Shown here one piece after another: positions 1-64,000 of a DNA stretch of 64,000 bases. The stretch's first letter is position 1, and each line of letters opens with the position of its first letter. Location: NCBI RefSeq assembly GCF_022508225.1, contig NZ_JAETXJ010000012.1:1-64000 (forward strand), in the 5' to 3' direction. Under the pieces are notes generated by a model. That model ran no database searches and was not told where the DNA came from. It saw nothing but the letters and a program-made list of their open reading frames with translations. The DNA comes from Desulfovibrio sp. UIB00. GTDB lineage: Bacteria; Desulfobacterota; Desulfovibrionia; Desulfovibrionales; Desulfovibrionaceae. Position numbers and translations under genes: made by a program.

Positions 1-20
1 GATAGGCTTCGCCTTTTTGG

Positions 21-45
21 AACTCCCCGCTTAGCGGGGAGTTTT
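21..45 (+). terminator. Rho-independent terminator of a gene left of the window
   Basis: A perfect 10-bp stem (21-30 with 34-43) closes a 3-base loop and runs into a short T stretch. No gene before it is visible, so it probably ends a plus-strand gene that lies outside the window. Confidence 0.6.
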
Positions 46-52
46 CTACATA

Positions 53-89
53 CAAAAAAAAAAGGCGCATCCGGTAAACCGGATGCGCC
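53..89 (-). terminator. uvrA terminator
   Basis: An 11-bp perfect stem (GGCGCATCCGG pairing with CCGGATGCGCC) spans 64-89 with a 4-base loop. It is flanked on its low-coordinate side by a run of about ten A, which is a T run in the minus-strand transcript. It lies 60 bases past the uvrA stop codon, so it is the natural terminator of that gene. Confidence 0.85.
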
Positions 90-148
90 CGACAAGCCGC
101 TATGCAACAGGGCTACGGCAGTCTGACTGTTTGTTTTATCTTAGGATG

Positions 149-3106
149 TTATTCCCGTCTGCGCTTGAGCCTGTCCAGCCTCTCCTGCATGAGGAAGCGC
201 CCGGTGACGGAATTGGGGTCGGCAACGATGGCCTCGGGCGTTCCGGCAGAGACGATCTGGCCGCCGTTCTCGCCGCCGCCGGGGCCCATATCCAGCACAT
301 GGTCGGATGCCAGAATCATGTCTGTATTATGCTCGATAACCACCACGCTGGCTCCCCTGTCCACCAATGCATGCAGTACCTTGATGAGCTTGCCCACCTC
401 GTGCATGTGCAGGCCAGTAGTCGGCTCGTCAAGAATATACATGGTTCCTGGCAGGGATCGCTTGCCCAGTTCGCGCGAAATCTTGATGCGTTGTGCTTCG
501 CCGCCCGAAAGCGTGGTGGCGGGCTGCCCAAGTCGCAGGTATTCCAGCCCCACTTCTTCCAGCACGGCAAGGCGGCGCTCCAGCGAGGGATAGTTTTCAA
601 AGAGCTGGCGGGCCTGATGTACGGTGAGGTCGAGCACCTCGGCGATGTTCAACCCCTTGTAGCGCACTTCAAGGGTTTCGTGGTTATAGCGTTTGCCCTT
701 GCACACATCGCAGGTCACGTACACGTCGGGCAAGAAGTGCATTTCAACGCGAATCTGCCCATCACCGCCGCAGGCTTCGCAACGCCCCCCACGCACGTTA
801 AAGCTGAAACGCCCCGGCCTGTAGCCGCGTTTGCGGGCGTCCTGGGTCATGGCAAAAATATTGCGAATCTCGTCAAAAATCTTGGTGTAAGTGGCAGGGT
901 TGGAACGCGGCGTGCGCCCAATGGGCGTCTGGTCAATGGCCACAATACGTTCCACAGGCGCAGAGCCTTTTTCGTATTCCAGCCCGCCGATGGTGCCGGG
1001 CTGATCCACGCGCAGGCCAAGGTTCAGGGCCACATGCTTGTAGAGCGTATCCACCACAAGCGAACTTTTGCCGGAGCCGGAAACACCGGTCACGCAGGTC
1101 AGCACGCCCAAAGGGATGCGGCAGTCAATATCGCGCAGGTTGTTGGTGGTGATGCCGTGCATGACCAGCGCCCCCTGCCCTTCACGCCGTTCGTCCGGCA
1201 GGGCGATCACGTCATCGCCACGCAAATAGCGGGCAGTGAGCGTGTCCGCCTTGCCGAGCAGGTCGTCCACCCGCCCCTGAAACATGATTTCGCCGCCCTG
1301 CGAGCCGGAGCCTGGGCCAAGTTCAATGACCGTATCCGCCGCGCAGATGGTGGCTTCGTCATGCTCCACCACAAGCACGGTATTACCGCGCGCCTGAAGC
1401 GACCGCAGGGTTCCCAGCAACCGCTCGTTGTCACGCGGATGCAGGCCGATGGAGGGTTCGTCCAGCACGTAGGTGACGCCCACAAGGCCTGAACCGAGTT
1501 GCGATGCCAGACGGATGCGCTGGGCCTCGCCGCCGGAAAGAGTGGACATGGAGCGCCCCAGCGAAAGATACTCAAGCCCCACGCTGCGCATGAACGACAG
1601 GCGGTGGGTCAGTTCCTTCATAAGCGGCTCGGCAATGACCACATGTCGTCCCGTAAATTCCCGTTTTTCAAGCCATTCCAGCGCGCGCTCGACCGAAAGG
1701 TTGCAGAACTGCGCGATATTCAGATCGTCCACCCGCACGGAGAGCGCGTTGGTGTTCAGCCGCGCTCCGTGGCAGTCGGGGCAGTCCATGGTCTGCCGAA
1801 AACGCGAAAGCGCCTCGCGCCATGCATCGCCATACTGCATGCCGCTTTCAAGCAGAGGAATAACGCCGGGCCAGCGTTTTTCGCTCACGCCCACCTGCCC
1901 CTGCGCGCGCAGTGCGTCAGAAAAATGCTCGCTCTGATAATCGCCGCCAGCGCCAAGGGCCACGCTGCCGCCCATCCAGTTACGGCGCAGGCCCAACGAG
2001 GCGCGCGCGGGGCGGCCCTGTTCATCCTCGCCGTAAAAAAGGGCGGAAAGCGCGTCTTCGCTAAACTGCTCCAGCGGCGTGGAAAGCTGAAATTTGAAGC
2101 GCTTGCCCAGAGCCTTGAGGGCGTCCTCATAGCGGCTGAACATCTTGTCCGTGGCCCAGGGCAACAGCGCGCCCGTATTCAGCGAAAGCCCCATATTGGG
2201 CGCAATGAGGCGGGGTTCAAAATAATCCACGCCGCCAAGGCCTACGCAGCGCGGGCAGGCGCCCTGCGGCCCGTTGAACGAAAACAGCTGCGGGCTGGGT
2301 GCGGGCAGCGAAATACGGCAGTGCGCACATACCGAGGTGGTGGAGTGCACTGTGTCTGCCTCCTGCCCTGCGGCGGCCTTGTCCGGCTCGTGCAGCACAA
2401 GACGCCCTTCGCCATAGCGCAGGGCCAGCTCAACAGAATCCGCCAGACGCCCGCGAATGCCCTCCTTGTTCACCAGGCGGTCAACCACCAGATCAATGGA
2501 GTGCTTCTTGTTCTTGTCCAGCGTGGGCACATCGTCCAAGGTGTAAAACTCGCCGTTGACGCGCACACGGGCAAAGCCTTCGGCCTTGAGCTTTTTGAAC
2601 TTGTCCTGATGCGTGCCCTTCTGAAGTTCCACCAGCGGAGCCATGACCATAAACTTGGTGCCCTGCGGCAGAGCCATGATATCGCCAATGATTTCATCAG
2701 CGGCGCGCGCCTCGATGGGCCGCCCGCACTGGGGGCAATACATGCGCCCAAGCCGGGCAAAAAACACGCGCAGAAAGTCGTAAATTTCCGTGACTGTTCC
2801 CACGGTTGAACGCGGGTTGCGCGAAACGCTCTGCTGCTCAAGCGATATGGCGGGCGAAAGCCCCTCGATCTTTTCCACGTCCGGCTTGTCCATCTGGGGC
2901 AAAAACTGGCGGGCGTAGGCAGACAGCGATTCCACATAGCGGCGCTGGCCTTCGGCGTACACGATGTCGAACGCCAGCGTTGATTTGCCGGAACCTGACG
3001 GGCCGCAAATCACCACCAGCTCATCGCGGGGGATGTCCAGGCTTATGTTTTTGAGATTGTGCTGGCGGGCCTTTTCGATGTGGATGCAGGGCTTGCTTGT
3101 GTTCAT
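149..3106 (-). CDS. uvrA: Excinuclease ABC subunit A (UvrA)
   Basis: UvrA is the DNA-damage-recognising ATPase of nucleotide excision repair; it loads UvrB at lesions. The protein is 985 residues, close to the family norm. It shows two ABC ATPase halves: Walker A GPSGSGKS at about 35-42 and GVSGSGKS at about 673-680, with LSGGEAQ signatures near 521 and 865. The zinc modules are visible as CAHC...CPRC (about 257-283) and CEAC...CDVC (from about 774). An open frame continues 63 codons upstream, but homology to UvrA proteins begins at the Met at 3106 (MNTSKPC, then the conserved HNLKNI), so I chose that start although no strong ribosome site precedes it. The gene is monocistronic and ends at a strong terminator. 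Confidence 0.97.
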   Translation of the reverse strand: MNTSKPCIHIEKARQHNLKNISLDIPRDELVVICGPSGSGKSTLAFDIVYAEGQRRYVESLSAYARQFLPQMDKPDVEKIEGLSPAISLEQQSVSRNPRSTVGTVTEIYDFLRVFFARLGRMYCPQCGRPIEARAADEIIGDIMALPQGTKFMVMAPLVELQKGTHQDKFKKLKAEGFARVRVNGEFYTLDDVPTLDKNKKHSIDLVVDRLVNKEGIRGRLADSVELALRYGEGRLVLHEPDKAAAGQEADTVHSTTSVCAHCRISLPAPSPQLFSFNGPQGACPRCVGLGGVDYFEPRLIAPNMGLSLNTGALLPWATDKMFSRYEDALKALGKRFKFQLSTPLEQFSEDALSALFYGEDEQGRPARASLGLRRNWMGGSVALGAGGDYQSEHFSDALRAQGQVGVSEKRWPGVIPLLESGMQYGDAWREALSRFRQTMDCPDCHGARLNTNALSVRVDDLNIAQFCNLSVERALEWLEKREFTGRHVVIAEPLMKELTHRLSFMRSVGLEYLSLGRSMSTLSGGEAQRIRLASQLGSGLVGVTYVLDEPSIGLHPRDNERLLGTLRSLQARGNTVLVVEHDEATICAADTVIELGPGSGSQGGEIMFQGRVDDLLGKADTLTARYLRGDDVIALPDERREGQGALVMHGITTNNLRDIDCRIPLGVLTCVTGVSGSGKSSLVVDTLYKHVALNLGLRVDQPGTIGGLEYEKGSAPVERIVAIDQTPIGRTPRSNPATYTKIFDEIRNIFAMTQDARKRGYRPGRFSFNVRGGRCEACGGDGQIRVEMHFLPDVYVTCDVCKGKRYNHETLEVRYKGLNIAEVLDLTVHQARQLFENYPSLERRLAVLEEVGLEYLRLGQPATTLSGGEAQRIKISRELGKRSLPGTMYILDEPTTGLHMHEVGKLIKVLHALVDRGASVVVIEHNTDMILASDHVLDMGPGGGENGGQIVSAGTPEAIVADPNSVTGRFLMQERLDRLKRRRE

Positions 3107-3317
3107 GAAAGCATATGTAAGCGGCCCAAGGGGCATTGGCAAGGGCAGAGCCTGCGTATTTTTGCGCGCCCCCTCCGCTGCAAAATGCACCCTCAGCCCC
3201 CAACCACCCCGTATCGCGCAATCCTTTGCCTGCGTGCATGGACAAGCCTTGCCGAAAGCGGTATAAAAATTTTTACAGCACGTCTGTTTCTGCAACCATC
3301 TGTCTGCGGGAGGATGT

Positions 3318-3929
3318 ATGCCGCGTCATATACATTGTTTACTGATTGTTCTGTTGCTTGCCGCACTGTCGGATTCTGTGCAGGCCGCCGAAAGCGAAGT
3401 CACTGCCCGCAGTATCTTTGCACTGCTGCCCGAAAGTATTTTTGAAAACACTCCTGAAGGCCTGAGCCCGCAGGAAAAACAAAAACTGCTTTCCGCCGGG
3501 CATTCGGAATTTTGGGAGATCGCCGGAGAAACGGAAGACGTTCTGGTGTTCGCCTCCATGCCGTTCAGGGATACAGCCGTTGCCCTGCGCCTGTTCCGCA
3601 ACGCTACGGACGGCTCCGTACTTGCCGCATTCGGCACTCTGGGCGGCGCTGTGTGCACCCTTGAGCTATGGCGGGTTGACGCCTCCGGCCGCGCCGTGCC
3701 GGTGGACACCCCGCAAGAGCCGGACATAAGCGTCTTTTTTGCCCCCGGGCGCAAAATGCCGCCCGATGTTCAGGCTACGGTCATGATCTGCCTTGGCCTT
3801 GGCGGCCTCAAGGCGCAGCCCATGTTCTGGACCAGTACGGGCATGGCCCATGTTCCGGTAGACAATGACGTAAGCTTTCAGTGGAACGGCAAAAGTTTTG
3901 AAAAGCTGGTGCAGCCGCACACCGATTAG
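3318..3929 (+). CDS. Secreted protein of unknown function
   Basis: This 203-residue protein has a clear signal peptide: a short basic start, a Leu/Ile/Val-rich core at 8-17 and an Ala-containing cleavage site near 23. It is therefore exported, probably to the periplasm. The rest is a mixed alpha/beta-looking sequence with no motif I recognise and only one cysteine after the signal. A strong GGGAGGA ribosome site precedes the ATG. The gene stands alone, divergent from uvrA and followed by its own terminator, so the context gives no functional hint. I do not assign a function. Confidence 0.8.
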   Translation: MPRHIHCLLIVLLLAALSDSVQAAESEVTARSIFALLPESIFENTPEGLSPQEKQKLLSAGHSEFWEIAGETEDVLVFASMPFRDTAVALRLFRNATDGSVLAAFGTLGGAVCTLELWRVDASGRAVPVDTPQEPDISVFFAPGRKMPPDVQATVMICLGLGGLKAQPMFWTSTGMAHVPVDNDVSFQWNGKSFEKLVQPHTD

Positions 3930-3969
3930 CGGCCCAGCATAAAAATCAGGGTTGGGTTCCCGCAAGGGA

Positions 3970-4017
3970 AAGGCCCGTTTCTGCCGGAGATCTCCTGCGG
4001 AAACGGGCCTTGTTTTT
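3970..4017 (+). terminator. Terminator of the secreted-protein gene
   Basis: A 12-bp stem (AAGGCCCGTTTC with GAAACGGGCCTT) is followed by GTTTTTGTG. It lies 40 bases downstream of the stop at 3929. Its arm sequence reappears in the terminator at 11994-12042. Confidence 0.85.
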
Positions 4018-4095
4018 GTGTAAAAAGTCAGCGTGGCGGCAACAGCTTACATAGCTATTTTATTCTCCAAGACAGCCAGAAAGTAAAAGAACCGT

Positions 4096-4983
4096 TTAGC
4101 CCCGCTTGCCCGCAAGGCTGAACAGCAACAAAGCCCCCATGATGATCGCGCCGCCCGCAAAGGTGGAGGCATCAGGCAGCCCGCCCGTCACCGCAAAATC
4201 AAGCAGCATGGACAAAAAGGGCGTCAGGAACATGTAGTTGGTCACAAGGCTTGTGCGCGGGGCCAGGGCAAGGGCTCTTGTCCAGAGCAGGTATGCTGCG
4301 GCGCTGGGGAAAATCCCCAGAAAAAGCGCAAGCCACAGCGCTCTGGCGGGCGCAGCCTGCACCTGGGCAATGGTTTGCGGCAGGCAGTACAGCAAAAACA
4401 GCGTACCCGCAAAAAAACTCCAGGCGGCGATTTCCATGGAGCCGTAGTGCCGCGACAAGGCGCGCTGCGTAATATTGTACAGGCTTATGAGCACTGCGGC
4501 CACCAGCACCCAGCCCATGCCGGGGGCCAGCATAAATCCCTGCCCGCCGCCGTTCATTACCACCACGCCGCCAAATGCCAGCGCAAGCGCAAGCCAGCGC
4601 AGCACGGGCAAACGCTCGCTGAAGAACAGACGCGCCAACGCCGCCGTCAGAATGGGAGCCGTGGAAATGACAATGCAGTTGGTGGTGGGGTTGAGGGTAA
4701 TGGAACCCTCATTGAAGGCCAGCAGATACAGTGTAAAGCCGCTCAGCCCTGCTGCCGCAAACAGGGGCAGATGCCGGGCAGAAGGAACAAAAAATCCCCC
4801 GCGCGCCCTGCCCCTTGCCAGCAAGATGCCAACAAAGGCCAGCGACGCCACAGCGCAGCGCAAAAGGCCCAGCGGCCCCGGAGTAAAAAATGCCAGCGCA
4901 ACCTTGGTGTACACATAGGCGGTCGACCACAGTACAACAGTGGCAAAGGCATAGGCCTGACAGATCAGCGCGGGATTGTTCAT
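4096..4983 (-). CDS. EamA-family (DMT superfamily) membrane permease
   Basis: The 295-residue protein is almost entirely hydrophobic, with about ten predicted membrane helices in two similar halves, the layout of the EamA / drug-metabolite transporter family. Family features include the early YVYTKVAL helix and a second repeat with ALSRHYGSMEIAAW. Such permeases usually export metabolites or amino acids; the substrate cannot be read from the sequence. The Met at 4983 (MNNPALI) begins just before the first helix, so I prefer it to an upstream Met that would add 18 polar residues. The gene is followed on the upstream side by the methyltransferase gene on the same strand, about 110 bases away. 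No convincing terminator is visible. Confidence 0.87.
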   Translation of the reverse strand: MNNPALICQAYAFATVVLWSTAYVYTKVALAFFTPGPLGLLRCAVASLAFVGILLARGRARGGFFVPSARHLPLFAAAGLSGFTLYLLAFNEGSITLNPTTNCIVISTAPILTAALARLFFSERLPVLRWLALALAFGGVVVMNGGGQGFMLAPGMGWVLVAAVLISLYNITQRALSRHYGSMEIAAWSFFAGTLFLLYCLPQTIAQVQAAPARALWLALFLGIFPSAAAYLLWTRALALAPRTSLVTNYMFLTPFLSMLLDFAVTGGLPDASTFAGGAIIMGALLLFSLAGKRG

Positions 4984-5094
4984 GACTATTCTTGGCGAAT
5001 AGTTACATGCTGCGGAAACCCCAAGTATCGCCCGCAAACGCCGCGCGGGCGGCCCGGGCTTTCGTGGCCGGATATCGGCCAGTTCGGGCTATCG

Positions 5095-5685
5095 CTATTT
5101 TTCCAGCCACTCTCCAAGACGGGTTGCGAGAGTTGCCTCATCAAAGCGAGGGGTGGCGTACATGCCTGCGGCCTCGCGCTGGCGTGCTGCTTCTGCAAGA
5201 ATGATGGCTGAAGCCACAGACACGTTGAAGCTCTGGATCATGCCGTACATGGGAATGTACAGCTCGCCATCTGCGGCAGCGAGCAGTTCCGGCTCAACGC
5301 CGCTGTGCTCGTTGCCCATAATCACAGCCGTGGGGCGGGTAAAATCCCATTCCCGCATGGGGCGGGCCTTTTCTGTAAACGAGGTGGCAAGCACCTGCAT
5401 CCCCTGACCGCGCAGCTCTGCCATCATGCCTTCGCAGGTTTTGTGGCGCTCGGTTTCTACCCATTTGCGGGCCGAGGCCGATGTTTTGCGCCCCAAAGCG
5501 GGAAATGCCGTGTTGGTATAATACAGGTGCACGCGGCTGACGCCAAAGGCATCGCACGAACGGTAAATGGCCGAAACGTTGTGCGGGTCGTGGATATTGG
5601 CAAGCACCAGCGTAAGGTCCGGCTGGCGGTGACTCAGCACTTCCAGAAAGCGGGCCTTGCGCCGTGCCGTGGGTTCTTTGGGCAT
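5095..5685 (-). CDS. TrmH-family (SpoU) RNA 2'-O-ribose methyltransferase
   Basis: SpoU enzymes transfer a methyl group from S-adenosylmethionine to a ribose 2'-OH in tRNA or rRNA, using a knotted fold. The three family motifs are present: NIHDPHNVSAIYRSCDAFGV near the N terminus, MGNEHSGVEPEL (the N..G.E motif), and IPMYGMIQSFNVSVASAI near the C terminus. The protein is 196 residues with the start at 5685, where an AAGGA site sits 7 bases upstream; longer starts lack this. The sequence most resembles TrmH, which makes Gm18 in tRNA, but target identity is an inference. Confidence 0.9.
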   Translation of the reverse strand: MPKEPTARRKARFLEVLSHRQPDLTLVLANIHDPHNVSAIYRSCDAFGVSRVHLYYTNTAFPALGRKTSASARKWVETERHKTCEGMMAELRGQGMQVLATSFTEKARPMREWDFTRPTAVIMGNEHSGVEPELLAAADGELYIPMYGMIQSFNVSVASAIILAEAARQREAAGMYATPRFDEATLATRLGEWLEK

Positions 5686-5866
5686 GGCTGATTCCTTACA
5701 CATTGTAATTGATTGCTGCCCTTGTGTGGCAGAAAACGGCCTTTCAGGCAAGTGCGCCGATCTGCCGGGATGGACGGACAATGCCAATTAGGGTATATTT
5801 AGCACACCAGTCTTGGTCGATTTTTCTTATCGGCCTGCAATCCATTCACTTTTTTTCAGGAGCAAC

Positions 5867-7324
5867 ATGAATCTACTCCGCCTCTCTGCATATGCTCTGA
5901 GCGCACTGCTGCTTACTCCCTACACGGCTCTTGCCGCCGCCGACCATCTTACAGTTCCCGGCACCCTCTCCGCATGGTGGATCATCCCTTTTGCGGGCAT
6001 GCTGCTTTCCATAGCCATACTGCCGCTGACCGCCCATATTTTCTGGGAACATCACCGGGGCAAGATTTCCATTTTCTGGGCGCTCACCTTTCTTGTGCCA
6101 TGCCTAGCTGTCTATGGCCCAGGCGTGACCTTCTATGAATTCTGCCACATCATCCTGCTGGATTACGTGCCCTTCCTTGTACTCCTTTTTTCGCTGTACA
6201 CGGTTGCAGGTGGAGTGCGCCTTAAAGGTTCGCTCACAGGCACGCCGCCAGTGAATCTGGGCATTCTTGCCATAGGAACTGTGCTGGCAAGCTGGATGGG
6301 CACCACAGGGGCAGCCATGCTGCTTGTGCGCCCACTGCTGCGGGCCAATGCGCACCGCAAATACCGCGTGCATTCTGTGGTATTTTTCATTTTTCTGGTG
6401 GCAAACATCGGCGGCTCACTCTCGCCGCTGGGCGACCCGCCGCTGTTTCTGGGTTTTTTGAAGGGCGTGGACTTTTTCTGGACAACCTCGCACCTGTTTT
6501 TGAAGACCCTGAGCCTTTCCACCGCCCTGCTGGCAATCTATTTTGTTCTGGACATGGTGCTCTATAACAAAGAAGGCCGCCCCGTACCGCCGATCAACCC
6601 TGCTGAAGCCGCGCCCGCAAGACCGGGGCAGGCAATGCACAGCCAGGAAAAACTCGGACTTGACGGCAAGATCAACCTGCTGTTCCTGCTGGGCGTGGTG
6701 ACTGCCGTGCTGCTTTCCGGCCTGTTCCCGCTGGGAACCATAGCCACGGTGGGCGGCGTGCCGCTGGAAGCCCAAAACGTGCTGCGCGATGCCGCCCTGC
6801 TCTGCCTGGCGTGGCTTTCCATGCGCTATACCAGCCGCAGATGCCGCGAACTGAACGGCTTTACGTGGGGGCCCATTGAAGAAGTGGCCCAACTGTTCTT
6901 TGGTATTTTTGTCAGCATGATCCCGGCCATGGCCATTCTCAAGGCAGGGACCTCCGGCGCGCTGGCCCCGCTGGTGGAACTGGTCTCGCGCGATGGGCAG
7001 CCTGTCAATGCCATGTACTTCTGGCTGACGGGCGTTCTTTCCAGTTTTCTGGATAACGCCCCGACCTACATGGTCTTTTTCAATACCGCTGGTGGTGATG
7101 CGCAAACGCTCATGTACCATATGCCCGAAACTCTGGCGGCCATTTCCGCTGGCGCAGTCTTTATGGGCGCATGCAGCTACATAGGCAACGCGCCAAACTT
7201 TATGGTGCGGGCCATCGCGGAAGATCAGGGCGTGCGTATGCCTGGATTTTTTGGCTACATTTTGTGGTCGGTCTGCATCCTTGTGCCGCTGTTCGCTCTG
7301 TTGACCTGGTTTTTCTTCACTTAG
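5867..7324 (+). CDS. Ion-transporter-superfamily permease, putative Na+/H+ antiporter (NhaD/CitMHS type)
   Basis: The 485-residue protein has an apparent N-terminal signal or first helix (MNLLRLSAYALSALLL), then about a dozen hydrophobic segments. Conserved helix-breaking motifs are LSPLGDPPLF in the first half and DNAPTYMVF plus GNAPNFMVRA in the second, as in transporters often annotated sodium:proton antiporter or putative citrate transporter. The inverted-repeat architecture suggests an elevator-type ion-coupled carrier. The Met at 5867 has an AGGAG site a few bases upstream; the open frame starting earlier does not. Substrate is uncertain: Na+/H+ exchange is a family-based guess. It converges with hydG onto a shared terminator. 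Confidence 0.8.
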   Translation: MNLLRLSAYALSALLLTPYTALAAADHLTVPGTLSAWWIIPFAGMLLSIAILPLTAHIFWEHHRGKISIFWALTFLVPCLAVYGPGVTFYEFCHIILLDYVPFLVLLFSLYTVAGGVRLKGSLTGTPPVNLGILAIGTVLASWMGTTGAAMLLVRPLLRANAHRKYRVHSVVFFIFLVANIGGSLSPLGDPPLFLGFLKGVDFFWTTSHLFLKTLSLSTALLAIYFVLDMVLYNKEGRPVPPINPAEAAPARPGQAMHSQEKLGLDGKINLLFLLGVVTAVLLSGLFPLGTIATVGGVPLEAQNVLRDAALLCLAWLSMRYTSRRCRELNGFTWGPIEEVAQLFFGIFVSMIPAMAILKAGTSGALAPLVELVSRDGQPVNAMYFWLTGVLSSFLDNAPTYMVFFNTAGGDAQTLMYHMPETLAAISAGAVFMGACSYIGNAPNFMVRAIAEDQGVRMPGFFGYILWSVCILVPLFALLTWFFFT

Positions 7325-7374
7325 GTGGCTGACTGGCCGGAGTTGAGCAGACGGCTGACACAACCTGACAACGC

Positions 7375-7740
7375 CAACACGCAAAAAGGCGGGCATAAAG
7401 CCCGACTGATACTGATCAAACGCCGCTTTGCGGCATTTGCGCCGCCAGCGTCAGCAAAGCCGCCGGGCGGAATACACGGAAACCAGTCGCTATCGGTGCG
7501 GCAAAGCCGCAATCGGCTCCTGATTTCCGACTGTGTTGACGCTGTCAACACGCAAAAAGGCGGGCATAAAGCCCGACTGATACTGATCAAACGCCGCTTT
7601 GCGGCATTTGCGCCGCCAGCGTCAGCAAAGCCGCCGGGCGGAATACACGGAAACCAGTCGCTATCGGTGCGGCAAAGCCGCAACCGGCTCCTGATTTCCG
7701 ACTGTGTTGACGCTGTCAACACGCAAAAAGGCGGGCATAA
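7375..7740. repeat. 171-bp tandem repeat, two full copies plus a partial third
   Basis: The blocks 7375-7545 and 7546-7716 are the same 171-bp unit and differ, as far as I can read, at one base (T at 7513, C at 7684). A third copy starts at 7717 and matches for about 30 bases before diverging into the right arm of the terminator at 7722-7756. Each unit contains short inverted repeats, including GCCGC-TTT-GCGGC and GCGGC-AAA-GCCGC, and the longer pair CGGAAACCAG / CTGATTTCCG with one mismatch. Because 171 is a multiple of three, both strands stay open across the array, but I see no ribosome site or protein-like composition and treat it as non-coding. It fills most of the 480-bp gap between two convergent genes. 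Confidence 0.9.
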
Positions 7741-7756
7741 AGCCCGCCTTTTTGCG
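7722..7756. terminator. Bidirectional terminator between the antiporter gene and hydG
   Basis: A perfect 15-bp stem, CGCAAAAAGGCGGGC with its complement, surrounds a 5-base ATAAA loop. The A and T runs inside the stem give a U-rich 3' end in both directions, which suits its place between convergent genes. The two upstream repeat copies keep only the left arm and the loop-proximal five base pairs. Confidence 0.85.
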
Positions 7757-7806
7757 TTAACAACAGAGTACGCTTGCCGTTGAGGGTTTTATCTGCAAGC
7801 GCTCTG

Positions 7807-9198
7807 TTAGATGAATTCGTCAATACGGCCAGCGCGCACCTTGGTCAGCAACCTTTTGGCCGCGCCAAGCTCACCCGTGGTCATCCTTTCCATTTTTTCG
7901 GCCAACAGCTGTTCGCCAATCAAGCGCGTGTAGGGCGTAGCGTAGTGCAGCAGAAATTCCAGGAACGATGCCGCAGAGTTGGGGCCGCACTGGTTTTTCA
8001 TGCCGCATTCGCGCACCATGGAAAGGAACTCCTCGCCCGTGCGCCCCAACCGGGGGCAGGCCGCGCAAAATGACGGCAGATGGCGGGCTTCTTCCAACAG
8101 AAAACGCACCACCTCATCCACATGGCAGTCTTCGCCAATGGGGAAGGGAACCTTGTGCTCGGGATTGTCGATCCAGTTGCCGTAGGGGTTGGCAACGCTG
8201 CCAGTGAGCAGCTGCGAAGCGCCCGCGCTACAGCCATCGCGCCACAGGCCCGCAGGTTCCTTGGTGGTGAGGATAATGCCCGCGTAGGGAACCGCCAGCC
8301 GGGCAATAGCCACGCACCGCAGGTAGTCGGCGTCGCTCACGGGATGGGGCGTTTGCATGTTGCTGCCGGGGGCGCAACGCATGCGGTGCAGGCTCAGGGT
8401 GCGGCAACCGGTATCATAGGCCCGCAGCAAATGCGCCTGATGCTGCACAATACCCAGCAGATCATACTGCCAGGGACCAAGGCCCAGCATCAGGCCGCCG
8501 CCCACGTCCGGCACACCCGCCTGAAAGGCGACATCGGCGGCGTTCAGCCGGGCGTAGTAATCACTCTTGGGGCCAGAGATGTGAGCCGCGCGATAGCTGG
8601 CCTCGTGGTAGGTGTCCTGATAGATCAGCACGGTGCCCACATACGATTCAAGCAGGGCGGCATATTCATGTGATTCGAGAGCACCCACGTTCACGTTGAC
8701 GCTGTGTACCTCGCCCACGCCGTCAAAAGCCGTGTACAGAATGCTGATGGCCTCGGCCAGATATTCAATATCCGCATTGGGCAACTGACCGCTGACAAGA
8801 AAAATACGTTTGTGACCCTGCCGAATGAGCTTGAGGGCTGCCTCGCGCATTTCAGGCGAGGTCATGTACTTGCGCTCAACGGCCTTGTTGCTTTTGCGGT
8901 TGGCGCAATACAGGCATTCGCTGCCGCAGTGGTTGGAGATGTGCAGGGGGGCGGAAAGTACAATACGGTCCCCGTAAACCTTTTGCTTGACTTCATCGGC
9001 GGCAGCCATAATGCGGCCAACGCCCACGCCGTCCTGCACGCGCATGAGGGCGACCGTTTCCGCCAAGGTTAAAGGCTGCAATTCAAGCGACTTGTTGAGG
9101 ATATCCCGAAGCTCTGCGGCGTCAGGTGCTGTTTCCCTTTCCAGAGCTGTGCCAATGGCCTGGGCATCAAACCAGCGGGGCTGTGCATCAACAGACAT
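7807..9198 (-). CDS. hydG: [FeFe]-hydrogenase H-cluster maturase, radical SAM tyrosine lyase HydG
   Basis: HydG cleaves tyrosine to p-cresol and a dehydroglycine product that supplies the CO and cyanide ligands of the hydrogenase H-cluster. The radical SAM cluster motif CX3CX2C is read in CGSECLYC. The C-terminal CX2CX22C motif, which binds the auxiliary iron-sulfur cluster and separates HydG from ThiH, is present exactly (CAAC, then 22 residues, then C of QCGPNS). Length is 463 residues from the start at 9198, preceded by AAGGAAGG; an in-frame upstream Met lacks such a site. hydE and hydF are not in this window, so HydG stands alone here and its partners must be elsewhere. A candidate promoter with an upstream palindrome precedes it. 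Confidence 0.95.
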   Translation of the reverse strand: MSVDAQPRWFDAQAIGTALERETAPDAAELRDILNKSLELQPLTLAETVALMRVQDGVGVGRIMAAADEVKQKVYGDRIVLSAPLHISNHCGSECLYCANRKSNKAVERKYMTSPEMREAALKLIRQGHKRIFLVSGQLPNADIEYLAEAISILYTAFDGVGEVHSVNVNVGALESHEYAALLESYVGTVLIYQDTYHEASYRAAHISGPKSDYYARLNAADVAFQAGVPDVGGGLMLGLGPWQYDLLGIVQHQAHLLRAYDTGCRTLSLHRMRCAPGSNMQTPHPVSDADYLRCVAIARLAVPYAGIILTTKEPAGLWRDGCSAGASQLLTGSVANPYGNWIDNPEHKVPFPIGEDCHVDEVVRFLLEEARHLPSFCAACPRLGRTGEEFLSMVRECGMKNQCGPNSAASFLEFLLHYATPYTRLIGEQLLAEKMERMTTGELGAAKRLLTKVRAGRIDEFI

Positions 9199-9601
9199 GG
9201 GAACCTTCCTTGCAATAATTTTCAATAATTTCAGCAGGATCATCGCAATAACAATCCTGCACTTCATGTTACTTTGTTCACAAGCAACACGTTATTTATT
9301 TCACATTCGCAAGTCAAGGTGTGTACACGCACTTGTTTGATTAATCAAACTATAAATTGGGCTGTTGCCTGAAAAATAAGCTAAATGAAACTGACAAGAT
9401 AGAAAAAGCGCTCTCCTCCTGCGACCAAAATTAAACACATAAAAAATTTTTGTATTTATTTGCGCAGTGCCTGCCAGCAGATGCTCTTGCGCCGCAAAAG
9501 CCACAGAGATATATTGCGCATGGCAAAAAAAGGGCACTCAGCCTGCCAAAAACCTAAAAAAATAGATTCCTCTGCCCGCACATCCACTTCAAGGAAAATC
9601 C
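9199..9601. other. Divergent AT-rich intergenic region between hydG and the BMP gene
   Basis: This 400-bp stretch is much more AT-rich than its surroundings and carries the control regions of two divergent genes. Besides the hydG promoter candidate and palindrome listed separately, I see an AAGGAAAA ribosome site at 9591-9598 for the plus-strand gene. I see no RNA gene or small coding frame with support. Confidence 0.5.
9289..9350 (-). promoter_or_regulatory. Candidate hydG promoter with upstream palindromic operator
   Basis: On the minus strand TTGACT (9312-9317) and TAACGT (9289-9294) are 17 bases apart, a fair sigma-70 fit. The 16-bp perfect palindrome GTTTGATTAATCAAAC (9335-9350) lies just upstream, centred about 60 bases before the expected start point, where many activators of the CRP/FNR family bind. 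Its half-site spacing is 2 bp too short for the FNR consensus, so I do not name the regulator. Confidence 0.45.
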
Positions 9602-10666
9602 ATGTTCTCACTCCGCCCTGTTTCCCTTATGCTGGCTTTTTTGCTCTTCCTTTGCCTTGGCTTTGCCCAGCCAGCCCATTGCGCCGAAAAACCCCAAGGC
9701 CCCCTGCGCGTGGCCCTTCTGCTGGAAACGCCCACGGGCGATAACGACTGGAACGACAGTCTTGTGGACGGCCTGAGGCAGGCCGAGCGCGAGCTGGGCA
9801 TAAAGGCTTCTGTGATTACCGCCCAGCCAGGGCATGACGAGGCGGCGCTTCAGGAAATGTTCCGAACTGCTGCGGGCAACAATGATCTGGTGCTGGTGGC
9901 TTCCAACGGTCTGCACGAAGTGCTGCGCAACAACGCCGCCAACTTTCGCCGCACCATGTTTGGCTGCATTGATGCCGGCATCCGCGCGCCAAATATAATG
10001 TCCGTAACATTTGCCGATGAGCAGGCGGCCTATCTTGCCGGGGCGGCTGCGGCCATGCTTGCCCGCCAGACCGACATGCCCGGCATAAGCGGACGCAAAA
10101 TTATCGGCTGGATAACGGGTGAAGACTGCCCCGCCATGCGCTCCCTGCTGGGAGGATTCACCGAGGGCGCGCGCGTGATTGATCCAGAAGTACGTGTCGT
10201 CAACGTGGTTACAGGTTCATTTGCCAATGCGGAGGCTGGCCGCGCCGCAGCGAAAAATCTGCTCGACCAGGGTGCGGACATTCTGGTTCTGGCATGTGGT
10301 ATGGGCAACGGCCCGGCCTTGCAGGAGGTTAAGGCGCGCAACGCATATGCCGTGGGGCTGGACACCGACAAGGACAACCTGCTGCCCGGCCATGTGCTCA
10401 CCTCCATTCTCAAGCACCCAAACACGGCCGCCTACGACATCATAGCCGCTGCGGCCTCCGGCCACTTTGCAGGCAAGGAAATCATGGTGCGCGACCTGCA
10501 AAACGGCGGTGTGGACATTACGTCCATGGAGCCTTTCAAGGCTGGGGCTGGCAAGAATCTTGCCCCGGATATGGATCGCCGCCTGCGCGAACTGCGGGGC
10601 GAAATCCTCAACGGCGGCATCCGGCTCAAATCATTGCGCGAACGCACCTTGTGCGATTGTCTGTAA
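9602..10666 (+). CDS. BMP-family (PnrA-like) ABC transporter substrate-binding protein
   Basis: The 354-residue protein has a signal peptide (hydrophobic stretch at 8-22, cleavage near AHCAEK; the Cys could be lipidated but the lipobox is poor). The mature part follows the basic-membrane-protein family: [15 protein letters not shown] at the start, the [17 protein letters not shown] segment, [21 protein letters not shown] and the [21 protein letters not shown] segment. These proteins usually bind nucleosides or related ligands for ABC import, but no ATPase or permease genes are adjacent, so it is an orphan here. It may instead act as a sensor subunit. It lies 187 bases upstream of ald on the same strand. 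Confidence 0.85.
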
Positions 10667-10853
10667 GAAGACTCCGCAAAACATCGCAATTTTATTGCTG
10701 ATAAACGGGAAAAAATATACGGTTTCATATCGGGCGGATCAGGCCGCCCGCAAGGCGTCATCCCCCCTGCGCCCCAGACCATGGAAGAAGCATGCCCCCA
10801 GCGTGACCGGTATTGCCGATTACGCCACAACCATAAGCTTGCGAGGACTATCC

Positions 10854-11972
10854 ATGATTATTGGCGTCACCAAGGAGATCAAGGCCGATGAATACCGTGT
10901 GGGCATCACGCCCGCCGGGGTCAAGGCGTTCACTGACCACGGGCACAAGGTTCTGGTAGAAAGCGGCGCAGGGCTTGGCAGCCGTATTGGCGATGACGAA
11001 TTTGCCAAGGCTGGCGCAAGTATGCTGCCAGTGGAAGATGTATGGGCCAAGGCTGAAATGATCATGAAGGTCAAGGAGCCACTGCCCAGCGAATACAAAT
11101 ATTTTCGCCCCGGCCTACTGCTCTTTACCTACCTGCATCTTGCGGCGGACAAGGAACTCACCGACGCCCTGCTTAATTCCGGGGTGGTGGGCCTTGCCTA
11201 CGAAACCGTGCAGCCCAAGGATCGCAGCCTGCCGCTGCTGGCCCCCATGTCTGAAGTTGCGGGCCGTATGGCCGTGCAGATGGGTTCCTACATTCTGACC
11301 AAACAGGCAGGCGGCGCGGGTATGCTGCTGGGCGGCGTGGCTGGCGTGCAGCGCGCCAGGGTCGCCATTGTGGGCGGCGGCACCGTGGGTACGGAAGCCG
11401 CCAAAATGGCCATGGGCCTTGGCGCGGAAGTTACCATTCTGGACAACAACCTGAACCGCCTGCGCTATCTGGGCGACATTTTCTCTTCCCGCGTCCAGAC
11501 CCTTGCTTCCAACGAATACAATATCGCCGGGGCAGTTCAGGAGTCCGACCTTGTTATCGGCTCCGTGCTTATTCCCGGCGCCATGGCCCCCAAACTGGTG
11601 ACAGAAGCCATGATCAAAACCATGCGCCCCGGCAGCGTGGTGGTGGACGTGGCCATTGACCAGGGCGGTTCGTTTGAAACCACGGCGGGCAGGCCCACAA
11701 CCCACCACGAACCCACCTATGAAAAACACGGCGTCATCCACTATGCCGTTGCCAACATTCCTGGGGCCGTGCCGGTCACGTCAACCTATGCCTTGACCAA
11801 CGCCACTCTGCCCTTTGCCCTGGAACTGGCGGACAAAGGTTGGAAAAACGCCTGCCGCGACAATATCGCCCTTGAGCGCGGCCTGAATACGGTTGATGGA
11901 CAGTGCACCTTTGCTGGCGTGGCCGAAGCCTTTGGCCTGCCCTGCGCCTCCACAGCCCAGATTCTGCGCTAG
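10854..11972 (+). CDS. ald: Alanine dehydrogenase
   Basis: Ald interconverts L-alanine and pyruvate plus ammonia with NAD. The 372-residue length matches the family (about 371). Recognised motifs are RVGITPAGV at the start, [10 protein letters not shown] with the substrate-binding Lys, TYLHLAAD, the Rossmann motif [20 protein letters not shown] and DQGGSFET with the catalytic Asp region. The start at 10854 has GAGG 8 bases upstream; the open frame extending back to 10467 overlaps the preceding gene in another frame and is not real. In a sulfate reducer it would let alanine serve as carbon, nitrogen and electron source. The upstream orphan binding protein may be co-transcribed, but this is unproven. 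Confidence 0.96.
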
Positions 11973-11984
11973 CTGCGACGATTC

Positions 11985-12042
11985 AAAAAAATTCAGGCCC
12001 GTTTCAGGGAGAGCAAACGCTCCGCCACCTGAAACGGGCCTG
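11985..12042. terminator. Shared terminator between ald and the msrBA fusion gene
   Basis: A 15-bp stem (CAGGCCCGTTTCAGG at 11994-12008 with its complement at 12028-12042) sits between convergent genes. On the minus strand it is followed by AATTTTTTTG, a good T run, so it terminates the msrBA gene well. On the plus strand no T run follows. Confidence 0.75.
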
Positions 12043-12092
12043 TCTGTGTACAACGGGTGAAAATGGCGGGCCGCTACGTTCAGCTGAACCTT

Positions 12093-13208
12093 TTATTTAA
12101 CCGGAGTTCCATCCACTCGTTGCGAAAAGCGCGGCACAGACATATGGCACACGCCCCGCCCTGTGCGGCGGGCAAAATCCTGATGGTAGGCCTCTGCCTC
12201 ATAAAAAGGCCCTGCGGGCGCAATCTGCGTAACCACCCTGTAGCCAAGCTCGCGCAGGTGCGTCACCAGCTTTTCGACCACGGCCTTTTGTTCCGCGCCC
12301 TGATAAAAGACCGCTGAACGATACTGCTCGCCCCAGTCCGGCCCTTGCCTGTTGAGCTGTGTGGGATCGTGGATTTCAAAAAAACGGCGCAAAATCTGCT
12401 CGTAACTCACGCGCGAGGGATCATAGCGCACCAGCACGGCCTCCGCATGGCCGGTATCGCCCCGGCACACGTCTTCATAACTGGGGTTGACCGTGTGACC
12501 GCCCGTATAACCAGAAATCGCCTCGCACACGCCCGGTATTTTCTGAAAAGCGTCTTCCACCCCCCAGAAGCAGCCGCCAGCCACAATGGCTGTGGCCGTG
12601 CATCCTCCAGAGGCCGCATTCTGGCCTGAAGCGCCTGTAGCCGCCAGCGGAACGCCCCCGGCAGCGGAGGTTTCCTTTTTTGCTGCCAGCCGCGCCAGAG
12701 CCGCTTTTTCCGCATCGCTGCCCGCAGGGGCAAAACTCATGGACAGCGAATTGACGCAATGGCGCGTGTTCTTTTCGGTGAATCCTTCCCCCTCAAACAC
12801 ATGTCCCAGATGCCCGCCGCAGTTGGCGCAAATAATCTCAACCCTGCGACCGTCTGCATCGGGCACACGGCGCACCGCGCCCGGCACAGCCGTATCAAAG
12901 CTGGGCCAGCCGCAGCCGGACTCGAACTTGTCGTCCGAATGGTAGAGCGGCATGCCGCACTGGCGGCAGATATAGGTGCCCGCCTCATGGTTGTTAACAT
13001 ATTTGCCCGTATAGGGCGGCTCTGTGGCCTTGCGCAACAGCACATCCGCCTCCAGTCCTGAAAGCGGCGGCATGGGATACGTGTTTTGCATCGAAACCTC
13101 CGGAGCTGTAGGCGAAGCTCCAAAGGCCGCCAGCGGCAGACCCGGCAGCAGAGCCAACAGCATAAATGTACAAATGAGGAGACAACTCGTTCGTCCGGAT
13201 CTGGGCAT
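12093..13208 (-). CDS. Exported bifunctional methionine sulfoxide reductase, MsrB-MsrA fusion
   Basis: Residues 1-31 form a signal peptide, so the enzyme acts outside the cytoplasm. The MsrB domain (about 45-165) has the zinc cysteines 81/84 and 127/130 and the catalytic Cys151 in RHCVNS; it reduces methionine-R-sulfoxide. After an Ala/Gly-rich linker the MsrA domain (about 203-365) carries GGCFWG with catalytic Cys213; it reduces the S form. Total length is 371 residues from 13208, where GGGAGGA precedes the ATG by 4 bases. The order B then A is the reverse of PilB-type A-B fusions, and no thioredoxin-like domain is fused, so an external reductant is needed. A role in repair of oxidised envelope proteins is inferred. 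Confidence 0.95.
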   Translation of the reverse strand: MPRSGRTSCLLICTFMLLALLPGLPLAAFGASPTAPEVSMQNTYPMPPLSGLEADVLLRKATEPPYTGKYVNNHEAGTYICRQCGMPLYHSDDKFESGCGWPSFDTAVPGAVRRVPDADGRRVEIICANCGGHLGHVFEGEGFTEKNTRHCVNSLSMSFAPAGSDAEKAALARLAAKKETSAAGGVPLAATGASGQNAASGGCTATAIVAGGCFWGVEDAFQKIPGVCEAISGYTGGHTVNPSYEDVCRGDTGHAEAVLVRYDPSRVSYEQILRRFFEIHDPTQLNRQGPDWGEQYRSAVFYQGAEQKAVVEKLVTHLRELGYRVVTQIAPAGPFYEAEAYHQDFARRTGRGVCHMSVPRFSQRVDGTPVK

Positions 13209-13363
13209 GGGTTCCTCCCGGCGCAGGCAGCGCATGCATTTTACATAAGCACAAGACCAGGCATGTCGAGGGGGATGCACGGCCTGCCTTCGATGCGCCC
13301 TACAAAAAAACGCCCACCCGCAGAGCGGACAGGCGCAAAACAATTGCAGCGCAAACAGGCACC

Positions 13364-14350
13364 TTATTCGGCAAACCCCTCGGGATTGCGCGAATGCCAG
13401 CTCCAGGCCGAGGCAATGATGCTGTCGATATCAGCGCGGGCTGTCCAGCCCAGCACCTCGGCGGCGCGCTCGGCGGAGGCAATGAGCCGCGCCGGATCAC
13501 CGGGGCGGCGCGCGCCGATGCTGACGGCAATGTCGCGTCCGGTCACACGGCGCGCGGCTTCTACCATCTGCCGCACAGAAAATCCCGTGCCGTTGCCCAG
13601 GTTGCACACTTCGCTGCCGCCACCACCACGCAGGTAATCCACGGCGCGCAGGTGCGCATCGGCCAGTTCCATCACGTCCAGATAGTCACGAATACAGGTA
13701 CCGTCCGGCGTGGGATAATCATCGCCAAAAATGGTGACATGTGGCCTTTTGCCCAGCGGCACCTGTAGAATGATGGGGATAAGGTGACTTTCCGGCCTGT
13801 GATCCTCACCAATAAGGCCCTGAGGCCATGCGCCAGCAACGTTGAAATAACGCAAAATGACAGACCGTATGCCGTGCGCCCTACCCACCCAGTGCATCAT
13901 GCGCTCCATGGCGAGCTTGCTTTCGCCATAGGGATTGGTGGGCCGCAGAGGCGCGTGCTCGGGTATGGGAACGACATCAGGTTCGCCATAGACCGAAGCC
14001 GTGGACGAAAACACGATCTTGTCCACCCCATGCCGCGCCATGGCTTCAAGCAGTACCATCATACCATGTATGTTGTTCTGAAAATACTTGAGCGGCTGCT
14101 CCATGCTCTCACCCACCAGAGAGCAGGCGGCAAAGTGCAGCACGGCCTCAATGGGTTGCTCTGAAAATACGGCATCAAGCAATGCCGGATCACGCATGTC
14201 GCCGGAATAAAGACGCACATCCTGCGGAACGGAACCACGGTGCCCCGTAAGAAAATTGTCGAGTACCACAGGCGTTTCGCCACGTTCCAAAAGGGCGCGC
14301 ACATTGTGGGAACCAATATATCCGGCACCGCCGCAAACAAGAATTGCCAT
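13364..14350 (-). CDS. galE: UDP-glucose 4-epimerase
   Basis: GalE interconverts UDP-glucose and UDP-galactose for surface polysaccharide synthesis and galactose use. It is a short-chain dehydrogenase-type protein of 328 residues with the NAD motif GGAGYIG at 7-13, the catalytic SSTASVYG (Ser115-116) and YGESK (Tyr141, Lys145), and the family segments [10 protein letters not shown] and [20 protein letters not shown]-like (here VMELADAH). GAGGAG lies 4 bases before the ATG. It is flanked by unrelated genes on the same strand and appears monocistronic. Confidence 0.96.
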   Translation of the reverse strand: [328 protein letters not shown]

Positions 14351-14582
14351 GAACTCCTCGCTTGTCCGTTACGTTTCGCTTTTGCGAACAATAATTGTGC
14401 ACTCGACGTAAGGATTTGGCAAGAGGTACAATGCGTTGTCTGTGCACCAGTGCAACCTGAGCATGGGACACGGCGGAGAGTTGCAAAGCCCGCTGGCCTC
14501 AGGCGCAGACATGACACTGACCTGAAACACAGCGGGCCCATATGACGCAGCCGAAAGGCTTAACGCCGTGCGCAGCAGACTT

Positions 14583-15050
<468 letters not shown>

Positions 15051-15056
15051 TTATTT

Positions 15057-15075
15057 AAAAATGAAATTCATTTTC
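15057..15075 (-). promoter_or_regulatory. Fur-box-like operator upstream of flavodoxin
   Basis: AAAAATGAAATTCATTTTC contains 8-bp perfect inverted arms (AAAATGAA at 15058-15065, TTCATTTT at 15067-15074) around one base. Its core AATGAAATTCATT matches the core of the classical 19-bp Fur box at 11 of 13 positions. Its location just upstream of an iron-sparing gene supports Fur control; this remains an inference. Confidence 0.6.
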
Positions 15076-15259
15076 TAAATGGATAGGGATGTTCGATTCG
15101 CCTGTCAAGGGAAAGAATCACCAAGACTTTTTTTGCTGCATCCCTGCTGGCCACGTCCGGCATTTTTCGAGCAGATTGTGCAGAAATCACACCCTGCGCA
15201 ACTTAACCTCAGCACTGCCAGCAAGGAAAAGAAGTGACATTGATCACAAAAATGAAAAA

Positions 15260-15303
15260 AGATGAAAAAAAATCGGAACCCCGCGCAACTCGCAGGGTTC
15301 CGA
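15260..15303 (-). terminator. Terminator of the radical SAM gene
   Basis: A 9-bp stem (TCGGAACCC with GGGTTCCGA, 15273-15303) is preceded on the plus strand by an A-rich run, giving a T run on the minus-strand transcript. It lies 27 bases past the stop of the radical SAM gene. Confidence 0.8.
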
Positions 15304-15329
15304 AAATGTTGTCTGTCAGATTACGCAAA

Positions 15330-16757
15330 CTATTCGCTGTCTGCTCCGTTGTGCGAGTCCTCATCCGCCCCGGCGTCCAGACCATCTTCCGTCGCCGCTT
15401 CTCTGGCGCGCGGGGCTGGCATGCTCCACTCTCCCGGCATAGGCGCGGCAAGTTCGGCCTTTTCCCCAAGATAGGGGTTAAAATAGCCGTAACGCAGCCA
15501 AGGGCAAAGCTTTTTGAGGCGCTTCATGAACGATGTCAGCCCCATGCTGGGCGAGAGTTCCAGCTTCTGTTGCCCTTCGCCACCGCTCATGAGCTTGAAG
15601 TACCATTCGGGATCAATATTGAGGTTGCGCCACTGGATCATGCTCACGCCGTTATCGCCCACCAGACGCGCCAGGGCGTCCAGTTCTTCTTCCGTATCCG
15701 TAACGCCGGGGAAGACCAACAGATTCAGAGAAACCCATATGCCACGGCTGCGGGCCTCGCGAATGGAAGCGCGCACATCGTCAAAGGAATAGCCGGATGG
15801 CCTGTAATAGCGATCATAAAGGCCGCTCCGAGCGCTGTTCAGGCTCACGCGCATGCTGGTCAGCCCGGCTTCGGCAAGGCGGATCACAGCCTCGGGCCGG
15901 GAGGCGTTGGTGTTGCAGTTGACAGTGCCGGGCCCTTCGCCCGCGCGGAACTGGCGCACGCTCTCCACCAGCAGATCAGGATTCATGAGCGGATCGCCCT
16001 CGCAGCCCTGCCCAAAGGAATAAATGGGGGTACGGGTTTCGCGCCCGGAATGAACGCGCATGACCTCGGCCAGTTCTTCGGGGCTGGGCGTAAAGGCAAG
16101 GCGGCACTGCGGCGTTGACTGAATGGGCGAGTCCTTCTCCTGCGCTGAAATACAGCCAATACAGCTGGCGTTGCAAGCGCGGGACGATGGCAGCGGGGCC
16201 TCGTAACGGCCCAGAGCAAAGTTGCGGGCCGCAGGGCAATCGTAGCGCGCCACGCAGTTATCCATGATATGCCGGATAAGCCTGTTCTTGGGGTAATCGC
16301 GCAGCAGGGCGCGGGCACCCTGTTCAATGCGTCCGCGCGGAATATTGCTGAAAATCTGCCGTGGTTCGGTATCCACCCTGCGGGCGCAGATATAGAAACG
16401 CCCTCTGGCGAAGCCCACGGCCCCGTAAGCAAACAATGGCAACATGGGTGCGTTTTCGCCGCTTTCATAGGCTGGATGGGCCGAAAGCGTATAGCCGGGT
16501 GCGGCAAAGGCCGCCACGGCAAGCTGGGCCTCGCCTTCAGGAGGCGCGATGTGCCCGGTTTCGGGGTCAAGGCCCACTGCCTGCCTGCCAGGCAACAGAA
16601 AGAACTCGCTTTCCTCCGGCAGGGGAATCAGTTCGTCCGGACGCGGCAGCCCCCACTGCGCGCCTCGCCGACAGACCATGAGCAGATCGGGATCGTCATA
16701 GATATTGCCGCGCTCGTCTGCCATTACAAGATGCGGTTCAATGTGTTGCGCGGCCAT
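15330..16757 (-). CDS. Radical SAM protein of unknown function
   Basis: The 475-residue protein has the radical SAM motif CX3CX2C at Cys195, Cys199 and Cys202, followed by GQGCEGDPL (a SAM-binding Gly motif), NTNASRPEAV and SLNSARSGLYDRYYRP. About 190 residues precede the radical SAM core, an unusually long N-terminal region with Cys124, Cys168 and Cys174 that might bind a further metal or cluster. The C terminus (about 445-475) is acidic and Ala/Asp-rich and looks disordered. No SPASM-type C-terminal cysteine cluster is evident. AAGGAG precedes the start. The neighbours do not suggest a pathway, so the substrate is unknown. Confidence 0.85.
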   Translation of the reverse strand: MAAQHIEPHLVMADERGNIYDDPDLLMVCRRGAQWGLPRPDELIPLPEESEFFLLPGRQAVGLDPETGHIAPPEGEAQLAVAAFAAPGYTLSAHPAYESGENAPMLPLFAYGAVGFARGRFYICARRVDTEPRQIFSNIPRGRIEQGARALLRDYPKNRLIRHIMDNCVARYDCPAARNFALGRYEAPLPSSRACNASCIGCISAQEKDSPIQSTPQCRLAFTPSPEELAEVMRVHSGRETRTPIYSFGQGCEGDPLMNPDLLVESVRQFRAGEGPGTVNCNTNASRPEAVIRLAEAGLTSMRVSLNSARSGLYDRYYRPSGYSFDDVRASIREARSRGIWVSLNLLVFPGVTDTEEELDALARLVGDNGVSMIQWRNLNIDPEWYFKLMSGGEGQQKLELSPSMGLTSFMKRLKKLCPWLRYGYFNPYLGEKAELAAPMPGEWSMPAPRAREAATEDGLDAGADEDSHNGADSE

Positions 16758-16840
16758 AAAAGCTCCTTGCCCAAGAAGTGTTGAACGTATATAAAAACTG
16801 CTGGCCGGGCCTTCCCGGCCCGTATTTTTGGAGGCCTGCC

Positions 16841-17224
16841 ATGTTTTCCATCATGCTTTTCATTTTTTTGTGCTTCTTCGGAATACTGGCTGTGCTGTAC
16901 CACATGCTGCGCAGCCAGGAAAAACTTTGCAGATCGCTGCACGAAGAACACGCACAGATGCGTGTGCTGCTGCGCTCGCTGGAATCGCGCCTTGACGCGC
17001 TGGACGTGACGGAACCAGCCGAGGCTGCGTTCTCCCCCAGGGGAGCCGCCCATCTTGCGCCCCGCCCTGCCCCGCAGCCAGCGCAAGACCCCCTGCTGCA
17101 TCTGAGCTTTGATGAACCCGCCCAGAACGTCAGCATTGCACCCGATGTAGATCCGGCGCTGGATCTGCACTTTGACCCGGCAGTGGGTATTCCCGCTTCT
17201 TCAGGAAGAAACAGCAGAAATTAA
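16841..17224 (+). CDS. Small membrane-anchored protein of unknown function
   Basis: Translation from the ATG at 16841 (GGAGG 6 bases upstream) gives 127 residues: one N-terminal membrane helix (residues 1-20), a charged, heptad-like stretch at about 26-55 that could form a coiled coil, then a Pro/Ala- and Asp-rich tail that is probably disordered. The topology resembles a single-pass anchor facing the cytoplasm. A strong terminator follows at once, so it forms its own unit. I recognise no family. Confidence 0.72.
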   Translation: MFSIMLFIFLCFFGILAVLYHMLRSQEKLCRSLHEEHAQMRVLLRSLESRLDALDVTEPAEAAFSPRGAAHLAPRPAPQPAQDPLLHLSFDEPAQNVSIAPDVDPALDLHFDPAVGIPASSGRNSRN

Positions 17225-17232
17225 AGCTCATC

Positions 17233-17264
17233 AACGTTGAGAATACCCGTTCTCAACGTTTTTT
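17233..17264 (+). terminator. Terminator of the small membrane-protein gene
   Basis: An 11-bp perfect stem, AACGTTGAGAA with TTCTCAACGTT, closes a 6-base loop and is followed by TTTTATT. It starts 9 bases after the stop codon. Confidence 0.9.
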
Positions 17265-17269
17265 ATTGC

Positions 17270-18322
17270 TCATTCCCGCCCCGTCAGCCCGAATTCTCCC
17301 TTGGCAGCCGCAAGATAGGCCTCGCTCAATCCGGTACTGCGCAACTCCTCGGCCCAATGCAGATAGGGCAACCTCAGGGAATCCTTGCGGATGGCTACGG
17401 CCCTGCCCCTGCGGCGCGCAACGCACTGAGGGTCGCTGGTCAGGAGGGCGCGCACTCTGTCGCTGAAAGCTCTTGCGCGGTGCACCGCCCTGTGGCCTCC
17501 GTCTATGCAGGCCAGCGCGGCCTGCCTCATGCGCGCAGCAACATCCGGATGCTCAAGCAGATAGCGCACCTGCGCCACGGCCTCGCCAGCAGCGGTTGCA
17601 GCGTCCACAGTACTGCCATTGTCCGCCGTATCCGCCCCATAGCAGAGCATGTGCTCGCCCTCGGCAAAAATATCCGTCAGCCCGTGCCCGATACGTGGAG
17701 TCACAAGGCAACTGCCGCAGCCCAAGGCCTCAAAAACCCGAAAATTCAGGTCGCCGTGCTCGCAGTGGTTCAGCACCACCCGCGCCCTTGCATATAAATG
17801 GCGGTAGGAGCCGGTTACAATCTGCAATTCCGGCAATCCGCTGCGGCACTTTTCCAGAAAGGCCGTGCGGCACGGCAGATTGGCATTGACCGTACCAACA
17901 AACACGCAGTCCATATCCTTGGCAGTCTGAGGCTCGGGCGCATCCTGAGCCCAGGCAAAGGCAGGAGACCACCACACCCGATCTGCGGGCAGATACGCCC
18001 CTGCAAAACGCGGCAAATGATCGCGCAAAGACGCAATGCAGACATCAAAAGCCTGGGCGTAATACGGTTGCCACGAATGGATGTGAGAATCCACGCTGTA
18101 GAACACAGTGAGGCACGGAAAATCCTCTACGCCAAGCACATAGGGAGCACGGCTTTTGTCGGCAACTACCAGCACGTCTGGCTCAAAACCCGCAATACGC
18201 ACCAGATCATGCCAGCCAAACACGGCGGCATGCTCAAAATTGTGCCGGGCCACAGCATCCCAGCCGCAGGAAGAAAGGGCGTCGCTGAAAAAAGGACTGC
18301 CTATCCACAAAAGCCGCTTCAT
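17270..18322 (-). CDS. CgeB-like glycosyltransferase
   Basis: The 350-residue protein has the pattern of the CgeB/GT4-like family: an N-terminal half with PDVLVVADKS and FYSVDSHIH, then a C-terminal nucleotide-sugar half with VFVGTVN, RARVVLNHCEHGDLNFRVFEALGCGSCLVTP and a following GEHMLCY. The NxRVFEAxGCG motif is typical of the donor-binding loop. It probably adds a sugar to a cell-surface or protein target; donor and acceptor are unknown. Only a weak G-rich ribosome site precedes the ATG at 18322, so the start is less certain than the product. It converges with the small membrane-protein gene. Confidence 0.82.
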   Translation of the reverse strand: MKRLLWIGSPFFSDALSSCGWDAVARHNFEHAAVFGWHDLVRIAGFEPDVLVVADKSRAPYVLGVEDFPCLTVFYSVDSHIHSWQPYYAQAFDVCIASLRDHLPRFAGAYLPADRVWWSPAFAWAQDAPEPQTAKDMDCVFVGTVNANLPCRTAFLEKCRSGLPELQIVTGSYRHLYARARVVLNHCEHGDLNFRVFEALGCGSCLVTPRIGHGLTDIFAEGEHMLCYGADTADNGSTVDAATAAGEAVAQVRYLLEHPDVAARMRQAALACIDGGHRAVHRARAFSDRVRALLTSDPQCVARRRGRAVAIRKDSLRLPYLHWAEELRSTGLSEAYLAAAKGEFGLTGRE

Positions 18323-18461
18323 GCGCCCCCGGCAACAGTAATGTGGTTTTGCGCTAACTGCGCACGGTGCTTGGCATCTCCTGCCTGACAGTTGCCAACA
18401 GGCCCGATTTGCAATAGGTTCAAAACCTAGCCTCGACGCCCCAAGGCGTCAAGACGCGAGA

Positions 18462-21400
18462 ATGCACATGCTGCTCAACCCTGGCCGACTTCGCCTTATC
18501 ACGCGCATTTTTTTGGCGCTTCTGTTAACCCTGTCGGCTATGTCGGCGGCGGTCTTTTGGCTTTTGCAACGCAATCCCGAGGCGCTGGCGCAACATTATA
18601 TTGAACAGATTGCCGCCAGCACCGGCCTGAATATTACCGTTGAATCGGTCAATGTGGCTCTTTTGCCGCTGCCATCCCTGGCTGTCAGCAATGCCAGCGT
18701 TGAGGGCAAGAGCTTTAGTTTTACCGTTGCCTACGCCACACTCCGGCCCGACTTTCTGGCGCTGCTGCGCGGCGAACTGCTGCCCCGCAATATCACCCTG
18801 CTGCGCCCCCGCCTCAAGGGCGAACTGCCCGTGGCTCTCAGCCTGCCCTTTCTGTTCCCTGACAATGCCGAAGCCGCCCAGCCCGTTGCAGCTCAGGCCG
18901 CGCCAGAAAGGAGCGCATCCCCCAAAAAAGCGTCCCCAAAATCCGTCCCTCAGCCTACCGCAGCCTCTGCGGCAAAGGCCAGCACACCGCCGACGCAGGA
19001 AGCAGCGATCCCAGCCGCAACAGATGCGGCGGTTCCCTCGCAAAGCGCTGCCGCGCAAGAGCTGCCCCCTGCGCAGAATTCCATACAATCATGGCTGTCC
19101 CGGCTTGCCGGGGACAACACTGGAGGCGCGGCTCTGTTGCCGGGCATTTTGCCGGGTCGGTTCAGACTGGCTGTTTCACAGGGCGAAGTGGACATCATCG
19201 GCGCGGACAAAACGCAAGTGACGGCCAACGGGTTGCAATGCGACCTGGAAACCGCCTCGGGCACACGCCTTGAGGGCAACTTTTTTTGCACCACAGCGGT
19301 TCTACAGCCAGAAGGTCAAACGCCAGCCAAGGTTGAGCACCTCAATCTGGAAGGCAAGACTGACCTCTCGGCCCCCCTGGCAAAAACGCCGCAACTGGCG
19401 GTCAAGGGCACCGTGCAGCTGCCCAACTGGCTGGCCCGCCTCAACTTTGCGCTCGGCCTCAAGGCTGATGCCAATGGCTGGAGCCTGACCAGCGACCTTG
19501 AAGGCGAACTGCGCAAGGATGAAGTGCTGCTGCCTGCCCACGTTACCGGCACTGTGGCCCAACGCAGCAAGGAAGATCAAGGCATCAACCTAGAAAATCT
19601 GCGCCTGCGGCTTGGGCAGGATGATGTGACCGTCAACGGCCTGCTGCTTCTGGGCGGACCGGACACTTTCAGTATTGAAGGACGTCTGCAACTGCAGCGC
19701 GCAAGCCTGACGGAATGGCTGGGCTTTGCCCGTAATCTGGCGCCCGGCCTTCAGGTTGCGCTGGACGAAGTAACCTTGGGCACCCTTGATTTTTCAGTGA
19801 ACGGCAAAGGGCTGCGCGTTCCGCATATTGACGTAACCGCCGCTGGCAGCCGCTTTTTGGGTTCCGGCGGCGTTGCGAGCTGGGCCAGGCCTGAACTGCT
19901 GCTGGATCTCAAGGCCGAGACTGTGAATCTGGGGCGCGCCATCCCTGAATCGGTGGGGGTATTGCCTGCCGAACCGCGATACGGCCACGGGCCACTCACT
20001 CCCATGCCCGGCAAGCCTGTGGTGCCCGGCGAAATCGGGCTTGATTACAACATCCGGCTGGCTGCAACCCGGGTGAACTACGGCCCCATCGTAATCAATG
20101 ATGCGCTGGTCGTCATCAAGCAGGGGCTGGTTGACCAGGTCACCCACTTTGAAGACACGCTGCTGATTGTTGACGGCACTCTTTACGGCGGCAGCGTCAA
20201 GGGCGACACCATCATGGGCGGTCACCCGGATACCCCCTACGCCATCCGCCTGCACATGCGCGACGTTAACGGCGAGAATCTGGCAAAAGACCTCCCGGTC
20301 ATGCCCGTGAGCGGTGGCAAGCTGCGCGGTGATGTGGACGTTATGAGCCAGGGGCGGGAGCTGGATGTTTTTCTGGGCAAATTGCGCGGCACGGTAAGCG
20401 CCCGGGCTGAAAAAGGCCAGTTGCGCCCGCCGAACAATATCCCAGGCAAGGCCTCCCCCGGCGCAGTGGGCTTTAAAGCGCTTGATTTGAGCCTTAAAGC
20501 CCGCACGGCGGCCTGGGAGCAAAGCCGCCTGGGCCTTGAAGGCCAGTGGACCGCCACCATTGAAGATGAAGGCATTGACGCCAGCGTGGGCCTTAACGGC
20601 AGGCTCTGGTTCAGCGGCGATGGTCAGGGCGGCGGCAACATGGATTTTCAAAACCTGCCCGGCACCATCAGCCTGAGCCTCAGCCCGGAAAAATCCTTTC
20701 AGCCAGAGGGTCTGCAAACGCAAATCAGCGGCAAATTCAGTTGTCAGGCTGCGCGCAACCAGCTTTCGGCCACAGACATGCACATGAACGCCCTTGGGGC
20801 GGACATTTCCGGCGCGGGGCAACTGGGCATGGGCAAGGACGGCATGGTCTGGCAGGGCAAGGTTTCCGCCTTTATCCCGGACAGCACAAAAACGCTGCGC
20901 CTGCTTGGCGCTGCCAACCCCAATGTGCCGCAACCTCTGCGCAGGATCGAGCTGGACACTGCCTTCAAGGGCGATAGCGGATCCCTGGCGCTGTCAGAGT
21001 TCCGCGCCAAGGTGGATCAAAACGATATTTCCGGCAGCATCAGCCTTGACTGGCGCAAGGAACTGGCCCTGCGATTCAAGCTCTCCGCTCCGCAAATTGA
21101 TCTTGACCGCTACGTGGGCGACAAGGCCGCCGGGCAGGCGGACGGCGGCAAAAGCAAAAAAAAGACCGACAGCAAACCGTGGGATCTGCGCTTCATGCGG
21201 GCATTTTCCGCTGAGGGCGAAGCGCACGTTGGCCAGCTCACCCTGTGGAAACTGCGCACCGATGACCTGCGCCTTAAAGCCAAAATGGAGAACGGAACCC
21301 TGCGCTATGAAAGTCAGGGCGGCAAATTTTATGGCTCGCCCGTGTCTGCGCATGGTGAAATGCGTTTCAACAAGGGGATGGGGTTTGCCAATGCCCTGTC

Positions 21401-21929
21401 CATCGAGGGCTTTGACCTTGCCGCAGCAAGCAAGGATCGCGGTGGCAGCGCGGCCCTTGGCGGGCGCGCGAGCATTAGCTCCGAGGTTGATGCGGAGCTG
21501 ACAGGGGCAAACCAGTTGCCCTCGCGGCTGAACGGCAAATGGCGCTTCAACGTTCATAACGGCTTTTATCAGTCGCGCGACAAAGACGGTCAGCTCAAGG
21601 GCAAACCCACCCGCTTTGACGCTGCGGGCAGCTCCGGCGCAATCACCAACGGCATTGCAAAAAGTGGTGATTTTTATCTCAAGGGGCAGGACCTCACTGT
21701 TACCGGCGGTGGATGGATAGACCTCAACAGTGAGACTCTAGACTGTAACTTTACCGTAAACATGAAGAATCTTCCAGAATTCCCCATGCGTCTTTATGGC
21801 AGCCTGGACAACAGCAAAACATCCATTGGCGCTGGCAAGCTGCTGCTCAACACCATTGGTGGCATCACCCAGGGATTTGTTGATGTGCTTGGCGGCGTGG
21901 TGGAAGGCACCTGGAAGCTCTTTCGGTAG
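18462..21929 (+). CDS. AsmA-family envelope protein
   Basis: A 1155-residue protein with one N-terminal membrane helix (about 12-34) and a long periplasmic region. The N terminus matches the AsmA domain (IAASTGLNITVESVNVALLPLPSLAVSN) and the last 150 residues match the AsmA-like C-terminal region (KSGDFYLKGQDLTVTGGGWIDLNS and PMRLYGSLDNSKTSIGAG). Residues about 135-210 are a low-complexity Ala/Pro/Lys/Ser linker. Large AsmA-like proteins form beta-rich grooves thought to move phospholipid between membranes; here that is inference. Two closely spaced Met codons (18462, 18468) compete and no strong ribosome site decides. adk follows 130 bases later. Confidence 0.85.
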   Translation: MHMLLNPGRLRLITRIFLALLLTLSAMSAAVFWLLQRNPEALAQHYIEQIAASTGLNITVESVNVALLPLPSLAVSNASVEGKSFSFTVAYATLRPDFLALLRGELLPRNITLLRPRLKGELPVALSLPFLFPDNAEAAQPVAAQAAPERSASPKKASPKSVPQPTAASAAKASTPPTQEAAIPAATDAAVPSQSAAAQELPPAQNSIQSWLSRLAGDNTGGAALLPGILPGRFRLAVSQGEVDIIGADKTQVTANGLQCDLETASGTRLEGNFFCTTAVLQPEGQTPAKVEHLNLEGKTDLSAPLAKTPQLAVKGTVQLPNWLARLNFALGLKADANGWSLTSDLEGELRKDEVLLPAHVTGTVAQRSKEDQGINLENLRLRLGQDDVTVNGLLLLGGPDTFSIEGRLQLQRASLTEWLGFARNLAPGLQVALDEVTLGTLDFSVNGKGLRVPHIDVTAAGSRFLGSGGVASWARPELLLDLKAETVNLGRAIPESVGVLPAEPRYGHGPLTPMPGKPVVPGEIGLDYNIRLAATRVNYGPIVINDALVVIKQGLVDQVTHFEDTLLIVDGTLYGGSVKGDTIMGGHPDTPYAIRLHMRDVNGENLAKDLPVMPVSGGKLRGDVDVMSQGRELDVFLGKLRGTVSARAEKGQLRPPNNIPGKASPGAVGFKALDLSLKARTAAWEQSRLGLEGQWTATIEDEGIDASVGLNGRLWFSGDGQGGGNMDFQNLPGTISLSLSPEKSFQPEGLQTQISGKFSCQAARNQLSATDMHMNALGADISGAGQLGMGKDGMVWQGKVSAFIPDSTKTLRLLGAANPNVPQPLRRIELDTAFKGDSGSLALSEFRAKVDQNDISGSISLDWRKELALRFKLSAPQIDLDRYVGDKAAGQADGGKSKKKTDSKPWDLRFMRAFSAEGEAHVGQLTLWKLRTDDLRLKAKMENGTLRYESQGGKFYGSPVSAHGEMRFNKGMGFANALSIEGFDLAAASKDRGGSAALGGRASISSEVDAELTGANQLPSRLNGKWRFNVHNGFYQSRDKDGQLKGKPTRFDAAGSSGAITNGIAKSGDFYLKGQDLTVTGGGWIDLNSETLDCNFTVNMKNLPEFPMRLYGSLDNSKTSIGAGKLLLNTIGGITQGFVDVLGGVVEGTWKLFR

Positions 21930-22061
21930 GCAGCGGCCCGTGGGCTGCAACATGTCGAGCATTCTTCCCAGCACCCGTTGACAGGGCCTATTTTAGGGGA
22001 TAGGGTGCCAGTTGTGTTCTTTTTTGCACAAACTAACTCGGTTCCGGCAAGGAGAGTACCA

Positions 22062-22733
22062 GTGAATATCCTTATTTTTGGCCCCAACGGCAGCGGCAAA
22101 GGCACTCAGGGTGACCTGATCAAGCAGAAGTACAACCTCGCCCACATCGAATCCGGGGCCATCTTCCGTGAACACATCGGCGGCGGCACCGAGCTGGGCA
22201 AAAAAGCCAAGGCTTACATCGATCGCGGCGATCTCGTGCCCGATGACATCACCATTCCCATGGTGCTGGAAACCCTGAAGACCAAGGGTCAGCAGGGCTG
22301 GCTGCTTGATGGCTTCCCCCGCAATACCGTGCAGGCCCAGAAGCTGTGGGACGCCCTCCAGAAAGAAGGCATGCAGCTTGACTACGTGGTTGAGATTCTT
22401 CTGCCCCGCGAAGTGGCCAAAAACCGCATCATGGGCCGCCGCCTCTGCAAGAATAACAACAACCACCCCAACAACATCTTTATTGACGCCATCAAGCCCA
22501 ACGGCGATGTCTGCCGCGTCTGTGGCGGCGCGCTTTCCAGCCGCTCCGACGACCAGGACGAAGGCGCCATCAACAAGCGTCATGACATTTACTACAACAC
22601 CACCGATGGCACCCTTGCCGCCGCGTACTTCTACAAAGACCTCGCCGGCGCTGGCAAGACCAAATACATCGAACTGAATGGCGAAGGCAGCATTGATTCC
22701 ATCAAGGAAACCCTGCTCTCCAAGCTCGCCTAA
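22062..22733 (+). CDS. adk: Adenylate kinase, metal-binding LID type
   Basis: Adk catalyses ATP + AMP = 2 ADP. Translation starts at GTG 22062, with AAGGAGAG 5 bases upstream; the longer open frame has no such site. The product is 223 residues with the P-loop GPNGSGKGT at 7-15 and DGFPRN at 83-88. The LID carries Cys129-X5-His135-X15-Cys151-X2-Cys154, the metal-site arrangement and numbering described for the D. gigas Zn/Co adenylate kinase. This is unusual among bacterial enzymes, which have four Cys or none, and is a strong marker for a Desulfovibrio. It is followed by its own terminator. Confidence 0.97.
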   Translation: MNILIFGPNGSGKGTQGDLIKQKYNLAHIESGAIFREHIGGGTELGKKAKAYIDRGDLVPDDITIPMVLETLKTKGQQGWLLDGFPRNTVQAQKLWDALQKEGMQLDYVVEILLPREVAKNRIMGRRLCKNNNNHPNNIFIDAIKPNGDVCRVCGGALSSRSDDQDEGAINKRHDIYYNTTDGTLAAAYFYKDLAGAGKTKYIELNGEGSIDSIKETLLSKLA

Positions 22734-22810
22734 TTTGCAATTCTGCAGCCAGGAGCACCTGCTTCGGCGGTCTGCCGGGCAAACATCTTGCTGTAAGTGG
22801 TTATGCATAG

Positions 22811-22838
22811 AAAAGGCCCTGCTTTTGCAGGGCCTTTT
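22811..22838 (+). terminator. adk terminator
   Basis: A perfect 12-bp stem, AAAAGGCCCTGC with its complement, surrounds TTTT; the right arm ends in a T run and more T follow at 22842-22847. It lies 78 bases past adk. Confidence 0.9.
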
Positions 22839-23267
22839 GCTGTTTTTGCCAGGCTGACATGTGATTACCGCACATGGGGTAGACGCATCCCGCCATTGCA
22901 AATGGGGTCTCAACAATATTTTAAACTGTTAATCCATCATGTTACAAATCGGCACAAATAAACAACATTATCCAGACTATATATATTGACAACATCTGGA
23001 AACCGCACGTAAACTGTAGAAAATATCATGACTACTGATATTGGCTGCACTTTCCTTACGCATAACAGAAAAAGTACAGACAGCAGAAATTTCCCTTTCC
23101 CAGCCTTTAGTAGTGATACAGAGACTCCCCCGATACAGCTGGAGCGGCAGCAACTGATACTCAGCGGCTCTTTTGCCGCACCGTGCAGATACAAACTCCC
23201 GGGCAATGCCCAGGGGTTCTTTCGTCTCAACGGCCTACCCGGGTTCAAACACCACGGATAATGAGAC
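22839..23267. other. Intergenic region upstream of the diguanylate cyclase gene
   Basis: This AT-rich stretch of about 430 bp holds one plausible promoter: TTGACA at 22986-22991 and TAAACT at 23010-23015, spaced 18 bases, pointing to the gene at 23268. The resulting leader would be long, about 240 bases. A GGGTTCAAAC at 23241 recalls a tRNA T-loop but lacks a pairing stem. I see no other gene or RNA. Confidence 0.4.
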
Positions 23268-25511
23268 ATGTCAGATACCTCCAAGCCTCTCATATCATTT
23301 GCCGTTCTTGTTCTCCTGTTCCTTGCCCCCATTTTTTTTATTCATGATTACGCAAGCGATGTTACATCAAACATCTCTTCCACTACGCTTACGCGCCTTG
23401 CCGAAGTGAACACCCGCGCGGGCAACAATTTTTATCAGGCTGTTCGTAACAGCATGATGGAAATGAGCGGCATGACCAAGTATCTGGCGCAGCAGGAATA
23501 TCACGTCAGCAGAGAATACGTGCTTGGACTTGCCCCCTTGTTTTACGCCCACGGCGTGCGGCGTTTCAGCATTGTCGATGCAGAAGGCAAGGGTTTTGAC
23601 GGCGGAGGCGCCCAGGCAGACTACAGCAATGACCCGATCTTTTTACGCACCCGTCTGGGCCTGACCCATGTTGCCACCGCTGGCGGCACCACCAGCCCGC
23701 GTCTTCTGGTCATTGGCAATCCGCTGGTTGCCCACGGCAACGTACAGGCGGTTCTTATCAGCGAATTCCCGGCAGAAGCCATAGAAAGCAATATGGAAAC
23801 GTGGGCGTTCAGCAACAACACCTACAACATGGTTTTTGACGAATCAGGCCAGCCCCTCTTCTGGTCGCCGCCCCCCGGCAAGGTCATGGATGACCTCTTT
23901 GTTTCGTTCACCACATGTGGGATTCCCTCGAGCGTTACGGACATACTGCGGCAAAAATTTGCAGACGGCGCACAGCAGTCCGTGACTTTTTTTGACAAAG
24001 CCACGGGGCTTTTCATCGCCACAACGCCTGTTGAACGTTTTGGCTGGCGCATGGTCTCCCTTGTCCCGCAGCAAGCAGGCAATGCGGCTGCTTCAAAACA
24101 ATCGCTCATCACCAACGAACTTGTCTGGCGGCTGGTGATTCTGGCTGGCATAATCCTTACATTCCTGCTGTTGCTTGAGCGCAACTCCTCCCGCAAGCTG
24201 CGCCGCCAGCAAGAGGATTACCGCTCCATCATCACCAGCATGTCCGGCGGTGTGCTCAAATTTTTCAGCCCTGACGGCACATTCCTTTTTGTCAGCCCCA
24301 ATTATGTAAAAATGCTCGGATTTACAGAGGCAGAATTTAAAAAAACATACGGCAACAGTTTTGCCGCCACAGTATATGAGCAAGACCGTGAAACAACGCT
24401 GCGCACCATGCGCAAGCAGATGAAAAACAGCCAGCCCATAGACGTGGAATACCGCACCCGCACCAAGAGCGGAGCCTTGATCTGGCTGTACCACAAAGGG
24501 TCTGTGGTCAACATTGAGCACGGCCGATCGTACATACAAAGCATTGTCTTTGACATTACCCGCAATAAAGAAGCGGCGCTTTCCAAGCGCATATCCGATG
24601 AACGGTACCAGTTCATTCTGGAGCAGCACGACATCAACATTTTTGAGCAAAATCTGGTCAACGGCTATTTTTCCTGTTCGGCCCAATGGTTGCACACCTT
24701 TGGCGCTGTTTTCAATATCCTGGAGAACGACCCGGCCATCCCGTTGTTTCCTGACGATCAGGAACGCCTGGTGGCTTTTCAAAAAGAAGTGCGCCTTGCG
24801 CCGCACCAACATAAATGCACTCTTGAGGCAAGGTTACGTGATGCTGATGGGGAATACCGCTGGTTTCGCATTGAGGCCTCCAACATAGCCAATACCCAGG
24901 GTTCCCCTATCTATTCTATTGGCATTATTACTGATATCGACAAGCAAAAATCTCTGGAGCTGCAATTACGCACCCAGGCCACACGCGACGGCGGCACCGG
25001 CATGCGCAACAAAATATCTACGGAGAAAGCCGTATCGCAATTTCTGGAAACGCACGAATCCCCCCTGCCGCAATTCTACGCCATGTTCATGGTTGATTTT
25101 GACAATTTCAAGGGCGTCAATGACCGATTCGGCCATGCCATGGGTGACAAGGCCCTCTTTGACATGGCCCAGATCATCCGCCGTAATTTCCGTGGCGTGG
25201 ATATTGTGGGACGCATCGGCGGCGATGAGTTTCTGGTTTTCTGTACAGAAAAAATGTCGCTGCTTGGCATACGCGAGCGTGCCCACATACTTGTGGAACA
25301 GCTGCACACCCAGTGCTGCGACCAGCACTCATGCCTCACCCTGACCGCCAGCGTTGGCGTGGCGTGCAGTCCACGGGACGGCACAACCTATGCAGAACTG
25401 TTCAATAAGGCAGACAAGGCCACCTATGCGGCAAAAAAACTGGGCAGAAACAGGTGCGTTTTTTATAAAGAAATGACTGGCGATGCAGAGCAGGGCGACC
25501 CTCTGCAATAA
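23268..25511 (+). CDS. Membrane sensor diguanylate cyclase (extracytoplasmic sensor, PAS-PAS-GGDEF)
   Basis: The 747-residue protein has a first helix at about 8-25, an extracytoplasmic domain of about 255 residues that looks like a Cache-type sensor (residues 30-285), and a second helix at about 286-307. Two PAS-like domains follow (about 325-440 and 450-565), and a C-terminal GGDEF domain at about 580-735. The active site is GGDEF at 651-655. An RGVD five residues upstream fits the RxxD inhibitory I-site, so product feedback by cyclic di-GMP is likely. The signal is unknown; sensor domains of this kind often bind small organic ligands. It stands alone, with a possible long leader. Confidence 0.92.
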   Translation: MSDTSKPLISFAVLVLLFLAPIFFIHDYASDVTSNISSTTLTRLAEVNTRAGNNFYQAVRNSMMEMSGMTKYLAQQEYHVSREYVLGLAPLFYAHGVRRFSIVDAEGKGFDGGGAQADYSNDPIFLRTRLGLTHVATAGGTTSPRLLVIGNPLVAHGNVQAVLISEFPAEAIESNMETWAFSNNTYNMVFDESGQPLFWSPPPGKVMDDLFVSFTTCGIPSSVTDILRQKFADGAQQSVTFFDKATGLFIATTPVERFGWRMVSLVPQQAGNAAASKQSLITNELVWRLVILAGIILTFLLLLERNSSRKLRRQQEDYRSIITSMSGGVLKFFSPDGTFLFVSPNYVKMLGFTEAEFKKTYGNSFAATVYEQDRETTLRTMRKQMKNSQPIDVEYRTRTKSGALIWLYHKGSVVNIEHGRSYIQSIVFDITRNKEAALSKRISDERYQFILEQHDINIFEQNLVNGYFSCSAQWLHTFGAVFNILENDPAIPLFPDDQERLVAFQKEVRLAPHQHKCTLEARLRDADGEYRWFRIEASNIANTQGSPIYSIGIITDIDKQKSLELQLRTQATRDGGTGMRNKISTEKAVSQFLETHESPLPQFYAMFMVDFDNFKGVNDRFGHAMGDKALFDMAQIIRRNFRGVDIVGRIGGDEFLVFCTEKMSLLGIRERAHILVEQLHTQCCDQHSCLTLTASVGVACSPRDGTTYAELFNKADKATYAAKKLGRNRCVFYKEMTGDAEQGDPLQ

Positions 25512-25542
25512 GGCTTGTTGCCACCCCTTTGCTCCGCCTGAT

Positions 25543-25582
25543 AAAAACTGCCGCGCCCCGTATCAAACACGGAGCGCGGCAG
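25543..25582 (-). terminator. Terminator of the glycogen operon
   Basis: A 9-bp stem, CTGCCGCGC (25548-25556) with GCGCGGCAG (25574-25582), is followed on the minus strand by TTTTTATC. It lies 36 bases past the stop of the last gene of the operon. Confidence 0.85.
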
Positions 25583-25617
25583 AACTGCGCTTTCATCCCG
25601 CAAAGAGCGGTAACACA

Positions 25618-28600
25618 CTAGGCCCAGAGAATATTATCCGTTTCCAGTGGCGAAGCCTGCGCCGGATGCACGGGCATGATGCGCACGCCGTATCGGTAAT
25701 GCCCGCTGAATGTTGGAATGTAGCTTGCGGTATAGCGCATGCATTCCTTGCAGTTTTCTTCTGCTCTTGGCTCGAGACGCAGGATTTCCGGCTTGTCGCG
25801 GAAGCTGCCGTTGATGAGCGCCTGCCCGATCACAAGCTGCACCAGTATTTCCTGCGGCTTCATTTCGCCAAGATGCATGCGCAGTTGCACACTCACCGGT
25901 TCGCCGCAGACCATGGTGTTGTTTTCCACACCGCTGATGGTCAGTTCGTCCACCTTGACCGTGCCAAAACGCGCAGGCAAATCATTCTGCCAGGCGGCAA
26001 GCGCACGGCAGGCCTCCCAGTTGTTATCGCGCAGCATGTTGCGCCGGCGCGCCGCCCGCAGATAAAACTGACGGATATAATCGTTGAGCATGCGGTTGCT
26101 GCTGTACATGGCCGTGAGGCTTTTGAGCGAACGCTTGGCCGTGGCAACCCATTCCAGGGGCAGACCTTCTGCATTGCGCTCAAAATACAGGGGGACAACC
26201 GCATTTTCCAGCAGTGAATAGAGGGCCTCGGCATCGGCGTAGTCATTCTGCTCGCTGCTGGGCAGTTCTGTGGAAACCACAGGGCCAATGGTCCAGCCGT
26301 TCTGTCGGTTGTAGCCCTCGCACCACCAGCCGTCAGAAATGCTCAGGTTGATGCCGCCGTTGACTGGCAGTTTCATACCGCTGGTGCCCGAGGCCTCGTG
26401 CGGCCTGCGCGGCGTGTTCAGCCAAACGTCGCAGCCTTGCGCCATAATGCGCGACACAGCCAGGCTGTAGTTTTCCACAAAGAAGATGCGGCCCAGAAAG
26501 CGCTCGTCCCGGCACATGCGCAGCACTTCCTGAATCATGTTGATGCCCGCCTCGTCCGCAGGATGCGCCTTGCCGGAAAATACCAGCACCACAGGGCGGT
26601 TGGTATTGCTGAGTATGCGGGCCAGCCTGTCCGGGTCTGCAAAAATCAGCGTGGCGCGCTTGTAGGGGGCGAATCTGCGGGCAAAACCAATGATGAGGGT
26701 ATCTGGTTTGAGCATGGATTCCATGCGCTTGCGTTCATCCGATGACAGATGGAACTTCTGGATAAATTCCGGAATCCGGCGGCGCAGGTCGTCAAGCAGG
26801 GCTTCCTTCTGGTGCATGCGGGCCGCCCAGAAGGCCTCGTCAGGGATATGGTCCACCTTGTCCCATACGCCGGAGCCGGGAGGCGACTGCATCCAGCCAG
26901 AACCAAGATACTGGTGCAGCAGTTCATGCATCCAGCTGCCCACGTAGGACGGCACGTGAATACCGTTGGTAACGTGCCCGATGGGCGTTTCCGCCACAGG
27001 CAGGCTCTTCCAGAGGTTGTTCCACATGTGGCGCGAAACAACGCCGTGCAAACGGCTCACACCGTTGGCCCAGCACGAATGCCGCAGAGCCAGAACCGTC
27101 ATTTCAAAGGAATTGCTGTTGCCGCCCTCTATCTGCCCAAGCTGCACAAACTGCTGCCAGGACAAACCAAGGTTGGCCGCAATTCCGCTGAAATACCGTT
27201 CCATCAGCTCCAGAGAAAACGATTCGTTGCCAGCAGGCACAGGGGTATGCGTGGTAAACACCGTGTTGGAGCGCACCCGCACAGTTGCCTCAGTATAGTT
27301 CATGCCCATGCTCAGGCATTCCTGAAGGCGTTCCATGGCCATAAAAGCCGAATGCCCTTCATTCATATGAAAAACGCTTGGCATTATGTGCATCGTGCGC
27401 AGCAGCCGCATACCGCCCATGCCCAGCAGCATTTCCTGCAGCAGGCGCACCTCGCGGTTTGCCTCGTAGAGCTTGTCGGTAATGCGGCGGTCTTCGTCCG
27501 TATTGCGGCGGGTGTCCGTATCCATGAGGTACAGGTTTATGCGGCCCACAGCCAGCTTCCACACCCTTGCAAACAACAGACGTCCCGGCAGTTCAAGCTG
27601 CACATAGATTGGCTGGTTGTCCGCATCGTACACCATCGAAATCGGCATGAGGCCGAAGTTGTTGACGGGATACTGGGCCACCTGTCGCCCATCTGCGTCT
27701 ATATCCTGCCGGAAGTAGCCGTTTTTGTATAAAAGGCCAACGCCCACCAGAGGAATGGCCATGTCCGAAGCAGACTTGAGATGATCGCCAGAGAGGACGC
27801 CCAGCCCGCCGGAATAAATGGGGATGGATTCGCTCAGGCCGTATTCTGTAGAAAAATAGGCAATGGGGGCTTCTGGCGTCACATCCGTGCTGAGTGAGCG
27901 GATGGGTTCGGCCATGTAGGCGTCAAACTTGGCGACGACCTCACGGTAAAGATTCATGTAGTCTTCGTTTTCCAGCAGATCGCGGAAGCGCTCCGGGTCG
28001 GCCTGCTCAAGCATCTTGAGCGGATTACGCCAGCTTTCCCAATGGGAGGGGCTCAGGGCCATGAACAGTGCCTTGGCCTTGTCGTGCCAGCACCACCACA
28101 CATTGTGGGCAATGTCGCGCAGGCGGGAAAGCTCTTCCGGCACCTCGGCAACGGCCATGATGGGCCGCAAAAATGGCGTGGCGGAACACGATGTGGAAAG
28201 CACCCGCGCAAGCGCCGCATGCCCGCAGTCACAGTTAATCCGGGTGGAGGCCTTTTTGAAAGCTATCTCAAAAGCCCTGACGTAGTTTTCAAAAAAGAAC
28301 TGCCACGATGATTTTTCTGCCAGCGCGCGCGCTTCCGCGCGCCATTGGGGCAAATCATCCACTGCGCAAGTGGCGGCGCGGATCAGATGCTCGTGCAGCA
28401 CTGTGGCGCTTTGCTCAAAGTTCATGCCCCGGCGTGGCATGACGCACACGCCCTTGAACGCTGCGGCCCCTTCCTGCAACTGCGTGCGCGCCCACATGCC
28501 AAAACCGGAAAGATCCGTGGTAAGGGTGGGCACGGCCCAGGCCGCGCTTTCCTGCGGCGTATACCCCCATGGCTCGTACCAGGAGGGGAAACATCCCACA

Positions 28601-29874
28601 TCGCAGGCCGACATGACTTCATCGTAGGGCATATTCAAAAAGCCGTCTTCTCCATTGAGCATGGCTGGCACAAAGATGACCTTGACCCTGTTTTCCGGCC
28701 TGTTGTTCAGGCCCAACCGATGGCAGGCATTGAGTATGGGATCTTGTGGCGCATTCCAGGCAAAATGGGTGCAGATAAAGGGCAGACCGTTGTCGTTGGC
28801 CTCGGGGTCGCCAGAAACCGCAGCGGTATTAACGCCCGTATGCCCGCCCATGACAAGGCACAGGGCCAGAATGGAAGCGTCCGTGCCAGCCAGGCTCTGC
28901 TCAAGTTTTGCCAGGGCATCAAGAAAGATGTCCACGCCCTTGTTGTGCATTTCATAGCGGCCAGAAATGGCGAAAATGCGTGTGTTGGCGGGCAGTTCGC
29001 AACGCAGAAAGCGGTTGGCGGCCTCCACTATGCGCGCCCGGTGTTCCTCCGGGCGGGAGCGTTCTACGGAATAATCGGGGATAACCCGCATATCCAGACC
29101 ATTGGTGGTGATGACATCGGGCTGCCGCCCCAGCAGCACCGTGGATTCCTCGCCGGTGATGGGGCTGACGGTGGTAAAAACGTCCGCTTCGCGGGCGCTG
29201 GCCCCCTCAAGCGACCACTTGGCCGTGATGTTCAGGGCTGCGGCCTCGTTGGCGGGGTTGATGCTGCGCAGGTTGGAATAGATATCCCGCCCGGTTCCGG
29301 CCATGGCGCGCCCGAGCATGGTGGCGTGGGTAGTGAACACCGTGCCTATGCCGGGAGACAGTTTTTTGAGCGAAAGCAGGCCAGCGCCGCACATCCATTC
29401 GTGGAACAGGGCAACGCTGCGTCCTTCAAGGGGTTCGACCCGGCTTTCATGAATGGCCGCAATAACCGCACTGCAAGCCGTGGCGAACATGACGGGTTCA
29501 ATATAGTCCCACCCGCCGGAAAGCGAATCCACACCGTAATTTTTCCACAGATCATACAAAAGCTGGTTGCTGGAATAACGCTTGGCAAAATCCACCAGAA
29601 TGGCCTTGGGGCGACCGGGAATATTCCAGCGGCCCATGCGGCATTTGAGATCCTTTGTGGCAAATGCCAGGCGAAGCGAATCCCATATATTCTCGTCCGT
29701 TTCTTCAAAACCCACATTTTCAGCCAGGGACGGGCCAAGGAGAAAATAGTCCTCGCCAAACTGCTCTACAGCCTGCAATGCCTTGCTGCTGACCACAGAG
29801 TAAATGCCCCCCACCTTGTTGCAGACTTCCCAACTGACCTCAAACAACGTGACGGTGCTGTTATCGAAATTCAT
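25618..29874 (-). CDS. Fused glycogen synthase (GT3-like) and alpha-glucan phosphorylase (GT35)
   Basis: The 1418-residue protein joins two opposing activities of glycogen metabolism. Residues 1 to about 560 resemble the eukaryote-type glycogen synthase family GT3: FEVSWEVCNKVGGIYSVVSSKA at the start, LFHEWMCGAGLL, FTTHATMLGR, TTNGLDM and the C-terminal FPSWYEPWGYTPQESAA. Residues about 585-1418 are a glucan phosphorylase of the short GT35 type: AYFSTEYGLSESIPIYSGGLG, TNGIHVPSY, and the pyridoxal-phosphate motif EASGTSGMK with Lys1168. AAGGAG precedes the ATG. It is the last gene of the operon, 29 bases after the GH57 gene. The synthase donor (UDP- or ADP-glucose) cannot be read from sequence. 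I see no frameshift or internal start that would split it. Confidence 0.92.
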   Translation of the reverse strand: MNFDNSTVTLFEVSWEVCNKVGGIYSVVSSKALQAVEQFGEDYFLLGPSLAENVGFEETDENIWDSLRLAFATKDLKCRMGRWNIPGRPKAILVDFAKRYSSNQLLYDLWKNYGVDSLSGGWDYIEPVMFATACSAVIAAIHESRVEPLEGRSVALFHEWMCGAGLLSLKKLSPGIGTVFTTHATMLGRAMAGTGRDIYSNLRSINPANEAAALNITAKWSLEGASAREADVFTTVSPITGEESTVLLGRQPDVITTNGLDMRVIPDYSVERSRPEEHRARIVEAANRFLRCELPANTRIFAISGRYEMHNKGVDIFLDALAKLEQSLAGTDASILALCLVMGGHTGVNTAAVSGDPEANDNGLPFICTHFAWNAPQDPILNACHRLGLNNRPENRVKVIFVPAMLNGEDGFLNMPYDEVMSACDVGCFPSWYEPWGYTPQESAAWAVPTLTTDLSGFGMWARTQLQEGAAAFKGVCVMPRRGMNFEQSATVLHEHLIRAATCAVDDLPQWRAEARALAEKSSWQFFFENYVRAFEIAFKKASTRINCDCGHAALARVLSTSCSATPFLRPIMAVAEVPEELSRLRDIAHNVWWCWHDKAKALFMALSPSHWESWRNPLKMLEQADPERFRDLLENEDYMNLYREVVAKFDAYMAEPIRSLSTDVTPEAPIAYFSTEYGLSESIPIYSGGLGVLSGDHLKSASDMAIPLVGVGLLYKNGYFRQDIDADGRQVAQYPVNNFGLMPISMVYDADNQPIYVQLELPGRLLFARVWKLAVGRINLYLMDTDTRRNTDEDRRITDKLYEANREVRLLQEMLLGMGGMRLLRTMHIMPSVFHMNEGHSAFMAMERLQECLSMGMNYTEATVRVRSNTVFTTHTPVPAGNESFSLELMERYFSGIAANLGLSWQQFVQLGQIEGGNSNSFEMTVLALRHSCWANGVSRLHGVVSRHMWNNLWKSLPVAETPIGHVTNGIHVPSYVGSWMHELLHQYLGSGWMQSPPGSGVWDKVDHIPDEAFWAARMHQKEALLDDLRRRIPEFIQKFHLSSDERKRMESMLKPDTLIIGFARRFAPYKRATLIFADPDRLARILSNTNRPVVLVFSGKAHPADEAGINMIQEVLRMCRDERFLGRIFFVENYSLAVSRIMAQGCDVWLNTPRRPHEASGTSGMKLPVNGGINLSISDGWWCEGYNRQNGWTIGPVVSTELPSSEQNDYADAEALYSLLENAVVPLYFERNAEGLPLEWVATAKRSLKSLTAMYSSNRMLNDYIRQFYLRAARRRNMLRDNNWEACRALAAWQNDLPARFGTVKVDELTISGVENNTMVCGEPVSVQLRMHLGEMKPQEILVQLVIGQALINGSFRDKPEILRLEPRAEENCKECMRYTASYIPTFSGHYRYGVRIMPVHPAQASPLETDNILWA

Positions 29875-29903
29875 GTTTTCTCCTTATGGAAAGGCCGATT
29901 GGC

Positions 29904-31160
29904 TTAAACGGACGCACCAGTGCCGGAACGGACATTGCTCTTGCGTGCTCTGCGGGGCTTGAGTTCCTTGCCTGCCAGTTCTGCGGCTTCAAGTCGCAGC
30001 TCAAAATCTGCCAGCACATTCATATAGGTAATATAGGCGTCATAGGGGCTATCAAAGGGGCTGGGCCTGTCCTGCCTTGGGCCGGAAAACCACTTGGTGG
30101 ACATGTGCCGGAAATGGTCGGCGGTTTGCAGGCGCTCGTAGTCGTGCAGCAGCATCTTGTCGCCGCTGGCGCTCACCCTGGCGGCCAGGCTGTAAAGCGT
30201 ATGGATGGCGTCTTTCTGCATGTCGTTGCCAAGCCACGATGTCAGGTCGTGGCCGCTTTCTTCCCACGACACGAACTGGGGCACGTCCACTTCTCCGGCT
30301 GGAGCGCGCTTTCCGGCAATGGAGCCGGGCGTGGCAAACCTGAAGCGACTGTCGCGCAGCAGGGCCTCGGGCAGGGCCGACATAAAATCGAAGATGCCCG
30401 AATCCTGCCCATGCCGCAGACCGAATATATGAAAATCATTGTAAATATTGATCACATCCGCTTTTTCGCCCAAGCTGTGGCACCACGAGGCGAACTTGTC
30501 GGCAGTGAGCGGCCAGTCGTTCCACCCCCTGTCGCCAAAGCGCAGCCCCATGTCGTCGGAAAGGGACGTATTGCGAAGCAAAAGATTCATCTTGGGGGCG
30601 GAAACCGGGCGGTACACCCAATTGGGGCTGCGCCAGCCAAGCACCTGATCCGCACCCTCGGCCAGGGCGGTTTTAAAACCATGCTGCTGCAAGGCGGCGG
30701 CAAGGTCATTGTTGAACACGCATTCAGTATGCATGAAGGTGGTGGGCTTTTTGCCAAACAGTTTTTTGATGCGCGCGCTTTGCGCCTTGACCTGCCTGTC
30801 AAATTCCTCGCGTGAATACAGAAAGGCCAGCGAATGCGCCGAAGTTTCAGCGACAAATTCCACGCAGCCCGTAGCCGCAAGGGCGCACAGGCTTTCTGTC
30901 ACTTCAGGGGCGTACTGCTCAAAAAGATCCAGGGCGGTGCCCGAAACGCACAACGACACCGCAAACGCCCCTTCATGGCGGCGCACAAGCCTGAGCAGCA
31001 TTTCTGCGGCTGGCAAATAACACAGGCGCGCCGCGCGCAGCATGGTTTCGCAGTTGCGGTCATCGTCTTCGTAAACGGAGCTCTGCCCCATATCGAAAAC
31101 CGTGTAGCGGCGGAACTGGTACGGTTCATGTATATTGAAACACAGACATAGCGCAGGCAT
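29904..31160 (-). CDS. GH57-family glycoside hydrolase or glucan-processing enzyme
   Basis: A 418-residue GH57 protein: NIHEPYQ at 9-15 (His11), the nucleophile segment FMHTECVF with Glu146, NDFHIFG, and LHDYERLQTADHF, which corresponds to the general-acid Asp region. GH57 members include alpha-amylases, branching enzymes and glucanotransferases; this short form is commonly labelled alpha-amylase. Since no GlgB is in the operon, a branching or trimming role is possible but unproven. The last 25 residues are basic and probably disordered. Its ATG overlaps the stop of the preceding GT4 gene as TGATG, with GGAGGT 5 bases before it, so the two are translationally coupled. Confidence 0.88.
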   Translation of the reverse strand: MPALCLCFNIHEPYQFRRYTVFDMGQSSVYEDDDRNCETMLRAARLCYLPAAEMLLRLVRRHEGAFAVSLCVSGTALDLFEQYAPEVTESLCALAATGCVEFVAETSAHSLAFLYSREEFDRQVKAQSARIKKLFGKKPTTFMHTECVFNNDLAAALQQHGFKTALAEGADQVLGWRSPNWVYRPVSAPKMNLLLRNTSLSDDMGLRFGDRGWNDWPLTADKFASWCHSLGEKADVINIYNDFHIFGLRHGQDSGIFDFMSALPEALLRDSRFRFATPGSIAGKRAPAGEVDVPQFVSWEESGHDLTSWLGNDMQKDAIHTLYSLAARVSASGDKMLLHDYERLQTADHFRHMSTKWFSGPRQDRPSPFDSPYDAYITYMNVLADFELRLEAAELAGKELKPRRARKSNVRSGTGASV

Positions 31161-32509
31161 CAGTGACCTCCAAGGACATCCCGGTAAATGGTCAGCAATT
31201 GGTCAGCGGCATTTTCCCATCTGATGGATTTCATTTCTTCGCGACAGTTTTTCACCAGCTCGGCGGCAAGGCAGGGATAACGCAGCACGGCGCAGATTTT
31301 GTCGGCCATGTCGCGCGTATCCCAAAAATCGGCCTTGAGGGCGTGCTCCAGCACTTCTGAAACGCCCGACTGGCGCGAAAGCAGCACCGGCACATCGTAA
31401 AGCATGGCCTCCAGCGGCGTTATGCCGAAAGGCTCGGAAACTGAAGGCATGACGTAAAGATCGCTGAGGGCGAACATGCGGTCCACATCCTCGCCGCGCA
31501 AAAATCCGGCAAAATGGAAGCGCCGCCCCATGCGCAACTGCCCTGCCCTGCGGATCAACGCTGGCAGCATGTCGCCGCTGCCAGCCATGAAAAAGCGGAC
31601 ATTGGGGATTTTTTGCAGCACAAGGCGGGCCGCTTCCATAAAGTATTCCGGCCCTTTCTGGAATGTCACCCGGCCGAGGAACAACACGCGCTTTTCATGC
31701 CGTATGCGTTGCGGCACAAGATAGCAGCGCCCGGCCTCATGCCGCGCAACGGCATTGTGCACCACCACCACCTTTTCGGGCGCTACACCGTAGCGGTCAA
31801 TGACGGTTTTGCGGGTCAGGCGGCTTACGGCCACCACCACATCGGCTGCGTTCAGCCCGGCGCGCTCTATGCCCGCCACCTGTTCGTTGATGTTCAGGCC
31901 ACTGCGGTCGTATTCCGTAGCGTGGATGTGCGCCACCAACGGTTTGCCAGTCAGCGCCCTGGCCATCATGCCCGCAGGATAGGTCATCCAGTCGTGCACG
32001 TGGATGACGTCAAACTGCTCCTGCACGGCAATGGCCCCGGCAAGACGGCTGTAACGCTGCACCTCGGCCATGAGGTCAGGCCCGTAACCGCCGTGCAGTT
32101 CAAACGTGATTTCGCCTTTGCAGGCGGCATGGCCCGCATGCGGTGCAAAGGCGCGCGTACTGGCCGCATTGCCTGGCTCATGCCGCAGATTTTCCAGCGC
32201 TTCGGCATAGCCCTTCGGCGTGAGGTAGGGAACAAGCGGACTTTCCACCGGCAGGCAGCGGATGCTGCTGGCCCAGAGTTCATGCCCGGCCTGCGTCATA
32301 CTTTCCGCAATATGGGCCGCAACCGGAGTTCCGGAGGCCCCCCGCAGACGCAAAAAGCTGTTCTGCCCGCTGCCGCCTTCCACTCGTGGCAGTACAAAAA
32401 TAATCTCCGCCCCTTTTTTTGCCAGAGCCTGCGTCATGCCAAAGCATGCCGTTCCCAGGCCACCGCTGATGTGGGGCGGAAATTCCCAGCCAAACATAAG
32501 CACTCGCAT
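31160..32509 (-). CDS. GT4-family glycosyltransferase of the glycogen operon
   Basis: The 449-residue protein shows the GT-B fold of family GT4: MFGWEFPPHISGGLGTACFGM at the N terminus, IHVHDWMTYPAG, IHATEYDRSG, VSRLTRKTVIDRYGV, LFLGRVTFQKGP and the EX7E motif in EPFGITPLE. Similar proteins in bacterial glycogen clusters are called glycogen synthases or alpha-glucan glycosyltransferases. Here it may start or extend glucan chains alongside the GT3-like domain. I place the start at the ATG at 32509, where AAGGG overlaps the stop of the debranching gene; a GTG 21 bases upstream is the alternative. It lies between the debranching and GH57 genes. Confidence 0.88.
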   Translation of the reverse strand: MRVLMFGWEFPPHISGGLGTACFGMTQALAKKGAEIIFVLPRVEGGSGQNSFLRLRGASGTPVAAHIAESMTQAGHELWASSIRCLPVESPLVPYLTPKGYAEALENLRHEPGNAASTRAFAPHAGHAACKGEITFELHGGYGPDLMAEVQRYSRLAGAIAVQEQFDVIHVHDWMTYPAGMMARALTGKPLVAHIHATEYDRSGLNINEQVAGIERAGLNAADVVVAVSRLTRKTVIDRYGVAPEKVVVVHNAVARHEAGRCYLVPQRIRHEKRVLFLGRVTFQKGPEYFMEAARLVLQKIPNVRFFMAGSGDMLPALIRRAGQLRMGRRFHFAGFLRGEDVDRMFALSDLYVMPSVSEPFGITPLEAMLYDVPVLLSRQSGVSEVLEHALKADFWDTRDMADKICAVLRYPCLAAELVKNCREEMKSIRWENAADQLLTIYRDVLGGH

Positions 32510-32519
32510 GGCGAAACCC

Positions 32520-34688
32520 TTATTCTTCACTGCCGGGCGCGGACACGCCCAGAGTCATGGTTGCCCTGCATACGCCGGTTTTGTCGCCGGATGCGGGATG
32601 GGCCAGACAATGCGCCACCCTTTGCTCCCATTGGGCGTAAACATCCGGCGCGGCCTTTTGCAGTTTTTTGAGCATGCGCAGGCACTCGGCCACGCTCCAG
32701 GCCTGGGCGGTGCAGCCGCCGGGATTATAAGGCGGGGAGCCGTCAAAAACTTCTGAAATGCTGCCAAGTCCGGCTTCGCAGAGATGCTGGCAAAACAGGG
32801 GCGTAACCATATCAAGCAACCCCTGAACAGCACCGTCCAGATCCCAGGCAGTGTGCAGCAGCGCATCTGTGTAATGGCCCAGCAGCCACGGCCAGGCCGT
32901 GCCCTGATGGTAGGCGGCATCGCGGCTCTCGCCATTGCCTTCGTACCTGCCTTTGTATGCGGCTGCGTCAGGGGCAAGGGTGCGCAGGCCAAAAGGCGTG
33001 AGCAGCCTGTTGCGCACGCATTCCACAACTTGCGGTTGAAAATCGTCCGCAAGCACGGCATGCGGCAGGGACACGGCAAATATCTGATTGGGACGCACGC
33101 TCCGGTCGAGCTGTCCGTCGCGCCACACGTCACCCAGATAGCCGCCCTCCTCGGTTGCCCAGAAGCGGAGCAAAAATGCATCGCGCATGACGGCTCGCTG
33201 CCGCTCGCCCGTGAGCAGCGGCTCCTGAAATGCGGCGGCAAGGCTGTCGGCAAAGGCAAGAGTGTTGTACCAGAGGGCGTTGATTTCCACGGGGCAACCG
33301 TGCCGGGGCGTGACCGGGCAGCCGTTCACCTGGGCATCCATCCAGGTGAGCTGGGTGTGGGCGTCGCCCGCATGCAGCAGGCCCTCGGCATCCACAAAGA
33401 TGCCCATGCCCGGCCCCTTGCGGTAGCCCTTGATGATGGCTTTCAGGGCATCCCAGGCATGTTGCCGCGCCCAGGCCAGACCATCGGGAACAATGGCAAT
33501 CGCCTGTTGCAGGGCAAAGGCATACCACAAGGATGCGTCTACTGTGTTGTAGGCATGCTCGCCCGACTCCGAAAACATGTTGGGCACAAGGCCATTGCGG
33601 ATATGCCGCCCCACCTCGGCCAGAACGCGCAGACCAAATTCTTCGCGTCCGGCGTAAAAGGCCAGCCCCGGCAGACTGATGAGCGTGTCGCGCCCCCAAT
33701 CGTCAAACCAGGGATACCCGGCAATCACGGTGGATCGACCAGAAGGCGTCGTTATGCAGAACTGGCCGCCAGCTTGCGCCAGTTGCCCGGCAAGGCCGCC
33801 GCCTGCAAGATGGGCATCTGTGTGGGCGCGGCTTTCCGTCTCCCACAGGGCGCGCAGGTTTTCTCCGCAGGCCTCCGTGCCAGCCGCCACATACACGTAA
33901 CCGCCCTGAGGCAACGACGGCAGAGCTATTTCAAGCGTGCCGGGCATGAAGAGGTCTTCGCTGTCGTCAAAGCCACGCTCGCGCTCTTCAAAATATTCCA
34001 CATTGCGGCACCAGTCCGGCTCGGCCACAAAACTGGCGGAGGCATGCTGCCTGCATTTTTCGCTGGTCGTCGCGCCCTCGGCATTCACAGCCATCGAGCA
34101 AGCCTTGCCTGAATCTCCGGCGGCCTGAATATACAGGGGCGGCAAGCTCTCATACGGACGGATGGAAAAACCACCGGGCACGGCAATGGTATCAGCCCGC
34201 AGGGCCGGGTTAGCCCGCGTGAGCGCGTGGATATTGCGGTAGGCAAGCAAGGGCTTGAGGCGCAGAGTAAGCGGGGGGATGTCCTCCGGCCCGCGCAGTT
34301 CATAGCGCACCAACAGCAGGCTTTTATCCCGCGCAAGCAGCATCTCGCGGCTCAGGCTGACTTCGCCCACCCGATAGGTACTCTGCGGCCACTGATCGAG
34401 CTGAAAGGCTTCAAGATACTCGTGCCCGTTGGGATAGAGCGTGCCGGGATGCTGACGGGTGGAAAAAAAGAATTCCCTGTCGCCGCCGCACACCGATTCC
34501 TCAAGGGCAGAGAGCAGCACATGCCGACCATGCGGCGTGTTGACGATAAGCAGGCCGTGATATTTGCGCGTGTTGCAGCACAAAATGCTGCTGCCGGAGC
34601 AGTCGCCCCTTTCGTTGGCGAGCAGCCACTCCCGGTGCAGCGCCCTGCGTGTGTTCTGGCAAGCTGCCTTGTCAAAGCTGAACCGCAT
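32520..34688 (-). CDS. Glycogen debranching enzyme (amylo-alpha-1,6-glucosidase, GH133)
   Basis: A 722-residue protein with the two parts of archaeal and bacterial debranching enzymes: an N-terminal beta domain (NTRKYHGLLIV, ALEESV, YPNGHEYLEAF) and a C-terminal (alpha/alpha)6 barrel from about 330 (YPWFDDWGRDTLISLPGL, ESGEHAYNTVDASLW, QLTWMDA, GCPVEINALWYN). It cleaves alpha-1,6 branch points so that phosphorylase can continue. AAGGAGG precedes the ATG at 34688; about 66 upstream codons of the open frame are excluded. It is the first gene of the operon, so its upstream region should hold the operon promoter. Confidence 0.93.
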   Translation of the reverse strand: MRFSFDKAACQNTRRALHREWLLANERGDCSGSSILCCNTRKYHGLLIVNTPHGRHVLLSALEESVCGGDREFFFSTRQHPGTLYPNGHEYLEAFQLDQWPQSTYRVGEVSLSREMLLARDKSLLLVRYELRGPEDIPPLTLRLKPLLAYRNIHALTRANPALRADTIAVPGGFSIRPYESLPPLYIQAAGDSGKACSMAVNAEGATTSEKCRQHASASFVAEPDWCRNVEYFEERERGFDDSEDLFMPGTLEIALPSLPQGGYVYVAAGTEACGENLRALWETESRAHTDAHLAGGGLAGQLAQAGGQFCITTPSGRSTVIAGYPWFDDWGRDTLISLPGLAFYAGREEFGLRVLAEVGRHIRNGLVPNMFSESGEHAYNTVDASLWYAFALQQAIAIVPDGLAWARQHAWDALKAIIKGYRKGPGMGIFVDAEGLLHAGDAHTQLTWMDAQVNGCPVTPRHGCPVEINALWYNTLAFADSLAAAFQEPLLTGERQRAVMRDAFLLRFWATEEGGYLGDVWRDGQLDRSVRPNQIFAVSLPHAVLADDFQPQVVECVRNRLLTPFGLRTLAPDAAAYKGRYEGNGESRDAAYHQGTAWPWLLGHYTDALLHTAWDLDGAVQGLLDMVTPLFCQHLCEAGLGSISEVFDGSPPYNPGGCTAQAWSVAECLRMLKKLQKAAPDVYAQWEQRVAHCLAHPASGDKTGVCRATMTLGVSAPGSEE

Positions 34689-35332
34689 ACGGCCTCCTTG
34701 GCGCCCATTATGGAGCGCGACGGCGAATGCTGCGGAAAGACGAAGGGCGCAATCGCCGCCTGACCGCCAGACAGTGCTGGGCGGCCCAAGTTGCGGCAAT
34801 GCTTGCAGGAAGGTACGGCGGAAAGGGCGCAGAGAGAAACTGAAACAGCCGAACCTCTGACCGCGAAAACCGCAACAGAAAAACATTTAAGAAAATAAAG
34901 GTCTTCTCTGTTTTTACAGTTTTACCTTATCCCATTATTTTTTGGCTGTCGAGCGCGTGTCACTTTTGTTTTCAGGTTTATCGTCTTAACGATGAGCAAA
35001 ATGCGACATATTTGTTAGTTTGCTAATAATACATGAAGAATTTGACCAATCTGAAATAATCGTGTGAGCATCGTGTTACAATCGTCCAATTTATCGTGAC
35101 GACCTGAGAATGTTCACACTGCTTTGCTGTATAAACCAGCCGCAAGTACTCATAGCTGATTACAACTGCCGCGCAAGGCCGCATGGTTATAACGCAGCCT
35201 TATTGCCCTTGCCGGGTTGCGTCTGTTTGCGCCAATGCGCGGCCCGGCAATACTGGGGGCTTTTTCTTTCTTCATTTTTAGGGTAAGCTTGTTCGTTGCT
35301 CACAATATTTGCATACCTGACGGGGGTAGTTC
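34689..35332. other. Divergent intergenic region between the glycogen operon and livJ
   Basis: This stretch of about 640 bp is AT-rich from 34860 to 35110 and should contain both divergent promoters, though I cannot fix -35/-10 pairs with confidence (TTGACC at 35042 is one loose candidate). From 35110 it becomes a GC-richer leader for livJ with the hairpin listed at 35209-35250. I see no coding frame with a ribosome site and no tRNA. Confidence 0.5.
35209..35250 (+). promoter_or_regulatory. Strong hairpin in the livJ leader
   Basis: TTGCCGGG (35209-35216) pairs with CCCGGCAA (35243-35250), and five more base pairs (two G-U) extend inward. Ten bases later comes CTTTTTCTTTCTTC. The spacing to the T run is too long for a textbook terminator. 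It could be a weak attenuator or a stabilising 5' structure about 85 bases before livJ. Confidence 0.4.
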
Positions 35333-36454
35333 ATGAAAGCACTTGGTCGTTGGCTTGGGGCTCTGGCCCTTACCCTGCTTGTGCCTGTTGCGGCGCTGGC
35401 TGGTGACATCAAGGTTGGCCTTATGTGCCCGCTTACGGGCAAATGGGCTTCCGAAGGCCTGGATATGAAAAACATCGTTACCCTGCTGGTTGACGATGTG
35501 AATGCCAAGGGCGGCATCAAGGGCCGCAAGGTTCAGCTGGTTGTCGAGGACGACGCGGGCGACCCGCGCACCGCCGCTCTGGCCGCGCAGAAGCTTGCTT
35601 CCGCCGGTGTTGTGGCCGTTATCGGCACCTACGGCTCCGCCGTGACCGAGGCCAGTCAGAGCATTCTGGACGAGGCTGAACTGGTGCAGATCGGCACTGG
35701 CTCCACCAGCGTGCGCCTTACGGAAAAAGGCTTGAAGCTCTTTTTCCGCACCTGCCCGCGTGACGACGCGCAGGGCAAATCTGCCGCCGAAGCCATCAAG
35801 AAGGGCGGCTACAAGGCAGTGGCCCTACTGCACGACAATTCTTCGTATGCCAAGGGCCTGGCGGAAGAAACCAAGGCAGTGCTTGAAAAAGACGGTATGA
35901 AAGTGGTGTTTTACGATGCTCTTACCCCCGGAGAGCGCGACTACACCGCCATTCTGACCAAGCTTAAGGCTGCCAATCCCGACCTTGTGTTCTTTACCGG
36001 TTACTACCCTGAAACCGGCATGCTGTTGCGGCAGAAAAGAGAAATGGGCTGGAACGTTCCCATGATGGGCGGCGATGCCGCAAACCATCAGGATCTGGTC
36101 AAGATCGCCGGTAACGAAGCCGCCACGGGCTATTTCTTCATCAGCCCGCCGCTGCCGCAGGATATGGACACGCCTGAAGCCAAGGAATTCCTCAAGGCCT
36201 TCAAGGCCAAGTACAATACCGTGCCTGTTTCCGTGTGGGCCGTGCTGGCTGGCGATGCTTTCAAGGTTATCGAAGGCGCGCTTGAAGCCGGCAAGGACAC
36301 TCCCAAGGAAATGGCCGCATGGCTCAAGGAACTCAAGGGCATGCCCGGTCTTTCCGGCAACCTTGGTTTTGACGCCAAGGGCGACCGCGTGGGCGAGTTC
36401 TACCGCACCTACAAGGTTGACGCCACGGGCAACTTCGTTTTGCAGCCCAAGTAA
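35333..36454 (+). CDS. livJ: Branched-chain amino acid ABC transporter, periplasmic binding protein
   Basis: The 373-residue protein has a signal peptide (hydrophobic 8-22, cleavage after ALA near 22) and a type I periplasmic binding fold: KVGLMCPLTGKWASEG at the mature N terminus, VVEDDAGDPRTAALAAQKLAS, VIGTYGSAVTEA and a C-terminal YKVDATGNF. These are hallmarks of the Leu/Ile/Val-binding family (LivJ/LivK). It captures branched-chain amino acids in the periplasm for the LivHMGF importer encoded next. A hairpin separates it from livH, consistent with higher expression of the binding protein than of the membrane parts. Confidence 0.93.
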   Translation: MKALGRWLGALALTLLVPVAALAGDIKVGLMCPLTGKWASEGLDMKNIVTLLVDDVNAKGGIKGRKVQLVVEDDAGDPRTAALAAQKLASAGVVAVIGTYGSAVTEASQSILDEAELVQIGTGSTSVRLTEKGLKLFFRTCPRDDAQGKSAAEAIKKGGYKAVALLHDNSSYAKGLAEETKAVLEKDGMKVVFYDALTPGERDYTAILTKLKAANPDLVFFTGYYPETGMLLRQKREMGWNVPMMGGDAANHQDLVKIAGNEAATGYFFISPPLPQDMDTPEAKEFLKAFKAKYNTVPVSVWAVLAGDAFKVIEGALEAGKDTPKEMAAWLKELKGMPGLSGNLGFDAKGDRVGEFYRTYKVDATGNFVLQPK

Positions 36455-36554
36455 TGCGGCGCGGTCATTAGCCGCGCCCATGTTGCACAGATACACGCCC
36501 GGGGCATAAATACCCCGGCGAAAAGCGCAATCCCCTCGAGGACGCGTTCATTAC

Positions 36555-36584
36555 GGCGGGCGACCGGTATCCCGGTCGCCCGCC
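36555..36584 (+). repeat. Perfect hairpin in the livJ-livH gap
   Basis: GGCGGGCGACCGG (36555-36567) pairs perfectly with 36572-36584 around the loop TATC, a 13-bp GC-rich stem with no T run after it. It lies between a periplasmic-protein gene and its permease gene. There such a stem can protect the upstream mRNA from 3' exonucleases or partly stop transcription. Confidence 0.7.
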
Positions 36585-36611
36585 AAATGCCGAGTACCAA
36601 CGCCGAACATT

Positions 36612-37517
36612 ATGGAACAATTTCTCCAACAGCTTTTGAACGGCCTGGCCGTGGGCGGCATCTACGCGCTTGTGGCGCTGGGCTACACCATGGTGTACGG
36701 CGTGCTCAAGCTCATCAACTTTGCCCACGGCGACCTGTTTACCATTGGCGCCTATCTGGGGCTTACCCTGCTTGTCAGCTGCAATATGGCAGGCGCGCTC
36801 AATCCGTTTTTGGCGGTAGCCGCCGTTTTTGTCATGGTGGCCCTGCTGGTGGCGATTATTGGCTTTTTGCTTGAGCGCACGGCATACCGCCCCCTGCGCA
36901 ACGCCAATCGCCTCTCCGCCGTGGTTTCCGCCCTTGGCGCTTCCATATTTTTCCAGAACGCGGTCATGCTGATCTACGGCGCGCGCTTCTACGTGTACCC
37001 CGACTATCTGCGCCCCGACTTTACGGTGAGGATGCTCGGCCTTGAAGTGCCCGGCGTGCGGCTGCTGGTCATTGCCGCCAGCGTTGTGCTGATGCTCGGC
37101 CTCTGGGCCTTTATCCAGCGCACCCGCACAGGCGCGGCCATTCGCGCCGTGGCCATCGACCCCGGCGCTGCACAGCTTATGGGCATCAACGTTGACCGCA
37201 TCATCTCGCTGGTCTTTCTTATCGGCCCCGGCCTTGGCGGCGCGGCGGGCCTGATGGTGGGCATCTATTACGGGCAGATCGACTTTACCATGGGCTGGTC
37301 GTACGGCCTCAAGGCCTTTACCGCCGCAATCCTGGGTGGCATCGGCAACATCCCCGGCGCCATGCTGGGCGGGCTTTTGCTCGGCGTTATCGAAGCCCTT
37401 GCCGCAGGCTACATAGCCATTGCCTGGAAGGACGCCATCGCCTTTCTGGTGCTCATTCTTATTCTGATTATCCGACCCACCGGCATTCTGGGCGAGCGCA
37501 CGGCGGACAAACTATGA
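36612..37517 (+). CDS. livH: Branched-chain amino acid ABC transporter permease LivH
   Basis: One of two membrane subunits of the importer. The 301-residue protein has about eight hydrophobic segments and family signatures: LLNGLAVGGIYALVALGYTMVYGVLKLINFAHGD at the start and GLKAFTAAILGGIGNIPGAMLGG near the C terminus, the cytoplasmic loop that touches the ATPases. It overlaps livM by 4 bases (ATGA), so the two are translationally coupled. Confidence 0.95.
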   Translation: MEQFLQQLLNGLAVGGIYALVALGYTMVYGVLKLINFAHGDLFTIGAYLGLTLLVSCNMAGALNPFLAVAAVFVMVALLVAIIGFLLERTAYRPLRNANRLSAVVSALGASIFFQNAVMLIYGARFYVYPDYLRPDFTVRMLGLEVPGVRLLVIAASVVLMLGLWAFIQRTRTGAAIRAVAIDPGAAQLMGINVDRIISLVFLIGPGLGGAAGLMVGIYYGQIDFTMGWSYGLKAFTAAILGGIGNIPGAMLGGLLLGVIEALAAGYIAIAWKDAIAFLVLILILIIRPTGILGERTADKL

Positions 37518-38485
37518 AAAAACTTCCGTGCAACTTCGCCGTGTATGCGGCTGCGGGCCTCTTTTTGTGCGCGTTGCCGCTCTTTTGCAATGCCTACTGG
37601 CTTGACGTGTGCGTGAGCATTGGCCTCTACGCCCTGCTGGCCCTTTCGCTCAACGTTATTCTGGGGCAGGCGGGCATATTCCACATGGGGCACGCCGCCT
37701 TTTTTGCCGTGGGCGCCTACACCACCGCCATTCTCAACACGGTCTGCCATTGGCCTGTACTATGGGTCATGCCGCTCTCCGGCGCGGCAGCGGCCATATT
37801 CGCCCTCATTGTGGCCCGCCCCATCATCCACCTGCGCGGCGACTATCTGCTGATCGTCACCATCGGCATTGTGGAAATTGTGCGCATTGCGCTTATCAAC
37901 GATGTTTTCGGCCTCACGGGCGGCGCCAACGGCATTTTCGGCATCAGTCGGCCCATGTTTTTTGGCTTCAAGATCGTCAAGAGCATGCAGTTCTATTTTC
38001 TGGTCTGGGGCATGGTGGGCGCGAGCCTGCTGCTGTTCTACGGCCTGTGGCATTCCCGCTTTGGCCGCGCGCTGAACTTCATCAAGGAAGACGACGTGGC
38101 CGCAGAAGGCTGCGGGGTCAACGTCACCCATTACAAGCTGGCGGCCTTTGTGCTGGGCGCGTTCTGGGCGGGCATGGCTGGTACGCTCTATGCCGCAAAA
38201 ATGACGACCATTGCGCCGGAATCGTTTAACTTCATGGAATCCGTGATCATCTTTGCGGTGGTCATTCTTTCCGGCGGCAGCCAGCTTGGCGTGCTTATCA
38301 GCGCGTTTCTTTTCATCGGCCTGCCCGAAGTGCTGCGCGAATTTTCCAATGCGCGCATGCTCATTTTCGGCCTTGCCATGATGGTTATGATGGTCTGGCG
38401 GCCTCAGGGATTATTGCCCCCGAGGCAGCGACGCTACAAGGTGGATGTGCCGCCTGCAGCTGCCAGCGACGGGAGGCCCGCATGA
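37514..38485 (+). CDS. livM: Branched-chain amino acid ABC transporter permease LivM
   Basis: The second membrane subunit, 323 residues. The family motif LNVILGQAGIFHMGHAAFFAVGAYT lies near residue 45-70 and the ATPase-coupling loop appears as SFNFMESVIIFAVVILSGGSQLGVL. The LivH-LivM heterodimer forms the channel. The gene overlaps livH at the start and livG at the end by 4 bases each. Confidence 0.95.
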   Translation: MKKLPCNFAVYAAAGLFLCALPLFCNAYWLDVCVSIGLYALLALSLNVILGQAGIFHMGHAAFFAVGAYTTAILNTVCHWPVLWVMPLSGAAAAIFALIVARPIIHLRGDYLLIVTIGIVEIVRIALINDVFGLTGGANGIFGISRPMFFGFKIVKSMQFYFLVWGMVGASLLLFYGLWHSRFGRALNFIKEDDVAAEGCGVNVTHYKLAAFVLGAFWAGMAGTLYAAKMTTIAPESFNFMESVIIFAVVILSGGSQLGVLISAFLFIGLPEVLREFSNARMLIFGLAMMVMMVWRPQGLLPPRQRRYKVDVPPAAASDGRPA

Positions 38486-39252
38486 CCCTGCTGCGCCTTG
38501 AAGAAATGAGCAAGATGTTCGGCGGCCTGATTGCCCTGAATGATCTTACCTTTGACGTGGACGCTGGCAGCATTGTAGGCCTTATCGGCCCCAACGGCGC
38601 CGGCAAGACTACCGTGTTCAACTGCATAACCGGCAACTATACGCCGGAATCGGGCCGTATCTTTTTTGACGGCAAATCCATTGCCGGGCTGCGCCCGCAC
38701 AAGGTGGTGGAACTGGGCATCGCCCGCACGTTCCAGACCATCCGCCTCTTCGGTCGCCTTTCTGTGCTGGAGAACGTGCTTGCCGGGCGGCACTGCCGCA
38801 TGAAATCCGGCCTGATATCGTGCATGCTGCACACTCCGGGCCAGCGTAAGGAAGAAAGAGCCGCCGTTGCCCGCTGTATGGAAGAGCTGGAATTTGTGGG
38901 TCTTGCCGATCGCTACACCGAGGCCGCTGGCGGCCTTTCGTACGGCAACCAGCGTTTGCTTGAGGTAGCCCGCGCCCTGGCCTCCGACCCCCGCCTCGTG
39001 ATTCTGGACGAGCCCGCAGGCGGCATGAACGATCAGGAGACAGCCGCTCTGGTGCATACCATCCGGGCCATCCGCGACAGGGGTATCACCGTGCTGCTCA
39101 TTGAGCACGACATGCGCCTGGTGATGAAAATTTGCGAAAAACTGGTGGTGCTGGAACACGGCACCATGATTGCCCAGGGCAAGCCCGAAGACGTGCGGCA
39201 GGATCCCGCCGTCATTGAGGCCTATCTGGGCGCAGACGACGAAAAGTGGTAA
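38482..39252 (+). CDS. livG: Branched-chain amino acid ABC transporter ATPase LivG
   Basis: An ABC ATPase of 256 residues with Walker A GPNGAGKT at 36-43, the signature LSYGNQRLLEVARAL and Walker B RLVILDEPAGGMN, followed by IEHDM for the H-loop. The AGGMN ending of Walker B and the HCRMKSGL insert are typical of LivG rather than LivF. It supplies energy for import with LivF. Its ATG overlaps the livM stop. Confidence 0.95.
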   Translation: MTLLRLEEMSKMFGGLIALNDLTFDVDAGSIVGLIGPNGAGKTTVFNCITGNYTPESGRIFFDGKSIAGLRPHKVVELGIARTFQTIRLFGRLSVLENVLAGRHCRMKSGLISCMLHTPGQRKEERAAVARCMEELEFVGLADRYTEAAGGLSYGNQRLLEVARALASDPRLVILDEPAGGMNDQETAALVHTIRAIRDRGITVLLIEHDMRLVMKICEKLVVLEHGTMIAQGKPEDVRQDPAVIEAYLGADDEKW

Positions 39253-39255
39253 GCC

Positions 39256-39966
39256 ATGTCCCTGTTGCAATTGTCTAATGTGCGCGTGCGCTACGGCAGT
39301 GTTGAAGTACTGCACGGCATCGACCTGAGGGTGGACGAAGGCGAAATCGTCACCATTCTTGGGGCCAACGGTGCGGGCAAAAGCACCACCTTGCTGTCCA
39401 TCAGCGGGCTGGTGCGCCCCTTTGAAGGCGAAATCCTTTTTGAAGGACAAAACCTGCTGCGCCTGCCGAGCCACAGGGTCGTGGGGCTTGGCATTGCCCA
39501 GTCGCCCGAAGGGCGGCGTGTTTTCGGCATCATGAGCGTTCTGGAAAATCTGCGCCTAGGGGCATTCTGCATTGAAGACAAGGCTCGCCGCGAGCGCACG
39601 CTGGAATGGATTTTTGATCTTTTTCCGCGTTTGCACGAGCGCAAGGATCAGCTCGCGGGTACGCTCTCCGGCGGCGAGCAGCAAATGCTCGCCATAGGCC
39701 GCGCCCTCATGGCCGAGCCGCGCCTCCTGCTGTTGGATGAACCATCGCTGGGCCTTGCCCCGCTGCTGGTGCGCTCCATCTTTGAAACCGTGCGGGCCAT
39801 CAACAAGAAAGGCGTGACGGTGCTGCTGGTGGAACAGAACGCCCGTGCAGCGCTCAAGCTTGCCACGCGCGGCTATGTGCTTGAAGTGGGGAGCGTTGTT
39901 ATGGAAGACCGGGCCGAAAACCTCCTTGCCAATGCCAGCGTACGCGAGGCTTATCTGGGCGGTTAG
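39256..39966 (+). CDS. livF: Branched-chain amino acid ABC transporter ATPase LivF
   Basis: The second ATPase, 236 residues, with Walker A GANGAGKS at 36-43, signature LSGGEQQMLAIGRALM, Walker B RLLLLDEPSLGLAPLLV and VEQNARAAL, all diagnostic of LivF. It starts 3 bases after the livG stop and ends the operon. No convincing terminator is seen in the next 90 bases. Confidence 0.95.
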   Translation: MSLLQLSNVRVRYGSVEVLHGIDLRVDEGEIVTILGANGAGKSTTLLSISGLVRPFEGEILFEGQNLLRLPSHRVVGLGIAQSPEGRRVFGIMSVLENLRLGAFCIEDKARRERTLEWIFDLFPRLHERKDQLAGTLSGGEQQMLAIGRALMAEPRLLLLDEPSLGLAPLLVRSIFETVRAINKKGVTVLLVEQNARAALKLATRGYVLEVGSVVMEDRAENLLANASVREAYLGG

Positions 39967-40058
39967 ATCAGACGGAGCGGTTGCTTTTTTACAACAGCCC
40001 GCAGAAGAACGAGATTCACGCGCCGCAGCCCGGCTGAAAAATTTTTCACTTCTTTTAC

Positions 40059-40086
40059 TTGACAGAAAATTGCTTTCAACTATATT
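40059..40086 (+). promoter_or_regulatory. Strong sigma-70-type promoter for the PxxKW gene
   Basis: A perfect TTGACA at 40059-40064 and TATATT at 40081-40086 are spaced 16 bases in an AT-rich setting, 70-100 bases before the small gene at 40160. This is the best consensus promoter I see in the window. Confidence 0.7.
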
Positions 40087-40159
40087 TTTCCATTCCAACG
40101 CGGCGGCCATTCCGCCGTTATTTTAGCAATACGGCGCTGCTGCGCATGGAGGTTTTGCT

Positions 40160-40426
40160 ATGACCCCTCTGGAAAAAGCCACCAAAACCGCTGAAGGCGT
40201 GGTGGTCAACGGTTTTGTTCTTTCCCCGGTGGTTGAACAGTGTTCTGGCTGTGACCGCGTGCGCGAATTTGAAGGCGAAGAGTTCTGCTCCAGCTACCCT
40301 GTCCCTGCCAAAAAGTGGACTGCTGGCCGTTGCAACTTTGCCACGCACGTGAAGGCCTCTGTTGCCGCTGCCGCCAAGGTCAACCCTTTGAAGGCGTCCA
40401 AGCGCGCCGCCAAGGGTGGCCGCTAG
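40160..40426 (+). CDS. PxxKW-family cysteine-rich protein
   Basis: An 88-residue soluble protein with four cysteines (28, 31, 43, 58) in a C-X2-C ... C ... C pattern and the PAKKW motif at 49-53 that names the family. The cysteines suggest a zinc or iron-sulfur site. The C-terminal 25 residues are Lys/Ala-rich and could bind nucleic acid; that part is inference. GGAGG lies 7 bases before the ATG and a consensus promoter lies upstream, so the gene is probably well expressed and independent of livF. The function of the family is not known to me. Confidence 0.82.
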   Translation: MTPLEKATKTAEGVVVNGFVLSPVVEQCSGCDRVREFEGEEFCSSYPVPAKKWTAGRCNFATHVKASVAAAAKVNPLKASKRAAKGGR

Positions 40427-40585
40427 GCCAACCAGGCTTACATCGGTTCCGACATGCCGCTGGCGGTCAGTTTGCGATCCTATCGCTACAGGCCGGTTCA
40501 ACAACGGTCATGCCGGGGCTGAAGACTTTTTCAAGGGGCTGCGCGAGCAGCCTCTTGCGCGTTGTAACGCCATACGGGAAAACCC

Positions 40586-41827
40586 ATGTTCAAGACACTC
40601 GACACATTGTTGCGCGGGCTGGCCGGGCGGGAAGACCGCGTTGCGGAGCTTCAGGCCGTTCTTACGGCATGCCAGGCTCTTGGCCCGGACAACGGCGGCC
40701 AGGGCGAAATGGAAAAGGTGCGCTGCATCACCAACTGGCTCAAAGCCTGCGGCGTAACCGCCCTTTCACGCGTTGACGCGCCGGACCCGCGCGTTACCGA
40801 TGGTCAGCGTCCCAACCTTGTGGCCCGCATCCCCGGCAAAAGCAGCCGCACCCTCTGGCTTTTCGGGCATACGGACGTGGTGCCTCCGGGCGACCTCGCA
40901 GCCTGGAGCAGCAATCCCTGGCAGGTGCGCCGCGAAGGTGATTTTCTGTACGGACGCGGCGTGGAAGATAACCAGCAGGCCATAGTCAGTATGCTGCTGC
41001 TGGCGGAAGAAGTGCTCTCTCAGGGCATTACCCCCGAGCTTTCACTTGGTCTTGTTTTCATGGCAGACGAAGAAACCGGCAGCCTTTACGGCCTGGAGCA
41101 CCTGCTCAACACAGCCCCGCATTTTTTTAATCCCGACGATCTCTACATCGTGCCGGACGCCGGTTCGTCCAAAGGCGATGTCATTGAAATCGCAGAAAAA
41201 AGCCAGCTCTGGCTCAAGGTGCAGACCACGGGCATCCAGTGCCACGGCTCCACGCCGCAAAAGGGCCGCAACGCTTTTCTGGCGGGGGCGGACATGGCCC
41301 TCTCGTGCCATAATGCTCTGCGCTCCGCCTTTGCCGATGCCAACCCCCTGTTTGACCCGCCCTATTCCACCTTTGTGCCGGGCAAGCATGAGGCCAATGT
41401 GCCGAACATCAACACCGTTCCCGGCAATGATGTTTTTTACATTGACTGCCGCCTCCTGCCCCATGTGGATATGGACAACGTGCTTGCAAAGATGCGCGAA
41501 GTGGCCGCCGAAGTGGCGGAAAAGCACACGGTGCAGATACAAGTGAGCGTGGTGCAGCGGCAGGACGCCACGGCCATACCGCAAACCGGCACCGTTGTTA
41601 CTGCGCTCAAGGCCGCCATCGCCCGCATTTACGGCGTTCAGGCACAGGCCGTGGGCATAGGCGGGGCAACCGTTGCTGCTTTTTTGCGGCAAAAGGGCCT
41701 GCCCGCCGCCGTGTGGGGCTGTCTTGAAAACACCTGCCACCAACCGGACGAACGCTCCTCCATCACCGCTACCATCAAGGATTCGCAGGTGTTTGCCCAC
41801 ATCCTCATGAACGCAGCCCATGTCTGA
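40586..41827 (+). CDS. M20-family metallopeptidase or amidohydrolase (ArgE/DapE type)
   Basis: The 413-residue protein carries the M20 dinuclear-metal residues: His95 and Asp97 in GHTDVVP, Asp128 in GRGVEDN, Glu162-Glu163 in ADEETGS, Asp near PDAGSS, and a late His in HQPDERS. M20 enzymes remove acyl or peptide groups from amino acids (acetylornithine, succinyl-diaminopimelate, dipeptides). The substrate is unclear; DapE-like activity would fit lysine synthesis with dapA further on, but they are not adjacent. Its end overlaps the mnmG start by 8 bases, which implies coupling. Confidence 0.87.
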
Positions 41828-43766
41828 TTCCATATTTGACTGCATTGTCGCTGGCGGCGGCCACGCTGGCAGCGAAGCCGCCGTGGCCCTCGCCCGCATG
41901 GGGCATAGAGTGCTGCTTATCAGCGGCAACCTCGACCGGCTGGGCTACCTCTCGTGCAACCCCGCCATTGGTGGTCTGGCCAAGGGCCACATGGTGCGCG
42001 AAATTGACGCCCTTGGCGGCATGATGGGCCTGTGGGCTGATGCTGCGGGCATACAGTTTCGCGTGCTGAACATGAGCAAGGGGCCTGCGGTGCGGGCCAC
42101 ACGCGCCCAGATCGACCGCGAGGCCTACCAGCGCGTGCTCAAAAAAACGCTCTACAACACGCCCGGCCTGCGCATCTGGCAGGATTCCGTGGTGGACGTG
42201 ACCACCAATGACGGTTGCGTCACTGGCGTGCGCACAGCCCAGGGGCTGACCTTTGCAGCGCGCCATGTGCTGCTGACAACGGGCACCTTTCTGGACGGGC
42301 GCATCCACATGGGCCTTACCAATCTGCCCGGCGGCAGATTGGGCGATGCTCCGGCGCTGGGCCTCTCAGACAGCCTGCGCAGCCTCGGCCTCACCCTTGG
42401 CCGCCTGAAAACCGGAACCACGCCCCGCATTCTCAAATCATCCATCGACTATTCGCAGCTCGAGGAACAGCCGGGCGACACGCCGCCTCCGGGCTTCAGC
42501 TTTCACGGCCCCGGCCCAGCTCTGGAACAGGTGTCGTGCCATGTGACGTGGACAAACGAACGCGCGCACGAAATCATCCGCAGCGGCTTTGACCGCTCGC
42601 CCATGTTCACGGGCGTCATCAAGGGCACCGGGGCGCGCTACTGCCCTTCCATTGAAGACAAGGTGGCCCGTTTTCCGCACCGGGAGCGGCACCAGATTTT
42701 TCTGGAGCCTGAGGGACTCAACAGCTCAGAGGTGTACGCCAACGGCATTCCCACCAGCCTGCCCCTCGATGTGCAGCTCGATATGGTTCACGCCCTCAAA
42801 GGGCTGGAAAACGCAGTAGTGCTGCGCCCCGGTTACGCCATTGAATATGACTACGCCAACCCCATCCAGTTGCGCCCCACCCTTGAAACCAAGGCCGTGC
42901 CGGGATTGTGGCTTGCGGGGCAGATCAACGGCACGTCCGGCTACGAGGAAGCCGCAGCGCAGGGCCTGTGGGCCGCGCTGAACATCTCGTGCGCCATGCG
43001 TGGTCTTGCCCCTTTTACGCCGGGGCGTGATCAGGCCTATATGGCTGTGCTTGTTGATGATTTGGTTACGCTCGGCACTCAGGAACCCTACCGCATGTTC
43101 ACCTCGCGCGCGGAGCACAGGCTGCTGCTGCGCGAAGACAATGCCGATACGCGGCTGACCCGGATTGGCCGTGAACTTGGGCTTGTGAGCGACGAACAGT
43201 GGCGCGCGTTTTGCATAAAACAGGAGGCCGCCGAACGTTTCAGGGAATATCTGGGCAAAAAGCGCATACCCGGGCACAAATTGCCCGAGGATGCACCCGA
43301 GGCGCAGTTGCCTGTGGGCAAGACTCTGGCAGAAGCCCTGAAACGCCCGGATGTTGACCTGGACTCGCTTGAAGCCATGCTGACCGCGACCCAACACGAA
43401 GCGCTGGCCGAGACCGGGGCTGATCTGGCTGCGGCCAGAGCTGCCGCCGGAACCGGCGCCTGTGAGAGCGTGCAGACAGAAATCAAGTATGAGGGCTATC
43501 TGGCACGTCAGCGTGAACTTATCGCCCGCTCGGCCAAGCTTGAGGCAACGGCCTTGCCCCCGCAACTCGATTATGCCAAAGTAGCTGGGTTATCCCATGA
43601 AGTGGTAGAAAAACTGGACAGGGTGCGCCCTTGCAGCCTCGGGCAGGCCGGACGGATATCCGGCGTAACCCCTGCGGCGGTTGCATGCCTGGAGGTTCAC
43701 CTCCACAAACTTGGATTGCTGCGCCCTGAAAAATACCCCAATGGCGCTGCTGCATCCCCGCAGTGA
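41820..43766 (+). CDS. mnmG: tRNA uridine-5-carboxymethylaminomethyl modification enzyme MnmG (GidA)
   Basis: MnmG works with MnmE to add a carboxymethylaminomethyl group to the wobble uridine of several tRNAs. The 648-residue protein has the FAD motif [11 protein letters not shown] at 11-21, and the family blocks [54 protein letters not shown] and [16 protein letters not shown]. The C-terminal region has the helical MnmE- and tRNA-binding part. mnmE is not next to it. The gene begins inside the end of the M20 gene. Confidence 0.97.
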
Positions 43767-43803
43767 GGGATGACGCCACACAACTGTTGACATCGGTGAA
43801 TCT

Positions 43804-44736
43804 ATGACGGGCACCCAACTTCTTATTGTTGTCGGCATTCTGCTTGCGGCGCTTTGCGCCACGCTCGTCTCGGTCAAAGGCCGGTTGCAGAGCATGCGCC
43901 ACGCGGCAAAGCGTGCGGAAATCATCCGCCGCATGCTTGAGACTGCGCAGGAACAGAACGAAATATTCGACCTTAACGTTGAGGAACTCCACAACAGCAA
44001 GGGCATGGCTGGCACCCTCGCCAGGATACTTTCCACCCAGCTTGAGATGGAAGTTCTTTCCTACGTATCACGTGAGCTTGAAGGCACCCCGGTGGAAGTA
44101 TTCTTTCGCGCCACCCTGCCCGAAGGTCCTTCCTTTTTTAAATTCCAGACCCAGATTGTCCAAGTGAAGGGCGCGTACGACAAATCGCGCCTTCTCCTTG
44201 CCATGCCAAAGGATATAGACGCCGGGCAAAAGCGCCATTTCATCCGCGTAAAACCACCCAAGGATCTGGTGCGCGTTATCGGCGTGTGGGAGATGGATCC
44301 CGCCAAGCCCATGCCCCGCAACACGGCTGAAATCGGCAGACCCCTGCTGCATTACAAATCCGGCATGGAAAACGAGCTTGTGCAGGTGGCCGACATTTCC
44401 GCCACAGGCATGGCCCTGCGCTTTCCCACCGAATCGCTGGAAGACAAGCCAGTTGACCTCGACAAAGGTTCCCAGTTACTTTGTCTCATCATCTATCAGA
44501 TGAGCAAGGAAGACCGCGTGGTCACATTCTGGTGCACCTGTGACGTGCTCAATATCCGCATGCAGAAAGAACCCACCCCGGCTCTGGTTCTGGGGACAGA
44601 ATTCAGCAACTGGGCGGTTCTGGAACAGGGCAAGGCCGATATCAACTGGTTCCACAGCACCCCCAAAAGCGGTGTTTCGCCCATTACCCAGTGGGTGATG
44701 CAAATGGATATCCAGCAGCGCAAGCTGACTGGCTAA
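43804..44736 (+). CDS. Membrane-anchored PilZ-domain protein (putative c-di-GMP receptor)
   Basis: The 310-residue protein starts with one membrane helix (about 5-24), then a helical, charged stretch to about 65, a domain like the N-terminal half of YcgR-type proteins (about 75-140) and a PilZ domain from about 142. The two PilZ motifs that bind cyclic di-GMP are intact: RxxxR as Arg144-Arg148 (RHFIR) and DxSxxG as Asp197-Gly202 (DISATG). It probably senses c-di-GMP at the inner membrane, for motility or surface attachment. It follows mnmG by 37 bases; nearby genes include a degenerate GGDEF-like protein and a FlhG-like ATPase. Confidence 0.85.
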   Translation: MTGTQLLIVVGILLAALCATLVSVKGRLQSMRHAAKRAEIIRRMLETAQEQNEIFDLNVEELHNSKGMAGTLARILSTQLEMEVLSYVSRELEGTPVEVFFRATLPEGPSFFKFQTQIVQVKGAYDKSRLLLAMPKDIDAGQKRHFIRVKPPKDLVRVIGVWEMDPAKPMPRNTAEIGRPLLHYKSGMENELVQVADISATGMALRFPTESLEDKPVDLDKGSQLLCLIIYQMSKEDRVVTFWCTCDVLNIRMQKEPTPALVLGTEFSNWAVLEQGKADINWFHSTPKSGVSPITQWVMQMDIQQRKLTG

Positions 44737-44851
44737 GGCATATTGACAGTAAAAACGTGAAAATACGTTAGCAGGAAAATTCTGCCGTGGCGGTTGCACC
44801 GCAGGCAAACGCGCGCGGCGCGTAGTGAGTACGCCAACCTAGGAGGTTATT

Positions 44852-45721
44852 TTGGACGGCGGCACGGAAGGTCACAGTACCATCTGGTCGCGCCTGAGCA
44901 GACTGTTCGGGCACGACGATCAGGAATCTCTCGAAAAAGCCATTCTGGAAGCACGAGCCGACGGCGAGGTGGAACCCTACGAGGAATCCATGCTCCTTGG
45001 CATCCTGCGCTTCAACGATCTTCAGGTGCAGGACACCATGATCCCCCGCACCGATATAGACTGCGTTCCCGATGACATGCCGCTTCAGGAAGTGGCGCGC
45101 ATCATTGTGCGCTCTGGTCATTCGCGCATTCCCGTATACAAGGACACCCGCGACAATATCGTGGGCATTCTCCACGCCAAGGATGTTCTCAGCAGCCTGC
45201 TGGATCAGGGGGATCACGCCCCCGCTGTTTCGCGGGTCATGCGCGAGCCTTTCTTTGTGCCCGAGACCAAGTCCATCCGCACCCTGCTGCAGGAATTTCG
45301 CGCACGCAAACAGCACATTGCCATTGCGCTTGACGAATACGGCGGCACATCCGGCCTTATTACCATCGAGGATGTGCTGGAAGAAATCGTGGGTGATATT
45401 GAAGACGAACACGATGCCCCGCGTCAGGAAGACATCCGCCCCCTCGGTGAAAACGTTTACGAACTCACAGGCCGCGCCCTGCTGGAAGACATTGAAGACT
45501 TGGGCGTTGATCTGGATTCTGACGAGGTGGACACCATCGGCGGCTACCTGAGCATGGAGGCGGGGCACGTCCCCGGCCCCGGCGAGCGCTTTACCCTGCG
45601 CGGCTGGGCCTTTACCGTACTTGAAGCTGACAGGAAGCTTATTATCCGCCTGCGCATGGAACCTGCTGACCACGCCGCGCCCGCTCCGGCCACGGAAGAG
45701 GAAGAAGCGGCAAAAGCATGA
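44852..45721 (+). CDS. CorC/HlyC-family CBS-domain protein
   Basis: The 289-residue protein has two CBS domains (about 60-120 and 125-180; DTMIPRTDID, IPVYKDTRDNIVGILHAKD, DEYGGTSGLITIEDVLEEIVGDI) and the C-terminal transporter-associated domain, as in CorC, linked to magnesium and cobalt efflux. The start is TTG at 44852: AGGAGG ends 5 bases before it, and no ATG or GTG near the N terminus fits better. No membrane segment is present, so it is a cytoplasmic regulator type. It overlaps lnt by 4 bases; the corC-lnt pair is common in Gram-negative bacteria. Confidence 0.92.
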   Translation: MDGGTEGHSTIWSRLSRLFGHDDQESLEKAILEARADGEVEPYEESMLLGILRFNDLQVQDTMIPRTDIDCVPDDMPLQEVARIIVRSGHSRIPVYKDTRDNIVGILHAKDVLSSLLDQGDHAPAVSRVMREPFFVPETKSIRTLLQEFRARKQHIAIALDEYGGTSGLITIEDVLEEIVGDIEDEHDAPRQEDIRPLGENVYELTGRALLEDIEDLGVDLDSDEVDTIGGYLSMEAGHVPGPGERFTLRGWAFTVLEADRKLIIRLRMEPADHAAPAPATEEEEAAKA

Positions 45722-47328
45722 AGCTGTTCCGTCCTGAAGCGCCAGGGGCCACGCAGCGCGGCTGGGTCTTGTGCCTTGCTGCCGCACTAGGTCTGTGGCT
45801 GGGTTTTCCCAACGATCTTATCAACTTTCCTCCACTGGTGTTCCTGTGGCCTGTGGCGCTGGCATTGCTTGGCCGGGAGGCCGCAAGCCGCGCCATTGCC
45901 TTGCGCATGGGCTGGATTGGCACCATTGCGGGCGGCATGGCAGCGCTCTACTGGCTCACCCTGCCCGTACACAACGTGGGCGGCCTGCCCTGGCTGCTGG
46001 CCGTTCCCTGCGCGCTGTTCATCGTGACCTGCATTGGCAGTGCCGGCGGCCTGTTTGCCCTCGCGGCTCATATGTTCCGCCACAGGCCCGCCTGGGTGCA
46101 GGCCGTACTGCTTGGCCTCTTGTGGTATCTGCTTGAAGCAATCTATGCCCTTGCCCTGGGATTCCCCTGGCTGGACATGGCCGGGGCTTTGTCCCCCTGG
46201 CCCATACTGGTGCAGGCTGCGGACATGGTGGGCGGTTACGCCCTTACTGGAGTGTGGAGCATGGCGGCCCTGCTGTGCGGCCTTGCCTTTGCCTGCGGGC
46301 CCCGGCGCTTCTGCCCCGACCGCGCAAGCCTGATCCCCGGCCTTGTGCTCACGATTGCCCTGCTGTGCTACGGTGGCTGGCGGCTTTACGCCAACCCGAT
46401 GGTCACAGAGCCTACCGGGCCGGACAGCGTGGATGTGCTCTATGTGGAAGGCAACGTTGACCAGAACCAGAAGTGGGTTCCCGCTTTTCAGCGGCAGACT
46501 GTGGATCTGTATCTGGGCCTGACGTATCAGGGCCTTGCGCAAAAACCCGATGCCCGCCCCCTCATTGTGTGGCCGGAAACAGCCATGCCTTTCTTTTTTG
46601 AGGTTAATGCCCTGCATGCCCCGCGCATTCGCGAGCTGGCGGCCCGCAGCGGTAGCCCTCTGCTGTTTGGTGCGCCGGGCCTCGAGCGCCACCCAGGCAA
46701 AAAAGATCCCGATGTTTTCAACCGGGCCTTTTTACTGAACCCCAAGGGCGATACTGTCGGATATTACGACAAGGAACATCTGGTTCCCTTTGGCGAATAT
46801 CTGCCGGAATGGCTCAACTGGGGATTTCTGGAAGCATTGCTGCAAGGGGTTGGCGTGTACCAGACTGGCACCGCTGTCGCCCCGCTGCGGCAGGACAATC
46901 TTGCTCTGGGAATGCTCATCTGCTATGAGGGAATATTCCCGTGGCTTGCCCAGAACCGCGTGGCGGATGGGGCAAATATTCTTGTAGATATCAGCAATGA
47001 CGGCTGGTTTGGCAACACTCCGGCGGCACGGCAGCATCTCTACCTCACTGCCTTGCGGGCCGTGGAGCAGAACCGCTGGATATTGCGCGGCACCAACACG
47101 GGTATTTCTGTTGTGGTGGACCCGCGCGCCCGGCTGACCATGCACGGAGGCCAGTTCAAGGCTCAGGCCGTCTGGGGCAAGGCGGCGCTTGTGACTGCGC
47201 CAAGCCTGTTCCACAGTATTTCGCCCTGGCTTATGCCCGGGGCAGCCCTGGCATTTCTGGCCCTGCTGCTGCTCGGCCCCGGCGGCAGGTTTGCAAAAGA
47301 TCGCGACAAAGCCGCCAGCTGTTCCTGA
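45718..47328 (+). CDS. lnt: Apolipoprotein N-acyltransferase
   Basis: Lnt adds the third fatty acid to lipoproteins at the inner membrane, so that they can be sorted to the outer membrane. The 536-residue protein has about six N-terminal membrane helices and a periplasmic nitrilase-like domain. The catalytic triad is readable: Glu287 in WPETAMPF, Lys352 in YDKEHLVPFGEY and Cys402 in LICYEGIFP. A last helix lies near the C terminus. It starts inside the corC stop codon. Confidence 0.96.
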   Translation: MKLFRPEAPGATQRGWVLCLAAALGLWLGFPNDLINFPPLVFLWPVALALLGREAASRAIALRMGWIGTIAGGMAALYWLTLPVHNVGGLPWLLAVPCALFIVTCIGSAGGLFALAAHMFRHRPAWVQAVLLGLLWYLLEAIYALALGFPWLDMAGALSPWPILVQAADMVGGYALTGVWSMAALLCGLAFACGPRRFCPDRASLIPGLVLTIALLCYGGWRLYANPMVTEPTGPDSVDVLYVEGNVDQNQKWVPAFQRQTVDLYLGLTYQGLAQKPDARPLIVWPETAMPFFFEVNALHAPRIRELAARSGSPLLFGAPGLERHPGKKDPDVFNRAFLLNPKGDTVGYYDKEHLVPFGEYLPEWLNWGFLEALLQGVGVYQTGTAVAPLRQDNLALGMLICYEGIFPWLAQNRVADGANILVDISNDGWFGNTPAARQHLYLTALRAVEQNRWILRGTNTGISVVVDPRARLTMHGGQFKAQAVWGKAALVTAPSLFHSISPWLMPGAALAFLALLLLGPGGRFAKDRDKAASCS

Positions 47329-47352
47329 TTTTTTGGTCTTGCGCGGTCAACG

Positions 47353-47394
47353 CCGCGCGCATGGGGAGGTGCATCCTCCCGGTTGCGCGGTTTT
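47353..47394 (+). terminator. Possible terminator between lnt and prfB
   Basis: A two-part hairpin: outer arms CCGCGC and GCGCGG (47353-47358, 47385-47390) enclose an inner stem GGGAGG / CCTCCC (47364-47380) with loop TGCAT. TTTTA follows. It sits 25 bases past lnt and 40 bases before prfB. The interrupted stem makes it less certain than the others. Confidence 0.5.
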
Positions 47395-47434
47395 ACGCCT
47401 CAGACCATTCACCTTAACCCCCATAGTATCCACA

Positions 47435-48548
47435 ATGTTGCAACTCAGTGATCTGCGCGCCGCATGCCAGCCCCTTTCCCAACGTTTCGCCACCCTCTGG
47501 GGGCGTCTTTGACGTTGCCGCCAGCCAGAAGCGCCTGCAGGACATCGAACACGAAATTTCCCGCCCCGGCGCATGGGACAATCCCGAAGCGCTGACTCCT
47601 GTTTTGCAGGAAAAAAGGCGTCTTGAAGAAGAAATTGAGCGTCTCAGCCGCCTCAAGACTTGCCACGACGACATGAACGAATGGCTGGCCCTGGCCTCTG
47701 AAAGCGAAGACCCCGAAGCTCTGGAATCCCTTGACCAGCAGAACCGCGATCTTGCCGCCCTGCTGGACGAAACCGAGCTTGTCATGCTGCTTTCCGGCGA
47801 GGAAGACAATCAGGACGCCATCCTTGAAATCCACCCCGGCGCTGGCGGCACAGAGTCGCAGGACTGGGCCGAAATGCTGCTGCGCATGTATACCCGCTGG
47901 GCCGCGCGCCACAAGTACACAGTGGAAGAGCTGGACTACCTGCCGGGCGACGAGGCGGGCGTTAAAAGCGTTACCCTGCGCATTGCCGGGCCGCATGCCT
48001 TTGGCTTTCTCAAAAGCGAGCGCGGCATCCACCGACTTATCCGTATTTCGCCTTTCGATTCATCGGGCCGCCGCCACACCTCCTTTGCATCTGTGGATGT
48101 GATCCCCGACGTGGGCAACGATATTGAGCTGGACATCAAGGAATCCGACATCCGCGTGGATATTTTCCGCTCCAGCGGCCCCGGCGGGCAGAGCGTCAAC
48201 ACCACAAGTTCTGCCGTGCGCGTGACCCATATTCCCACAGGTGTTACTGCCCAGTGCCAGAACGAAAAATCTCAGCACCACAACAAGGACACGGCCATGC
48301 GCGTTTTGCGCGCCCGCCTCTACAACATCGAGCTGCAAAAACGCGATGCTGAGCGGCAGGCGGAATACGCTGGCAAGGACGCCATCGCCTTTGGCAGCCA
48401 GATCCGCACGTACACCTTGCAGCCCTACAGGCTGGTCAAGGATCACCGCACCGGCTCCGAAGCCGGAGATGTGGAAGGCGTTTTGAACGGTCAGATCGAC
48501 CAGTTCCAACACGATTACCTGCTGCACCGCCATGAGCAACAACGCTGA
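47435..48548 (+). CDS. prfB: Peptide chain release factor 2, with programmed +1 frameshift
   Basis: RF2 reads UAA and UGA stop codons. Translation starts at ATG 47435 and reaches an in-frame TGA at codon 26 (47510-47512). A +1 shift at CTT TGA C continues in the frame starting GAC 47511 and runs to 48548, giving 370 residues. The numbering then matches E. coli RF2 exactly: the stop-recognition tripeptide SPF at 205-207 and the peptidyl-hydrolysis motif GGQ at 250-252. SPF rather than PxT identifies RF2, not RF1. An open frame beginning at 47448 gives the same body with an artificial N terminus. No clear ribosome site precedes the ATG. The next gene starts inside the last 17 bases. Confidence 0.96.
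47498..47513 (+). promoter_or_regulatory. RF2 autoregulatory frameshift site
   Basis: TGGGGG-CGT-CTT-TGA-C has an internal Shine-Dalgarno-like G run three bases before the slippery CTT and the in-frame TGA, with the same spacing as the E. coli site. Low RF2 delays termination at TGA and favours the shift, so the protein controls its own synthesis. Confidence 0.93.
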
Positions 48549-49329
48549 TTTTGACGCACTTGCCAACGAGCTGCTTGCCTTGCGGCAGGCAGACGGTACA
48601 GCTTCGCGCAGCAGCGGCGAATCTGTGCTGGTGGCTCGGCTGCTGCCGGGTTTCAACGTCAGCAGGTGGCAGGAATTTTTGCGCCGCTACCCCACAGGGC
48701 GCTGGTGCGCCCTGCCTGCCAGCCCCGGCCTTTTGCCGGAACTTGGCGGCGGCCCCAGCAATGCCCCCGGGCACCTTGCCCACCTGCTCATGGCCGAGAT
48801 GTTTACGGTACAGATAAGCCGCGAACTCTTGCGCCTTTCCCGTACCGGGGGCGATCTGGCGGTGATTGAAGCTGTTATTTTGGACAAGGCGCATCTGGAC
48901 GAGGCCTCGGTTCAGGCGCTGGAAACCCTGCTTGTGGACTGCCTGCGGCAGTGCCGCGAGGAATGCGACACCCTTGGCTGTACCGGCCTTGGGCGCTTTG
49001 CCCTGCTCTTGCCCGGCGTCAGCGTGCTGCGCGCACGCCTGATGGCCGAGCAGATTCAAAAAATCTTTGCTGTCCGCGTAGCGGAAATTCCCATTGCCAG
49101 CAAAAGCAGGCATGCGGCAAAGGCCAATTGCGCCTTGGGCATAGCCTGCGCCGATCAGGGGGGCAGACCAACCCCCGAGGCCCTGCTGGGCAAGGCCGCA
49201 CAGGCCACGGACGAGGCTCTGGCCCAGAAACACGGCCACATTTGCATAGCGGGTGGTGCAGCCCTTGACGCCAGAACCACCCTTGTACATTCCAGCGAAA
49301 AACGATTTCTCTTCTTTGGGGGAAACTGA
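48532..49329 (+). CDS. Protein with degenerate GGDEF-like domain
   Basis: A 265-residue soluble protein. The segment from about 90 to 240 follows the diguanylate cyclase fold pattern (helix with RELLRLSRTGGDLAV, strand VIEAVILDKAHLDEASVQALETLLVDCLRQ, then LGCTGLGRFALLLPGVS...ARLMAEQIQKI). The GGDEF signature itself is replaced by TGLGRF, so it should not make c-di-GMP. It could bind a nucleotide or partner. It overlaps prfB by 17 bases and the next gene by 1 base (TGATG), so it is probably translated with the FlhG-like ATPase. The family assignment is by pattern only. Confidence 0.68.
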   Translation: MSNNADFDALANELLALRQADGTASRSSGESVLVARLLPGFNVSRWQEFLRRYPTGRWCALPASPGLLPELGGGPSNAPGHLAHLLMAEMFTVQISRELLRLSRTGGDLAVIEAVILDKAHLDEASVQALETLLVDCLRQCREECDTLGCTGLGRFALLLPGVSVLRARLMAEQIQKIFAVRVAEIPIASKSRHAAKANCALGIACADQGGRPTPEALLGKAAQATDEALAQKHGHICIAGGAALDARTTLVHSSEKRFLFFGGN

Positions 49330-50141
49330 TGGCAAATACGACATTGAGCGTTGCCCTGCTGAGCGGCAAAGGCGGGGTGGGCAAAACAAACATGTCGCTC
49401 AATATAGCCTGCGCCCTGCACCAGCAGGGATTTAAAACCCTGTTGATGGACTGCGATCTGGGCCTTGCGAACCTTGACGTGCTGCTTGGCATTACGCCGG
49501 AAGGCAACCTCCAGACAGCCCTCTTGGGCGAAGCCGATGTATCGGACGTGCTCTGCCAGATTGATGGTGAGGATTTTGCCGTGCTGCCCGCAGCGTCTGG
49601 TGTGCCGGAACTGACCGAGCTGCAACCCGAGGCGCGCGACCTGCTGCTCTCCCGGCTGGAACCTGTGCTGCACAAATATGATTTTGTTTTCATGGATATC
49701 GGCGCAGGCATTTCCGGCACAGTGCAGACCTTTGCCGCCATGGCCTCGGTGCGTGTTGTTGTCATCACGCCCGAGCCTACGTCCCTGACCGACAGCTACG
49801 CCCTCATCAAGGTGCTCAACAGCCGTTACGGCCTGCGCGACTTCATGGTGCTGGTCAATCAGGCCACCTCCCAGGCCGAGGCAAAATCTTCATTCGACAA
49901 ACTTTCCGGCGCGTGCAAACATTTTCTGCACATAGAGCCTGTTTTGCTGGGGCATGTGCGCTCCGACAAAAAATTGCCAGAGGCAGTCTGCCTGCAAAAG
50001 CCGCTGATGATGCACTCTCCGGGCAGCCCCGCTGCGCTGGATTTGCAGAATATGGCCTCGCGCTTGCAGCGCATCAGGCTGGGAATGCTTGACTGGCTTG
50101 GATCGCGCAACATTTTGCAGCCGGTTCCGGTTCAGGACTAG
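49329..50141 (+). CDS. FlhG/MinD-family ATPase
   Basis: A 270-residue deviant-Walker ATPase: SGKGGVGKTNMSLN (P-loop 13-20 with the signature Lys14), MDCDLGLANLDVLLG, the DIGAGISG switch and VLVNQATSQAEA. The lack of a long MinD-type switch region and the overall sequence fit FlhG/YlxH, which sets flagellar number and place. No flagellar gene is adjacent here, so MinD-like or other positioning roles remain open. The coupled degenerate GGDEF-like protein and a nearby PilZ protein hint at a c-di-GMP link to motility. Confidence 0.85.
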   Translation: MANTTLSVALLSGKGGVGKTNMSLNIACALHQQGFKTLLMDCDLGLANLDVLLGITPEGNLQTALLGEADVSDVLCQIDGEDFAVLPAASGVPELTELQPEARDLLLSRLEPVLHKYDFVFMDIGAGISGTVQTFAAMASVRVVVITPEPTSLTDSYALIKVLNSRYGLRDFMVLVNQATSQAEAKSSFDKLSGACKHFLHIEPVLLGHVRSDKKLPEAVCLQKPLMMHSPGSPAALDLQNMASRLQRIRLGMLDWLGSRNILQPVPVQD

Positions 50142-50201
50142 ATTTTTTGTCAAACTGTTTACCTTGTCTGAGAAAAGGTATAGGGTTGAATTACTAATAA
50201 A

Positions 50202-50228
50202 TGCCCGACGTTGTCGCCCTGTCGGGCA
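50202..50228 (+). other. Hairpin upstream of the HU gene
   Basis: TGCCCGAC (50202-50209) pairs with GTCGGGCA (50221-50228) around 11 bases, with no T run. It probably lies in the 5' leader of the HU mRNA. Confidence 0.4.
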
Positions 50229-50255
50229 AACTTGTAACGCGGTCACGGAGGCATG

Positions 50256-50531
50256 ATGAACAAGAGCGAGCTTATCAAGGCACTGGCCGACGAAACCAAC
50301 ATTCCTCTGGACGACGCGTCGTTGGTGGTCAACACCTTCTTCGACGCAATGAAAAAATCTCTGCTTTCCGGAGAGCGTATTGAAATACGCGGCTTCGGCA
50401 GCTTCAAAATCAAGGAGTACGAAGGCTACGCTGGCCGCAATCCTAAAACCGGCGAAAGCGTCGTTGTTGAATCGAAACGCCTGCCCTTTTTCCGAGCGGG
50501 CAAGGAATTGAAAGAATTTATCAATCAGTAA
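50256..50531 (+). CDS. HU/IHF-family DNA-binding protein
   Basis: A 91-residue nucleoid protein that bends DNA as a dimer. Family motifs are NKSELIKALADETN at the start, RIEIRGFGSFKIKEYEG, the beta-arm tip GRNPKTGE and FRAGKELKEFIN. The basic arm and IRGFGSF block are shared by HU and IHF; I cannot separate them by eye. Two ATGs are adjacent: the second (50256) has GGAGG 4 bases upstream while the first leaves only 1 base, so I use the second. The 5' leader has a small hairpin. Confidence 0.92.
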   Translation: MNKSELIKALADETNIPLDDASLVVNTFFDAMKKSLLSGERIEIRGFGSFKIKEYEGYAGRNPKTGESVVVESKRLPFFRAGKELKEFINQ

Positions 50532-50647
50532 GGCCGTAACGCGCTGCCGAACCTGAGGCCCGTGCGGGGCCGCCTGCCTGCGAGGGCCAAACCTTCGCGC
50601 GGGCTTTTGTTCGCTTTTTGCAGCGCGCTGACACACAGGAGTCTGTA

Positions 50648-51526
50648 ATGCAATTTTCAGGTGCATTGACCGCGCTTGTAACCCCGTTCAAGAACAACGC
50701 TCTGGACGAAGAAGCATACCGCGCATTTATTGAACACCAGATCAGCGAAGGCATTCACGGTCTGGTTCCCTGCGGCACCACGGGCGAATCCGCCACCCTG
50801 ACCCATGAGGAACACGAAAGGGTCATTGAAATATGCATAGATCAGGTCAAGGGGCGTGTTCCGGTACTGGCGGGCGCGGGTTCCAACAACACCATGGAAG
50901 CCATCCGCCTGACCAAGTTTGCGCAAAAGGCCGGGGCCGACGGCGCGCTGCTCATCACCCCCTATTACAACAAGCCCACTCAGGAAGGCCTGTACCAGCA
51001 CTTCAAGGCCATTGCCCAGGCAGTGGACATGCCCCTGGTGCCCTACAACGTGCCGGGTCGCACGGGTTGCAATCTGCTGCCCGCCACTCTGGCCCGTATG
51101 GCGCACGACTTTCCCAACATTGTGGGCGTCAAGGAAGCCACCGGCGACCTGATTCAGGGCAGCCGCGTACTTGAAAGCTGCCCCGAAAACTTCAGCGTTC
51201 TCTCCGGCGATGACTTTACCGCTCTGCCCCTCATGGCGCTTGGCGGCAAGGGTATCATTTCCGTTACCTCAAATCTTGTGCCAGGGCGCGTAGCAGACAT
51301 GTGCAATGCCTTCAACAAGGGCGACCTCAAGGAAGCTGCGCGCATCCATCACGCGCTCTTCCCCCTGCACGATGCCCTGTTTTTTGAGAGCAATCCCATT
51401 CCGGCCAAGACGGCCCTTGCGCTCATGGGCCGCATGGAAGCGGAAATCCGCCTGCCCTTGTGCCCCATGGCCGAGAGCACCAAACAAAAACTCATTGAAG
51501 TGCTGCGCCAGCAGAACCTCATCTAG
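50648..51526 (+). CDS. dapA: 4-hydroxy-tetrahydrodipicolinate synthase
   Basis: DapA condenses pyruvate with aspartate semialdehyde, the first step of lysine and diaminopimelate synthesis. The 292-residue enzyme keeps all active-site residues: Thr44-Thr45 in CGTTGESAT, Tyr133 and Arg138 in PYNVPGRTG and the Schiff-base Lys162 in VKEATGD. AGGAG precedes the ATG. A strong terminator follows. It lies 116 bases after the HU gene and may have its own promoter. Confidence 0.97.
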   Translation: MQFSGALTALVTPFKNNALDEEAYRAFIEHQISEGIHGLVPCGTTGESATLTHEEHERVIEICIDQVKGRVPVLAGAGSNNTMEAIRLTKFAQKAGADGALLITPYYNKPTQEGLYQHFKAIAQAVDMPLVPYNVPGRTGCNLLPATLARMAHDFPNIVGVKEATGDLIQGSRVLESCPENFSVLSGDDFTALPLMALGGKGIISVTSNLVPGRVADMCNAFNKGDLKEAARIHHALFPLHDALFFESNPIPAKTALALMGRMEAEIRLPLCPMAESTKQKLIEVLRQQNLI

Positions 51527-51547
51527 CCTTGTTGCATCAGATATGAC

Positions 51548-51580
51548 AAAGCCCCCGAGCCTCGCAGGTTCGGGGGCTTT
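51548..51580. terminator. Bidirectional terminator between dapA and phoU
   Basis: An 11-bp stem, AAAGCCCCCGA with TCGGGGGCTTT, encloses an 11-base loop. The A and T ends of the stem serve both directions, fitting the convergent genes dapA and phoU. Confidence 0.85.
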
Positions 51581-51609
51581 TGCGTTCAGCCTGCAATAAC
51601 AGTCTGATA

Positions 51610-52437
51610 TCAGGCGCGGTCTTCAGGGCCAGCGGTATCGTCTGCCGCATCATCAGCCGCATCGTCTGCGTCCGCGTGCATGGCGGAAACCGACGAGGTA
51701 CTGGACGCGAAGTCAGCCATACCAGCTGACTGGACCGCGCCGCCAGTGCGCGCCCCTTCGCCGCGTTCTTCACTCTTGTGCTTCACGCTTTCGCCCTGGC
51801 TGATAAAGTAGACCTGCTCCGCAATGTTGATGGAACGCCGCCACACGCGTGTAAGCGAGCGGGTCACAAGTATGATGTGCATGGCCTGATAGGGATCCAG
51901 CGAGGCATCAGGGTCAGAAAGGCTTTCCATAATCTGCTGGATGATGCGCACTTCGCTTTGCACGGCTTCTTCATCACCGCGCAGCATATGCAGGGCGTCT
52001 TGCGCATTGTTTTCACGGAACACACGCACGGCGCGGTCAAAAGCCTCGCTGGCCTTGTAGTACATTTCGCGCACATGGGGGATCACCCCAAAGCCAGGCT
52101 TGTCCTGCATCAAAATAGCCTGCTCGGCCATGCTCACGGCTTCGTCGCCAATGCGCTCAAGATCAACCACCATACGCAGAGCGCTGACCACAAAACGCAG
52201 ATCTCCGGCAACGGGCTGTGTGCGGGCAAGCAGTTGCAGGGCCATCTCGTCAATTTCATTTTCCAGAGCGTCAATGGCGGCATCGTTTTCAATGACTGAT
52301 GCCGCGCGGCCCGGATCACCAGCCGCCATGGCCTTGCCGGCGTCTTCCAGGGCAATGCCCACGCTGGCGCACATGACCAGCAGCCTGGTGCGCAGTGATA
52401 CGAGCAGTTGTTGCAAATAATTGGCCTGTTGCTGCAT
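51610..52437 (-). CDS. phoU: Phosphate transport regulator PhoU
   Basis: PhoU links the Pst transporter to the PhoR-PhoB system and represses the regulon when phosphate is ample. The first 215 residues form two PhoU helical repeats; metal-binding-type motifs are ERIGDEAVSMAEQ in the first and a diverged VWRRSINIAEQVYFI in the second. The last 60 residues are an unusual tail, Ser/Gly-rich then strongly acidic with Asp-Ala-Asp repeats, absent from typical PhoU of about 220-240 residues. It is the last gene of the phoB-phoR-pstB-phoU series. Confidence 0.93.
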   Translation of the reverse strand: MQQQANYLQQLLVSLRTRLLVMCASVGIALEDAGKAMAAGDPGRAASVIENDAAIDALENEIDEMALQLLARTQPVAGDLRFVVSALRMVVDLERIGDEAVSMAEQAILMQDKPGFGVIPHVREMYYKASEAFDRAVRVFRENNAQDALHMLRGDEEAVQSEVRIIQQIMESLSDPDASLDPYQAMHIILVTRSLTRVWRRSINIAEQVYFISQGESVKHKSEERGEGARTGGAVQSAGMADFASSTSSVSAMHADADDAADDAADDTAGPEDRA

Positions 52438-52543
52438 GATCGTTCTCCCGGAACAATTACGCTTGAATGTGAACTGCCCGCGCTCTCAAGTGCGCGCTGG
52501 CAGCGCCTGAACATGACGGCCTGACGGCTGCGAGAGCAGGCGG

Positions 52544-53299
52544 TTAGCCAAAACGGCCTGTAATATAATCTTCCGTCTGCTTCTTGGCCGGTCTGGTGAA
52601 CATGACATCCGTGGCGTTGTGTTCAATAAGCCTGCCCATGTAAAAAAATGCCGTGTAGTCAGAAACGCGGGCCGCCTGTTGCATGTTGTGCGTAACAATG
52701 ATGATGGAAAGCGATTCGCGCAATTCGCGGATACTTTCTTCAATCTTTTGCGTGGCGATGGGGTCAAGGGCGCTGGCGGGTTCGTCCATAAGCAGCACTT
52801 CCGGCTCCACAGCCAGGGCGCGGGCAATGCACAGGCGCTGCTGCTGCCCGCCGGAAAGCCCAAGCGCCGGGCTTTGCAGGCGGTCTTTGACTTCTTCAAA
52901 AATGGCGGCCCGGCGCAGGGAAAGTTCCACTTTTTCAGCAATCAGGCTTTCGTCCCGCAGGCCATTGACGCGCAGGCCGTAGGCCACGTTTTCGTAAATG
53001 GTTTTAGGGAAGGGATTGGGCTTCTGAAAGACCATGCCCACGCGGCAGCGCAGCGAAACCACATCTGTATCGGGACGGTTCACGTCCTGACCATCCAGAA
53101 GGATTTCGCCTTCTACGCGCGCGCCGGGAACAAGGTCGTTCATGCGATTCAGACAGCGCAGAAAGGTTGATTTGCCACAGCCCGAGGGGCCAATCAGGGC
53201 CGTAACCCTGCGCGGCTCAAAATTCAGGCTTACTTCGTGCAGGGCCTTGTTTTGCCCGTAGTATACACTGACGTTGCGTGCCAGCAGATGCTCGTTCAT
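52544..53299 (-). CDS. pstB: Phosphate ABC transporter ATPase PstB
   Basis: The ATPase of the high-affinity phosphate importer, 251 residues. Walker A GPSGCGKS is at about 37-44, the PstB-specific [20 protein letters not shown], signature [15 protein letters not shown], Walker [15 protein letters not shown] and THNMQQA for the H-loop. It belongs with the permease genes pstC and pstA, yet lies on the other strand, overlapping phoR by 4 bases (ATGA) and 106 bases before phoU. Confidence 0.97.
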
Positions 53300-55185
53300 G
53301 AAAGTGCCGCTCCGTAAACGGAAGATAGGGTGAAAACAAGGGCCGTGCTGCCGTCCTGCGCCGGGCTTTCCGCCCGGATGCGGCCACCGTGCCGTTCAAC
53401 AATGTGTTTGCAGATGGCCAGGCCAAGACCGGTAGTTGCCTGCCCCCTGTGCCGCTCCACCTGATAAAAACGTTCAAAAATGCGCTCCAGATCGGCCTTG
53501 GGAATACCGGGGCCGTCATCCACCACGCGAAAGACCACATCCGGGCCGCTCACGCGCGCGCTGATGCGCACATCGCCGCCTTCCGGCGCGTAACGTCCCG
53601 CGTTTTCAATAAGGTTTCTGAACACCTGCGCCAGATGCGGCTGGCTTGCCATCACGCGGCAGTCTTCGGGGATATCCACAACCACCGAACACTTCCGGCG
53701 CTCAAGCACTTCGCGGCACATACCCGTTGCCTGCGATACGGCATCGCGCGGATCCATGGGGCTGAGTTCCAGACTGCCTGTCTTGCCCTCCAGTCGGGCA
53801 AGGGTGAGCAGATCATCCACCATACGGCTAAGGCAAACCCCGTGTTTCAGAATGATTTCGCCAAAGCGGCGACATTCTGGCGAGGCATCCAAGCTGATAA
53901 GGGTTTCAGCATAGCCCTGAATGGCTGTCAGCGGGGTGCGCAGCTCATGCGACACATTGGCCACAAAATCGCGGCGCACGCGCTCCAGGCGCATAAGCTC
54001 GGTAATATCGTGGAATACCGCCACCGCGCCCACGCCGGTCTGGCCCAGATGCTCAAGGCCGCAGGGGCGGGAGATGCAAACCGACATGACCTGTCCGGAC
54101 GAAAGCTCAAGTTGCAGATACCGCTGCTCCCGATTGAGTGTTGGATCTTCGCCTGTAGAAGCGCTCTCGTGTTCCGCAGCGAAGGCACCACTGTTTTGTA
54201 CCGCGTCTGCCGGGGTTGCCCCAGAACTGTGCGCAGAACCTGGCGCAGAAACGGGTACCGGGCAGGCGGCCATGGCGGCATCCACAGCGGCCTGCAACTG
54301 CGGCGAAGGAATGACTTCCACCACCTGCGCGCCCAAGGCCGATGCCGCAGCAGGAAATTCACGAGCCAACGCGCGGTTGCAGCGGCGAATGCGCCCGTGC
54401 GGGCCCAGCACCAGTACGCCGTCGCTCATGGTTTCCAGTATGCTTTCAAGCTGGGCCGTCTGCTCCGCTGCCGTGCGCACATGGTCTTCAATATTCTCGG
54501 CCATACGGTTCACGGCTTCAGCCAGCGGGGCAAATTCCCTGCCGGGAATGCGCCGCAAACGCCGCTGAAAATTCCCCAGTGAAATGGCTTCCACCACAGA
54601 GACCATCTGTGAAAGTGAATTGCGCAGCGCGCCGGAGAGCAGGCCCGCGAGAATCAGCGAGAGCACCAGCGTTACAATGCCGATTCTGGTAAATACAGCT
54701 ACGCGACTTTCAATTTCCTGTTGCAGGTTGTTCAGCGGCAGGGCAATACGCAGCAGCCGCGCGTCATTCACGCGCACCGAGGCATACGCCATATCTGTGC
54801 CCAGCGTACCGCTCGAACGCACGGAATATCCCTGCCCGCCCTGCATGGCAGCCCGTACCTCCGGCCTGTCCGCATGGTTGTCGAGCTTGGAAACCGGCTG
54901 CGCGCCCGGCGCAGTGTCGGCCAGCACGTTGCCGTTGTTGTCAAGGAGCGAAAGCCGTTCCTGCGGCATTTGCAGTATGCCTGCCAGCTCGCGCAGGCCC
55001 TCAGGGTTCGCCCCTGCCTTGTCAAGAATGGCGGCAGACAGCGTAGTTTCGCGCAGCAGCCTTTCACGGGCCGCGTCAACCTGGCTCTGCTCAAAGGAAG
55101 CCCTGCCGTAATAAACGGCTATTCCCGAAGCAATGAGCGCTGCGGCAAGCACGCTGCAAAAAATTCGTGTTCTGAAAGAAAGCAT
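53296..55185 (-). CDS. phoR: Phosphate regulon sensor histidine kinase PhoR
   Basis: A 629-residue membrane kinase: first helix at about 5-24, an extracytoplasmic domain of about 130 residues, second helix at about 160-180, a HAMP-like linker, a PAS domain (about 245-400, with a long Ser/Ala-rich insert) and the kinase core. The phospho-accepting His is in [20 protein letters not shown], followed by [14 protein letters not shown] and [36 protein letters not shown]. The start is taken at 55185 (first helix follows at once); a Met 7 codons upstream is possible. It lies 127 bases after phoB. The extracytoplasmic domain is larger than in E. coli PhoR, so it may sense more directly. Confidence 0.92.
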
Positions 55186-55312
55186 GGTTTTTCTCGCTCG
55201 TAACATGCTGTCGTGGGCAATTACATTTTAAGGATGTGCAACCTCAAAACGATCAAACGATGACACTGTCGGCCATCAGCCAGGCATACCGCCCTGTTCC
55301 CGTCGCTGCGCC

Positions 55313-55990
55313 TTATTCCTTGATGCGGTAGCCAACGCCGCGCACAGTCTCCAGCATGGGAGCTGCCTCGCCCAGCTTGGCGCGCAGCCTGCGCACATGC
55401 GTATCCACGGTGCGGGCATAGCCTTCAAAGGAATACCCCCAAACGTTGTTGAGAAGCTGCTCCCGGGTACGGACTGATCCGGCATGCCGCAGCAGGTCTT
55501 CAAGCAGCCGGAATTCCGTTGCTGTGAGGCTCAACAGCTCGCCTTCCACTTCGGCGGAATGCGCCTCAGTGCGCAGGCGTATGCCGTGGCGTTCAAGCAC
55601 GGGGCTTTCAACCTTGCGCCCGCCGCGCCGCAGCACGGCCTTGACGCGCAACATCAGCTCGCGGACGCTGAAAGGTTTGACCACATAATCATCAGCGCCA
55701 AGGCTCAGTCCCACCACCCGGTCCACTTCTTCACCACGTGCGGTGAGCATGAGTACCGGAATGTGGGAGGTTTCAGCCTGCGCCCCAAGGCGGCGGCACA
55801 CCTCAAATCCATCCACACCCGGGAGCATCACATCAAGGAGCACCAGGTCGGGGGTGTGCTGCCGGGCAAGGGCCAGACCCTGTGTGCCGTCGGCTGCTTC
55901 ATGCACGGTGAATCCCTCGCGCTCAAGATTGAAACGCAAAAGTTCACGAATATCGGCTTCGTCTTCAACTATCAGTATTTGCTGGCTCAT
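55313..55990 (-). CDS. phoB: Phosphate regulon response regulator PhoB
   Basis: The 225-residue OmpR/PhoB-type regulator has a receiver domain with Asp53 (LLDVMLPG) as phosphorylation site, Asp10-Glu11 for metal and Lys near VKPFSVREL. The C-terminal winged-helix DNA-binding domain includes LTATEFRLLEDLLRHAG and VRTREQLLNNVWG and RTVDTHVRRLRAKLG. The ATG at 55990 has GAGGTGAAA 8 bases upstream; a GTG 9 bases earlier is less likely. A minus-strand Pho-box-like repeat lies upstream, suggesting self-activation. It would bind the Pho boxes listed for pstS and the porin. Confidence 0.95.
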   Translation of the reverse strand: MSQQILIVEDEADIRELLRFNLEREGFTVHEAADGTQGLALARQHTPDLVLLDVMLPGVDGFEVCRRLGAQAETSHIPVLMLTARGEEVDRVVGLSLGADDYVVKPFSVRELMLRVKAVLRRGGRKVESPVLERHGIRLRTEAHSAEVEGELLSLTATEFRLLEDLLRHAGSVRTREQLLNNVWGYSFEGYARTVDTHVRRLRAKLGEAAPMLETVRGVGYRIKE

Positions 55991-56054
55991 ATGTTTCACC
56001 TCTATGACGCAAACAGAGTACAGCGGCTTTGTGCGCCAAACTGATGGAGGGCAT

Positions 56055-56072
56055 GTTACAATTGCGTGACGA
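56055..56072 (-). promoter_or_regulatory. Pho-box-like site upstream of phoB
   Basis: Read on the minus strand the site is TCGTCAC-GCAA-TTGTAAC: two 7-bp direct repeats with a 4-bp spacer, the PhoB pattern. It closely resembles the pstS site. It lies 65-82 bases upstream of the phoB start codon. Confidence 0.5.
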
Positions 56073-56147
56073 AAAACATTTTAAACAATCTGCAATATTT
56101 CAGCATGTTAATTGCGCAGATTGCAGCTTCACGCAGTCTTCTTCGTT

Positions 56148-56165
56148 TCGTCATATTTCTGTAAC
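56148..56165 (+). promoter_or_regulatory. Pho box upstream of pstS
   Basis: TCGTCAT-ATTT-CTGTAAC has two 7-bp direct repeats, 11-bp periodicity and an AT spacer. It matches the classical CTGTCAT-N4-CTGTCAY Pho box at 5 and 6 of 7 positions. It ends 71 bases before the pstS ATG. Confidence 0.65.
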
Positions 56166-56236
56166 AGAGGCGGGCAAAAAGAGAAACGTACCGGGAAACG
56201 CCCCGGCACCAACATTAGAAACCAAGGAGAAAATCC

Positions 56237-57055
56237 ATGTCTATCGGAAAACTGCTCGCCACTGCCCTCACGGTTCTGAGCCTTAGCGCTCCGGCCATGG
56301 CTGCCCAACAGGTTGTCATCAACGGTTCCACGACTGTGCTTCCTGTGGTCCAGAAAGCTGGCGAAGCTTTCATGGCCTCCCACCCCGATGTGGAACTGAG
56401 CATTTCCGGCGGCGGTTCCGGCAACGGCATCAAGGCACTCATTGAAAAACAGTGCGACATCGCCATGAGCTCACGCGACATCAAGGAAAAAGAAGTTGAA
56501 GCCGCCAAAAAAAACGGCGTGACCCCCAACCGAGTTGTTGTTGCCATTGACGCCATCGTACCTGTGGTCAACCCCGCCAACCCTGTTGCCGCCCTCACCA
56601 CTGCCCAGCTGCGCGACATTTACGCTGGCAAGATCACCAACTGGAAGGAAATTGGCGGTCAGGACGGCAAGATCGTTGTCATCTCCCGCGATACGTCCTC
56701 CGGCACCTTTGAATGCTGGCAGGAACTTATCATGAAGGAAGAGCGCGTTAACCCCGCCGCCCTCATGCAGGCGTCCAACGGCGCTGTGGTGCAGGCCATT
56801 TCCAAGAACAAGAACGCCATCGGCTATGTTGGTCTTGGCTATCTCGACAAGTCCACCAAGGGCCTCAAGGTCAATGATGTGACCGCCAGCGCCCAGACCG
56901 CCCTTTCAAAGCAGTGGCCCATCGCCCGCGAACTTTTTGTCTTCACCAACGGCGCGCCTGCTGGCGGCGCCAAGGCCTTTGTGGATTACCTCCTGGATCC
57001 CGGCAAGGGCCAGAAGAACGTACTTGAAGTGGGTTATGTGCCCCTGGGCAAGTAG
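56237..57055 (+). CDS. pstS: Phosphate ABC transporter, periplasmic binding protein PstS
   Basis: The 272-residue protein has a signal peptide (cleavage near AMAAQQ, residue 22-23) and a type II binding fold with the phosphate-contacting segments NGSTTVLPV, ISGGGSGNGIKAL, AMSSRDIK and SRDTSSGTFE. It captures phosphate in the periplasm for PstCAB. AAGGAG precedes the ATG and a Pho box lies upstream. It heads the pstS-pstC-pstA operon; a hairpin separates it from pstC. Confidence 0.96.
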   Translation: MSIGKLLATALTVLSLSAPAMAAQQVVINGSTTVLPVVQKAGEAFMASHPDVELSISGGGSGNGIKALIEKQCDIAMSSRDIKEKEVEAAKKNGVTPNRVVVAIDAIVPVVNPANPVAALTTAQLRDIYAGKITNWKEIGGQDGKIVVISRDTSSGTFECWQELIMKEERVNPAALMQASNGAVVQAISKNKNAIGYVGLGYLDKSTKGLKVNDVTASAQTALSKQWPIARELFVFTNGAPAGGAKAFVDYLLDPGKGQKNVLEVGYVPLGK

Positions 57056-57085
57056 GTAGATACTACCGCGTTACACCCACAGCAT

Positions 57086-57123
57086 CGGCGGAGCGGGACG
57101 GCATGTGCCTCCCGCACCCGCCG
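57086..57123 (+). repeat. Hairpin in the pstS-pstC gap
   Basis: CGGCGG and GCGGGA (57086-57098) pair with TCCCGC and CCGCCG (57110-57123), 12 base pairs with one small internal loop and no T run. Like the livJ-livH stem it follows a binding-protein gene and precedes the permease gene. Confidence 0.6.
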
Positions 57124-57136
57124 GGGAGAAAGCGCA

Positions 57137-58027
57137 ATGCGCTCCAGAGACATCAAGGAAAAAGCGGTGCGCGTCACCCTTACCACCATGGCAGGCAGCT
57201 CGCTGCTGGCTCTGGCTGGTATTGTCATTTTTCTCTTCATGGAAGGCCTGCCGCTTTTCAGCGAATATCCCTTCCTCAATTTTCTTTTCGGCAACCTGTG
57301 GTATCCCACTGAGGAACCGGGATTGTTCGGCATATTCCCCCTGCTGGTGGCCTCACTGGCGGTGACGGTGCTTTCGTCTCTGCTGGCGGTGCCCATGGGG
57401 GTGCTGACAGCGGTTTACCTGACGGAAATCGCTCACCCCAATGTGCGGCGCGTCATTAAGCCTTTCGTGGAACTGCTGGCGGCATTGCCCTCGGTTGTGC
57501 TGGGTTTTCTGGGTATGGTGGTGCTTGCGCCCTTCCTACAGGATTTTCTGGACGCAGCCACAGGCTTGAATCTGCTCAATGCCTCGCTGGTGCTGGCGCT
57601 CATGAGCGTGCCGACCATCTGCTCCGTGTCTGAAGATGCCCTGTTCGGTGTGCCGCGCGACCTGCGCGAGGCATCGCTGGCACTGGGCGCTACCCGCTGG
57701 CAGACCACAGTGCGAGTGGTTATTCCTGCCGCTCTTTCGGGCATAGGCACAGCTGTGATGCTTGGCATGTCGCGCGCCATCGGTGAAACCATGGTGGTGC
57801 TGATGGTTGCTGGCGGTGCTGGCATCATCCCCACCTCGCTGCTTGACCCGGTGCGGCCCATGCCCGCCAGCATTGCCGCAGAAATGGCGGAAGCAGCATT
57901 CCGTAGCGAGCACTACCACGCGCTTTTTGCCATTGGCATTGTGCTCTTTTTCCTGACGCTGGCCTTCAATCTGGCTGCCGGATACATAGCCGAGAAGCAC
58001 CGTCAGGTGGGAACCTCAAGCCTGTAA
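57137..58027 (+). CDS. pstC: Phosphate ABC transporter permease PstC
   Basis: A 296-residue inner-membrane subunit with about six helices and the ABC permease coupling loop EDALFGVPRDLREASLALGATRWQT. The N-terminal part is preceded by GGGGAGAAAGCGCA, a good ribosome site. The large periplasmic loop between the first two helices (SEYPFLNFLFGNLWYPT) is typical of PstC. It forms the channel with PstA. Confidence 0.95.
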   Translation: MRSRDIKEKAVRVTLTTMAGSSLLALAGIVIFLFMEGLPLFSEYPFLNFLFGNLWYPTEEPGLFGIFPLLVASLAVTVLSSLLAVPMGVLTAVYLTEIAHPNVRRVIKPFVELLAALPSVVLGFLGMVVLAPFLQDFLDAATGLNLLNASLVLALMSVPTICSVSEDALFGVPRDLREASLALGATRWQTTVRVVIPAALSGIGTAVMLGMSRAIGETMVVLMVAGGAGIIPTSLLDPVRPMPASIAAEMAEAAFRSEHYHALFAIGIVLFFLTLAFNLAAGYIAEKHRQVGTSSL

Positions 58028-58084
58028 CCGTTCAGTGTTGCCAGGTTGCGCAGTATGACGCCAGTTCAGAACGAGGAAAAATCC

Positions 58085-59077
58085 ATGTCAGCCACCAGCC
58101 GCCTTACCCCTGTTCCTTCCACCGGGCCGAGCATCAAGCTCACACCGCGCCCTCTGGAAGCAGACCTCAAACACCACGATGCAGAAGAACCGCCGCGCGA
58201 AGAAGGCGTGCGCCTGCAATTTGCCAGCGGCAAGGGCCGTGGGCAGTACCAGACCTTCATGTTCTGGATGTTGCGCGCGATTGCCGCTTGTAACGTGCTG
58301 GCATTGCTGGCCGTATGCGCCTTTTTGCTGCAAAACGGCTTGCCTGCCCTGAGCTGGTCGTTCCTGACCGAGGCTCCCCGGCAGATGATGACCAAGGGCG
58401 GTATATTCCCCTGTATCGTCGGCACGGCAATTCTTTCGCTGGGTTCACTTTTGCTGGCGTTTCCTCTGGGCGTGGCCTCCGCCGTGTACCTCAATGAATA
58501 CGCCAAGCGTAACGCCTTTGCCCGCTTCGTGCGGCTGGGGGTCAACAACCTCGCGGGTGTGCCTTCGGTTGTCTTTGGCCTGTTCGGACTTTCGTTTTTT
58601 GTTACCTTTTGTGGATTTGGCGTTAGTATTCTTTCTGGCGTGCTCACCCTTGCGGTCCTGACCCTGCCGGTCATTATCGGCACAGCCGAGGAAGCCCTGC
58701 GCAACGTGCCGGACACATACCGCGAGGCCTCGCTGGCTCTGGGCGCAACCAAATCGCAGACTATTGCCCGTGTTATTTTGCCAAGCGCGCTGCCCGGCAT
58801 GCTCACTGGGGCTATTCTTGGCGTGGCGCGTGCTGCGGGCGAAACCGCCGCCATCATGTTTACGGCCTCGGTATTCTATATGCCCAAGGGGCCGGATTCC
58901 ATATTCAGCCCGGTCATGGCGCTCCCCTATCATATGTATGTTCTTGCCACGGCTGGTACGGAAATCGACAAGACCCGCCCCCTGCAATACGGCACCGGCC
59001 TCGTGCTGCTCTTGCTGGTACTGGGTATGAACCTGCTTGCCATCATCCTGCGCGACAGGTTGCAGAAACGCCACTAA
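58085..59077 (+). CDS. pstA: Phosphate ABC transporter permease PstA
   Basis: The second channel subunit, 330 residues. The coupling loop is EEALRNVPDTYREASLALGATKSQT. A soluble N-terminal extension of about 60 residues comes before the first helix, longer than in E. coli PstA. Of three in-frame ATGs the one at 58085 is best, with GAGGA 7 bases upstream. The operon ends here without pstB, which lies on the opposite strand. Confidence 0.94.
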   Translation: MSATSRLTPVPSTGPSIKLTPRPLEADLKHHDAEEPPREEGVRLQFASGKGRGQYQTFMFWMLRAIAACNVLALLAVCAFLLQNGLPALSWSFLTEAPRQMMTKGGIFPCIVGTAILSLGSLLLAFPLGVASAVYLNEYAKRNAFARFVRLGVNNLAGVPSVVFGLFGLSFFVTFCGFGVSILSGVLTLAVLTLPVIIGTAEEALRNVPDTYREASLALGATKSQTIARVILPSALPGMLTGAILGVARAAGETAAIMFTASVFYMPKGPDSIFSPVMALPYHMYVLATAGTEIDKTRPLQYGTGLVLLLLVLGMNLLAIILRDRLQKRH

Positions 59078-59132
59078 TTCTCACACCCTCCCGCCTCCAG
59101 ACTCCAATACCCTCTCCTTCCCTCCTCTCTGT

Positions 59133-59156
59133 CAGAGCCCGCGAAAGCGGGCTCTG
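59133..59156 (+). terminator. Probable pstA terminator
   Basis: A perfect 10-bp stem, CAGAGCCCGC with GCGGGCTCTG, has a stable GAAA tetraloop. Only GTCGTTATG follows, so the T run is poor; it may stabilise the 3' end rather than terminate. Confidence 0.55.
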
Positions 59157-59396
59157 GTCGTTATGATCTTACCATCAGTGCTGGAAGCAAAGGCAGGCTG
59201 CTGCATTGCCGCACATCCAGCGGCGGGATCCGTTCTATCCGCTGTAGAGACAAGCTGAGAGGTTGTCAGATTGGCGAAAAGCCACGCGGTCTTGCGCTTC
59301 TGCCGTTGCGCTCTCCTCCCGAACAGCGCTGGCAGCTTTACGCTGGGGAGGGCTGAAGGCCAGAGCCATGGCTCAACAAAAAGCCTTGGCACAGAC

Positions 59397-59426
59397 GCAA
59401 AAAGGGAGGCCCGAAGGCCTCCCTTT
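59397..59426 (-). terminator. Porin gene terminator
   Basis: An 11-bp stem, AAAGGGAGGCC with GGCCTCCCTTT, encloses CGAA. On the minus strand it is followed by a T run (59399-59403 are A on the plus strand). It lies 38 bases past the porin stop. Confidence 0.9.
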
Positions 59427-59464
59427 GAATGCGTATCAAACCGTCCGAGACGGTTGCGCTTGGG

Positions 59465-61018
59465 CTAGAAGCTGTACGCGAAGACCACCTGGGCCTTCCA
59501 CATATCCTGCTTGCTGAACGAGCTAGGAGTCTGGGCCTTCTTCCAGGTGCTGTTGTCCATGCAGTTGACCAGGTAATCCAGTTCCAGGTTCATTTCCAGG
59601 TTCTGGTAGATCTTGTAGGAGTTCACAAGGTTGAACTCCACAAGACCATCATTGGTGGTCATATAGGGCATGATGGAGTTGTTGTCAGAGTTGTAGCCTT
59701 CGGTCCAAGCATAAGCGTTGCGCATGTATTTAACCATGCTGGTGCTGTTGGTGCCGCCCCAGTAGGCCACGCGGAAGGTGTGCTTCAGGTCTTCCAGGAA
59801 GCTCATGTCCTTCAACTGGGCGCCGATGCCCCAGGTGCCGGAGTAGTCAACGCCGTAGTCCTGACGCAGCCAGCCCATATTGCCGTCGCCCATGTAGGAG
59901 GTCATGTTGCCGGTAGGAACGATAGAAGGCATGCGTTCAGAGCCGTTCTTCACGCTGCCGTCATCGCCGGAAGCGTACCAGCCGAACAGGCCGGGGGTAG
60001 CCCAATCCATTTTGTATTCAACAAGAGCCTTGGCCAGCCAGCCCTGACGCTGAGTGCTGCCGCGCACCCAATCGCCGCCCTGGCCCTTCTGCACATCGTA
60101 ACGGCCCATGGATTCCACATAGCCGTAGTTGATGTCCAGTTCGATGTTCAAGGGATCGAACATGGTCACAGCCAGGGGCAGACCAGCCCAGAACATGGAA
60201 CCGTAAGACTTGCTGGTGCCGCCCAGACGAACATAATCGGCATTGGCAATCGAGGTGCCCACAGGATAGGGCAAAAGGGTCAAAGGCGGGTTACCGTCAC
60301 GGCTGCCGGGGTTAGCATTGGGATTGCTGCCGTTGGTCAGGGCATTTCTGCCCATCATGCCGTACATGACCCAAGGCGTAAGATTAACGCCGTCAAAGGT
60401 CAGGGGAGCCATCACGCCGAACAGATCCATGTTGTCAAGGTAGTTCGCGCGGTCAGAGTAGCGGGGGTCGCCACCAGTGTAGTTGTCGTTGAAGGGACGT
60501 GCCCAGAACGCGGTAAGGCCCACGTTTTCGTTGAATTTGTACGAACCGACAACAGCGGCCACATCGGTGTCAAGCACGGCGGATCCGCCAGCAATGGTGT
60601 TGGGCAGGGCAAGACCCTGGATACCCATACGGATCTTGGCATCGGTCTGGGGGATAGCCCAGTCGATGTAGGCGTTTTTCACGCGCACCTGATTGTTGCC
60701 GTCAGCGCCGAGGGCACCGCCAGTGGAGGACTGGCCCCACTTCTGCGTGCCGATTTCAAAGTACACGGTGCCGGACAGGGCTTCAGAAGCCACTGCATCC
60801 AACTGCAAGCGCACACGCTGCTGAGCGTCAAACATATCGGTATTGTTGGCTTTGACCTTGCCGTCATTGCCGGTACGTGTTTTGCTGACCATGCTGTCAG
60901 TGCCCACGCCGAAGCCCATGAGCCACTGGCCCTTGGCCTTGAAATCAATGGCGCTGGCACCGGTGGCCGCGCCGAACACCAAGCCAGCGGCCAGGATAAG
61001 CGTACAGATGCGTTTCAT
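59465..61018 (-). CDS. Outer membrane homotrimeric porin
   Basis: A 517-residue outer-membrane beta-barrel: signal peptide of 23 residues (cleavage after ASA), alternating-polarity strands throughout, many Gly/Asn/Tyr/Trp residues and a C-terminal Phe preceded by AYS, the Bam recognition signal. The sequence follows the Desulfovibrio homotrimeric porin family (FKAKGQWLMGFGVG near the mature N terminus). The Met at 61018 has GAGAGGAAGGG upstream; an earlier in-frame Met is not used. Three PhoB-type repeats lie 131-159 bases upstream, next to the pst region. I therefore infer a phosphate-starvation porin, similar in role to PhoE, but the pore specificity is unknown. Confidence 0.93.
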   Translation of the reverse strand: MKRICTLILAAGLVFGAATGASAIDFKAKGQWLMGFGVGTDSMVSKTRTGNDGKVKANNTDMFDAQQRVRLQLDAVASEALSGTVYFEIGTQKWGQSSTGGALGADGNNQVRVKNAYIDWAIPQTDAKIRMGIQGLALPNTIAGGSAVLDTDVAAVVGSYKFNENVGLTAFWARPFNDNYTGGDPRYSDRANYLDNMDLFGVMAPLTFDGVNLTPWVMYGMMGRNALTNGSNPNANPGSRDGNPPLTLLPYPVGTSIANADYVRLGGTSKSYGSMFWAGLPLAVTMFDPLNIELDINYGYVESMGRYDVQKGQGGDWVRGSTQRQGWLAKALVEYKMDWATPGLFGWYASGDDGSVKNGSERMPSIVPTGNMTSYMGDGNMGWLRQDYGVDYSGTWGIGAQLKDMSFLEDLKHTFRVAYWGGTNSTSMVKYMRNAYAWTEGYNSDNNSIMPYMTTNDGLVEFNLVNSYKIYQNLEMNLELDYLVNCMDNSTWKKAQTPSSFSKQDMWKAQVVFAYSF

Positions 61019-61148
61019 AAATCCCTTCCTCTCTAGTTTTTCCCACAGGGTTGACACAGGCCTGCTCCAACACAGGCTGTGAAAACATACCTAGAATCAT
61101 GGATGATGGCAACCATTTTCGTCAAAAAATTTTTACCAGACTGTCACA

Positions 61149-61177
61149 ATGGCAGAAATATGACGCTTAAATGACAT
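61149..61177 (-). promoter_or_regulatory. Three-unit Pho-box-like array upstream of the porin gene
   Basis: Read on the minus strand: ATGTCAT-TTAA-GCGTCAT-ATTT-CTGCCAT. Three 7-bp direct repeats with 4-bp AT spacers give exact 11-bp periodicity. The last two units differ from the pstS site at few bases and share its ATTT spacer. Confidence 0.6.
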
Positions 61178-61353
61178 GCAGGCAATGCCAAGGCCTTCAT
61201 TCCGCCAATCCAAAGCCACGAAACTAGCTGCGCCAGGAGCCATCATACACCTATTATTCCCCAAAACTGCCTGCGTGGGTTTGCCGCAAAAACGCGTTCA
61301 AATTTTTGCAGGACAAGAAGCCGCCTCATTTTAATGGAGGCAGGTTCGCACAC

Positions 61354-61410
61354 AAAAGCCCGCCCCTGTTCAAAGCCAGCATTGCTGCGGCAGCATGAAC
61401 AGGGGCGGGC
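61354..61410 (-). terminator. Terminator of the rsfS-gpmI-zinc ribbon operon
   Basis: A perfect 15-bp stem, GCCCGCCCCTGTTCA (61358-61372) with its complement at 61396-61410, has a long loop and is followed on the minus strand by TTTTGTG. It lies 42 bases past the last gene. Confidence 0.85.
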
Positions 61411-61451
61411 CACGGACTCACCCAAAAACCAAAACTTACTGGTACTTCGAC

Positions 61452-61694
61452 TTACAGAAAATCAGGATCAGCGGCAGCTTTGCCCTCTGCCAGCATAATG
61501 CGCACATAGTGCAGGCTGTGCTCGTCAACCGGAATGATGGGAAAGGACTGGGAGCAGCCAGGGCAGCGCACCATGCGCGGCTCCGTTGGGCTTGCTTGCG
61601 GCACGTGCTTGCCGCAGTTGGGGCACTGATAAAAAAACAGGATCTCCATTCCGTCAGGCGCAACAGGCTGGACGGGTCGCTTGCGCTCAGCCAC
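61452..61694 (-). CDS. Small zinc-ribbon protein of unknown function
   Basis: An 80-residue protein with two CX2C knuckles (CPNC and CPGC, about 22 residues apart), the zinc-ribbon pattern seen in many regulators and RNA- or protein-binding modules. The best start is GTG at 61694, with AAGGGGAGG 6 bases upstream; this lies inside the gpmI end, overlapping by 8 bases. ATG at 61712 lacks a ribosome site, and ATG at 61649 would remove 15 residues but keep the cysteines. It closes the operon rsfS-gpmI. The function is unknown. Confidence 0.75.
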   Translation of the reverse strand: MAERKRPVQPVAPDGMEILFFYQCPNCGKHVPQASPTEPRMVRCPGCSQSFPIIPVDEHSLHYVRIMLAEGKAAADPDFL

Positions 61695-63237
61695 GGCTGG
61701 CCTCCCCTTCATTTTGGGGCGCGGCCAGATTGCGCCCGGTCATCAGTTCAGAAGGCTGCATTCCCCAAAGACCAAGAATGGTGGTGGCTACATCGGCCAG
61801 CCTGCCATCTGCCAGAGCATGCACCTTTCCATCCGGCTCCAGCAGAATGCAGGGAACGGGATTGGTGGTGTGAGCCGTGTGGGGCTGGCCTTCGGGCGTG
61901 AGCATCTTTTCGCAATTGCCGTGGTCGGCAATAACAATCATGCGGCCCTTGCGTGCCTCCACAGCTGCGACCATGCGCCCCAGGCAGGCATCAACCACTT
62001 CGCAGGCGTTGACCGCAGCCTGGAGAATGCCCGTATGGCCCACCATGTCGCCATTGGCGAGATTGCAGACCACAAGATCGTACGCGCCGGAATTCCAGGC
62101 TTCCACAAACTTGTCCGTCACTTCAACGGCGCTCATGGAGGGCTTTTGATCGTAGGTTTTCACCTCGCGGGGGGACGGCACAAGAATACGATCCTCACCA
62201 GCAAAAGGCTCTTCAAGCCCGCCGTTGAAAAAGTAGGTGACGTGCGCGTATTTTTCCGTTTCCGCAAGGCGTAGCTGCTTCAGTCCATGCCGGGAAACCA
62301 CCTCGCCAAGCCCCATGCTCACGGCCTCCTTGGGAAAGGCCACGGGGATATTAAAACTTGATTCATAGGCGGTCATTGAAGCAACTCCGGCCAGAACCGG
62401 AACGCGGCCGCGATCAAAACCGTCAAACCCCGGCTGAATAAAAGCCTGGGTGAACTGACGCATACGGTCTGCGCGGAAGTTGAACAGGAACAAGCCGTCG
62501 CCATCGGCCATGCCTGCGTCATCGCCCGTTGCAAAGCACAGGGGTTTGATGAATTCGTCTGTGATGCCAGCCGCATACGAGGCTTCAATGGCCGCAACGG
62601 GTGTAAGCGTTGTTGCAGGGGTACCGTGAACGATAACTTCCCACGCTTCGGCAAGGCGCTCCCAGTGCTTGTCGCGATCCATGGCAAAAAAACGGCCCAC
62701 CATGCTGGCGATGCGCGTCTTGGGTTGCCCTTCGATGCTCTTTTGCAGCGCGCGCATAAAATCCACGCCGCTGTGCGGGTCGCGGTCGCGCCCATCCATG
62801 AGGCAGTGGATGCGCACGGGCACCCCGGCCTTATGGGCCATGACGCACAGGGCTTCAAGGTGATGGATGTGACTGTGCACACCGCCATCAGAAAGCAGCC
62901 CCGCCAGATGCAGCTTGCCGCCGCTCTTGCGAATTGATTCAAGCAGCCCGTTGAGCACCGGATTGGCGACAAAGCTGCCGTCTTCCAGCGCCACGTCGAT
63001 GCGGGTCATGTCCTGATACACCACGCGGCCTGCGCCGATGTTCAGATGCCCCACCTCGGAATTGCCCATATAGCCGCGCGGCAGCCCCACATCGCGCCCG
63101 GAGGCAGTCAGTTGGGAATGCGGGCAGCGCGCCATGAGCGCATCCATATTGGGTGTAGCTGCAATATAGGGCGCGTTGCCGGGCCCCGGCTCGGCAATCC
63201 CCCAGCCATCAAGAATCAGCAAGAGCGTGGGCGTCAT
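61687..63237 (-). CDS. gpmI: 2,3-bisphosphoglycerate-independent phosphoglycerate mutase
   Basis: GpmI interconverts 3- and 2-phosphoglycerate in glycolysis and gluconeogenesis using two Mn ions. The 516-residue enzyme belongs to the alkaline phosphatase superfamily: LLILDGWG with Asp10, the phospho-Ser60 in MGNSEVGHLNIGAGR, HCLMDGRDRDPHSG, FNFRADRMRQ, and late metal ligands in NGDMVGHTG and IADHGNCEKM. The start at 63237 has GGGGAA upstream and follows the rsfS stop by 2 bases, so the two genes are coupled. Confidence 0.97.
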   Translation of the reverse strand: MTPTLLLILDGWGIAEPGPGNAPYIAATPNMDALMARCPHSQLTASGRDVGLPRGYMGNSEVGHLNIGAGRVVYQDMTRIDVALEDGSFVANPVLNGLLESIRKSGGKLHLAGLLSDGGVHSHIHHLEALCVMAHKAGVPVRIHCLMDGRDRDPHSGVDFMRALQKSIEGQPKTRIASMVGRFFAMDRDKHWERLAEAWEVIVHGTPATTLTPVAAIEASYAAGITDEFIKPLCFATGDDAGMADGDGLFLFNFRADRMRQFTQAFIQPGFDGFDRGRVPVLAGVASMTAYESSFNIPVAFPKEAVSMGLGEVVSRHGLKQLRLAETEKYAHVTYFFNGGLEEPFAGEDRILVPSPREVKTYDQKPSMSAVEVTDKFVEAWNSGAYDLVVCNLANGDMVGHTGILQAAVNACEVVDACLGRMVAAVEARKGRMIVIADHGNCEKMLTPEGQPHTAHTTNPVPCILLEPDGKVHALADGRLADVATTILGLWGMQPSELMTGRNLAAPQNEGEASRG

Positions 63238-63239
63238 GA

Positions 63240-63653
63240 TTATTCCCCGCTTCGGGCTTCGGCCAGAGATGCGGCCTTGCCCCACAGGGCTTCAAGGCCG
63301 TAAAGCTCGCGCACCGGCTCCAGAAAAACGTTGACGACAATGTCGTTCATGTCCACCAGAATCCATTGACCGGCGGTGTAGCCTTCCATGCGCAGATATT
63401 CAAAATTGCGCTGGCGGCAAAGTTCGCCCACGCCATCGGCGAGGCTCTGGGCGTGACGCACCGAACCGGCGCTGGCAATGACCAGAGCCTCGGCAAAACC
63501 GCCCTGCCCGGCCATATCGATGCTGACCACGCGCGCGGCCTTATGCTCTTCAAGCCACGTGACCACGTCCGCCAGCTTTTCTTCCAGAGGGGCATCCGAA
63601 TAACGCTTGGGGGCAGTGCCCCCTGCAGGTGAAGAAGAAGTGTTGTTTTCCAT
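63240..63653 (-). CDS. rsfS: Ribosome silencing factor RsfS
   Basis: RsfS binds ribosomal protein L14 and blocks subunit joining when nutrients are low. The 137-residue protein has an extra Ser/Gly/Pro-rich N-terminal 20 residues, then the family blocks ARVVSIDMAGQGGFAEALVIASAGSVRHAQSLADGV and GQWILVDMNDIVVNVF and RELYGLEALW. The start at 63653 is chosen because homology begins soon after it; upstream open frame is excluded. It forms an operon with gpmI. rsfS beside glycolytic gpmI occurs in some Desulfovibrio, as far as I recall. Confidence 0.94.
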   Translation of the reverse strand: MENNTSSSPAGGTAPKRYSDAPLEEKLADVVTWLEEHKAARVVSIDMAGQGGFAEALVIASAGSVRHAQSLADGVGELCRQRNFEYLRMEGYTAGQWILVDMNDIVVNVFLEPVRELYGLEALWGKAASLAEARSGE

Positions 63654-63843
63654 ACCCTGCACATAACGTAAAGACGGGGCAAGAGCAATGGCGCAGCAAG
63701 CCGCCAACGCGCTGAAACGGGCGCGAAATCGCGCCAATCTGTATTGACCGCGCCAGCGCATTGCGGCATACCCAAACGAAGCTTTTCAGGGATCAGCGTC
63801 GCGCTTTTGCGCCGCCAAACGCCAGCCGCAGAAGGAGAGGGCC

Positions 63844-64000
63844 GTGCTTTTCAACATCAAACAGGAAACTCTGCCACGCGAAGAAATGGAGGCGCTGCAA
63901 CTGCGCCGCCTGCGTGATTTGTGCAACCGCGTCTACGCCAACGTGCCCTTTTATCGCAAACGCTTTGACGAGACGGGCATCACCCCTGCCGACATCAAGT
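63844..64000 (+). CDS. Phenylacetate-CoA ligase-like protein (5' part, runs off the window)
   Basis: A frame opens at GTG 63844, with AAGGAGAGG ending 3 bases before it, and stays open to the end of the window (52 codons). The text resembles the N terminus of PaaK-type AMP-forming ligases: [18 protein letters not shown], then [22 protein letters not shown]. In anaerobes such ligases activate aryl acids or act near polysaccharide genes. The catalytic part lies outside. Confidence 0.8.

Follow-up and report, generated by a model that had tools for sequence, protein, structure and literature searches.

PhoE of E. coli is a PhoB-induced porin with a Pho box, and OprP and OprO of P. aeruginosa are phosphate porins that share a 16-strand trimer fold. 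In the classical Pho promoter the -35 element is replaced by the Pho box, which lies about 10 bp from the -10 element. The D. vulgaris PhoB (DVU1083) regulon has pst targets and a gel-shift validated box, a direct repeat of (c/t)GTnAC whose copies are 4 bp apart (PMC3333781, PMC6456213), and the main text of PMC3333781 does not mention 'porin' or 'outer membrane'. A PhoB site before the por operon, described for D. vulgaris only, was bound in vitro without a reliable change in expression (PMC6456213), which sets a precedent for caution. The accessible text on the major D. vulgaris outer membrane porin, DVU0799, mentions no phosphate regulation (PMC5686591). No PhoB-regulated porin in Desulfovibrio is reported in the titles and abstracts of the literature that we searched.

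The window analyzed here, a whole stretch of 64 kb from Desulfovibrio sp. UIB00, contains a porin gene beside phoB and the pst genes (Table 1). As in phoE, CTGTCAT-type repeats spaced by 11 bp lie upstream of the gene and PhoB is their presumed regulator. Unlike in phoE, the array leaves the -35 element intact and precedes both it and a UP-like element, and the protein is a DESULF_POR1 member with no sign of basic-residue enrichment. A link to phosphate starvation, as for OprP and OprO, is plausible, whereas neither of these proteins is among the fold matches listed for the Desulfovibrio porin. On balance we lean towards reading the array as a PhoB operator in front of a porin promoter that is strong and would otherwise be constitutive, and PhoB control of the gene is plausible. 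If true, sulfate reducers would have an outer membrane channel that responds to phosphate, a step unnamed for PhoB in the D. vulgaris texts cited, and the locus would show cleanly how the regulation of an old promoter was recently rewired; at present this is a good prediction.

Table 1. Coordinates of the genes and putative regulatory elements in the window; promoter positions are counted from the predicted transcription start.
Feature	Position	Strand	Remarks
phoU	51610..52437	-	TIGR02135 above cut-off
pstB	52544..53299	-	TIGR00972 above cut-off
phoR-like sensor kinase	53296..55206	-	TIGR02966 244.8 bits, below cut-off; PnpS model higher, also below
phoB response regulator	55313..55999	-	TIGR02154 best, 259.5 bits, below 296.2 cut-off
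Pho box A, phoB-proximal, ATGTTACAATTGCGTGAC	56053..56070	+	counterpart in 27/30 genus phoB-pstS regions
Pho box B, pstS-proximal, TCGTCATATTTCTGTAAC	56148..56165	+	counterpart in 25/30 genus phoB-pstS regions
pstS	56237..57055	+	TIGR02136 above cut-off
pstC	57137..58027	+	TIGR02138 above cut-off
pstA	58046..59077	+	TIGR00974 above cut-off
Porin, DESULF_POR1 family, 517 aa	59465..61018	-	NF033939, E 4e-136
-10 element TATGTT	61084..61089	-	17-bp spacer
-35 element TTGCCA	61107..61112	-	9/12 together with the -10 element
UP-element-like GTAAAAATTTTTTGACGAAAAT	61115..61136	-	-59 to -38; close equivalents in 21/21 aligned upstream regions
Second out-of-phase 11-bp series TTGTGAC-AGTC-TGGTAAA-AATT-TTTTGAC	61121..61149	-	overlaps UP-like element
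Pho-like unit 3 CTGCCAT	61149..61155	-	about -78 to -72; poor fit to the genus PhoB half-site
Pho-like unit 2 GCGTCAT	61160..61166	-	about -89 to -83
Pho-like unit 1 ATGTCAT	61171..61177	-	about -100 to -94

The array, the local Pho boxes and the candidate regulators

The gene order is phoU, pstB, phoR and phoB on the minus strand, pstS, pstC and pstA on the plus strand, and the porin gene, a small ORF and gpmI again on the minus strand, with 5 kb between phoB and the porin array. The genome (3.46 Mb in 20 contigs) encodes nine DESULF_POR1 porins, this one included. The small ORF adjoins the porin gene in 25 of 38 porin loci, and gpmI is present in 24 of those 25 (not seen in L035); pstA is found inside the 1.5-kb flanks in nine of the 38 (L001, L010-L015, L019 and L023).

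Between 159 and 131 bp upstream of the porin ATG (61018) the minus strand reads ATGTCAT-TTAA-GCGTCAT-ATTT-CTGCCAT (61177-61149), three 7-mers with an exact period of 11 bp, just as a sequence-only reading of this DNA had described them. The units depart from CTGTCAT at one, two and one positions, 4 of 21 in total. A genus PhoB matrix was made from 26 distinct sites of the phoB/pstS boxes only and is strict because these were picked for perfect cores; the validated D. vulgaris por site scores 8.3 with it. By this matrix the pair formed by units 1 and 2 (61160-61177) ranks 6th among 127,964 window positions, below the two pst-region boxes (one of them read on both strands) and positions 29847-29864 and 20327-20344. 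The last two sites, both on the plus strand, score 15.5 and 12.5 bits. Units 1 and 2 reach 5.6 and 5.5 bits against the genus half-site and unit 3, with GCCAT where GTnAY is expected, stays at -0.9 bits. Units 1 and 2 thus repeat the PhoB half-site in direct orientation with an 11-bp period, as a Pho box would, and the PhoB-matrix scan bears out this part of the proposed three-unit Pho box and not its third unit.

The pstS site at 56148-56165 with which the array had been compared is real; it corresponds to TCGTCATATTTCTGTAAC, and CGTCATATTTCTG is common to it and to porin units 2-3. PstS matches were obtained in 43 of 79 genus genomes, 30 of which provided phoB-pstS regions. When a counterpart had to match 7 or more of the 8 core letters, box A was absent in three of these regions (L056, L063 and L068) and box B in four (L057-L060), L061 being doubtful and left uncounted. 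Three-unit arrays occur in the phoB-pstS regions of L057-L060 and L065, and the half-site of the genus in such regions is [CT][CT]GTNA[CT] with 11-bp spacing, in agreement with the box described for D. vulgaris PhoB. The strict pair YGTNAC-N5-YGTNAC was located at seven distinct places in the UIB00 genome (nine matches, two of which are reverse readings), fewer than expected, given 48 matches of the reversed control pattern. One place is the phoB-pstS region; another, CGTAACGCGGGCGTCAC at L155:1501-1517, is about 100 bp upstream of an alkaline phosphatase gene (PF00245, E 6e-66); and a third, at L153:1501-1517, directly follows the gene of a solute-binding protein and precedes that of an ABC ATPase, the best models of both genes being for 2-aminoethylphosphonate, below their cut-offs. 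Two more (L151 and L154) fall within long reading frames, that of L156 in overlapping frames that are doubtful as coding sequence and that of L152 between two ORFs. Since the places include phoB-pstS, the alkaline phosphatase and the aminoethylphosphonate-like genes but also reading frames, the motif is meaningful in this genome, with some background.

PhoB is the best candidate for the regulator of the array, because its putative half-site is common to the phoB-pstS boxes and to units 1-2 and because phoB is nearby. The genome encodes only three OmpR-family regulators (Trans_reg_C proteins), PhoB, a KdpE-like protein and the L147 protein, and a PDB search with PhoB returned family relatives only. 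One of the two others might bind the array, in which case the porin would answer to a signal other than phosphate. The best NCBIfam model of the L147 protein is that of PhoB (170.9 bits, below the cut-off of 296.2), so that it could read similar repeats, and this protein together with the conserved TGCC of unit 3, which deviates from the Pho half-site, keeps a rival regulator in play. We nevertheless regard it as unlikely, given the fit of units 1-2 to the local PhoB half-site, the location of the array beside phoB and pst and the higher score of the window's PhoB with the same model (Table 1).

The porin promoter and the possible action of PhoB

A promoter scan gave TTGCCA-N17-TATGTT (61112-61084) and an overlapping TTGACG-N18-CATGAT (61125-61096), both with 9/12 matches, and shuffled sequence gave a mean of 0.3 such matches. 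The former is the likelier promoter because it is conserved, with equivalents in 21 aligned upstream regions. The predicted transcription start is at about 61077, which places the array at about -100 to -72. The label UP-like for GTAAAAATTTTTTGACGAAAAT follows the UP consensus. Placed by the -35 element, this A/T block spans -59 to -38, where a UP element is expected (PMC2613000). The layout is not that of a classical Pho promoter, since the array does not replace the -35 element: about 36 bp separate the end of unit 3 from it, and the gene has its own -35 and UP-like elements.

A complete sigma-70 promoter with a UP-like element should be strong without an activator. As it appears complete without PhoB, we regard the array as a supplementary input from PhoB rather than the main switch, and its place upstream of such a promoter makes it more likely that PhoB tunes a general porin than that it creates a phosphate porin. 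Upon phosphate limitation, phosphorylated PhoB would bind tightly to units 1-2 and loosely to unit 3, occupying one face of the helix from about -100 to -72. There it could contact RNA polymerase, through the alpha C-terminal domain that adjoins the UP element, and porin transcription would rise together with that of pstSCA; more copies of the general porin would then ease the entry of phosphate into the periplasm. The lineage would thus probably adjust one of its nine porins to the phosphate supply. The PhoB regulation proposed earlier retains in its favour a PhoB-like, conserved array beside phoB and pst, and loses ground because this array is limited to a clade and lies upstream of an intact promoter.

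The same binding might instead repress the porin, or tune it down, at low phosphate, as the promoter seems to need no activator for completeness. The array, at -100 to -72, is however upstream of the promoter, and in Desulfovibrio it is the activator sites that are usually found there, repressor sites being usually downstream (PMC6456213); repression by PhoB is improbable.

Chance expectation and conservation of the array

Chance expectations were taken from 60 first-order Markov simulations of 64 kb. The array is the sole three-unit site with at most 4/21 mismatches to CTGTCAT on either strand of the window, and the simulated windows contained a mean of 0.05 such sites. The evidence from single pairs is weaker: pairs with 3/14 mismatches occur at nine places in the window, two of them inside the porin array, and pairs with at most 3/14 mismatches occur 3.95 times per simulated window. 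The pattern TGTCATNNNNNYGTCAT (TGTCAT-N5-YGTCAT) has one match in the 3.46-Mb genome, the porin array, and its reversed control has none.

In the seven closest species, aligned by anchoring on the UP-like element, pairwise identity was 0.88 in the unit cores, 0.60 in the unit edges, 0.46 in the linkers and 0.33 in the flank. Of 11 phases the expected one came out best (0.28, with 0.26 for the neighbouring phase), with a column-permutation p of 0.0018 that ignores shared ancestry and the correlation of neighbouring columns. The GTCA of unit 2 and the TGCC of unit 3 are retained in all seven species and the TGTC core of unit 1 in six, L010 having TGGC; as variants, unit 1 contains TGTCGG in L011, L013 and L015 and TGGCAT in L010. 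The seven clade members, among them a genome deposited under the name D. desulfuricans SZUA-457, have 4, 5, 8, 4, 8, 5 and 6 mismatches to CTGTCAT at -159 or -158, and a strong unit 1-2 pair (at least 10 bits) is present in only three. According to a soft matrix, to which each region contributed its best pair (30 distinct pairs), the best three-unit chain in L010, L011, L013 and L015 is the second, out-of-phase series of Table 1. This series possibly holds further half-sites, inseparable from the UP element, and was not counted as independent evidence because that element partly makes it. Cores that are kept while linkers and flank drift are what a factor that contacts each turn of the helix should leave behind and, judged by this alignment, the pattern is the footprint of a protein recognising direct repeats with an 11-bp period.

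Among 25 syntenic orthologs, three have the strong pair and four a weakened array recognisable by alignment, and in 18 no good array was found (7-12 mismatches at scattered places), with a faint counterpart in three. The 18 include L019 and L023, where pstA also adjoins; the array is absent as well in the non-syntenic L016 and L017. Conservation upstream of orthologous porins, which the sequence-only reading had made decisive, is therefore only half borne out. As far as this comparison goes, the array is real and selectively conserved, and in its full form it is limited to a small clade of seven species. The best three-unit matches of L018, L020 and L022 are at -163, near the clade position of -159, with 9, 7 and 7 mismatches and soft-matrix p values of 0.35, 0.55 and 0.047, nominally significant in L022 only. 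About 163 bp before the porin these three carry a TGTCA..TGAC motif, with TGNC at 11-bp steps, which may be a diverged array or a different operator. A relaxed three-unit pattern was derived from the aligned clade, so that it tests specificity and not conservation, and it misses L010 by one substitution; in 288 family genomes it had seven matches, six before this porin in the clade and one elsewhere (G266).

A chance resemblance in an AT-rich promoter would agree with an array that is strong in only three species and recognisable in seven related ones, and with single pairs that are not rare in the window. Both the scarcity of simulated three-unit sites and the drift of the linkers around stable cores argue against it, and we give it little credence. 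With the array taken as a PhoB operator, a tentative history can be proposed in which the clade wired a general porin into its phosphate regulon by means of a far-upstream PhoB array, evolved anew or sharpened from a faint older version, beside the pst genes and before an ancestral UP-element promoter, hence in a non-classical layout.

The porin protein and other porins

The porin matches the whole DESULF_POR1 profile NF033939 (positions 1-454 of 454) with 454.3 bits, above the cut-off of 250, and thus belongs to this family; a Pfam search gave no match up to E = 0.001 and a PDB sequence search none up to E = 1. Once the first 23 residues are removed its net charge is -8, within the range of -4 to -17 of its eight paralogs, and it has no K/R excess over them. 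The AlphaFold model is a large barrel (pLDDT 73, pTM 0.75) whose nearest folds among the matches listed are OprD/Occ, AlgE and MOMP, with OpdL matched at Z 24.3 and rmsd 2.8 over 315 aligned residues; OprP and OprO are not among the 50 matches listed for either fold search, which does not exclude a likeness. The protein is probably a general, anion-tolerant channel. Since DVU0799 already prefers anionic sugars (PMC5686591), the passage of anions requires no PhoE-like specialisation. A dedicated PhoE- or OprP-like porin, PhoB-induced and phosphate-selective, would suit the array, the gene neighbourhood and this preference of DVU0799, but it is the least probable of the readings, as the promoter is of the constitutive type and phosphate selectivity finds no support in the ordinary family membership, the charge and the predicted fold, so that the earlier label of a PhoE-like phosphate porin is unsupported as a property of the channel.

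Pho regulation of the porins as a family was also considered and rejected. From a sample of 91 distinct porin upstream regions (105 before identical ones were removed), 84 are outside the clade, and seven of these have pairs scoring at least 8 and four at least 9. Shuffles would give 1.2 and 0.73, and 3,726 real 300-bp segments 1.96 and 0.92; these segments come from more than promoters and most of them are probably coding, which makes the excess a hint at most. The highest score outside the clade, 10.8 at 289 bp upstream, is that of L085, another porin in the deposited genome of clade member L079. Pairs of 9.7 and 9.2 bits (shuffle p 0.007 each) precede two paralogs of the UIB00 genome itself, L004 (-237) and L009 (about -204 to -243), so pairs of this strength occur elsewhere too. 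For the paralogs L002, L003, L008 and L009 the match start is not an ATG and the initial upstream windows were approximate; when these were re-set to a nearby ATG no array was found, the best pairs scoring 3.9, -0.8, -0.6 and 9.2.

A GT-A/T-AC palindrome located at the UP position of the present gene, 61121-61136 on the minus strand, is present again in many of the genus's porin promoters. Its form GTWAAAWWTTTTTDAC is found at only three places in the UIB00 genome, namely this one, L148 and L149, and one of the matches is placed shortly before an OmpA/Pal-like lipoprotein ORF that adjoins a TolB-like ORF, both labels being given from the look of the sequences.
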